Origin: a virus
DNA length: 35,343 nt
Strand: one strand, 5' to 3'
Virus record (IMG/VR): IMGVR_UViG_3300024509_000031
Location: 1 to 35,343 of that record
Numbering within the stretch: the first letter of the stretch is position 1; every line of letters begins with the position of its first letter. The translations under genes were made by a program, and so were the position numbers. This document shows, one piece after another, positions 1-35,343 of this stretch. The notes beneath the pieces were generated by a model. It was not told where the DNA came from. It ran no database searches and was given only the letters and a program-made list of their open reading frames with translations.

Positions 1-2525
1 ATATCACCATTTGCAGGTGCTAAACTTGAAGTTTGTCCATCTGTAAAACTTGCTAATCTTAAAGATGATGAAGTTATTACTACAGCGTTTCCAGCATTCA
101 AATTAATATTAGTTGCTGAGTAAATTTCAGGAGTGCCAGGAGAAGTTACAGTTATAGCAGATGCTGTAATTGAACCACTAACTCTAAATGAACCAGTTAC
201 ATATAAGTCACCTTGCGCAGAATAGTATGAACCAGTTTGTGCAAATACACTTGAACCACCACCACCTACAAATGGAACTCCATTTTGATATATTGAACCG
301 GTCAACCAAATTGAACCAGATAAAACCATTCCACCATCAACCCACATAGAACCAGAATGAACTATTCTACCATCTTTAAATTGAGTTCTTCTTTGTCTAT
401 CTTTAATATAGATAGGTCCACTAAGTGCCGTATTATTTGAACTACAATAATAAATTGTTGTACCAGGTATTGAACCAGAAGTATTATATGTTACAGTTCC
501 AGCAGTTGCTCCATTATTATTAACACCACTTACAGTATTTCCAGTTCCCGTTGTAACTGAAGTTTTTATGTAGAATGGATGTGATGCTGCGTTTACATTG
601 AATATAATAGTATCACCATGATAAACCCACAAATCAACATCTTCACCTCTTTCTAATGTTGGGTCATTTGAAGGAGTAAATACATATCCACTGTTACCAT
701 TATTTACAACACTCCAATCTCTAACCATTGATTGAGATACAATAAAATCTTTGAATATACCAGAAGATGATTGTACAAAACCTGCTTCAATCATTTGTTG
801 AGAACCTGTTATCCAACCAATATAAGATGCTGATGAGAATGATGATGCATTACCGCCCGTTAATGATACTATTACACCGTTTGAACCAGAAGGAGTGAGT
901 GTAACACTTCCACTAAATGAAATATCAGTAACACCATATACAGCAGTGATACCACCACCATCTCTAACCCCTATTTGTTGAGTAACCCCAGATGTACCAG
1001 ATGAACCAGCAGAACCATTTGAACCGCCAGAAGTTCCCGATGAACCGGATGTACCACTTACACCAGGAGAGCCCGATGTACCAGAAGAACCTATTGCAGA
1101 TGTACCAGAAGAACCCGATGTACCAGGAACACTACTTCCAGATGAACCCGATGTACCACTTGTACCAGCTCCAGATGTACCACTTGTACCAGGCAATCCA
1201 GAAGTGCCGCTTGTACCTGATGTTCCATTACCGCCTGCACCAGCAGCTAAATCAATTGATACATCACCACTTCCTAAATTAGAAATAGTAAATTTATCAC
1301 TAAAATTAAGTAAATCAACAGAAGTAATAGTTGTAGCACCTCTAACTACTGATAATGATGCTGCTCCACCGCCACCACCTAAAGATGATGTTGCAATTTG
1401 AACAGTGTTAGTAGCTCCACCGCCACCTACCCAAACATATCCTTCTCTTAGTGATGCAGTTAAAGGTCCAGAAGTTGCTAAACCAGATGCTCCACTAACA
1501 ATACCACTTGCGTAAATTAATCCTTGATGATAAGTTGAACCAGTTACTTGTAATGAACCACTAATAATAGCAGAACCAGTATAAGGGAATGATGAACCAC
1601 CTGCACCACCTGCACCAAATCCCAATGCGGTAATTTGTGCTGCTCCAGATATTAAAGCTGCTGCTTTCAATGATGCTGTGTATGATTCTATACCATTTAT
1701 TTCGGCTCTTATTGAACCAGTAAATGTATTCAATGAAGATGTTGCAAGATTGATAGAACCAGTTACAGTTGATATTGCTCTATTAACCAAATCTTGAGAA
1801 CCTGTTTGTTGAGCCTGTTTAAGTATATGAGCATCAATTGAATTAAATGTTGTATTATAAGAACTAGTTACAGTTCCTATCATAGAAAAAATAGTTACAG
1901 CTGATGCTGTAAATGATAATATAGAACCAGTATGAAGGTTTATTGATGCTGAAAAAGATTGTAATGATGATGTTGCTTGTTGTATTCTAGGAACTAATTC
2001 TACTCCCGCTAACGTACCATCAAGACCAGATGTACCACTTACTCCGCTTGTGCCGCTTAATCCGCTCGTACCACTCACCCCACTTGTGCCACTTAACCCC
2101 GATGTACCATTTACGCCACTTGTGCCGTTTACACCAGATGTACCGTTTACACCGGATGTACCGTTTACACCGGATGTGCCAGATACACCGGATGTACCAT
2201 TTGTACCAACTATACCGGTTGTAAATCTCCATCCAACTGTGTTTGTTGATGGATTGTATGCTAAAAATTTATCTGTTAATGTATCATACTCTAATGATGC
2301 CGATGTGAATTTTAAACTACCAGAAATCAATGCACTTCCGGTAAATTGTCCACTTAATGTACCTTGTAATGTAGATAAATTAGCTACAGAAGCAGAAACT
2401 GCTAAAAATGAACCAGTCATTAATGCGGTAAACGAACCCGATGTTTCTTCTAACACCGTAAGGTTTGCATCCATTTCGTTTGCGGTAAGGGGAGAGCCCT
2501 TTATGAGTCTTTTAGTTATTGCCAT
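1..2525 (-). CDS. Collagen-like phage fibre/adhesin with cupredoxin-like domain (partial, C-terminus beyond window)
   Basis: An open frame of at least 841 codons starts at the ATG at 2525 and runs off the left edge. The N-terminus (MAITKRLIKGSPLTANEMDAN) is followed by a coil-like region and two Gly-X-Y collagen-like segments (about residues 104-174 and 432-513) made mostly of GTSG units. Short 'TGS/SGS' beta-type repeats fill the rest. Residues about 613-708 resemble the cupredoxin-like module of marine phage structural proteins: DPTLERG, an HPFYIKT motif, a GVNNNG motif and a YYC strand. The His649 and Cys694 ligand positions are kept, but the His after Cys is Asn697 and no Met follows. No signal peptide is visible. 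The likely role is a distal tail or head fibre that contacts the host or its surface glycans. Two glycosyltransferase genes lie just upstream. The assignment as a virion surface fibre is confident; its exact position on the particle is unknown. Confidence 0.85.
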   Translation of the reverse strand, partial: MAITKRLIKGSPLTANEMDANLTVLEETSGSFTALMTGSFLAVSASVANLSTLQGTLSGQFTGSALISGSLKFTSASLEYDTLTDKFLAYNPSTNTVGWRFTTGIVGTNGTSGVSGTSGVNGTSGVNGTSGVNGTSGVNGTSGLSGTSGVSGTSGLSGTSGVSGTSGLDGTLAGVELVPRIQQATSSLQSFSASINLHTGSILSFTASAVTIFSMIGTVTSSYNTTFNSIDAHILKQAQQTGSQDLVNRAISTVTGSINLATSSLNTFTGSIRAEINGIESYTASLKAAALISGAAQITALGFGAGGAGGSSFPYTGSAIISGSLQVTGSTYHQGLIYASGIVSGASGLATSGPLTASLREGYVWVGGGGATNTVQIATSSLGGGGGAASLSVVRGATTITSVDLLNFSDKFTISNLGSGDVSIDLAAGAGGNGTSGTSGTSGLPGTSGTSGAGTSGTSGSSGSSVPGTSGSSGTSAIGSSGTSGSPGVSGTSGSSGTSGGSNGSAGSSGTSGVTQQIGVRDGGGITAVYGVTDISFSGSVTLTPSGSNGVIVSLTGGNASSFSSASYIGWITGSQQMIEAGFVQSSSGIFKDFIVSQSMVRDWSVVNNGNSGYVFTPSNDPTLERGEDVDLWVYHGDTIIFNVNAASHPFYIKTSVTTGTGNTVSGVNNNGATAGTVTYNTSGSIPGTTIYYCSSNNTALSGPIYIKDRQRRTQFKDGRIVHSGSMWVDGGMVLSGSIWLTGSIYQNGVPFVGGGGSSVFAQTGSYYSAQGDLYVTGSFRVSGSITASAITVTSPGTPEIYSATNINLNAGNAVVITSSSLRLASFTDGQTSSLAPANGD
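402..689 (-). other. Cupredoxin-like domain within the fibre, copper site incomplete
   Basis: The 96-residue module holds the order DPTL-ERG, HGDTIIFNV, SHPFYIKT, GTGNTV, GVNNNG, IPGTTIYYC and ALSGPIYI. This matches the plastocyanin-like module seen in many aquatic phage and bacterial surface proteins, whose usual ending is YYxCxxHxxM. Here the residue three after Cys694 is Asn and the Met position is replaced, so a type 1 copper site is unlikely. The fold may be kept as a structural module. Confidence 0.65.
987..1232 (-). repeat. Collagen-like Gly-X-Y repeat segment 2 of the fibre gene
   Basis: About 82 residues rich in GTSG, GSSG and GSPG with a few breaks in the triplet phase. The segment is longer and less regular than segment 1. 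The Thr/Ser density in the X and Y positions would suit O-glycosylation, but that is inference. Confidence 0.85.
2004..2216 (-). repeat. Collagen-like Gly-X-Y repeat segment 1 of the fibre gene
   Basis: This in-frame stretch encodes 71 residues of uninterrupted Gly-X-Y triplets, mostly GTS alternating with GVS, GVN or GLS. At DNA level it is a tandem array of degenerate 9- and 18-base units. That array explains the spurious low-complexity open frames on both strands here. Confidence 0.9.
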
Positions 2526-2560
2526 TTTATATTACCTTGTATAATTCGAATTGTTACACA

Positions 2561-2570
2561 AGTAAATATA
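2561..2570 (-). promoter_or_regulatory. Putative late-type promoter motif upstream of the fibre gene
   Basis: The minus strand reads TATATTTACT about 36 bases upstream of the fibre ATG. No TTTG sits about 20 bases further upstream. It matches 8 of 10 positions of the TATATTTATA motif found before other virion genes in this window. It is a weaker member of the set. Confidence 0.3.
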
Positions 2571-2594
2571 AGACTAATCAGATTTAGGATTATT

Positions 2595-3107
2595 CTACTT
2601 AGATTCGGTAGTTACGTTGTCCGGTTTTATTTTGAAACCATATGCTTTTTTTAGAACTTTTGGGTCAAATTTTAATTTTTCTATTGATTTTATACCCAAT
2701 ATATTATAAGTTCTATATGTTGATTCGTTTTGTGCGGTAAGTATTTCTTGTTTATTTCTCAAATAGGTATTAAAAAGAGTTTTACCATATTTGTCTGAAT
2801 TTATGCAGAGTTCAAACAAACTTTCTGCTTTATCAAATTGTTCTTCTTTTAAACCTTTTTTTAATATACTTTTTAAGAAGTTTAAAAATTTAGTAGGATT
2901 GATATTTGTTATTTTTACACCAACAAGCTTTTTATCATAAACTCCCGTACAAAATATTAAAGCAGTTTCAACTCCATTAAAACTTTTGGTAGTACCATCT
3001 GTATATTTGTAAGAATTAATTCTGTATATTTCTTTTGGTAAAATAAGAGTTTTTCCTACTGAACTTTCTGAAATAAATAATTTTTTATATTGTTGAGTAA
3101 ATGCCAT
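2595..3107 (-). CDS. Hypothetical phage protein, 170 aa
   Basis: The ATG at 3107 overlaps the stop codon of the upstream glycosyltransferase by one base (TAATG), so the two are translationally coupled. The protein is basic and mixed alpha/beta. An early ILPKEIYRINSYKY strand-like stretch is followed by a hydrophobic VGVKITNINPTKFLNFLKSI helix and a Lys/Glu-rich helical region, and the C-terminus is basic. There is no signal peptide, membrane segment or Cys motif. I do not recognise the family. It lies between the glycosyltransferases and the fibre, so a role in fibre assembly or modification is possible but unproven. A small DNA-associated protein is an equally open alternative. Confidence 0.75.
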   Translation of the reverse strand: MAFTQQYKKLFISESSVGKTLILPKEIYRINSYKYTDGTTKSFNGVETALIFCTGVYDKKLVGVKITNINPTKFLNFLKSILKKGLKEEQFDKAESLFELCINSDKYGKTLFNTYLRNKQEILTAQNESTYRTYNILGIKSIEKLKFDPKVLKKAYGFKIKPDNVTTESK

Positions 3108-4402
3108 TAATCAACTTTATTTAATTTTGGAATTTGCATTTTTGAGCTATTCACCTTTGGTATATTAAATGGAACTAATTTAGGTGCTGCTTTTACATAA
3201 GTATCTAAAATTTGAGTAAACTTATCATGCATTTTTTCCAAAGTAAAGTTTTTCAAAGTATTTTCTTTTAATCCAGCCGATTTTTCTAAATATGAATTAT
3301 ATTTGTTATATACATCATAAATTTTATTTGCTGCATTTGAATAGTTTACAGTAAACCATTGTGCTTCTTTCATACAAAATTGGTCTGCTGCAGATTCATC
3401 AATTTGAGTAAGTTGTCCTTCTAATAATACCGCATGTTCTGCTGGTAAGAAATCCATATGTCCGCTCCACCCACTAGCTATAATTGGTTTACCTGTCAAA
3501 GTAAATTCAGCCATTGGTCTACCATATCCTTCACCTTTAGCAAATGAAATCATTGCTTTAACTTTAGGATGATGGTATAAAGATGCCATATCAGTTTCTT
3601 CCAAATCACCATGTATCAAATATACAGATGGACACTTATCACCAAACGTTTTTAATACTTCATCAATTTTTCTACGAGTTTCTTCTCTATCAATTACACT
3701 AAAGCCGGCATGTGATGTTTTAACTAATAAAGCTGGTCTTTTTTCTTTTGGTAAGTATTGGAATACCGTAGCAAATGTTTTAATTGCCATACCAATATCT
3801 TTTCTATCTTGTCCCAATGAACCCTTTAACCAATGTCCAACTATTAAAAAACAAAAATCTTCTTTTACATTATCTAAAATAGATTTATTAGTTCCTTTGG
3901 AAAATATTTCAGTATCAACACCTTCAAATAAAACTTCAATAGGAGTGTTTGTTTTTATCTCACCAACAATTTGTCCAGTTGTTTGGTCTTTTTGTTGATA
4001 TACAGTTCCACCTAAGTTACCCTTTGTAAATTCAGAAGGTACAATAATAAGATTCATTTTATTAGAACCGTCAATAAAATCTTTTGGTGCTATTGTTGTT
4101 TCAACTCCAGCAGTTATACCAATATTATAATGACCTTTTGGTTCAAATTCATTTGCCACCGAAACCTGCATAAATACATCAGGCTTCTCTCCAATCTCAC
4201 CAATAACTCTTTCCAACATCCAAGCCCCAAATTCATCTTGATTACTAACTTGGTTTTGCGGAGTATTACCCCAACGAAGTGGAATAATCTTTATATCGTA
4301 CTTATCCATCTTACGAAGCGATTTCATCAAATCTCTACAATGGTCACCATATCCGCTTCTAGTAAAAATAGGTCCCTGAAATACTAATGTTGGTTTATTC
4401 AT
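3107..4402 (-). CDS. GT-B glycosyltransferase, GT4-like
   Basis: The 431-residue protein has the two-domain Rossmann layout of GT-B enzymes. The N-terminal half opens with LVFQGPIFTRSGYGDHCRDL, a beta strand followed by the glycine-rich donor/acceptor loop. The C-terminal half has a FLIVGHWL strand, a DRKDIGMAI segment and the GT4 signature EGYGRPMAE, which is the EX7E donor-sugar motif. It then continues with GKPIIASGWSGHMDFL. The ATG at 4402 lies 10 bases after the stop of the second glycosyltransferase. The enzyme should transfer a sugar from a nucleotide donor in the cytoplasm. The acceptor is unknown: the collagen-like fibre two genes downstream is a natural candidate, and host glycans or DNA are alternatives. 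Confidence 0.85.
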   Translation of the reverse strand: MNKPTLVFQGPIFTRSGYGDHCRDLMKSLRKMDKYDIKIIPLRWGNTPQNQVSNQDEFGAWMLERVIGEIGEKPDVFMQVSVANEFEPKGHYNIGITAGVETTIAPKDFIDGSNKMNLIIVPSEFTKGNLGGTVYQQKDQTTGQIVGEIKTNTPIEVLFEGVDTEIFSKGTNKSILDNVKEDFCFLIVGHWLKGSLGQDRKDIGMAIKTFATVFQYLPKEKRPALLVKTSHAGFSVIDREETRRKIDEVLKTFGDKCPSVYLIHGDLEETDMASLYHHPKVKAMISFAKGEGYGRPMAEFTLTGKPIIASGWSGHMDFLPAEHAVLLEGQLTQIDESAADQFCMKEAQWFTVNYSNAANKIYDVYNKYNSYLEKSAGLKENTLKNFTLEKMHDKFTQILDTYVKAAPKLVPFNIPKVNSSKMQIPKLNKVD

Positions 4403-4412
4403 ATACTATAAC

Positions 4413-5795
4413 TTATTTAACTTTAAATACCTCAAATCTTTGGCGAGGTTTCCAATTTTCAAATGTTGATTCAATTCCGTCAATTAAAGTTTGGCACATA
4501 TTTGTATGTGATAGTCCAGCTTCATTGATAAAATGCTCTCTACCAATTAAAGCGTTTGCTTTTCTTTGTTCTTTTGGTGTGTTATATACTTTAAGAATTG
4601 CTTCAGCAACATCTTCAATATCAACTCTATCATCCCAAATATAAGGTGTAGGTACTGAACCTGCTAATGCTAATGCTCTACTCCAAACAGGTGTAGCCCA
4701 AGGACCAGGTTCTGCTTTACCTTCCCATTTTCTCCATTCATGTAAAGAACCAATCTTAATATAATCATCAGCTGTAAGTACGTTACCTTCAACTTTAAAT
4801 CCACATTGGTCTTGCAATCCACCAGTTACGTTTACAATGATTGGAGTTCCAGCCATTACCGATTCTGCAGTTGCTAATCCGAATCCTTCGTTGTTAGCTA
4901 TGTTGATTGTTACATCTGCTATATTATAGTTCCAATTTAATTCATGCTGTAATCTTCTCTTTTCTGAAAATATGATATTACAGTTAGGTGCTACTGCTTC
5001 AATTACTGCAGGCAAGTCAGTACCATTTTCATCAACAGGTTGTGTGTGCATTACTAATACACATTTATCTGCCTTTTCTTTACCAATCTTATCACAAAAC
5101 TTTTGGAAAGCTACAATAACGTCTGCTGGTTGCTTTCTTCTGATATTACGATTGCTCCAATAAAGAACAAAATCGTATTCCTTACCACCTAAAATTTCTT
5201 TACGATATTCAGTTGGTACATCTTCTGGTTTGTAGATATCAGTATTAATACCATGTGGTACATAACTTACTTGCCATGGAGCTTTTGTTTTCCAAGTTGG
5301 TTTATCGTTTCTTTGACCTATTCTACTAATGATACCATATGTTTGTCTTGAAATACATCCAATCCAATCACAACTTTCATAGTAATTACGATTGTACATT
5401 GGGTCTGGTAAATCATCCCAAATTGCGTAGAATAAAAGTGGAATATTTTGTCTTATTTCATGTTCGATATCATACAACCATGTCCAATAACGAGGGTCAG
5501 TAAAGTGTAAGATAGCATCAGGTTGTTCTGCGTTAATTAGTTGTCTAATTAAATCAGCGTTACCATATCCATTCCAAGGTAAAATCTTTACACTAGCATC
5601 TGCGATTCCATAATTCTTTTGAATATCTTCGCTTACATCTAATACTCTACCTTGCTCTGGGTGGTTAATTGCTGCACCTACCTGAAACCAATCGTATTTG
5701 TGAACTGTCCCTAATACTAATTCTTTGGACATTGTAGCGATACCACTCGCCATTCTTAAATCATCTGAAAGTAACAATATTTTTTTCTTTGCCAT
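4413..5795 (-). CDS. GT-B glycosyltransferase, GT4-like (second copy)
   Basis: The 460-residue protein begins KKILLLSDDLRMASGIATMSK, a Rossmann strand with a glycine-containing loop. It carries a DAILHFTDPRYW acceptor-domain segment and a central VLYWSNRNIRRKQPADVI region typical of GT4 enzymes. The EX7E motif is EGFGLATAE, followed by GTPIIVNVTGG. It is distantly related to the gene just downstream, with different sequence and the same layout, so the pair looks like sequential or ancient duplicated transferases. It starts at the ATG at 5795, nine bases after the small RHH-like gene. The donor and acceptor are not readable from sequence. Confidence 0.85.
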   Translation of the reverse strand: MAKKKILLLSDDLRMASGIATMSKELVLGTVHKYDWFQVGAAINHPEQGRVLDVSEDIQKNYGIADASVKILPWNGYGNADLIRQLINAEQPDAILHFTDPRYWTWLYDIEHEIRQNIPLLFYAIWDDLPDPMYNRNYYESCDWIGCISRQTYGIISRIGQRNDKPTWKTKAPWQVSYVPHGINTDIYKPEDVPTEYRKEILGGKEYDFVLYWSNRNIRRKQPADVIVAFQKFCDKIGKEKADKCVLVMHTQPVDENGTDLPAVIEAVAPNCNIIFSEKRRLQHELNWNYNIADVTINIANNEGFGLATAESVMAGTPIIVNVTGGLQDQCGFKVEGNVLTADDYIKIGSLHEWRKWEGKAEPGPWATPVWSRALALAGSVPTPYIWDDRVDIEDVAEAILKVYNTPKEQRKANALIGREHFINEAGLSHTNMCQTLIDGIESTFENWKPRQRFEVFKVK

Positions 5796-5803
5796 AACTA
5801 ATT

Positions 5804-6004
5804 TTAAAATTGTGAACCTGAAATTTGTAATTGTAAATACTCATTCATTTCTTTACGGAATTCTTCATCTTTAACATATCTTTCAACAGTTCTATTTACC
5901 AACTTTTGAAGGGTAACATCGGAATCAAAAGATACTTTTTTAAATGATGAGTAAACATCTTTCAAGATTTTCACAGTAGTAAGTTTTGTGTTTTCTTGAT
6001 TCAT
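5804..6004 (-). CDS. Small ribbon-helix-helix-like protein, 66 aa
   Basis: The short acidic protein has an N-terminal beta segment (TKLTTVKILKDVYSSFKKV) followed by two helices (VTLQKLVNRTVERYV, then KDEEFRKEMNEYLQL). This is the pattern of MetJ/Arc-type regulators, in which a dimer inserts its paired strands into DNA. It is the first gene of the transcription unit that holds the two glycosyltransferases, so it could autoregulate that unit. The alternative is a small phage protein of unrelated function, since the family match is by pattern only. The upstream 75 bases contain a TATACTTATA motif. Confidence 0.5.
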   Translation of the reverse strand: MNQENTKLTTVKILKDVYSSFKKVSFDSDVTLQKLVNRTVERYVKDEEFRKEMNEYLQLQISGSQF

Positions 6005-6030
6005 TGTAATTTTGTTTATATATTTGTATA

Positions 6031-6040
6031 TATAAGTATA
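6031..6040 (-). promoter_or_regulatory. Putative late-type promoter motif upstream of the RHH/glycosyltransferase unit
   Basis: The minus strand reads TATACTTATA, one mismatch from TATATTTATA, 26 bases upstream of the ATG at 6004. No TTTG occurs at the -33 position. The region is extremely AT-rich, so chance similarity is possible. Confidence 0.3.
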
Positions 6041-6079
6041 TTACAAAAAGAAAAAACAATAAATTTTAAAGAACTTTTT

Positions 6080-6946
6080 TTAAGAAGCTTTTCCATCACA
6101 ATGCTTTCCTAAAAATTCGCACCATTTACAATTCTTTTTATTCTGACCAGGTACTTTTGGAAATTGAATATCTTTGAATGTACCATCATCATTAAACACA
6201 GTATTTATAAATTCCATAAATTCATCATGTGCTTTGGTAACAGATGGTGCACCATGCGATGGAGCGTGCTTTGATATATAAGGAACTGGAAATGCTGAAT
6301 CTTCAGGCAACTTCCTTCTCATAATTTGATATTCTACTCTAATTTTAGAAAGTGGAATATTAAATAATTCTGAATAATATTTTTTATACAAAAGGATTTG
6401 TGCGTTTTTGAACTTATCCGCCTTTTGATATTGATTCCAACCCATTGTTGATGTTTTAAGGTCAATAATGATAATTGAATTCTCTGCCAAATCTCTAAGT
6501 ACAATATCAATGAATCCAATAAAATGGACACCTTCTTTTATTTTAGCATTCAATGGAATTTCAATACCAACTAATTCAAATCCTGATTTAGAATAAAACT
6601 TATTAAGATTCTTTTTTAACCACTCTAATATTCTTCTACCATCACCATAGAATTCTTCTAATTCAATTTGCTCACAAGGAACACCTTCACTAAGAGCTTC
6701 TTTTTCTTTTTTGAAGTTTTCTTTTAATCTATCTAATAATAATTTATCCAAATCAATCTCATCGGCTTGCTTTTTGGATACACCATACATTACTGAAAGA
6801 TAGTGTTGGATAGTTTCGTGCATTGAACTACCAAAGATAGTGTGAATGTTACCAGAACTTTCACCTAATTTATCTATATAATTTAACTTATATTGTTGCG
6901 GGCAGCTACTCCACATTGAGTACTGCGAAAATGATACTTTTGCCAT
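6080..6946 (-). CDS. Cas4/RecB-like PD-(D/E)XK exonuclease with predicted Fe-S cluster
   Basis: The 288-residue protein carries the RecB-family motifs in order. An early Cys (SSCPQQY, residue 15) is followed by FGSSMHETIQHYL (the G-x-x-x-H motif), IGFIDIVLRD (the acidic metal ligand) and IIIIDLKTS (the D-x-K core). The C-terminus has CKWCEFLGKHC. One N-terminal Cys plus three C-terminal Cys is the 4Fe-4S arrangement of Cas4 and AddB. Such phage nucleases usually resect DNA ends for recombination or degrade foreign or host DNA. It has its own predicted promoter at 6951-6982 and follows the clamp-loader operon. No cas1 or cas2 genes are nearby, so a CRISPR role is not supported. Confidence 0.85.
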   Translation of the reverse strand: MAKVSFSQYSMWSSCPQQYKLNYIDKLGESSGNIHTIFGSSMHETIQHYLSVMYGVSKKQADEIDLDKLLLDRLKENFKKEKEALSEGVPCEQIELEEFYGDGRRILEWLKKNLNKFYSKSGFELVGIEIPLNAKIKEGVHFIGFIDIVLRDLAENSIIIIDLKTSTMGWNQYQKADKFKNAQILLYKKYYSELFNIPLSKIRVEYQIMRRKLPEDSAFPVPYISKHAPSHGAPSVTKAHDEFMEFINTVFNDDGTFKDIQFPKVPGQNKKNCKWCEFLGKHCDGKAS

Positions 6947-6950
6947 AATG

Positions 6951-6982
6951 TAAAGATACGAAAAATAGTTGATAATACCAAA
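6951..6982 (-). promoter_or_regulatory. Bacteroidetes-type promoter for the Cas4-like gene
   Basis: On the minus strand TTTG (6979-6982) is followed 20 bases later by TATCTTTA (6951-6958). It has one mismatch to the TAnnTTTG -7 box and sits 5 bases upstream of the ATG at 6946, so the transcript would have almost no leader. Confidence 0.45.
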
Positions 6983-6983
6983 A

Positions 6984-7433
6984 CTAAATCTTCAATTTTA
7001 GCTTTGTAATTTGTTTAGGGTCAGTACCATACATCTCACATATTTCTTTAATATGTTGTTTACCATTGTTTGTCTGATATAATATATGTACATATTCTTC
7101 TGCCTCACCCAAAGATACTTCATATTTTCTAGCTACCAATTCAATAACCCAACCTTCATACTTATCAGCTGAAGCTGGTTTCATATATTTCAAAAATGCT
7201 CTTTGTTTTGGAATCAATCCTATTAAAGCAAGATACATTGCTTTTGGTGGAGCTTCTTGTAAATATGGTTGTATATCTGCAATTGTAGTTATCCAATCAG
7301 GATTCATAGAAAGAAAACGGAGTATCATATAGTTACTCCATGTCTTTTTATCACTCTCATCAAGCTTATCCCAATACTTTGGGTCTTTGTGTTGAGTTAT
7401 TGCGTTAAGATGGTCAAATAAACTTTTAGCCAT
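6984..7433 (-). CDS. Clamp-loader small subunit, gp62-like
   Basis: The 149-residue, mostly helical protein begins KSLFDHLNAITQHKDP. It contains the WSNYMILRFLSMNPDW segment and a central LIGLIPKQRAFLKYMKP segment. Both resemble the T4/cyanophage gp62 pattern (N-x-Y-x-x-x-R-x-x-S and P-K-x-x-x-x-x-W/F-x-K). In T4 one gp62 joins four gp44 ATPases to load the gp45 clamp. The gene lies two genes downstream of gp44 in the clamp operon, and its ATG overlaps the zinc-ribbon gene by 8 bases. The family diverges fast, so the call rests partly on context. It is shorter than T4 gp62 (187 aa). Confidence 0.7.
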   Translation of the reverse strand: MAKSLFDHLNAITQHKDPKYWDKLDESDKKTWSNYMILRFLSMNPDWITTIADIQPYLQEAPPKAMYLALIGLIPKQRAFLKYMKPASADKYEGWVIELVARKYEVSLGEAEEYVHILYQTNNGKQHIKEICEMYGTDPKQITKLKLKI

Positions 7434-7737
7434 TTGTAATATCTAAATCTAATGAGCGAGTTTCCGCTGCGGTTAATTTATCTTTTTGTTCTAATGCTCT
7501 TAATTGCACAGGTTTCATAAGTTCTTGCTCTGCTCCACAATCACCACAAAGATATACCTCAAAAGGTATCATCATATCCTGGTCACCACCATAAGCTAAC
7601 TTAGATAATTTTCTCATCTTTATAGCTGGTAAAAATGTTTTACCACCACATTCACAAAATACAGGAACTGATGCTGATATATCTACCTTTGGTTGTGGTT
7701 GTTGTGGAAGTTCTCCTTGCCCAATAATGTTTGCCAT
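7426..7737 (-). CDS. Small zinc-ribbon protein
   Basis: The 103-residue protein has a CECGG knuckle near residue 28 and a CGDCG knuckle near residue 65. Together they form a four-Cys zinc ribbon flanked by a disordered Pro/Gln-rich N-terminus and a charged helical tail. It starts one base after the stop of gp44 and overlaps gp62, so it is embedded in the clamp-loader operon. Its position suggests a replication or late-transcription accessory role, for example a small bridge to RNA polymerase or to the clamp loader. No specific family is recognised and no catalytic residues are seen. Confidence 0.7.
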   Translation of the reverse strand: MANIIGQGELPQQPQPKVDISASVPVFCECGGKTFLPAIKMRKLSKLAYGGDQDMMIPFEVYLCGDCGAEQELMKPVQLRALEQKDKLTAAETRSLDLDITNG

Positions 7738-7738
7738 A

Positions 7739-8677
7739 TTATATTAATTTTAAAATTTCTATTAAGGTTGCAGCTGCAATAATTTCTTTATCAATTGCTA
7801 CCGCAGATTTTGTTACACCATCACCCAATAATAAGATAACACCAGAAGTATTATCTCCAGCATATTCTTCTACCTTATCATAAAGGACTGTATATAATTC
7901 TGAAAAATCCGTTGCTTTACTATCAATCAAAGCTTGTCTAACTTTCATATATTTGTTTCGGTTATCATCTTTAGATTTTAATATATCAACAATTTTTAAT
8001 TTATAATCATTTTCTAATAGATTTTGAACATCTACTTTCAATTTACCTTTATGTGAATTTAATTGACAAGTATTGATAACTTTACGAATATCAGGATAAG
8101 ATGAATCAATGATTGGAACTAAATCCTTCACATCAAATTCAATACTTTCCGATTTCAAAATTTTACTAATTTGAATTGCTACGTCTTTTTTAGTTGGCGG
8201 TATAATCTGAAATGATTGGCATCTACTTTGAATTGGTTCGATTACTTTCTCTACATAGTTACAAGTCAAAATGAATCGGCAATGCTTACTAAATGTTTCC
8301 ATTAAGTTACGAAGAATGGCCTGAGCGTTTTGTGACATATAATCAAACTCATCCATTATAATAATCTTATATGGTTTGAATCCCATCGAAGAAGCAAAAT
8401 TCTTTACTTTAGTTCTAACGGTATCAACGTTGTTTTCATCTGATGCGTTGATGATAATATAATCACAATCTAATGAATTTACAATTAACTTTGCCAATGT
8501 AGTTTTACCAGTACCCGCTCTACCATATAGTAATAAATGTGGTACATCTCCACTTTCTAAATACCCAGCAACCTTTTCTTTTAGGTGCTCATTACCTACA
8601 TAATCTTCTAATTTATTAGGTCTATATTTTTCCACCCATAAAGAGTGATTGTTTTCTTCTTGCTGATATTCAAACAT
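7739..8677 (-). CDS. 44: Clamp-loader ATPase, gp44-like
   Basis: This is a 312-residue AAA+ protein of the RFC/gp44 class. It opens with LWVEKYRPNKLEDYVG, the RFC N-terminal box. The Walker A is GRAGTGKTT (residues 52-60), the Walker B IIIMDEFD (residues 105-112), sensor 1 TCNY and the arginine-finger box SRC (residues 151-153). The lid region reads SSYPDIRKVINTCQ. The enzyme uses ATP to open the gp45 ring and place it at primer ends. It lies 9 bases downstream of dUTPase and upstream of the zinc-ribbon and gp62 genes. Its length is close to T4 gp44 (319 aa). Confidence 0.97.
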   Translation of the reverse strand: MFEYQQEENNHSLWVEKYRPNKLEDYVGNEHLKEKVAGYLESGDVPHLLLYGRAGTGKTTLAKLIVNSLDCDYIIINASDENNVDTVRTKVKNFASSMGFKPYKIIIMDEFDYMSQNAQAILRNLMETFSKHCRFILTCNYVEKVIEPIQSRCQSFQIIPPTKKDVAIQISKILKSESIEFDVKDLVPIIDSSYPDIRKVINTCQLNSHKGKLKVDVQNLLENDYKLKIVDILKSKDDNRNKYMKVRQALIDSKATDFSELYTVLYDKVEEYAGDNTSGVILLLGDGVTKSAVAIDKEIIAAATLIEILKLI

Positions 8678-8686
8678 AATTTTATT

Positions 8687-9151
8687 TTATTTTCCAGTTG
8701 AACCAAATCCACCTTCACCTCTTTCGGTATTTGATAATTCATCTGCCTCTACAAATTCAATTGGTGGGTAAGGTATAATCATAATTTGTGCAATTCTATC
8801 ACCTACTTTGTAAAAATCATTTGGTTGGATTTCTTTAACTTTCATCTCATCATACATTCTTTCTCCACCAAATATTTTATTAAATGTAGCTTGTAATTCA
8901 CCTCTATATCCGCTATCACATACTCCAACTGAATTACTCAATTGTAAACCAGTCTTTCTAACTGATGAACGAGGAAATATCAATCCCACAAATCCTTCAG
9001 GTATTTCTAATGCAATACCCATACCATATGTAATTTGTTCAGGCGTATCTGATATAATTGATGTTGCTACTAAATCCATTCCACCATCACCAGGTTTGGC
9101 GTATGTTGGAATTATTGCATTAGGATTGAGTTTCTTTATTTTCACTTCCAT
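8687..9151 (-). CDS. dut: dUTP diphosphatase (trimeric dUTPase)
   Basis: The 154-residue protein shows all five dUTPase motifs: PGDGGMDLVA, PRSS, GVCDSGYRGE, GDRIAQ and the C-terminal ERGEGGFGSTG. The fold acts as a homotrimer, with motif 5 closing over the uracil nucleotide of a neighbouring subunit. It hydrolyses dUTP to dUMP, keeping uracil out of phage DNA and feeding thymidylate synthesis. The ATG at 9151 lies inside the end of the preceding 128-aa gene (32-base overlap), so the two are coupled. Its place between the clamp and the clamp loader ties nucleotide hygiene to replisome expression. Confidence 0.97.
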   Translation of the reverse strand: MEVKIKKLNPNAIIPTYAKPGDGGMDLVATSIISDTPEQITYGMGIALEIPEGFVGLIFPRSSVRKTGLQLSNSVGVCDSGYRGELQATFNKIFGGERMYDEMKVKEIQPNDFYKVGDRIAQIMIIPYPPIEFVEADELSNTERGEGGFGSTGK

Positions 9152-9506
9152 TTTGTAAGTTTTTAATTGCTTCTCTTTGTTTTTCTCTCATTTCTCTACC
9201 TTCATTGGTAAGTTCTCTAGCAAATATTTTAAATAATTTACCACTTTGTCCATTTTGAAAAGTAATGTATGAATTTTCAACATTAGTAATTGTAAAAATT
9301 ACTTTTGGGTCTTCATTTTTATTCATTTCATCATCTGTCCACGCAAATATTTGTGGTTCATCTTCATCGAACTGAAAACACCATTCGCATTCTTCATACT
9401 TCTTTTGTGTTAGTACGATTGGTTCAGATTGTTTTGTTAAAGAACCATCTCTATTTGTATCAATAGTTAATACAGTTTCTTTTTTTGTTTTTTTGCTTTT
9501 TGCCAT
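9120..9506 (-). CDS. Hypothetical phage protein, 128 aa
   Basis: I place the start at the ATG at 9506, 12 bases after the DruA-like gene stops, rather than at the in-frame upstream codon that would overlap it. The protein has a Lys-rich N-terminal tail (MAKSKKTKKE), a YEECEWCFQFDEDE segment with a CEWC pair, and an alternating beta region (VIFTITNVENSYITFQNGQ). It ends in an acidic/basic helix. The beta core and charged ends suggest a small DNA- or protein-binding domain, but no family is recognised. It overlaps dUTPase by 32 bases within the clamp operon. Confidence 0.7.
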   Translation of the reverse strand: MAKSKKTKKETVLTIDTNRDGSLTKQSEPIVLTQKKYEECEWCFQFDEDEPQIFAWTDDEMNKNEDPKVIFTITNVENSYITFQNGQSGKLFKIFARELTNEGREMREKQREAIKNLQNGSENKETQS

Positions 9507-9517
9507 ATTGTTTGTTT

Positions 9518-10729
9518 TTATCTTCCTACTTCTCCTAAATACTTTTGCTTCATTTCTTCCCAACTCATACCAATAGCATCTATGTAAAATAAGTGTTCAG
9601 GTTTTAATCTGCCTTCTTCATGCAGTTTTGTATATCTACTTATAGCGTGTTTCTTCCACCATTTGTTAATGTAATCCACACCTTGCTTAAATTTATCTTT
9701 AAGGATTAATTGGTCTTCACTAATTCTATCACAAAGGAAATCCGTACCATTCTCATACATCATAGCCATATAAACCCCTCTTTTAAATCCGTGGTGATAT
9801 TCAGTTGCCTTAATACCACACTCTTTAAAGATTTGCCCTAATATCTTTTGTTTGATACCACTAACAGGTCCGTTAGCTTCATATCCCATATTAGCACCAT
9901 TACGAGCCCTTTCTTCGGTGATGTTATCTCTATACCAATCTGCACGATTTTCTTTTAACCATTGATGCCAAGGGTCATAATACTTATCATCCGGCTTAAT
10001 ACTAATCTTACCAGCTGATTCACCTAAAGTTTTGAATAAAGGAATACCATTGTATTGGGAATGTATTCCGTAAAGAGAAGTTGTACCTACTGCTATAAGT
10101 ACATTATCATATTTTGTTTTCCAATAATTTCTAACTTCAGGAACAGTAGTCATCATAGCGATTAACTTACCACCTAAGAAGTTATACCCCAATGGTTGAG
10201 TACATACAATAGTGGAAGCAATTGTTGTACAATTCAATTTACCTTTTTGAAATTTATCTTCTTTTGTCCAACCAATATAATTATCTCTTACACCCAATGC
10301 GGTTACATCCGATGCTAATGATATTTGTCCTAATAGTTTACCACTGGTTCTATCCTTTACATTAATCTTCACATTACGACCAGGGTTTGCTGTAAAATCC
10401 ATTGTGTGAATCATACGTCTTACCGCTGCCCACTTAGTAGATTCTTTGGCATCTTCCACAATCTCAACGTAAGGGTCTAACGATTCAATTTCTTTTATCG
10501 TTAGCTCCTTATCATTGATATTAGTTGGTTTCCATTGAGAGTCATAATAAGATGCTATTTGGGCTTTAGCCTGAATCATTGACGGTTCTTGCAACTCCAC
10601 CCACTTTTTGTATAGTGTTTGTTCTTGCACAGACATCGTCATTAGATAGTCCATATTTTCTTTTAACTTTACCTTTTCGGTTTCAAAGTCAAAGACAGGT
10701 TTTTGTGGTTCAGTATCCCAAAAGCTCAT
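9518..10729 (-). CDS. DruA-like (DUF4338-type) protein in the clamp operon
   Basis: The 403-residue protein has a helical N-terminal region of about 100 residues. It is followed by a core GKLLGQISLASDVTALGVRD and NYIGWTKEDKFQKGKLNCT. This matches the hallmark of DUF4338/DruA proteins: a 'G-x-I-x-x-(S/A)S-x-V' strand, then 'RDxxIGW' and an 'NL'-like segment. A long helix and a second conserved strand (VLIAVGTTSLYG) follow. The C-terminal 150 residues (TEYHHGFKRGVYMAMMYENG) look specific to phage versions. DruA is part of the Druantia defence system, but DUF4338 proteins also occur singly in phages with unknown activity. The gene begins 5 bases after the gp45 stop. The match is by eye and distant. 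Confidence 0.6.
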   Translation of the reverse strand: MSFWDTEPQKPVFDFETEKVKLKENMDYLMTMSVQEQTLYKKWVELQEPSMIQAKAQIASYYDSQWKPTNINDKELTIKEIESLDPYVEIVEDAKESTKWAAVRRMIHTMDFTANPGRNVKINVKDRTSGKLLGQISLASDVTALGVRDNYIGWTKEDKFQKGKLNCTTIASTIVCTQPLGYNFLGGKLIAMMTTVPEVRNYWKTKYDNVLIAVGTTSLYGIHSQYNGIPLFKTLGESAGKISIKPDDKYYDPWHQWLKENRADWYRDNITEERARNGANMGYEANGPVSGIKQKILGQIFKECGIKATEYHHGFKRGVYMAMMYENGTDFLCDRISEDQLILKDKFKQGVDYINKWWKKHAISRYTKLHEEGRLKPEHLFYIDAIGMSWEEMKQKYLGEVGR

Positions 10730-10734
10730 AATGA

Positions 10735-11430
10735 TTATTTAATTTCTACTAAGTAATAGTTTGAAGTGTAATCACCATCGGTAAAAGATGCGTGTGCTAA
10801 TCCTTTAGATGAGATTTTTAATGAAGATGATTTAGAACCTTTATTAGCAGTTAAAATTGCTTTCAAATATTTTGCTGAGAAAGCGATTGGTTCAATATCT
10901 TCTTTTGCTGTTGTTTCTACAGCGATTGAAATTCGGTTTGAGTTGATTGAAGAATAACCCAAAATGATTTCTGCTTTTTTATCTTTTACAGTAAATGTAA
11001 AAGTATCGGCATCAGCCAATGCACCTTTTGATTTGATGAACTTATTTATAAAGTCATCATTCAAAGTTACTTCTGCATTAAATGGTGGAAGTTGTTTTAA
11101 ATCAGGTACTGCAGGAATCACCGATGGTGCTGCCAACATATATTGTACCTTAGTTCCTTTATCAGAGAACTTAACTGCTCCAGTTACTTCTTCAACTGAA
11201 ATAGCTTCATCCAATACACTCAACAATCCTTTTAATTGTGATGTAGTATAGATACCAAATTCACCATTTGGAAAATCTTTCTCTGCTACAGTAACATCAC
11301 CCAATAAGGTTTTGTCATCTGAAATCATTCTTACCGAAAGGTTTTTATCATCAGCTTTAATCATAACTGATTCAATCTCACCACCGAGGTTGTAACGATT
11401 GATAAAACCATCAAATTTACTTTTGTTCAT
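10735..11430 (-). CDS. 45: Sliding clamp, gp45-like
   Basis: The 231-residue protein opens with KSKFDGFINRYNLGGEIESV and contains the repeated beta-alpha-beta pattern of the phage clamp, including a TTSQLKGLLSVLD helix. The C-terminal half repeats the fold (IEPIAFSAKYLKAILTANKG) and the protein ends ASFTDGDYTSNYYLVEIK, the usual last strand. T4 gp45 (228 aa) is a trimeric ring that tethers gp43 and, in T4, also activates late transcription. It is the first gene after a strong promoter match (11464-11495). It is followed in the same unit by the DruA-like, dut, 44 and 62 genes. Confidence 0.93.
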   Translation of the reverse strand: MNKSKFDGFINRYNLGGEIESVMIKADDKNLSVRMISDDKTLLGDVTVAEKDFPNGEFGIYTTSQLKGLLSVLDEAISVEEVTGAVKFSDKGTKVQYMLAAPSVIPAVPDLKQLPPFNAEVTLNDDFINKFIKSKGALADADTFTFTVKDKKAEIILGYSSINSNRISIAVETTAKEDIEPIAFSAKYLKAILTANKGSKSSSLKISSKGLAHASFTDGDYTSNYYLVEIK

Positions 11431-11463
11431 AATATACTTTTTATAGTTTAATGTTTAGAAATA

Positions 11464-11495
11464 CAAATATACGAATTTATTTTGAATATACCAAA
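11464..11495 (-). promoter_or_regulatory. Bacteroidetes-type promoter for the clamp operon
   Basis: On the minus strand TTTG (11492-11495) is followed after 20 bases by TATATTTG (11464-11471). This is a full match to the -33/-7 Bacteroidetes consensus. It fills the gap between the gp43 stop and the gp45 ATG, giving a leader of about 25-30 bases. Confidence 0.7.
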
Positions 11496-14018
11496 TTAAA
11501 ATGCAAAGAATTTCTCAGCTGTTTTTGCAGCGGATAATACCTCACCCCATCCCAATGCTCCATAGAAGTCCTCTAACTTCTTCAATAACTCCCTTTCAAA
11601 GATTTTATCATAATCAATATATTGATTTACCAATTCCATAATTTCAGGTGCATCGTTATATCCTTTAAATCCAAGTCCTTCCAATCCATATGGGTTTTGT
11701 TTTAGATATACCCACTTAATCTTATCACCATCTTTCATTGGTTCGTATTTAGATGGACATTTAAAGTGTACCAATAATTGATTATGTGCAATTGCTGCCT
11801 TAACATGCGCAGGAGTTGCTGATGCAAATTGGAACATCGCTGTTTGGTCTTTCTTTTTTGGTAGGTATTTAGATAATTCCTTTACAGCGGAGTTTTTAGC
11901 TATTGAAGTAACATCCATCGTTACTAATGCTTTTTTGAAAGCCTGTATTTTATCTGTTAATATTTCTTCATTATCACCTTTTAGAATTTGAATGAGTACC
12001 TCACCCATAAACTTACGAAACTCAGCCGGATATGATGAACGTACTACGTCCAATCCCTTAACATCTAATCTATCCATTGGAATACCATTCTCTGCAATAA
12101 TCCATTGAGCGTATCTTTTCTTAGCAATCCATATACCACTTCGAGATACAAACTCTTTTTTAATTTGGAATCGGTGTTTTTCTTTCGCTACATTGAATAT
12201 CTTTTCAGCTAATACATCATAAAAATTATTTAAGAAATCTTGCGTTTCACCGGCAATACTATCTACTAATAGTGCAATTTCTTTATCTTCTTTTGTTTTC
12301 CAATCAGGGAATCTATGGTCTAAAATAGGAACTGCTGAAAAGAATACCGAATCAGTATCAATGTAGATGTTGTAATCACCGCCTTTTGTTCCTAATTCTT
12401 TGTTGTATTTAATATTAGCCATATCCGCAGTTGATTTAATTACGGTCTGACCTGTTAGTGTTACAGCCTCAGCGTTATCCACATCATAGAATCGGAAAGC
12501 AGGTAATCCCAATACTCCATATAAAGAGTTCAATAAGATTTTTTGTACAAGCTGTCTTTTCTTATAGAAAGCATACTTGTCTTTATCACCTTCCTCACCA
12601 TACTTTTTTTCTAACTTACGGAATTCCACACGCTGATTGAACCATAAATCCAAAATATCAGGGATACAACCGGGCTTATCAGTTTTATATAATACACCAT
12701 TTGATGCTACCGAACATTTAGCTTCTTCAAATAGTTTCTTTAAGTTTTCTTTTGTAATTTGTCTATCACCGATTGTGTACATATCCACCTCACCCTTCAT
12801 AAATTTTTGTGCATCCCAATCATTAATCTTACCAATCTTAGTTTCAGGACTGATGTTTACAGTCATAATGATTGATGGATATAGTGATGTCAAATCCAAG
12901 TCATAAATCCAATCGTACTTACCAACAATAGGTGCCTTCACATAAGCTCCAATGAACTTTTCTTCATTGTTCTCTCTAATGGCTTCCATACGTTCTTGTC
13001 TATCCGCAGGTTTGTTTGGTGCTACAATATTTTTACGTTTAAGGTAAGTAAGCATTGCACCCTCTAAGTATTTAGATGAGTAAACAAAATCTTCATAAGG
13101 AACGTGACCGGCATGGCATATACCTCTACACAAATCAATAAATTGTAATTTTCTATCTAACGAAACTACCAGGTCAACGTCAATTAAGTTATACTCAATA
13201 AACTTTTCAATATCTTCTTTGAATAGAATATCTAAACTACCTTTATATTCAATTTTACCACGTCCCAATTCTTTCATTGAGATATTATCCAATCGGTAGT
13301 TATCTAATTCTGAGTATGTGTATGTACGATACAATTGTAGGTAGTCCAAATAAGATACCCCTGCCATAAAAAATCTCTTACGATATGGTGACCAAAAACA
13401 TTCACCAATTGGAGATAATCTATTAGCGTGCTTAGCACCCAATAATCTTTTAATGCGATTGTATAAGTAAGGAGTATCAAAGTAATCAATGTTCCATCCC
13501 GTAACAATTGTTGGATTGATATACTCATATAATTCCAAATACTTTAGAATCATATCTCTCTCATCACTAAATGGAATTACAGTACGATTACCCGTCTTTC
13601 TTTCACTTAACTTACCAGCCTTATCCATAATTAAAACCCAATAATGGTCAGTTGCCCCATCATGTAAACCTATCGCTGTAAGTTCATTCTCTGCTTTCTC
13701 AACATCAGGCAGACCTGTTTCCATTTCAACCTCAATATCATATGTTAAGGTAATATGTCCTTCTGATGGTATATCCGAATCGGTATATGTATCAACTAAT
13801 ACTCTAGTTGTTTCAGGCACATCACTTTCAAATAATTCAGGATCATCTTTTTTGAATTTCCATATCTTAGTAAGTCTATCACCATAAAGGGATACATACT
13901 CACCTCTATCAGCTTTCTCATAAGCATATCTACTATATGGGAATGTGCGGTATCCCAATTTGTCATCCCAAATGTGCACTAAATTCTTTTCTCTTTGATA
14001 ATAGCAGTTTTGATACAT
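11496..14018 (-). CDS. 43: Replicative DNA polymerase, family B, gp43-like
   Basis: The 840-residue polymerase has an intact 3'-5' exonuclease: Exo I DIE (residues 94-96), Exo II WNIDYFD (175-181) and Exo III YNLIDVD (276-282). Polymerase motif A is DLTSLYPSI (375-383), motif B KILLNSLYG (493-501) and motif C YIDTDS (552-557). A KKRYAQW segment follows. It is slightly shorter than T4 gp43 (898 aa) and is uninterrupted, with no intein or split. The ATG directly follows the TAG of the glycosyltransferase gene. The gene is therefore likely expressed from the promoter at 16827-16857, together with the DUF262-HNH and glycosyltransferase genes. Confidence 0.98.
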   Translation of the reverse strand: MYQNCYYQREKNLVHIWDDKLGYRTFPYSRYAYEKADRGEYVSLYGDRLTKIWKFKKDDPELFESDVPETTRVLVDTYTDSDIPSEGHITLTYDIEVEMETGLPDVEKAENELTAIGLHDGATDHYWVLIMDKAGKLSERKTGNRTVIPFSDERDMILKYLELYEYINPTIVTGWNIDYFDTPYLYNRIKRLLGAKHANRLSPIGECFWSPYRKRFFMAGVSYLDYLQLYRTYTYSELDNYRLDNISMKELGRGKIEYKGSLDILFKEDIEKFIEYNLIDVDLVVSLDRKLQFIDLCRGICHAGHVPYEDFVYSSKYLEGAMLTYLKRKNIVAPNKPADRQERMEAIRENNEEKFIGAYVKAPIVGKYDWIYDLDLTSLYPSIIMTVNISPETKIGKINDWDAQKFMKGEVDMYTIGDRQITKENLKKLFEEAKCSVASNGVLYKTDKPGCIPDILDLWFNQRVEFRKLEKKYGEEGDKDKYAFYKKRQLVQKILLNSLYGVLGLPAFRFYDVDNAEAVTLTGQTVIKSTADMANIKYNKELGTKGGDYNIYIDTDSVFFSAVPILDHRFPDWKTKEDKEIALLVDSIAGETQDFLNNFYDVLAEKIFNVAKEKHRFQIKKEFVSRSGIWIAKKRYAQWIIAENGIPMDRLDVKGLDVVRSSYPAEFRKFMGEVLIQILKGDNEEILTDKIQAFKKALVTMDVTSIAKNSAVKELSKYLPKKKDQTAMFQFASATPAHVKAAIAHNQLLVHFKCPSKYEPMKDGDKIKWVYLKQNPYGLEGLGFKGYNDAPEIMELVNQYIDYDKIFERELLKKLEDFYGALGWGEVLSAAKTAEKFFAF

Positions 14019-15167
14019 CTATTCACTTAATTTTTTATGTAATACAGAAAACATTTTTGTATCGTTTTCTGATAATTCATTTGCTCTTTTTAATGCTGCC
14101 AATTCTCTCTCACTTCTATAAGTATCGTCATCCAATATCTTATCAAGCAATTCAAACAATTCTTTTTGGTTATTAAAAAACATACCATTTGGGTCTATTT
14201 CTCTATAACAATCGGAATTATGAAATATCATAGGCGTTCCATTCATCATACAATCCGTTGCCGATACGCTCCATCCATAATTTGTTTGTAATGGTTGTAT
14301 TCCTACCTTACACAATTGTAGCTTTTCATAATATTCTTGCTTTGATGCCAATTTTGTTATATCAAACCAAGGTAGCATTTTATCTTTCTTTTGATATTGC
14401 GGCACCCACACTTTGAAATCTTGCCTATGTTTTTTGTAAGCTTCCATATAACCAACAAACTTATTATAATTCTTATATCCAGCCGTTCTATGATTGAATA
14501 CAATTATGTTATGCTTATTTGGATTTGGTTCTGATATGATTTTATCTTTGATTACTCCCAAATTCCAAACACATAACTTTTGGTCTAATTGCTTTAGTAC
14601 ATCATCGCCAAACCATTTTTTTGCTTCTTCAATAACTTTGTTCTTTTGGTCTTGTGTATTAATAAAGCAAGTATCCATTTGTAGTACACCCAATATTTCA
14701 TTTGGTAGCCAAAGTTCTTTTGCTTTACCAGGTCTATTATCAATTCCGTTACAATGACTCATTTCCCACCAATGACAATACCCAATTATTTTTGTATCAA
14801 CAGTTTTCTTATATCTACCAACCACATTCCAATCAGGCAAATGTGAATAGATAATATCATAATCTGTATTCTTTAATACCCCAACTAATTCTTCAGATGG
14901 AAAACATCTTTGGTTCATCATATCACCTGGTATAGGAACTTCAATTTGCTTAATGTTATCTAACATATTAAGCTTTGCACATACATTACCCTTTGGCATT
15001 ATCACATACCAAAAATATTCACCATAATTGTTTAAGGCATTAACGTGATTGAAAAGGACATCCACAAAGGAGTCCTTTTCAATATTTGAGTAGTTAGTAA
15101 TATTTGGTATTACTAATACTTTTCTTGCGTTATGGTAGTTTACAGTTGTTTCCCAGAATGTACTCAT
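14019..15167 (-). CDS. Glycosyltransferase-like protein directly upstream of gp43
   Basis: The 382-residue protein has a GT-B layout. Its N-terminal Rossmann segment is ARKVLVIPNITNYSNIEKDS, with the acceptor-side strands TDYDIIYSHLPDW and KIIGYCHWWE. The C-terminal half has HNIIVFNHRTAGYKNYNKF (the strand and Lys/Arg loop that binds the donor phosphate) and LQPLQTNYGWSVSATDCMMN. The last segment sits where GT4 enzymes carry EX7E, but the first Glu is absent and Asp replaces the second. Position, not sequence, raises the idea of a DNA-base glycosyltransferase like T4 alpha-gt, because it sits between a DUF262-HNH gene and the polymerase with no gaps. A role on glycans or proteins is equally open. 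Confidence 0.75.
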   Translation of the reverse strand: MSTFWETTVNYHNARKVLVIPNITNYSNIEKDSFVDVLFNHVNALNNYGEYFWYVIMPKGNVCAKLNMLDNIKQIEVPIPGDMMNQRCFPSEELVGVLKNTDYDIIYSHLPDWNVVGRYKKTVDTKIIGYCHWWEMSHCNGIDNRPGKAKELWLPNEILGVLQMDTCFINTQDQKNKVIEEAKKWFGDDVLKQLDQKLCVWNLGVIKDKIISEPNPNKHNIIVFNHRTAGYKNYNKFVGYMEAYKKHRQDFKVWVPQYQKKDKMLPWFDITKLASKQEYYEKLQLCKVGIQPLQTNYGWSVSATDCMMNGTPMIFHNSDCYREIDPNGMFFNNQKELFELLDKILDDDTYRSERELAALKRANELSENDTKMFSVLHKKLSE

Positions 15168-15168
15168 A

Positions 15169-16740
15169 TTAGATTGATAACAATTTTCCTATTTTTTTAA
15201 TTTGCTCAGCATTTAATCTACCAGATTTATTTTGCAAAGCCTTAACTAAATCATCATAATCCATACCAGATGATTTATCTCCATTACAATCAGAACATAG
15301 AATTTGTAAATTATCCTTATCGGTTTTACCATTACCCTTAACAGGTAAAATATGGTCAGCTTCAATTTCACCTCTAGTAATTTCTTTACCACAACCAGCA
15401 CATTTATAATCTTGCTCAGCCCAAGCGGTAAGTACATCATCCTCATCAAATTTAGTTCTCACTTCACCAATAGTAATTCCAAAAGAATCTAAATTGAATT
15501 TGGATTCTATATGTTTGAGTATGAATTCATAGTCATCAATACGAGTACCACCACCAAATACCTTATTTGCTGAGTATTCTAATGCATCTACATCAGTAGA
15601 TTCCGTTCCTTTACGAATAACTACTTTTCCGTTTTTGATTTCATATCGTTGGTATGGTTTATGTTTTACTTTAATACCACTAACAATCTTGTCAAATTCA
15701 TTTACTAACTTTTTGTAATCTATTACAATTTCTTTTTTAGGGTATTGAGATTCTAACCATCTGAAGAACATACAATACTTTAACATTCTGTGTGCTGTCC
15801 AATATCCTTTACCTTTTCCTTTTACTCCAATTAATGAAACAATCATTTCATTAAGTTTCTTTAAGTCAGATTTAACTTTCTTTGAAATAGAAGAATTCAA
15901 TCCGAATGTTGATAAACCAGCTTCAGTTGAAACTTCATCTTGCTTATATAAGTTGTTCCACGCATCATTACTACCTTCTTCCCATGCAGAATCTAAATGG
16001 ATTTGGTAAGTTAATGCGGTAACAAACGCATCGGTTTCTCTCTTTATTCCTTTTAATGAAATTAAACTCATTTTACCACCACTATATTGGTTGAATATTC
16101 TATATGGAGAACAATCAACAGAACCATAAGCTCTACATAGTTTTGCAATTTCTGCATTGTATGCATTTCTACGTTCAGCTGCTGTTACTATATTAAGGTT
16201 GTTCAATGTTATGAATAGATTTCTAGCTTCCTTATCAGTTAAGTTATAATGTCTTACGACAAAGAAGTAATTGTTTTCCGAAAGGAATTTTGCTACAATT
16301 GGTTCATCGAACTGAATATCAGTCCAAGTTTTATTACCTAAATTATAACTCTTACCTTCAAACTCAAAGGTAAATCCTTTTGGGGTTTTTAATAAACCTT
16401 TGAAGAAGTTAAGGATTGTTCTTGTTCGGTGTCCACCATCAACAATTTCCCATTTTTTCTTTGCTGGGTTATATCTATGATGGATTGGTTGGATGAATTT
16501 ACCGGTCAAGAAAGCAACGATTAATGCCTTTTGCCAATCATCACCAGTGTAACCTTTAGTACCATCTAATTTGGTATAAGGTCTTTGATATTCAGGAGAC
16601 TTATCCAAAGTTCCTGCATTTTCTAAAGCCAACATATCAGCTCCAGAAATAAGTTGTGGTTCAGTATTAGAATCCACGCGATTTTGTGACAGTGTTTCAT
16701 TCACTGCTTTCAGTTTTGATGTTTCCATCTTTTGATGCAA
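15169..16740 (-). CDS. DUF262-HNH protein (GmrSD-like)
   Basis: The N-terminal DUF262 domain contains YQRPY (residues 51-55), a GKFIQPIHH strand and the signature DGGHRTRTI (residues 101-109), equivalent to the DGQQR nucleotide-binding box of GmrS. Then come FFVVRHYNLTDKEARNLFITLN and a long helical middle. The C-terminus is an HNH nuclease: CAGC, EADHILPVKG, DNLQILCSDCN. Family members act in type IV restriction of modified DNA, in anti-phage defence or as ParB-like nucleases; a phage copy could attack rival or host DNA. A TTG at 16740 has an AGAGGA sequence 5 bases upstream; an ATG lies at 16728 in the same frame. It overlaps nothing and has its own promoter and an 80-base leader. Confidence 0.85.
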   Translation of the reverse strand: MHQKMETSKLKAVNETLSQNRVDSNTEPQLISGADMLALENAGTLDKSPEYQRPYTKLDGTKGYTGDDWQKALIVAFLTGKFIQPIHHRYNPAKKKWEIVDGGHRTRTILNFFKGLLKTPKGFTFEFEGKSYNLGNKTWTDIQFDEPIVAKFLSENNYFFVVRHYNLTDKEARNLFITLNNLNIVTAAERRNAYNAEIAKLCRAYGSVDCSPYRIFNQYSGGKMSLISLKGIKRETDAFVTALTYQIHLDSAWEEGSNDAWNNLYKQDEVSTEAGLSTFGLNSSISKKVKSDLKKLNEMIVSLIGVKGKGKGYWTAHRMLKYCMFFRWLESQYPKKEIVIDYKKLVNEFDKIVSGIKVKHKPYQRYEIKNGKVVIRKGTESTDVDALEYSANKVFGGGTRIDDYEFILKHIESKFNLDSFGITIGEVRTKFDEDDVLTAWAEQDYKCAGCGKEITRGEIEADHILPVKGNGKTDKDNLQILCSDCNGDKSSGMDYDDLVKALQNKSGRLNAEQIKKIGKLLSI

Positions 16741-16826
16741 TTTTATCCTCTCTGCTTGAGTTTTTTATTAAATTTATCCGCCTCTTTTTAGGGGCTACAG
16801 CGGTACTTCCCTCTATTTTGTTAAAA

Positions 16827-16857
16827 CAAATATACGAATATTTTTCGATATTGCAAA
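16827..16857 (-). promoter_or_regulatory. Bacteroidetes-type promoter for DUF262-HNH, glycosyltransferase and gp43
   Basis: On the minus strand TTTG (16854-16857) precedes TATATTTG (16827-16834) by 19 bases, a full consensus match. The leader of about 80 bases before the coding start contains a GC-richer patch (16783-16815) in otherwise AT-rich sequence. That patch has no strong hairpin. Confidence 0.7.
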
Positions 16858-16895
16858 ACTTTTTTATAACTTATTGATTATCAACACGTTATGTA

Positions 16896-17696
16896 TTACC
16901 AAAAATTGGTAGCACCTTCAGGTGCTTCGTATGTAGTTAAATGATGAACTATTTCAGTATTGAAAGATGCCGTATCTTTTGGATATGGTTTAATTTCATG
17001 CTTCAATCGTTTCATCAAATCCTTTTTTTCTTTTTTATCTTGAGCAAGTATCTGAACATATCTATGCTTTGGTGGTTCTTCCCTTCTCCAAAACTCTTTA
17101 TATCCTTGCTTACCAATTTCTAATTTCAAATGGTCTAAGTTGCCACTACCCCACATTGAGAATACTGTCCTACTATGAATCCAATCGTATGGGTCTTTTT
17201 GTAATGATATACCCCAATTAGGCATCAATGCAATATCGGTTGATAATCCCTGATAAATCCAATTGGTAGCTTGATAAATTCCGCCTAAATGAGCTTGTCC
17301 ATTATCAGCATATGAAAGTAATACTTTAATATTCTTATCATTTTCTTTTAACCATTTGAAAGATTGTCCTAATGCATAAGATTCAATATTAGAACCATAA
17401 CCATCATCACAATATAAACGAGTTAATTCTAAAATGTTATCTTTGGTTAATCCTTCACAAATAGAAGTTGATGCCTTTGCTCCAACAGGAAAACCATAGA
17501 TTAAACAACCTATAAGTTTATCACCATCAAAAGTACTAGAATCTTCAGCTTTATAGTAAATTCCAATTGCGTATCTACAAGCTGTCCAAGCATGAGTATA
17601 GTGTTTCTTTACAATCATATCTTTAGCGATACTCTTTGCTATTGGAGCAACATATACTTTAGATACATCACAATATTGTTTACCTTCTACTTTCAT
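16896..17696 (-). CDS. Mom-like DNA-modification acyltransferase homologue, copy 1
   Basis: I use the ATG at 17696, which gives MKVEGKQYCD, identical to the start of copy 2; a TTG nine bases upstream is unlikely. The 266-residue protein follows the Mom-like pattern. A KKHYTHAW segment is followed by an AIGIYY strand, LIGCLIYGFPVG, NILELTRLYC, the helix SNIESYALGQSFKWL, VLLSYADNGQAHLGG and IYQATNWIYQG. Phage Mu Mom belongs to a GNAT-like family and converts adenine to N6-carbamoylmethyladenine, protecting DNA from restriction. The C-terminal KHRYVQILAQDKKEKKDLMKR is basic and may bind DNA. It is the last gene before the DUF262-HNH promoter. The chemistry here is not predictable from sequence alone. 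Confidence 0.72.
   Translation of the reverse strand: MKVEGKQYCDVSKVYVAPIAKSIAKDMIVKKHYTHAWTACRYAIGIYYKAEDSSTFDGDKLIGCLIYGFPVGAKASTSICEGLTKDNILELTRLYCDDGYGSNIESYALGQSFKWLKENDKNIKVLLSYADNGQAHLGGIYQATNWIYQGLSTDIALMPNWGISLQKDPYDWIHSRTVFSMWGSGNLDHLKLEIGKQGYKEFWRREEPPKHRYVQILAQDKKEKKDLMKRLKHEIKPYPKDTASFNTEIVHHLTTYEAPEGATNFW
17669..17696. repeat. 28-bp direct repeat, copy A (5' end of Mom-like copy 1)
   Basis: The 28 bases ending at the start codon of copy 1 are identical to 18742-18769 at the start of copy 2. The flanks diverge, which points to a tandem duplication or gene conversion at the 5' ends. Confidence 0.85.
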
Positions 17697-17698
17697 TA

Positions 17699-17968
17699 TT
17701 ACCAATACTTTTTACCATCTTTTTTAGCATCCTTCTTAGCATCAGCTGCTTTTTCTAAGATTGATTTTTTCTTTTCTAACTTTGCTTCCTTTTGCTGCTT
17801 CTTCATCATTTTATCGTAACCTGCTGGAAATTTGTTTATGACTTCTATTGGTCCATTTGGAAATTTCTTTAAATCATATTTCCAAATAGATTCAGTTCCA
17901 TCATCATCTTTATAGGTTACTTCAAACTTTACAGGTTTATCAGGAGTTTTTTCAGGCCACCTTCCCAT
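17699..17968 (-). CDS. Small basic hypothetical protein between the Mom-like genes, 89 aa
   Basis: The protein has a short beta-rich start (KFEVTYKDDDGTESIWKYDL), a middle FPNGPIEVINKFPAGYDKM and a very Lys-rich helical tail (KKQQKEAKLEKKKSILEKAA). The tail suggests a DNA- or RNA-contacting helix. It has its own promoter match (17983-18014), which overlaps the end of copy 2. Its stop lies 2 bases before the ATG of Mom-like copy 1, so those two are likely co-translated. It may be a partner of the Mom-like enzymes, but no family is recognised. Confidence 0.65.
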   Translation of the reverse strand: MGRWPEKTPDKPVKFEVTYKDDDGTESIWKYDLKKFPNGPIEVINKFPAGYDKMMKKQQKEAKLEKKKSILEKAADAKKDAKKDGKKYW

Positions 17969-17982
17969 ATATTAATTTTATA

Positions 17983-18014
17983 CAAATATACGAAATTATT
18001 TTGAATCTACCAAA
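17983..18014 (-). promoter_or_regulatory. Bacteroidetes-type promoter for the 89-aa gene and Mom-like copy 1
   Basis: On the minus strand TTTG (18011-18014) and TATATTTG (17983-17990) are 20 bases apart. The -33 box lies within the last codons of Mom-like copy 2. The leader to the ATG at 17968 is under 15 bases. Confidence 0.65.
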
Positions 18015-18769
18015 TCTATCGGGTCCATCTTATATACCTCATCAATAATATCCAACTCTACTTTTGGATAGGGTAAGACCTCATGTTTAAGCGATTTTAA
18101 GAGTGCTTTTTTCTCCTTTTTATCTTTGGTTAGAATATACACATATCGGTGCTTACGTGGTTCTCTTTTAATCCAGAATGGGCTTGTAACCATTGTCTGA
18201 ATTATCTTCGGGTCATTCGTTCCGTACTTTACATAAGAAGTCCGAGAATGATGCCATTCATCATCTTCACTCCATTTGAAAGACCAACTATCTGACCATC
18301 TGATTTTATTACCCTGATATATCCAATTCGTAGCTTGATATACCGTTCCTAAGTGCCCAGCGTTTGGGTCTGAATAAGATATTAGGGCTTTGATACGAGG
18401 TACATTAGTTCTTAACCACTCGAAAGTTTGTCCAACAAACCAACTCTCAATGTTACTACCATATCCATCGAATACGAATAGTCTTGTCAATTCTAATACA
18501 CCATCTCTAGGAAGTAATTCGGAAATTGATGCGCCGGCATTTCTACCAACCGGGTCACCATAACAGGCTACTCCAACTAATTGTTCATTCACTCCACTAA
18601 AGAAAGAATGTTCTTCATCAGAAAGATAAAATAAGCCTATGGCATAGGATACCTTTGTCCATATCCCACTGTAATGGTTATTGACAATAATATCCTTTGC
18701 AATACTTTTATTTATTTCTCTTATTGAGAATTTAGATATGTCACAATATTGTTTACCTTCTACTTTCAT
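17996..18769 (-). CDS. Mom-like DNA-modification acyltransferase homologue, copy 2
   Basis: The 257-residue protein is a clear paralogue of copy 1. It shares MKVEGKQYCD, an SIAKDIIVNNHYS segment, VLELTRLFVFDGYGSNIES, ALISYSDPNAGHLG, VYQATNWIYQG and the basic KHRYVYILTKDKKEKK tail. About half of the first 150 residues are identical by eye. The two differ in the middle (a WSFKWSEDDEWHH insert here), so substrate specificity could differ. The ATG overlaps the stop of the upstream HTH gene by four bases (ATGA). As in copy 1, the pattern matches Mom-like proteins that modify adenine to evade restriction; the exact reaction is unknown. Confidence 0.72.
   Translation of the reverse strand: MKVEGKQYCDISKFSIREINKSIAKDIIVNNHYSGIWTKVSYAIGLFYLSDEEHSFFSGVNEQLVGVACYGDPVGRNAGASISELLPRDGVLELTRLFVFDGYGSNIESWFVGQTFEWLRTNVPRIKALISYSDPNAGHLGTVYQATNWIYQGNKIRWSDSWSFKWSEDDEWHHSRTSYVKYGTNDPKIIQTMVTSPFWIKREPRKHRYVYILTKDKKEKKALLKSLKHEVLPYPKVELDIIDEVYKMDPIDLVDSK
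18742..18769. repeat. 28-bp direct repeat, copy B (5' end of Mom-like copy 2)
   Basis: Identical to 17669-17696 over 28 bases. Both copies encode the shared N-terminus MKVEGKQYC. Confidence 0.85.
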
Positions 18770-18969
18770 AAGCTACCAGACCAAAATTCATTTAGATGCG
18801 CCCAAGTTTTTCTTTGGACAATCTTTATTACATTGGCTGGGGAAACTTTATTGTTCCTTGCAATCACCTTTACGTTTCGGTGACCCATATTCCATAATCT
18901 TCTGATGTTTAGAACTTGCTCATCTGTAAGTTTAGCTGCAGGATGAGTTTGTCCTCTTAAAATAGCCAT
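18766..18969 (-). CDS. Small HTH protein (homing-endonuclease-type DNA-binding domain), 67 aa
   Basis: The sequence KLTDEQVLNIRRLWNMGH followed by KVIARNNKVSPANVIKIVQ is the helix-turn-helix found at the ends of HNH and GIY-YIG phage endonucleases and in free-standing small phage proteins. The RKTWAHL ending is typical of that group. No nuclease motif is present in this frame or in the neighbouring gaps, so it is either a stand-alone regulator or a remnant of a homing endonuclease. It is coupled to Mom-like copy 2 by an ATGA overlap and starts 20 bases after the thioredoxin gene. Confidence 0.75.
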   Translation of the reverse strand: MAILRGQTHPAAKLTDEQVLNIRRLWNMGHRNVKVIARNNKVSPANVIKIVQRKTWAHLNEFWSGSL

Positions 18970-18989
18970 GTAACCTTTATTAATTAATT

Positions 18990-19259
18990 TTATTTTAAAC
19001 CTTCGTTAATAGCATTTGTATATGCAATTTTAGAAGAAAGGCCAGTAAATCTTTCTATTAACTGTCCATCTTTTTCAATAATTACAACTGGAATTGATGT
19101 AATATTATATTGTTGAGTTTCTTCTGGGGAATTATCAACATTATATTCCATATATGTTATTTTTCCTTCAAACTCTTTTACGATACTCTCTAATACAGGC
19201 TTTAGTGCTCTACAAGGACCACACCATTCTGCTCCAAATTTTTTAACTACTACGCTCAT
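18990..19259 (-). CDS. Thioredoxin-like protein
   Basis: The 89-residue protein is a compact thioredoxin fold. An opening strand (VVKKFGAEWCGPC) carries the catalytic WCGPC, a following helix reads ALKPVLESIVKEF, and the cis-Pro is in TSIPVVIIEKDG. It is shorter than the host type (about 105 aa), as phage versions often are, and has no signal peptide, so it acts in the cytoplasm. It lies two genes downstream of the ribonucleotide reductase. The reductase ends in a Cys pair that needs an external dithiol, so the thioredoxin is the likely electron donor. Confidence 0.95.
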   Translation of the reverse strand: MSVVVKKFGAEWCGPCRALKPVLESIVKEFEGKITYMEYNVDNSPEETQQYNITSIPVVIIEKDGQLIERFTGLSSKIAYTNAINEGLK

Positions 19260-19470
19260 TTTTTAAATGTTTAAATTGTTCTTCTATCTTTATGTTTCCA
19301 GCTTCATGCTTTGGTTCGTAAGGACAGTGTCTACATCCACTCCCACAACAGTAGCCACGCTCTATGTGGTATTGTGGTGTAAACACTATCTTACTACCTT
19401 CAAAGTAATACAGCTCCTCTCTTTGTTTATTTAACTTCACAAGCTCCCCCTGCACATGCCAACTCACCAC
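19243..19470 (-). CDS. DUF5522-like small Cys-rich protein
   Basis: The core YHIERGYCCGSGCRHCPYEP is the hallmark of DUF5522 proteins, which are short, widespread in Bacteroidetes and of unknown function. The CC-x2-GC-x2-C spacing suggests metal binding. The start is uncertain. The frame opens at a GTG at 19470 inside the reductase gene, but homologues suggest a shorter protein starting near the GTG at 19440, just after a GGGGGAG run. The 3' end overlaps the thioredoxin start by 17 bases. It looks like a gene acquired from the host. Confidence 0.75.
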   Translation of the reverse strand: MVSWHVQGELVKLNKQREELYYFEGSKIVFTPQYHIERGYCCGSGCRHCPYEPKHEAGNIKIEEQFKHLKNERSS

Positions 19471-21283
19471 TTAAGTCAGTTGTATCTTCCAACTCTATAA
19501 CTTTACTTAAATCAACATCATGCAATGTCTTCATAAGTTCTTCATACTTTTCTTTAGTACAATCTTCAAATGGTGCTTGAATGTAAGTTCCACCATCGTA
19601 AGGTAATACTGAAAGTCCGTTGTAGTATTCTTTATTTTCCCACATCCATTCACCAACTGCTTTCCACTCATGCTCTCTAATAGAAATAGTTGCTGATACA
19701 TTATGTGTATTGTTACCGCTTCTATGACCAGGCTTAACCCACTCACTATGTACCTTCTTAACTCTTTCCAATAATTGAATTGGAGATTCAGTACGGAAGA
19801 TTGAACCTTCTGGTGCTTTTTGTGGAATACCAATCACTGCCGTATCATGTGGTCTGAAATATTCATCTTCTACTAATTCAGGATGATGTAATAATAAGTG
19901 AGAATAAATTGATTCATTCTTACCAACTCTTACTCTACGAATATAATAATCATTGTGCCAAGCGTGAATACCAGATGATGTACCTAAAGTTAATGATGTT
20001 GTTCCAGCAGGCTTTACAGTTGTACATCTAGCTGAAGCGTTAATACCAATTAAATCTGCAACTCTTTTGTTTTCTTCTTTCACAACTTTAGCTGCTGCTT
20101 TCATATCATGCTTTAAAATAGCACCACTTCCAATACCTGTCATAGATACTCCAATTAGGGCATCCTTTTCAGTTGTTCTTTGCCAAATTGGTCTTAGGTA
20201 ATGGAAATCAGTATATCCAGCCTGAAGTGTTCCAATAAATGCTGCTGCTTTAACTCTTGCTTCCAAATCAGCTTGGTCTGTAATATCACTTACGTTTACT
20301 TCACATAAGTTACAGAACTGATAAGGTCTTAATGCAATCTCACAACAAGGGTTAGTTCCCCAATCTTTATCATTTGATAAGTAGATACCAGGTTCACCAG
20401 CTCCACTTGCTTCAATTCTTTTCCAAAGGTCTAAGAAATACTCTTTAGTAATTTTATGTCTCATTAGGACTGCTGAGTTATTTGCTCTACCTCTTTGTGG
20501 GTTTGTTTCCCACCATGCACCACTCTTACAACTAATCATCTTCTCATCGGTTGCTGAGAATAATGAAATAAGTGCTGCTCTACGAATACCACCTGCTAAT
20601 ACTGCATCAGCGATATGGCAAATTATATCATGTACTTCAATTGGCTCTAATTTGTCACCATCGTTCTTTGAATCTAAGATACCTTCTACTTTAATCAAGC
20701 ACTCTTTAAGTGGTTGAGGACCAGGTGCTTTACCGCCAGATGTAATCAAACGGGCTCCTTTTGGTCTAATATCTCTAAAATCAAATACAGGTTTACTTCC
20801 ACCAAAAAAGTATGCTTTCATTAATACTAATACTGCATCTGCCCAACCTTCAATAGAATCACCAATAAGAAATCTTCTTGTCTTATCTGCATTTGGTTTT
20901 CTAATTTCAGGCAATTGGTCAACGTGATGCTTTTGTACAGAGTAACCTACACCCGTTCCACCTAATAGTAAGAACATAATTTCTGAGAATACTCTCCAAT
21001 CATCTGCTGGAGCGAATGCGCAGTTATAAATTCTATTTGGTGAAATTTCAATTGGTTTACCAGCAAATTGCATTGAACGCATAGATGGTAATACCTTTTT
21101 ATCATACACGAATTTATAGTTCTCTTTAATTTCTTTTTTTAAGTTTGGAAACTTCTTAATATGCATATCCATATTACGAGTAACCAATTCTTCCCATGTT
21201 TCTCTCCTTTGTAATTCCGGTTGGTACTTTGCGTACTTCATATACACCGTAATGTCTGATAAAATTCGTGTTGAAATGTCCAT
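19427..21283 (-). CDS. Ribonucleotide reductase, class II-like (adenosylcobalamin-dependent type)
   Basis: I start at the ATG at 21283 (MDISTRILSDIT, 618 aa). The 39 residues upstream in frame are hydrophobic junk that overlaps a promoter. Hallmarks are the first active-site Cys in RIYNCAFAP, GGTGVGYSVQ, SGGKAPGPQ, GGIRRAA, the thiyl-radical and Glu segment NPCCEIAL, NLCEVNVSD and the loop PAGTTSLTLG. It ends CAGGACEVK, a redox Cys pair reduced by thioredoxin. No small beta subunit or glycyl-radical motif is nearby, which favours class II monomeric (NrdJ/RTPR-like) over class I or III. It makes dNDPs or dNTPs for phage DNA synthesis. Confidence 0.9.
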   Translation of the reverse strand: MDISTRILSDITVYMKYAKYQPELQRRETWEELVTRNMDMHIKKFPNLKKEIKENYKFVYDKKVLPSMRSMQFAGKPIEISPNRIYNCAFAPADDWRVFSEIMFLLLGGTGVGYSVQKHHVDQLPEIRKPNADKTRRFLIGDSIEGWADAVLVLMKAYFFGGSKPVFDFRDIRPKGARLITSGGKAPGPQPLKECLIKVEGILDSKNDGDKLEPIEVHDIICHIADAVLAGGIRRAALISLFSATDEKMISCKSGAWWETNPQRGRANNSAVLMRHKITKEYFLDLWKRIEASGAGEPGIYLSNDKDWGTNPCCEIALRPYQFCNLCEVNVSDITDQADLEARVKAAAFIGTLQAGYTDFHYLRPIWQRTTEKDALIGVSMTGIGSGAILKHDMKAAAKVVKEENKRVADLIGINASARCTTVKPAGTTSLTLGTSSGIHAWHNDYYIRRVRVGKNESIYSHLLLHHPELVEDEYFRPHDTAVIGIPQKAPEGSIFRTESPIQLLERVKKVHSEWVKPGHRSGNNTHNVSATISIREHEWKAVGEWMWENKEYYNGLSVLPYDGGTYIQAPFEDCTKEKYEELMKTLHDVDLSKVIELEDTTDLSGELACAGGACEVK

Positions 21284-21348
21284 TGTTTTGTAAAAATTTA
21301 AATGTTTGTGAGTTTGATTTTTTTCAAGAAAACCTGAAAATAAAAAAA

Positions 21349-21380
21349 TAAATATAAGGTCTCTCACCAAACGATTCAAT
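21349..21380 (-). promoter_or_regulatory. Putative promoter for the ribonucleotide reductase unit
   Basis: On the minus strand ATTG (21377-21380) and TATATTTA (21349-21356) are 20 bases apart, with one mismatch to each box of the Bacteroidetes consensus. The leader to the ATG at 21283 is about 60 bases. Confidence 0.4.
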
Positions 21381-21383
21381 TTT

Positions 21384-21400
21384 GTGGATAAAAAATCCAC
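21384..21400. other. Hairpin upstream of the ribonucleotide reductase promoter
   Basis: A perfect 6-bp stem (GTGGAT/ATCCAC) encloses a five-base A loop (T loop on the minus strand). It is flanked by T-rich sequence on the plus side (TTTTCTTT), so it would terminate plus-strand transcripts rather than the minus-strand ones used here. Its function is unknown. Confidence 0.4.
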
Positions 21401-21449
21401 TTTTCTTTAATTTTTTTGGTGTCAAAATTCTAACCTATTAAAACATATG

Positions 21450-21471
21450 AAAAGGGGAGATGTACTCCCCT
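21450..21471 (-). terminator. Rho-independent terminator after the histone-like gene
   Basis: On the minus strand GGGGAG, a five-base loop and CTCCCC are followed by TTTT. It lies seven bases after the stop of the 57-aa gene and closes the gp32-UvsX-nuclease-helicase block. Confidence 0.75.
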
Positions 21472-21477
21472 ATCATA

Positions 21478-21651
21478 TTAAGCTGCTTTTTGCTCTTCTG
21501 TTGAAGCTTTCTTATAAGCAGTTACTAATTTCTTCAACTCACCAATAGCTTTTCTAGCTCTTGATTTGTTTACTTTCTTAGTTCCATTGTGCTCTGCTTC
21601 AAATGTTGTAAACAAAGCCTTCATCTTTTCAAATAATTCTTGACTGTTCAT
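21478..21651 (-). CDS. Histone H1/Hc1-like small basic protein, 57 aa
   Basis: The ATG at 21651 opens a 57-codon frame. The protein begins MNSQELFEKMKALFTTFEAE, continues with NKSRARKAIGELKKLVTAYK and ends TEEQKAA. This is the short two-helix pattern of Hc1-like histone H1 proteins common in Bacteroidetes ('FEKLKxL...E...NKxxxxRxRKAxxELKKLxxxxR'). The basic second helix should bind the DNA backbone. It is the last gene after the helicase (19 bases apart) and is followed by a terminator. A phage copy could compact phage or host DNA, or displace the host version. Confidence 0.75.
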   Translation of the reverse strand: MNSQELFEKMKALFTTFEAEHNGTKKVNKSRARKAIGELKKLVTAYKKASTEEQKAA

Positions 21652-21670
21652 AGTTTTTGTTTTTTAAAGT

Positions 21671-23065
21671 TTAACCTAACCCCGTATTGGTATTTGGTTT
21701 ATTACCAACCGGCATTGCTTCCATATATTTTTTATGTAACAATTGTCTTTCCATTTCGGCACCATTTGCACTTTCTTTAGTTGCTATCATTCCATCTGCT
21801 GATGTTGCTGTATAAACATCCAAAGTACCATGCGTTGTATCCATCTTTGCTGGGAATGTGATACCATCCTGTCCGAATCTATTTTTCATAACATGCACCC
21901 TAGCGGTGTTGTTCAATTTATCTTTTGCTTTTCTACTCAAACTCATAATGAAATCGGCGTTCATTACTTTAGCGTAAGAATCTGCAATCTTATCTGCTTC
22001 AATAACTTCCGAATCAATTGCTGAACGATTTGTTTGTGATGCTGTCCAAACCGGCAATCCTAACTCACCACCCAATCCTCTTAAATCAATATACACACCA
22101 CCTTGCTCAGCGTATGTACTATCGGTTTTGTTTGAATGTGATAATAACAAATCAGCGTAATCCACAATAACTAAATCGGGCTTATTACCGGCTGCTATCA
22201 TCTTTTCTAAGTGAGCCTGAATTGTTTTTGAACTCGCTGCTTTCGGTGGGAAGTATTTGATTTTAAGTTTACCTCTTAGTTTTTTCAAAGATGATAATAC
22301 TTCTTCTTTCTTATCAGCCAATTCATGCGATGCTATATGTGAGAATACTGTATCGTATCTTAATCCCACATATTCTTGCGATAATTCTAATGAGTAATGT
22401 ACTACAGTCTTTCCAGCTCTTACAGCTGCTGCTCCTAAAGCACATAATACCCAAGTCTTACCAACACCAGAAGGTGCTACCACAACTCCCAATTCACCAG
22501 GTCCCAATCCACCATTCATCAATTCGTTAATACATTCCCAATCAGTAGCAACAGTATCTCTTTTTGTTTCATCATATCTTCTTTCAAAGTCTATGAGATA
22601 ATCCATACCTAAATCAGAATCAACACCAACCTTCATTGCCTTATCAACCAACTCTTTGATTTTATCATAGTTGCCTGATTTTAGTAAATCAATTGATTGT
22701 ACGATTACATTCTTTAAGTTTTGATTAATACAAAAAGATGTGAACTCATCTTTAATATAGTCTAAATCAGTATTACCAATTTGTCCATATACTTCTTTAA
22801 GTTGCCCTACGATTGTTTTTTGTAGAGATTGATTTTCAAGCTTAGATACTTGAACTTTGAATACATCCAACGAAGGTACTTTATTGTACTCTTTATGATG
22901 GGAAGTAATTTCTTCAACTATCCATTTATTAGCTTCCGATTCAAAGAACTTTTTATGGATGACATCAGAAAGTGTATCCATCATTCTTTCATCGGAAAGT
23001 AATGCTGCAATAGTTTTTGTTTGAAATGATTGCCCGTATTTTTGTAATGTATCTTCGCTGTGCAT
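21671..23065 (-). CDS. 41: Replicative DNA helicase, gp41/DnaB-like
   Basis: The 464-residue protein has an N-terminal helical domain (residues 1-150) and a RecA-like C-terminal domain. The Walker A is APSGVGKT (residues 197-204), followed by VVHYSLELSQ, and the Walker B is LVIVDYADLL (298-307). A TASQTNR sensor segment and a late MKNRFGQDG arginine-containing loop complete the DnaB/gp41 set. The protein forms a hexamer that unwinds DNA 5' to 3' ahead of gp43. Length is near T4 gp41 (475 aa). It has its own promoter (23082-23113) and shares the unit with the histone-like gene. A gp61-type primase was not found in the window. Confidence 0.93.
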   Translation of the reverse strand: MHSEDTLQKYGQSFQTKTIAALLSDERMMDTLSDVIHKKFFESEANKWIVEEITSHHKEYNKVPSLDVFKVQVSKLENQSLQKTIVGQLKEVYGQIGNTDLDYIKDEFTSFCINQNLKNVIVQSIDLLKSGNYDKIKELVDKAMKVGVDSDLGMDYLIDFERRYDETKRDTVATDWECINELMNGGLGPGELGVVVAPSGVGKTWVLCALGAAAVRAGKTVVHYSLELSQEYVGLRYDTVFSHIASHELADKKEEVLSSLKKLRGKLKIKYFPPKAASSKTIQAHLEKMIAAGNKPDLVIVDYADLLLSHSNKTDSTYAEQGGVYIDLRGLGGELGLPVWTASQTNRSAIDSEVIEADKIADSYAKVMNADFIMSLSRKAKDKLNNTARVHVMKNRFGQDGITFPAKMDTTHGTLDVYTATSADGMIATKESANGAEMERQLLHKKYMEAMPVGNKPNTNTGLG

Positions 23066-23081
23066 TTATATTAATGATTTA

Positions 23082-23113
23082 CAAATATACAATAAAATAA
23101 TTGTTTTACCAAA
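23082..23113 (-). promoter_or_regulatory. Bacteroidetes-type promoter for the helicase
   Basis: On the minus strand TTTG (23110-23113) and TATATTTG (23082-23089) are 20 bases apart, a full match. It occupies the gap between the 5' nuclease stop and the helicase ATG. Confidence 0.7.
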
Positions 23114-24157
23114 TTATTTTACTATAATGTTTGTATATGTTGATTTTAACCAGTCATTAATATCCTTCCAATTTTGTAGAATCTTATACTTCATAGCTGC
23201 TTTTATGAAATCCATTTTGTCAAACTTTTTGTTTGGTTCATCAAAACGGTCATTAATCTTCAGCTTTGTGTTTGTATTTATATGTGGTTCTTGCAATTGC
23301 ATGATTTGTCTATTTCTTAACACATCATTTTTAGCTGCAAGTATATCTTCATAGATTTTAGCTTCTCCCTTCTTATTTTCACATAGTTGAAAGAACTCAT
23401 CAAAAGTAATTTCTCTATCTTCTGATAGTTCAGGAAATCTTTTAAGAACAGTCTTTAATCCACATCCTTTAACGCCAGGCACATTATCTGAATTATCTCC
23501 ATCTAATGTTCTGAATAGTAAAAGATTTTGTGGATACATTCCCCATTCTTCTTTAACCATTTCTCTATTGTATAATTTCTTTTTTGTTGGTGAATAAACA
23601 AAAGTCTTTTCATCAACTAATTGTAAGAAATCTTTATCGGTAGAAACAATATAACATTCTTCATCTTCTGCTAAAACGTGCTTAGCTATGTGTCCGATTA
23701 CGTCATCTGCTTCTATACCATCATATATCATTGTTGTAATAGGTAATGAATCTAACAGGTCATTCAACCAAACGAATTGACGTTTCATTGAAAGTTGTTC
23801 ATCTTCTTGAGTCATCATATCAGGGTACTGACGATTAACTCTGAATCTATTCTTACCTCTATCAGCTTTGTAGCCTTCAAATAATTCTTTTCTTCCTTTA
23901 GCTCCACCCTTACCATCAAAAGCAAGGATAACTCTAGTAGGATTAAATTGGCGGATTTGACTTCCGATTGAATTTAATGAACCAATAACTCCACCCGTAT
24001 GCTCACCATTCTCATTCATTGTAGGATTGGTAGTCCAGCTACGGATGAAGGTATTGAGTCCATCTATGATAAGAACTCTACCATTCCTTACCCTTTGGGC
24101 ATTAGATTCATGTTCAGATTCTACTTCATTGAGTAATTTTTTGTATAATTCTTTCAT
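23114..24157 (-). CDS. 5'-3' exonuclease / RNase H, T4 Rnh-like
   Basis: The 347-residue FEN-superfamily protein has the acidic metal-binding set: RVLIIDGLNTFIR, RVILAFDGKGGAKGR, YDGIEADDVIGH and YIVSTDKDFLQLV. They are followed by the helix-hairpin-helix TLDGDNSDNVPGVKGCGLKT, which holds two more Asp. T4 RNase H has this layout and removes RNA primers from lagging-strand fragments with help from gp32 and gp45. The protein is a little longer than T4 Rnh (305 aa). It sits 17 bases after the UvsX gene, in the unit that starts with gp32, which fits its known partner. Confidence 0.93.
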   Translation of the reverse strand: MKELYKKLLNEVESEHESNAQRVRNGRVLIIDGLNTFIRSWTTNPTMNENGEHTGGVIGSLNSIGSQIRQFNPTRVILAFDGKGGAKGRKELFEGYKADRGKNRFRVNRQYPDMMTQEDEQLSMKRQFVWLNDLLDSLPITTMIYDGIEADDVIGHIAKHVLAEDEECYIVSTDKDFLQLVDEKTFVYSPTKKKLYNREMVKEEWGMYPQNLLLFRTLDGDNSDNVPGVKGCGLKTVLKRFPELSEDREITFDEFFQLCENKKGEAKIYEDILAAKNDVLRNRQIMQLQEPHINTNTKLKINDRFDEPNKKFDKMDFIKAAMKYKILQNWKDINDWLKSTYTNIIVK

Positions 24158-24174
24158 ATTGTTTGTAACATTTA

Positions 24175-25296
24175 TTAATCACCGATTACTTCTGAGTCTG
24201 TCACCAAACTATCAGTATCTAATGAATCTTTTTTGTATTGTGAAATAGTTGCTTCGCAAATCCTTTTATAGATTTGTTCTTTTACTTCCTGATTAGCTTC
24301 TAATGTAGAAGGAAAATCTTTGGATTGAAATTTAATAACTTCACCTGAATCAATATCAATATATTCATACCAAGCTCCGCTTTGTTTTACAATACCATTT
24401 TCTTTCATAATTGCTAACCAAGCACCGTAGTTATCAATACCTCTATCAAAGAAGATATCGAAATCGGCAGAACGTAATGGTGGTCCCATTCTATTCTTTA
24501 CAACCTGACATCTTACTTTAATACCTACGATTCTTTCATTACCATTCTCCTTCGCTTTGATTGTACCCATACTCTTTAATCTCAAACGAACCGAAGCGTG
24601 GAAAGCGATTGCTTTACCACCACTTGTTGTCCAAGGGTCAGAGAATGGCATTGCGTTCATCTTCTGTCTTAATTGGTTAGTGAATACTAATGTAATCTTT
24701 TGTCTTCCAATTAAGTTAGTAATTTTACGCATTGCTTTGGAAATGATAATAGCCTTATCAGTAGCGTAACCATCTTTTCCGTAATCAGCTTCCATTTCTT
24801 TTTCAGTAGATGCAGCGGCAACGGAATCCACTACAATCGTTACATACTTATCTTTGGAATTTGTTCTTACTTTTTCGATGATTGTTTCGGTGTACTCAAA
24901 ACATTGTTCAACAGTCTCAGCTGCTACATACAATAGTTTCTTAGTATCAACTCCGATAGCTTCTAAGAACTCTCTACTTACGGCGTTTTCAGTATCAATC
25001 AACACAGCAATACCACCTAACTTTTGTGTTTCGGCAAGTAAGTGTGCTGAAAGAAGTGATTTACCACTTTGTTCAAGTCCTGTCACTTCGGTAATTCTAC
25101 CAACAGGCAAACCCCCATAAGGTCTATTAGAGATAGCCACATCTAACATTGATGCTCCGGTTGAAATCCAACCATCTACATTTGTTGGTGCACCATCTTC
25201 ATCTAAGAAGAATGCTACTCTCTGGTCTTTTGATTGTTTGTTTAGGGATTCAGCAAGTACTTCCGCTAAATCTACCTCTTTGGTAATTTTTGCCAT
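24175..25296 (-). CDS. uvsX: UvsX/RecA-like recombinase
   Basis: The 373-residue protein has the RecA core: GGLPVGRITEVTG, Walker A GLEQSGKS (residues 73-80) and VLIDTENAVS. The Walker B is TIVVDSVAAAS, the L1 region EMEADYGKDGY, and FTNQLRQKMN is followed by TTSGGKAIAFHASVRLRL. Its length is like T4 UvsX (391 aa) and it ends in an acidic Asp/Ser-rich tail. It promotes strand exchange and recombination-dependent replication, working with gp32. It lies 18 bases downstream of gp32 and upstream of the 5' nuclease. A UvsY mediator was not recognised in the window. Confidence 0.95.
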   Translation of the reverse strand: MAKITKEVDLAEVLAESLNKQSKDQRVAFFLDEDGAPTNVDGWISTGASMLDVAISNRPYGGLPVGRITEVTGLEQSGKSLLSAHLLAETQKLGGIAVLIDTENAVSREFLEAIGVDTKKLLYVAAETVEQCFEYTETIIEKVRTNSKDKYVTIVVDSVAAASTEKEMEADYGKDGYATDKAIIISKAMRKITNLIGRQKITLVFTNQLRQKMNAMPFSDPWTTSGGKAIAFHASVRLRLKSMGTIKAKENGNERIVGIKVRCQVVKNRMGPPLRSADFDIFFDRGIDNYGAWLAIMKENGIVKQSGAWYEYIDIDSGEVIKFQSKDFPSTLEANQEVKEQIYKRICEATISQYKKDSLDTDSLVTDSEVIGD

Positions 25297-25314
25297 ATTC
25301 TATTAACTTATTTA

Positions 25315-26133
25315 TTATGAATTGAAAAGGTCATCAAATGCTGCTGCCACATCATCTAATTTTTTAGCTGGTGCTGCTGCCGGCTTTGATGGAGTTGTAT
25401 CGAATGGTGCTTCATCATCATCGTTAGCAGTTGATGAAAGTGTTTCAGCTGATACTGATTTTTCATCTTCTGATTGTGCTGATGGATTTAACCAACCTTC
25501 TAATACATTTTTCAATTCTGCATAAGTTAATTCTGAATAAAGTTCAGTAATTTCTTTTTGAGAATTTAAGTACTTATCCGTTTCTTCTTTAGATGTTGCT
25601 AAAGGAGTTTCTTTTGGTTTAACACGGATTGTTGTTACAGGGTAAGAAGTACCACTGTCTTCAGCAGATACTACTTCAACAGTAATATCTCTACCTTCAT
25701 TTGGGTCAGTAATATCACCATAATCAGGGTCTGCCATATAACCAAGAATTTCTTGATATACAGTTTTACCAAAGCCCCAAAAACGAACACCTTCACCTTC
25801 TTCACCTCTTACCAATACTGGTACGAAAGTTCTAAGTTTCGGCTCCATCTTTTTTGCTGCTTTCCAATCTTCCTTATCACCCATTCTTTTAAGTTTATCA
25901 GCAAACTCAACGATAGGGTCAGGTCTGCCAAAACTCATCGGAGATAAGTAAGTTTTGTTGTTGATGTTGTAGTGAAAATAAAGTTCAATAAAAGGATTTT
26001 CTTTATTGAATTTGTAAGGCACCAATCTGATTGTGTGTTTGCCTGGTGCTGGCTTCCAAAGTTCTACAGTTGTTCTTTGGGTGTTTTGCAGTTTGTTAAG
26101 TCTGCTCTTAATAGCATCTAAATTAATTGCCAT
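25315..26133 (-). CDS. 32: ssDNA-binding protein, gp32-like, without zinc ligands
   Basis: The 272-residue protein follows gp32: a basic N-terminal LAST-type region (AIKSRLNKLQNTQRTTVELW), an OB-type core (KHTIRLVPYKF, IELYFHYNI, RFWGFGKTVYQEILGY) and an acidic C-terminal tail. The tail (DDDEAPFD to AAFDDLFNS) docks replication partners in T4. In T4 the core holds a zinc site, His and three Cys in a 'CPxxxGxxCPVC' arrangement. Here that stretch reads YLSPMSFGRPDPIVEF and the whole protein has no Cys. It is first in its operon, behind tandem promoters and a repeat-rich leader. T4 gp32 has 301 residues. Confidence 0.9.
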   Translation of the reverse strand: MAINLDAIKSRLNKLQNTQRTTVELWKPAPGKHTIRLVPYKFNKENPFIELYFHYNINNKTYLSPMSFGRPDPIVEFADKLKRMGDKEDWKAAKKMEPKLRTFVPVLVRGEEGEGVRFWGFGKTVYQEILGYMADPDYGDITDPNEGRDITVEVVSAEDSGTSYPVTTIRVKPKETPLATSKEETDKYLNSQKEITELYSELTYAELKNVLEGWLNPSAQSEDEKSVSAETLSSTANDDDEAPFDTTPSKPAAAPAKKLDDVAAAFDDLFNS

Positions 26134-26238
26134 GTCTTTTAAGTTTTAAGAGTTTAAGTTTTAAAACGTTTATGTTTTAAGGTTGGATTATAGTGTCTTT
26201 CCTACACTTCCGTTACATATATAAATATAAAGGAGATA
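26134..26238 (-). promoter_or_regulatory. gp32 mRNA leader with UUAAA repeats and a hairpin (possible autogenous operator)
   Basis: Between the nearest full promoter and the gp32 ATG the leader holds five UUAAA-containing units (TTAAAAC, TTAAAAC, TTAAACT, TTAAAAC, TTAAAAG) within 26137-26180. About 10 bases upstream a hairpin AGTGT/ACACT (26192-26208) has the loop AGGAAAG. T4 gene 32 mRNA is repressed by its own product, which binds an unstructured A/U-rich stretch with UUAAA repeats next to the start codon, nucleated by an upstream pseudoknot. The arrangement here is strikingly similar, but no pseudoknot can be proved by eye. Confidence 0.5.
26220..26229 (-). promoter_or_regulatory. Putative late-type motif in the gp32 leader region
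   Basis: The minus strand reads TATATTTATA, an exact copy of the motif before the ADP-ribosyltransferase and nuclease genes. It lies downstream of the two Bacteroidetes-type promoters, so gp32 may also be transcribed late. Confidence 0.35.
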
Positions 26239-26270
26239 CAAATATACAACAAGTTTTTGATATTTCCAAA
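26239..26270 (-). promoter_or_regulatory. Bacteroidetes-type promoter for gp32, proximal
   Basis: On the minus strand TTTG (26267-26270) and TATATTTG (26239-26246) are 20 bases apart, a full match. Transcription would start about 100 bases before the gp32 ATG. Confidence 0.65.
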
Positions 26271-26307
26271 TATTTTTTTGAGTATATTTTTAAGGAAAAT
26301 TATGTAA

Positions 26308-26339
26308 CAAATATAGTAAAAATTTGTGACAAAACCAAA
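26308..26339 (-). promoter_or_regulatory. Bacteroidetes-type promoter for gp32, distal
   Basis: On the minus strand TTTG (26336-26339) and TATATTTG (26308-26315) are 20 bases apart. It is a second full match 69 bases upstream of the first. Tandem promoters suit a protein needed in stoichiometric amounts. Confidence 0.65.
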
Positions 26340-26340
26340 T

Positions 26341-26365
26341 AAAAAAGGGGAATTAATTTTCCCCT
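26341..26365 (-). terminator. Rho-independent terminator overlapping the end of the ADP-ribosyltransferase gene
   Basis: On the minus strand GGGGAA, a six-base loop and TTCCCC are followed by TTTTTT. The TAA stop of the gene (26353-26355) lies in the loop, so the hairpin is partly coding. Confidence 0.75.
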
Positions 26366-28215
26366 TCTTTTGTGTATAATAATGATGTTCTATTTGGATA
26401 TTGTAGATGCTTCTTTAAAATATCAGTTTCATTGTCATCTATAAACTCTCTTAGTTTAATTTCGTTTTTAGTACCAATTTGTTCTAATGTTATAATAGTA
26501 AAATTACGCCCGCCTTCCATTTTTTTAGTTTCTGTTTTCACAACTTTGTATTTATTATTAGATGGTAAAAGTACTTCATGTTGACCAGACCAACTTCCAA
26601 AATCATCACCAACCATACTATTTTTATTTTTAGCAGATACATTATCCACATTTGCATTCATACAAAATCCATTGAATGTATTTTTTGAATTTACCACTTT
26701 TATTATTATAGATTGGTTATTTGATTTATTTACCAATGCGTTTGCGTTACCAACATTATTAGCAAATTCAGTAGCTGTTGTTACATCAAATGAAAATGAA
26801 GATATTGGTAAATCAATAGTACTACCTTCTTTAAAAGATTTCATAAATTTAGAATAATCAGAAGAATTCATAGCCATACCTCTATACAACGCATTTGTAT
26901 GAACTGCAGGTGGTGGGTCTGATTTTAACATTTCATCAATTCTATTTAATGCATCTTTATTTATCATTGATTGATATGAGAACATATCATTTATATAATT
27001 CTTATTTTTCTTAGCTTGCGCTTTAACCCATTTAGCTTGATTTTTATCATTAGCTTGTGAAATATCTACAAAAGAATTATCCTTATCATCACCCTTTTCT
27101 TTTTTAATAAAATTACGAAGTCCACCATCTACAGTTGTTGGATTTTCTAATTCACTCTGCATTGTTTTATTCCAATCATCATCCGAAAGGTTTTTGTATT
27201 TTAATGGATATGCTAATTGTAAACTTGATAATTCATCCATACTATCAAGTTCATTATCCCTTCCAAAAAGAATAGTATTTCCTAATCTAGACAATACAAA
27301 CTCTGTTAAATTTTTAAAACCCCACTCTTTTAAATCTTCCTCATTTGGAGTAAATCCAGATATATCAAGAAACATTTCAGGATGTGATAATACTCTGTTT
27401 ACATCTATCTTAAATTTGTTTGCCACCTTTGCTACTTGTGCCGGAGTAAATGTTTCACTACCTATAATTTTATGCTTTATTTTTGTAAGTGCATTTGTTA
27501 TATCTTTAGTAGTATCTTTATTATATAATTTGGTTTTATCCGTTTCAGCTTTAGCTACTTTTTTATCTGCTTGCGTTTGAATTTCATTCGGGTCAATTCC
27601 TTTCTTAATTACATTTGCTTGTTTGTTTGAACTATCGGAATATACTTTGTAATAATAATCATCTGGAGTAACTCCATCAGGTGCATATTGTTTTGTTTCT
27701 AAATCTGATAAAATTAAATTAGCCATTAATTCTGATACAGATTGCTTTCTACCATCTTTATCTTTTATTTTAGTAGTTGCTCCTAATTTATTTATAAGAT
27801 TTAAATCGATACCATATTCGTCAGCAGTTGTTTTTATTATTTCTGGAGTTATATTTGATTGATAGAATCTAACATCCCTTACAATCTTACCATTTTTATT
27901 TTTTCTACTAAGAGTAATTAATGTATCACCATATTCTGCAGTACTGATTGCTTTTGCCGTTTCATCCGATGGTTCATTTTTTTTATCAATTGTACCACCT
28001 CTTTCCTTTTCGTAATCACCTTTAAATAAGTCAGAGGATTTTGGCGTTTCTACATCCTTTCCCTTTATTTGAGGGTTTTCATGTGTACCATTTTTAACTG
28101 CTGTATCTAAATTATCTTTGGTATCAAAATATACCAATTTACCCGTTTTTTTGGATATTGCAGAAAAATCCGTTGTTTTTGGTTTAGCTTCAAATAATTC
28201 CCTAAGTAAAATCAT
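26353..28215 (-). CDS. ADP-ribosyltransferase-like protein, probably packaged in the virion (Alt-like)
   Basis: The 620-residue protein has a Lys/Asp-rich, probably flexible N-terminal two-thirds and a C-terminal ADP-ribosyltransferase fold. The NAD-binding Arg is in LYRGM (R445). The S-T-S-type strand is PISSFSFDV (S472-S475), followed by TTATEFA. The catalytic turn is SGQHEVLLP, Q545-x-E547, in the Q/E-x-E position. T4 Alt and ModA use this fold to modify host RNA polymerase. The N-terminus MILLRELFEAK resembles T4 Alt (MELITELFDED) and contains an L-x-E site suited to a prohead protease, so it may be packaged and injected. It has its own terminator. The target is unknown. Confidence 0.75.
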   Translation of the reverse strand: MILLRELFEAKPKTTDFSAISKKTGKLVYFDTKDNLDTAVKNGTHENPQIKGKDVETPKSSDLFKGDYEKERGGTIDKKNEPSDETAKAISTAEYGDTLITLSRKNKNGKIVRDVRFYQSNITPEIIKTTADEYGIDLNLINKLGATTKIKDKDGRKQSVSELMANLILSDLETKQYAPDGVTPDDYYYKVYSDSSNKQANVIKKGIDPNEIQTQADKKVAKAETDKTKLYNKDTTKDITNALTKIKHKIIGSETFTPAQVAKVANKFKIDVNRVLSHPEMFLDISGFTPNEEDLKEWGFKNLTEFVLSRLGNTILFGRDNELDSMDELSSLQLAYPLKYKNLSDDDWNKTMQSELENPTTVDGGLRNFIKKEKGDDKDNSFVDISQANDKNQAKWVKAQAKKNKNYINDMFSYQSMINKDALNRIDEMLKSDPPPAVHTNALYRGMAMNSSDYSKFMKSFKEGSTIDLPISSFSFDVTTATEFANNVGNANALVNKSNNQSIIIKVVNSKNTFNGFCMNANVDNVSAKNKNSMVGDDFGSWSGQHEVLLPSNNKYKVVKTETKKMEGGRNFTIITLEQIGTKNEIKLREFIDDNETDILKKHLQYPNRTSLLYTKEGEN

Positions 28216-28218
28216 ACA

Positions 28219-28228
28219 TATAAATATA
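28219..28228 (-). promoter_or_regulatory. Putative late-type promoter motif before the ADP-ribosyltransferase gene
   Basis: The minus strand reads TATATTTATA, ending 3 bases before the ATG at 28215, directly after the endolysin terminator. If it acts as a -10-type element the mRNA would be essentially leaderless. No TTTG lies at -33. Confidence 0.35.
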
Positions 28229-28235
28229 AAGCAAT

Positions 28236-28260
28236 AAAAAAGGGAGTATTTAACTCCCTT
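28236..28260 (-). terminator. Rho-independent terminator after the endolysin gene
   Basis: On the minus strand AGGGAGT, a five-base loop and ACTCCCT are followed by TTTTT. It lies just after the endolysin stop at 28265. Confidence 0.8.
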
Positions 28261-28264
28261 TCTT

Positions 28265-29098
28265 TTATGCTAATAAAGAGTAATACTCCTTAAAGTGTTT
28301 AATTCTATCAGGCAATCCAATAGTACCGCCATTTACTCTTTTAGTAATAGATGTTACAACTGCATCAGTTGCACCACCATCAGCCATTATATGTAGTTTA
28401 TTCTTATTGAAGAACCAAGCTGCTGATAATAATGCGTATTTCTCAGCTACCACCTGTGGGTTTGCTGTTACATCTTCTCCGATTGATTTACCAAATGCAG
28501 TGTAGTTATCTCTTCCTGTTAATTGAATAAATCCACGGCCACAAAACTTTGCACCATCTCCAGAAGATTCAGGTCCGTTACCCATTCTACCACCATATAC
28601 TAAGTTTGCAATCTTTTCAGGCTTTCTAGCATATTCATTTGCTTTAGCTTCAGTTGGGAAATATTTTTTGAATATACCCATTAAACCTTTAGCTGAATAG
28701 TTTAAGTTTTCTTTTGTCAAACGGAATCCACCACTTTCGTGTCCACATTGTGCTAAAAAGTGTGCAAGTCTTAATGGAGTATTGATTTCAAATTTCTTTG
28801 CAGTATCAGGAATCATTGCAATTACTGCATCAGGAATATGTCCTTTTAATTTTTCTAATTTCAAACCGGTAGAGTTTGCAACTACTACTGCTTGTTGTTG
28901 AATTGGATGTTCTTCTTCACCCATAATCATAGCCCAAGTTTTGTCACCAACAATACCATCTGCAGTTAAACCATGAGCCGCTTGCCATAATTTTACAGCT
29001 TCTTCGGTTTTAGGTCCAAAGTTTCCTACTGGGTCTAGATGTAATTTTTTTTGTAATAATTTTACATTTTCGTTGTTATCACCTTTTTTTAATAACAT
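28265..29098 (-). CDS. Endolysin: peptidoglycan-binding domain plus GH19-type lysozyme
   Basis: The 277-residue protein starts with a PG_binding_1 domain (residues 1-60: GDNNENVKLLQKKLHL, VGNFGPKTEEAVKLWQ, GLTADGIVGDKTW). A Gln/Val linker leads to a GH19 chitinase-like lysozyme domain (about 95-270). The catalytic Glu is in FLAQCGHESGGF (E121), followed by NLNYSAKGL, KFCGRGFIQLTGRDNY and a C-terminal VTKRVNGG. It cleaves the glycan strands of the host wall at the end of infection. No signal peptide or transmembrane anchor is seen, so it needs a holin; none is recognised nearby. It starts 8 bases after the 142-aa gene and ends at a terminator. Confidence 0.95.
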   Translation of the reverse strand: MLLKKGDNNENVKLLQKKLHLDPVGNFGPKTEEAVKLWQAAHGLTADGIVGDKTWAMIMGEEEHPIQQQAVVVANSTGLKLEKLKGHIPDAVIAMIPDTAKKFEINTPLRLAHFLAQCGHESGGFRLTKENLNYSAKGLMGIFKKYFPTEAKANEYARKPEKIANLVYGGRMGNGPESSGDGAKFCGRGFIQLTGRDNYTAFGKSIGEDVTANPQVVAEKYALLSAAWFFNKNKLHIMADGGATDAVVTSITKRVNGGTIGLPDRIKHFKEYYSLLA

Positions 29099-29105
29099 AA
29101 TAATA

Positions 29106-29534
29106 TTATTTGTTTTGTTCAGTTATAACTTCTTTTCCATCACCGAAATCAATTACTTCAAAAACTCTTGTCTGAATTTTCTTAGTTCCTTCGGCATTTG
29201 TTAATATGATTGAATTTTTAAACTTCTGCCAATTTATGACAAAAGATGTATCTAACACCCCACTATTTTCTTCTTTAACTAATTCGTTAAGAGCATTTAT
29301 TGTGTATAATGTATTAGATTCTTTCTTTCTATGTATTAAGATTGTGTTTTCCAACGGATTTTCAGGTTGGAAAGCTGTATCAATATTGTACGTGATGAAT
29401 AATTCATCTAAATTCGCCTTATTTTGGAGAATATAGATGTAATTGTAAACGATGTGGTAAGTTTCACGGATTAATTGTAAAGTATTTTGTAACTCACCCT
29501 TCGTTGTAAACGTACACAAAAGTTGTGTTTTCAT
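29106..29534 (-). CDS. Hypothetical protein upstream of the endolysin, 142 aa
   Basis: The mixed alpha/beta protein begins with a KTQLLCTFTTKGELQNTLQL strand-helix pair. It has a YIYILQNKANLDELFITYNI segment and an ENTILIHRKKESNTLYTINALNELV segment, then SFVINWQKFKNSIILT and a short C-terminal strand. Similar patterns occur in uncharacterised proteins of T4-like phages as far as I recall, but I cannot give a function. There is no signal peptide or membrane segment, so it is not an obvious holin. It is translationally close to the endolysin and probably in the same late unit. The start codon lies in an inverted repeat. Confidence 0.75.
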   Translation of the reverse strand: MKTQLLCTFTTKGELQNTLQLIRETYHIVYNYIYILQNKANLDELFITYNIDTAFQPENPLENTILIHRKKESNTLYTINALNELVKEENSGVLDTSFVINWQKFKNSIILTNAEGTKKIQTRVFEVIDFGDGKEVITEQNK

Positions 29535-29589
29535 CGGCTTCTATTCCTTCTTTTTTAATTTCATCTATAAATATCAAAAAACCGATGAA
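29530..29589 (-). other. 8-bp inverted repeat that includes a start codon
   Basis: TTCATCGG (29530-29537) and CCGATGAA (29582-29589) can pair across 44 bases. The ATG of the 142-aa gene lies inside the first arm, so pairing could hide the start. It may also be chance. Confidence 0.3.
29566..29575 (-). promoter_or_regulatory. Putative late-type promoter motif before the 142-aa/endolysin unit
   Basis: The minus strand reads GATATTTATA, one mismatch from TATATTTATA, 31 bases upstream of the ATG at 29534 and after the stop of the 1351-aa gene. No TTTG lies at -33. Confidence 0.35.
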
Positions 29590-29601
29590 GGGGTATTTTT
29601 A

Positions 29602-32600
29602 CTATTTTTTCAAAATTCGGTTTCCTTTTACATCGTAACCATTTTTCCAAGCATTAATATTGGTTCTAGCCGAATTGTAAGATGTAGTAAGACCACCACC
29701 TCTATTATCAAACGCTCTAAAGTTCAATTTCCACAATTTTAAGTTAGTAGAACCAACATCAGTAGATGAATGATATTTTCCTTGCGAATCAATTACTTGG
29801 TGATTATGTTCGATTGTATTTAGTCCGTTTCCAGTATTTAAAGTTGCACCCCAAGAACAAGCCATAGCAAATGCCATAGGTCCTTGCTTTAAAATAAGTG
29901 TATTATCATATCCCAATGCAGCATCTAATTCTTTATCACTTTTTAAATATTTATTTAAATTATCTGCATATTTTTGGTTCACTTCCTTCATTCTATCAAA
30001 CAAAGGATTTAAATCTTTTAAACTTTTTGCACCAGCACCATCCAATACTTTTTGCATTTCTTTTTTACAATTTTTTATTACTTGTAAAACCGAAGGTAAA
30101 TCAGCTTTTCCGTTCTTTAAGTGTTTTTCAAATCCACTTTCTTTAAACATTTTAGCAAATTGCTTATCGTTATCAATTAAATCATTTCTAACACCCATAG
30201 TATATCCATAAACGCCAGGATGAGAAGCGTTTCTATTTCTATAATCCGGATTTGGATGGTACTTTTGATATTGTGCAGTTTCACCAGGAAACCCATAGTT
30301 ACTATATTGGTCACCACTCAATCCATATTTAACAGAAACAGATGAAACTCTTTCAATTTTAGTTCCACTTTTTCTAGATATTTTTAACTTATCACCAGAT
30401 GGGAAATTACCAACTGATGGTAAATAACACTCATCCCCTGCTGCAATTTCAGTATCATATAAAGACATTTCAGCAAATTGCTTCATCAATGCCCCAGTAA
30501 TAGTTTTATCTGAATTAGTTGCTATACCTTGAGCCATCATACCATAAGAATCACCAACAGCTTGTGCTGCTTGTTTTGATGGGATTGTATATTTTTTCAA
30601 TATATTTTCCATTCTTGATTGATGGTCTTGCAATGCTTGTATAACTTTTGGATTTATTTCAGGATATTTTTTTAATTCATCTATTGTTCTTTTAATAGAT
30701 TCATTATTTTTAATAGAATGTTGTAAGTACAATTTAGCATTTTTACCACCAGACGGTCCAATTAAATTTCCGTTTGCATCTAATGGTCCATGTAATTCGT
30801 AGAATTTTTTATCTAAGAATGATAATGGTTCTGTACTAAATAAATTAGCTATAAACTTATCTTTTATATTTCCTTTTGCATCATATGCAACTGATTTATC
30901 TTTAAGGTCTGGTTTTGCTGATTTTGCTAAGCTATCACTTAAACTTGATTTTTTAGAACCACCACCTAAATTTGCTCCAGTAGATTTTAAATCAGCTAAA
31001 AGTTTTTCAGTAAATGCATTACCACCACCTAATATTTTTTCTTTAGCATGTGATTTTTTATCATTACCACCAAATATACCTAAGTAAACTTTCTTTTCAT
31101 TTGAAGAACCATATAATTTATACTTATCAACTAATTGAGCGCCTAACTGAGCTTTTTTAGATGTATTCGATGTTGAATAAAATTCTTTAACATCTTCCAT
31201 AAAGCTTTTGAATATTTTCTTTTCATCCTTAGAAAAAATCTCCATACTCTTTTGTAAAGTTGATGCAGCAAATGCTTTATTTGCCATATCAATACCAGAC
31301 CCCTTTTCAGCGGGAACTTTTGGTTCTTTTTCTTTTGCTATTTTAGCTAAAGCTGTTTTTTCTCTACCAACTCTTGCTTGTACATCTTTATCTTGTGCTA
31401 CAGTTGGTTTTGGTTGTTTTGATTTTCCTAATTCTTTATCACTAACTCCAGATTTTTTAAGTAATTTAACCGCCTGATTATATGCTTGAACTTGCCCTTT
31501 ATTTGCAGAATTTTTATATTTTAATGCAGTTGATACTTTTACTTCGTGGTCTCCTTTTTCATCTTTATATTTTACATATTGATTTAGTACATCATCCGTT
31601 TTTTGAATTGGATTTGCTTCTTCTATAAAATCATTAATAATTCCTTCAATCAACGAATCAATCAAAGGTAAATGTTCTTCTTTAATTTCTTGCATTTCGT
31701 TTTTATCTTTCTTTTCGTTATATGAATCAATCATATCTTCCATTTGTTCTTGACTAATTTCCATATCTTCCAATCCTTTCGCAATCAATTCAGCAAATTT
31801 TTCCATATTTGCATCCATTTCTGCTTCTCCTTCAATATCTGCAAATAATGCAGCTCTACCCGCTCCTTTAAGGATTGTTTCACCTATAACGTGTGGTACA
31901 AATTCAACGGCAACGTGTTTTGCAAAGGCAGCTGCACCATGTGATAAACCACCCATAGCTGCACCAAATATAGCAGTAGTTGCAATTTTTATACCAACTG
32001 ATTTAAGTGCATCTTTTTCGTGGTCATTTAATTTTTCTCCTTTGAAAAATTTACCAACACCTTTACCCGCTTCTTTAAATTCTGCTATTTCATGTTGTGC
32101 ACCATGTTTAATAGCTTTCCATGCACCTTTAGCTTTATCTTTAATAGCTTGTGCTAATTCTCTTCTTGGCTCTGAGCCAGCTTTGTAATAACCTTTTTCA
32201 AAGAATTCTTTTTCTTCTTTATGCCACTTTGATATTTTATCTTTAATCTTTTGTGTAAGACCTTTTTTATCCAATGAACTTACTTGTTTAGGCTGTTCAT
32301 CTGGTGTTTCTTTATTTGCATCTGCTTTTTTAGCCGCAATTCCCATATCTTCTGCAAATTTGTTTGCCATTGGGATAGCATCTTTAATGTCTTGGTCTAA
32401 CACCTGAACTTTCATCGGAATTTGTTTTTCCGGATGTTTAGCGTTATAAGCTGCTACTGCTGCCCAACGGTGGTGGCCATCAATTACATATCCATCTCTA
32501 CTCACATAGATTGGTGCGGTAATCTTTTCATGCTCTGGATTTTCTTCTAATGCTCCCATCATACCAACTACCTTAGCTCCAACTAATTCGGATTGAGTTG

Positions 32601-33657
32601 CTTTTAATTTATCAGCAGGAACTTCAGTTTGAGTTACCTTAATATTTTTTTGTTTCAACATTTCTCTGAATACCGGCTCCGTATCTACTTCACCACCTTT
32701 ATCAGTTGGCATATCTGCTGCTCTAGTGCCAGGCTGTGCTTTACCTTTGAATTGTGGCATCTCTGAACGAGGTATTCCTAAGTTATCATCACAATATAAG
32801 TTTGTACCAGGTACAGTGATTTGACAAAGGTTGATGTTTGGTGCCTTCTCACCTTTAGAGATAGCATCATCAACCATCTTTTGTACCTTACTAATATCGG
32901 TATTGAACTTTTGCAAGTCTTCTTTATCAACTCCATCCGGAATATCAGATGCTGCACCAAATGTTTCTGGGTCAGCTTGTGGAATTTCATTTTGAACGTC
33001 TTGTGCTGGGATTGGATTGAAATCAGTATCTTCTTTTGGTTTTATTTCTTTATCTGCTTCAGTATCCTTTTCTTCAGCATCTTTTGCTAATTGAGCTTGT
33101 GTTTCCTTCTCTTTAGCCAATCTTTGTCCCATAGCAGGGTCTGCTTTTGGGTCATACATTGGTGCTGCTTTTTGAATTGGGTCTTCTTTTGGAGCTCCAC
33201 CTTCTGCACCACCTTTGTCACCTTTTGGCTCTTCTGCACCTTGTGGTTTACCTTCACCACCTAAATCTTGATTAATAGCATCTCTTTCTGGCGAACCTTC
33301 CGGTGGTAATACTTTTTCAGCCGCATCTCTAGCAGGTGTCCCTTCTGGTTGTCTTAGTAAATTACCAACAATACCTTCTTTATCATTTCCTTGCTTATCT
33401 TTATAACTTACTTTTTTATTTAAGATAGGATTTGTAAATGATTTATCAGCTTCTTTTACGTTTTCAGGTGTTTTACCTTTTTCGGTTAATAAATTTTCAA
33501 CCAAGTCTTTCTTAATATGAGATAACCCCATTTCAGAAAGTACAATACCCAATTCCTTTAAGTGGATTGGGTTCTTTGGATTTGGCATCCCATCATCAAC
33601 TCGGAACGCCCATTCAGAAAGTATTTCGTTAATTAATTCAGATAAATTCATATTCAT
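29602..33657 (-). CDS. Large polyvalent-like protein with ParB-like domain, 1351 aa
   Basis: The N-terminus (MNMNLSELINEILSEW) is a short amphipathic helix ending in an L-x-E site, like a capsid-targeting peptide. Residues about 90-300 are low-complexity, charged and Pro/Gly-rich. A ParB/sulfiredoxin-like domain follows (about 365-440) with GYVIDGHHRWAAV, the motif of ParB nucleotide-binding proteins. A Lys-rich helical region leads to a hydrophobic Gly/Ala segment near residues 565-620 (IATTAIFGAAMGGLSHGAAA) that could contact membrane. More charged helices precede a C-terminal domain (about 1060-1351; GYTMGVRNDLI, GNGLNTIEHNHQVI) I do not recognise. Such multi-domain proteins are typically packaged and injected. 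Its ATG overlaps the nuclease stop (TAATG). Confidence 0.8.
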   Translation of the reverse strand: MNMNLSELINEILSEWAFRVDDGMPNPKNPIHLKELGIVLSEMGLSHIKKDLVENLLTEKGKTPENVKEADKSFTNPILNKKVSYKDKQGNDKEGIVGNLLRQPEGTPARDAAEKVLPPEGSPERDAINQDLGGEGKPQGAEEPKGDKGGAEGGAPKEDPIQKAAPMYDPKADPAMGQRLAKEKETQAQLAKDAEEKDTEADKEIKPKEDTDFNPIPAQDVQNEIPQADPETFGAASDIPDGVDKEDLQKFNTDISKVQKMVDDAISKGEKAPNINLCQITVPGTNLYCDDNLGIPRSEMPQFKGKAQPGTRAADMPTDKGGEVDTEPVFREMLKQKNIKVTQTEVPADKLKATQSELVGAKVVGMMGALEENPEHEKITAPIYVSRDGYVIDGHHRWAAVAAYNAKHPEKQIPMKVQVLDQDIKDAIPMANKFAEDMGIAAKKADANKETPDEQPKQVSSLDKKGLTQKIKDKISKWHKEEKEFFEKGYYKAGSEPRRELAQAIKDKAKGAWKAIKHGAQHEIAEFKEAGKGVGKFFKGEKLNDHEKDALKSVGIKIATTAIFGAAMGGLSHGAAAFAKHVAVEFVPHVIGETILKGAGRAALFADIEGEAEMDANMEKFAELIAKGLEDMEISQEQMEDMIDSYNEKKDKNEMQEIKEEHLPLIDSLIEGIINDFIEEANPIQKTDDVLNQYVKYKDEKGDHEVKVSTALKYKNSANKGQVQAYNQAVKLLKKSGVSDKELGKSKQPKPTVAQDKDVQARVGREKTALAKIAKEKEPKVPAEKGSGIDMANKAFAASTLQKSMEIFSKDEKKIFKSFMEDVKEFYSTSNTSKKAQLGAQLVDKYKLYGSSNEKKVYLGIFGGNDKKSHAKEKILGGGNAFTEKLLADLKSTGANLGGGSKKSSLSDSLAKSAKPDLKDKSVAYDAKGNIKDKFIANLFSTEPLSFLDKKFYELHGPLDANGNLIGPSGGKNAKLYLQHSIKNNESIKRTIDELKKYPEINPKVIQALQDHQSRMENILKKYTIPSKQAAQAVGDSYGMMAQGIATNSDKTITGALMKQFAEMSLYDTEIAAGDECYLPSVGNFPSGDKLKISRKSGTKIERVSSVSVKYGLSGDQYSNYGFPGETAQYQKYHPNPDYRNRNASHPGVYGYTMGVRNDLIDNDKQFAKMFKESGFEKHLKNGKADLPSVLQVIKNCKKEMQKVLDGAGAKSLKDLNPLFDRMKEVNQKYADNLNKYLKSDKELDAALGYDNTLILKQGPMAFAMACSWGATLNTGNGLNTIEHNHQVIDSQGKYHSSTDVGSTNLKLWKLNFRAFDNRGGGLTTSYNSARTNINAWKNGYDVKGNRILKK

Positions 33658-34262
33658 TAAAATTTGTGGTCTTCCGGTTCACATATCATTTCTAATTCAT
33701 CCCAGTGAAATTTAGGTTTTTGATTTAGAAATACAAAACATTTCCATTTACCTTGCTTTTCAAAATAAATGTGTTTTTGTAAATGTGATGGAACAGCTGC
33801 TCCAGTTGCTACTCTTTTAGCTGGAGTATCAAAGAAAGCCTTTATTAGTATTGTAAGATTTTCAGCATCATCCCATTTTCTTTCTTGTTCTTCTAATAAT
33901 CTCCACTCGCCTCTATTAAGGTATTGGTCTTGCATAAAACAATTTAGGTAAGAAAATGTTTGTTTTAAATTTGCTTCATTATCAGAGAAAGTTGCTGCAG
34001 GAGCACCATGTCCTTTATCGTAAATGTTTGCTTTGTAATCATCAGCATCTGAAGTTTTAATTCCCTTTTCAGTATAGAAATCCATTGAACCTCTATTAAC
34101 ATTTGTAGGACGGTTTGTTGAACGATACTTAATTATTAAGGGTTGTTCTAAAGATTGTGAATAAAGTACTTCAAACACTTCATTCTTAATTCTTACATCT
34201 GCCTGTCCTATTGATACCAATGAAACAAGCAAAAAGGATAAAAGGAACATAATTTTTCTCAT
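33657..34262 (-). CDS. Secreted NUC-type DNA/RNA non-specific endonuclease
   Basis: I start at the ATG at 34262, which gives a signal peptide (MRKIMFLLSFLLVSLVSIGQA) with a positive start, a Leu-rich core and a likely cut after SIGQA. An upstream TTG-type extension would overlap the previous gene. The 201-residue protein has the DRGH-family core: STNRPTNVNRGSM, YDKGHGAPAATF (the catalytic His in DKGH, an R-to-K change), TFSYLNCFMQDQYLNRGEW (metal-binding Asn) and RLLEEQER. The predicted mature enzyme is exported to the periplasm. It could destroy competing or incoming DNA or scavenge nucleotides; host genome breakdown is less likely from there. It is coupled to the 1351-aa gene. Confidence 0.82.
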   Translation of the reverse strand: MRKIMFLLSFLLVSLVSIGQADVRIKNEVFEVLYSQSLEQPLIIKYRSTNRPTNVNRGSMDFYTEKGIKTSDADDYKANIYDKGHGAPAATFSDNEANLKQTFSYLNCFMQDQYLNRGEWRLLEEQERKWDDAENLTILIKAFFDTPAKRVATGAAVPSHLQKHIYFEKQGKWKCFVFLNQKPKFHWDELEMICEPEDHKF

Positions 34263-34286
34263 ATTATAGCATATTTTTGTATATAC

Positions 34287-34296
34287 TATAAATATA
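34287..34296 (-). promoter_or_regulatory. Putative late-type promoter motif before the nuclease/polyvalent unit
   Basis: The minus strand reads TATATTTATA, exactly the motif, 25 bases upstream of the ATG at 34262. No TTTG lies at -33. It begins just after the stop of the polymerase-like gene. Confidence 0.4.
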
Positions 34297-34300
34297 CTTC

Positions 34301-35343
34301 TTAAAGGTTTCCGTAAGTTTTTCCCCAACTAGCTTTAACAGGGAAGCCACCATCTTCAATGATATCTTTCAAATCTTTAATGGTATTCTTATCAACATCA
34401 GTAGGTACATCAAATAAGAAAGAGTCATAAGTGTACAAATCTAATCTAATATCAGTACCCTTAATGTAATCCAATACCCTTCTCATTTTTTCCACATTCA
34501 TTTCAGTCTCTACGGCTTGGAGTAGGTAGTTGAATACTTTTTGTGGATTAGCTCCTTCAATCCAATCTAAAGGAATCATACGATGTGGTGTTTGTAGGAA
34601 TCCTCTTTTTTGGGTTTCCATCCATAGTTCATCAATATAATCAGCCACAGCCTTAAAATACGGAATTTGGCGGAAATCATCATCAATACCACCATACAAC
34701 AATTGGAATGTAACTCCCTTCGATTCCTCAATACTACAACCATATTGGTCAGCCAACCATTGGTGTACATTACCATCCGGCATATCAAACTTCACCAACT
34801 TACCAATTAGACGGGGGTGATATGCGTTATAATCCATTTGTAGGAATATCCCATCGGAAATGAAACAATCTCTACTACCATCCGATTTGTTTAGGGCGGC
34901 ATAGTTCACACCACCATGTCTATTGGATGGTCTACCTGTCACCGTAAATGGATTGTATTCGGTGTACACTACGTTATCTTTAGAAACTTGCTTTTGGGCT
35001 TGAGGCCATCTATCAACAAATTTTTCCCTATCGACCCTAATCCCAAATCGTTCAATATCTGAAAGGGTAGGTAAGAATATATCGTTATACCAATTGTAAG
35101 TTTTAGTTTTTTGTCTATAAGTTTTTCTTAATTCGGGTTCTATTGCTTCCGCAAGTTTAAGAATGGGAATAGATTGAATGATGTCCTCTTTGTAACCCTT
35201 ATGAATAAAGGGAGCCACTAAGTGTTGAATAGGTTGTTGATAGTCTATTGTTTCACCATGCTTTAAGAAGTAAGCGGTGTCAACATCATTCAATCCTTCC
35301 CTAATTGTAACAAAAGATTGTAGTAGCTTTTTCTTTTGAAAAA
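34301..35343 (-). CDS. Family A DNA polymerase-like protein (partial, N-terminus beyond window)
   Basis: The frame stays open through the right edge, so the true start is outside. At least 347 residues are visible. The polymerase I C-terminal motifs appear in order: YNPFTVTGRPSNRHGGVNY (the TVTGR segment) and motif A FLQMDYNAYHPRLIG, where DYSQIELR is expected. Motif B is SKGVTFQLLYGG, keeping the K, F and Y of the O-helix but lacking the leading Arg. Motif C is YTYDSFLFDVP, where HDE is expected. The metal-binding Asp in motifs A and C remain, but the motif C His and Glu are replaced by Tyr and Ser. The enzyme may be a divergent repair or accessory polymerase, separate from gp43, or catalytically weakened. 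Confidence 0.8.
   Translation of the reverse strand, partial: FQKKKLLQSFVTIREGLNDVDTAYFLKHGETIDYQQPIQHLVAPFIHKGYKEDIIQSIPILKLAEAIEPELRKTYRQKTKTYNWYNDIFLPTLSDIERFGIRVDREKFVDRWPQAQKQVSKDNVVYTEYNPFTVTGRPSNRHGGVNYAALNKSDGSRDCFISDGIFLQMDYNAYHPRLIGKLVKFDMPDGNVHQWLADQYGCSIEESKGVTFQLLYGGIDDDFRQIPYFKAVADYIDELWMETQKRGFLQTPHRMIPLDWIEGANPQKVFNYLLQAVETEMNVEKMRRVLDYIKGTDIRLDLYTYDSFLFDVPTDVDKNTIKDLKDIIEDGGFPVKASWGKTYGNL

Follow-up and report, generated by a model that had tools for sequence, protein, structure and literature searches.

The 35-kb virus contig analyzed here (35,343 nucleotides, hereafter the window) carries a T4-like set of replication genes. Its DNA polymerase shares 52.6% identity with that of Microcystis phage Mel-JY01 and 32-33% with those of T4-like cyanophages, and the source contig is a member of an uncultured T4-like group; it is a fragment that holds no protease gene. 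The open reading frame under study, P0001, starts with ATG and encodes 1351 amino acids (Table 1). Its coordinates had been proposed in an earlier note made from the sequence letters and proved exact, and since other contigs hold identical or 83%-identical copies, the frame is not a product of chance. The stop codon of the endonuclease gene upstream overlaps the start of P0001 by one base. Elsewhere in the window two neighboring, similar proteins were seen on the minus strand (17996-18769 and 16896-17705; MKVEGKQYCDVSK.../MKVEGKQYCDISK...), which have the look of a duplication.

Table 1. Features of P0001 and of its neighborhood, with positions in the window.
Feature	Residues	Position	Strand	Basis
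P0001, whole putative polyprotein	1-1351	29602..33657	(-)	ORF listing and relatives
Putative propeptide, capsid-targeting-like motif LSEWAFRVDDGMPNPKNPxHLKEL...LLTE	1-59	33481..33657	(-)	Conserved in relatives
ParB/sulfiredoxin-like module; DGHHR (393-397) at 32467-32481	278-450	32308..32826	(-)	phrog_2859, E 9.6e-20
Helical module with Gly/Ala hydrophobic stretch (about 550-605)	460-655	31693..32280	(-)	Relatives and hydropathy
Internal capsid-targeting-like helix ending LPLIDSLIEGIINDFIEE; predicted prohead-protease cut E680↓A681	660-680	31618..31680	(-)	Junction alignment
Post-junction linker, YKDEKGD..VSTALKYK type	681-794	31276..31617	(-)	Type also follows the N-terminal site of other proteins
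Cargo domain; conserved E1063, E1070, D1089, S1108-V-K1110, E1126	795-1351	29605..31275	(-)	Alignment, AF2 models
Secreted-type DNA/RNA non-specific endonuclease, conserved upstream neighbor		33657..34328	(-)	Endonuclease_NS, E 3.3e-19
142-aa LLCTFTT protein, right boundary of the slot		29106..29534	(-)	Conserved in nearly all loci
620-aa protein, second packaged-protein candidate		26353..28215	(-)	MILLRELFE↓A start, shared linker type, C-terminus ART-like by eye

Relatives and the N-terminal half

The number of relatives recovered depended on the part of P0001 used as query: the whole protein found three loci among viral contigs, the C-terminal part (the cargo) 11 loci and, once an alignment was used, 45, and residues 240-682 of the N-terminal part (the carrier, with its ParB-like domain) 54 viral contigs. 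Isolates were matched by the ParB-like region only, at 30-34% identity (tblastn), in F116-like giant virion proteins and in small proteins of Vibrio phage Bakedbeans and Aeromonas phage avDM6. Neither the helical module of the carrier nor the cargo had a match among 50,697 phage records, so that no isolate among them carries the cargo, and the cargo was likewise not matched in 84,980 prokaryote genomes. Mel-JY01, by its polymerase the nearest isolate, gave no carrier or cargo match beyond a weak ParB-like one and a nucleotidyltransferase-ligase protein. Searches of Pfam and PDB with the whole protein yielded no usable domain, and the Pfam scan no embedded peptidase, although a diverged one may be present.

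The capsid-targeting-like N-terminus and the ParB-type domain that had been read from the sequence in the earlier note were both recovered. The former is a conserved motif of about 60 residues which opens many phage proteins and in the relatives closes in LxE↓A (LNE↓A, LTE↓A or LLSE↓A, the arrow marking the presumed cut), whereas P0001 itself has LTE↓K; its 60 residues hold seven (L/I)xE motifs against 1.7 expected after shuffling. The same motif opens a 353-aa protein of a cultured phage, Flavobacterium phage immuto (L116:20004-21065), encoded near the terminase, portal, prohead protease and major capsid protein (MCP) genes; this phage may serve as a laboratory model, and its publication contains no virion proteomics. 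In the ParB-like module DGHHRW occupies residues 393-398, inside the predicted interval of 365-440, and D, G, H and R of the DGxHR active-site motif are invariant across 28 aligned sequences. Further matches to this motif stayed below the cutoff (ParBc_2 0.009, DUF1015 0.005, SerK 0.0013, PDB 1vk1 0.32). DUF1015 and the serine kinase SerK share the ParB/Srx fold, and as the weak matches point to families of this fold, SerK among them, nucleotide binding or kinase-like chemistry appears as possible for the domain as nuclease activity. The membrane-active segment suggested earlier survived in part: the Gly/Ala stretch is real, but with a best 19-residue Kyte-Doolittle mean of just 1.35 it is not a clear transmembrane helix. 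In four relatives (L079, L084, L086 and L087) the helical module stands near the N-terminus and precedes the ParB-like domain.

Internal junction and exchangeable cargo

Mapping of P0001 on 53 relatives revealed two sharp breakpoints, near residue 681 and near residue 450, the latter directly after the ParB-like domain. Between relatives, nucleotide homology breaks off around residues 650-750 (or 450) and restarts at most about 30 bases from the stop codon, and the flanks of the swapped stretch are 74-92% identical at the nucleotide level. Carriers (N-terminus and ParB-like domain) 92.7% identical bear cargo of different families, as in L056 and L058, and in L089 and L092 carriers 97.5% identical are joined to cargo families c60 and c03, which are distantly related by profile match. 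Besides the type of the window, c53, c03/c60, c56, c64, an HNH-like (L074) and a ligase-like cargo (L098/L102) were distinguished, the last with an N-terminal nucleotidyltransferase; HNH and ligase were assigned from motifs by eye. NMNAT-like nucleotidyltransferase proteins were observed in L098 (2245-6339), L102 (7802-11896), G003 (45026-47374) and Mel-JY01 (PP395634, 11243-13162), all except that of G003 with a ligase-like part carrying a KTDG motif. A ParB-like domain lies between the two parts in L098 and L102, and for the genes of G003 and Mel-JY01 the terminase gene is close by. By its sequence P0001 is a conserved carrier fused to an independent cargo, which is swapped as one block among phages that are otherwise alike, and this exchange suggests an arms race over the target.

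At the breakpoint near 681 relatives have an amphipathic segment such as LHLVDELMLEMIYGFIDE↓A, where P0001 has LPLIDSLIEGIINDFIEE↓A. The junction of P0001 reads FIEE↓A, in agreement with the L/I-x-E cleavage motif, and relatives of class 1 all end in xxE↓A or xxE↓V; a second type of junction reads YLLFE↓A. The linkers that follow are of three types and homologous to the sequence behind the N-terminal site of stand-alone proteins, the best match being that of L100 to the 620-aa protein of the window (E 3e-15). The linker of P0001 itself matches stand-alone N-termini weakly (E 6e-4), whereas the other types match strongly. Such a pattern of junction and linker is what would be expected of two capsid-targeted proteins that were fused. 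Given an internal capsid-targeting-like site together with wholesale swapping of the cargo, P0001 is therefore a probable two-part polyprotein. Two internal sites divide the polyprotein of L080 (9110-16468, 2452 residues) into three segments, the middle one of about 900 residues. (L/I)xE is a short motif, and its depletion in mature segments is not consistent: P0001 is low with 4 against about 10 and the carrier family has 399 against 451, but stand-alone relatives are enriched (248 against 178), so depletion was set aside as support for cleavage.

The swappable cargo comprises 671 residues (681-1351), with a conserved C-terminal domain of about 550. The earlier note had pointed to an unrecognized C-terminal domain of about 290 residues and to a search for it in other phages; a recurring domain is indeed present, as its 45 viral loci attest, and the size was too small. 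The glutamates, the aspartate, S1108-x-K1110 and E1126 (Table 1) are invariant across 28 relatives and would supply the catalytic D, xxK and further acidic residues of a PD-(D/E)xK enzyme. Over the E/D/SxK stretch the cargo profile matches family c53 (E 5e-8, 94.8% probability), in which AE, D and SxK are retained. In two AlphaFold (AF2) models of the cargo (pLDDT 78.6 and 78.8) the glutamate-bearing helix precedes the strands in order, and the SxK strand has low pLDDT. With these models Foldseek/VIA returned no significant fold, the best BFVD match being an unnamed protein (E 2.9e-3), and the restriction enzyme BbvCI scored within background (Z 5.7). A match of the cargo profile to a coiled-coil construct was rejected as compositional. 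A PD-XXK-E variant with a migrated carboxylate is known for Cfr10I/NgoMIV (PMC551604), and the cargo resembles it in that D, SxK and E follow in this order, S takes the place of the customary acidic residue and an invariant E stands 16 residues beyond K; however, no sequence or fold match to such nucleases was detectable. Because the SxK region is of low pLDDT and the fold searches lacked a significant match, we infer, rather than assert, that the cargo is probably a PD-(D/E)xK nuclease with a moved carboxylate.

Genomic slots and head-maturation genes

Nearly all carrier and cargo loci share one gene order, in which polymerase, (nuclease), X, 142-aa protein, (endolysin), (second packaged protein), SSB and RecA follow each other, X being a fusion of carrier and cargo or else a cargo that stands alone and has an N-terminal motif of its own. 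Cargo of the P0001 type is a stand-alone gene in this slot in other phages. The slot belongs to the neighborhood of replication genes, not to the head cluster. The proteins of a second slot, beside the endolysin, are smaller; their N-terminus is constant (LFE↓A or similar, followed by a linker), whereas their C-termini are mosaic. To this slot belongs the 620-aa protein of the window, whose linker type is shared with the cargo of other carriers; its C-terminus displays RG..SFS..QHE, ART-like by eye. The relatives in this slot in L054-L103 share the N-terminus, have mosaic middles and often carry a terminal ESTKLTSMIKK tag.

Four long contigs with carrier or cargo relatives encode a gp21-type prohead protease (PF03420). 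One of these, G003, encodes the capsid protein and a polyprotein as well, and the capsid proteins of G003 and G002 have a junction-like LLDE↓A near residue 61. In L041 a cargo-type protein is encoded directly upstream of the prohead protease and MCP genes. The gp21 protease of T4 cuts after L/I-X-E (PMC9026906).

Interpretation and known systems

On balance we favor the reading of P0001 as a polymorphic polyprotein that is packaged in the head, cleaved by the prohead protease and delivers a swappable nuclease cargo. A carrier with propeptide-like N-terminus, ParB/Srx-like domain and helical module is fused to a cargo with a capsid-targeting-like start of its own; both halves would enter the prohead, the gp21-type protease of the phage would cut near residue 59 and behind E680, and the two mature products would be ejected together with the DNA. 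The cargo, presumably a PD-(D/E)xK-type nuclease with S-x-K and moved glutamate that cuts DNA or RNA, would be directed early on at nucleic acid of the host, at rival phages or at defence, and the ParB/Srx domain may bind nucleotide or DNA. What this reading adds to the earlier note is a C-terminal half that appears to be an exchangeable, separately targeted cargo.

Packaging and cleavage could proceed as proposed with a cargo that is no nuclease but a structural filler, an inhibitor or another enzyme. Its lack of a significant fold or family match and the moderate AF2 confidence would fit; the E/D/SxK pattern, however, is invariant and recurs in a second cargo family, and the alternative cargo of L074 reads by eye as an HNH nuclease. 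A cargo that is no nuclease is somewhat unlikely. That P0001 is a conventional polyvalent protein, packaged and injected uncut with the internal helix as a structural linker, is unlikely. Some polyvalent proteins are indeed packaged unprocessed (PMC5512222), and some of the F116-like giant proteins with the ParB-like domain are annotated as structural or internal virion proteins, but the internal sequence has the build of an N-terminus, a helix ending in xxE↓A before a linker homologous to real N-termini, and marks the exact point of the swap.

The position of the slot between the genes for DNA polymerase and SSB/RecA is in favor of an unpackaged, replication-associated protein of the infected cell, whose ParB-like and cargo domains serve phage DNA metabolism. 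Propeptide-like N-termini, the cargo relative of L041 adjoining prohead protease and MCP, a second slot by the endolysin with products resembling T4 internal proteins, and the swapping of cargo, a behavior uncommon among replication genes, make this unlikely. Translation from a second, internal start, giving two proteins from one gene with no proteolysis, has ATG directly before the internal helix in L066 and L068 in its favor; an internal start codon is nevertheless not conserved, since the codon at that place is GTA in most relatives and ATT in P0001, whose nearest ATG lies ten codons upstream, and this origin of the two halves is very improbable.

The polyvalent proteins of phages and conjugative elements (Iyer et al. 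2017, PMC5512222) are, like P0001, large, multidomain and probably injected, with a ParB/Srx-type domain and mosaic domain composition. To this extent the polyvalent-like reading of the earlier note holds, though not for a clear membrane segment. In polyvalent proteins an embedded metallopeptidase that frees the domains is common but not universal. Iyer et al. describe release by embedded peptidases and report that DdrB-type ParB domains occur without other DNase domains (PMC5512222), whereas in P0001 no embedded peptidase was recognized, the junctions are prohead-protease-like and a nuclease-like cargo follows the ParB-like domain. With T4 internal head proteins and Alt, P0001 shares a putative N-terminal propeptide ending in L/I-x-E, a gp21-type protease in the group and variable, presumably packaged proteins (PMC9026906); T4 internal proteins, however, are single units, whereas P0001 has a second targeting-like sequence between two large halves. 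Ejection proteins of SPN3US are, as P0001 would be, packaged in the head, and they have long propeptides cut by a gp21-like protease (PMC10052503), but there the propeptide is discarded, while in P0001 both sides of the internal site look functional. The family further resembles polymorphic toxin systems in its conserved trafficking half, its exchanged C-terminal effector and its sharp breakpoints. It differs in that delivery would be by the virion instead of a secretion system and in that no cognate variable immunity gene lies beside the cargo, the adjoining 142-aa gene being conserved and not variable; by this mark P0001 is not a polymorphic toxin. By analogy it is best filed as a polyprotein that would combine the workings of a T4 internal protein with those of a polymorphic toxin.

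We regard it as evenly balanced whether these proteins form an undescribed class of virion polyproteins of uncultured T4-like phages, in which a fixed slot holds a ParB-type carrier, an internal capsid-targeting and prohead-protease site and a nuclease cargo swapped as a cassette among close relatives, and head maturation frees the injected effectors (from up to three segments, as in L080). If true, a phage can make several effectors as one polyprotein for its head protease to process, and the nucleases that it injects are swapped as cassettes while the carrier before them stays constant, in a manner like that of polymorphic toxins; the slot would then provide a simple rule to find many uncharacterized effectors of early infection.
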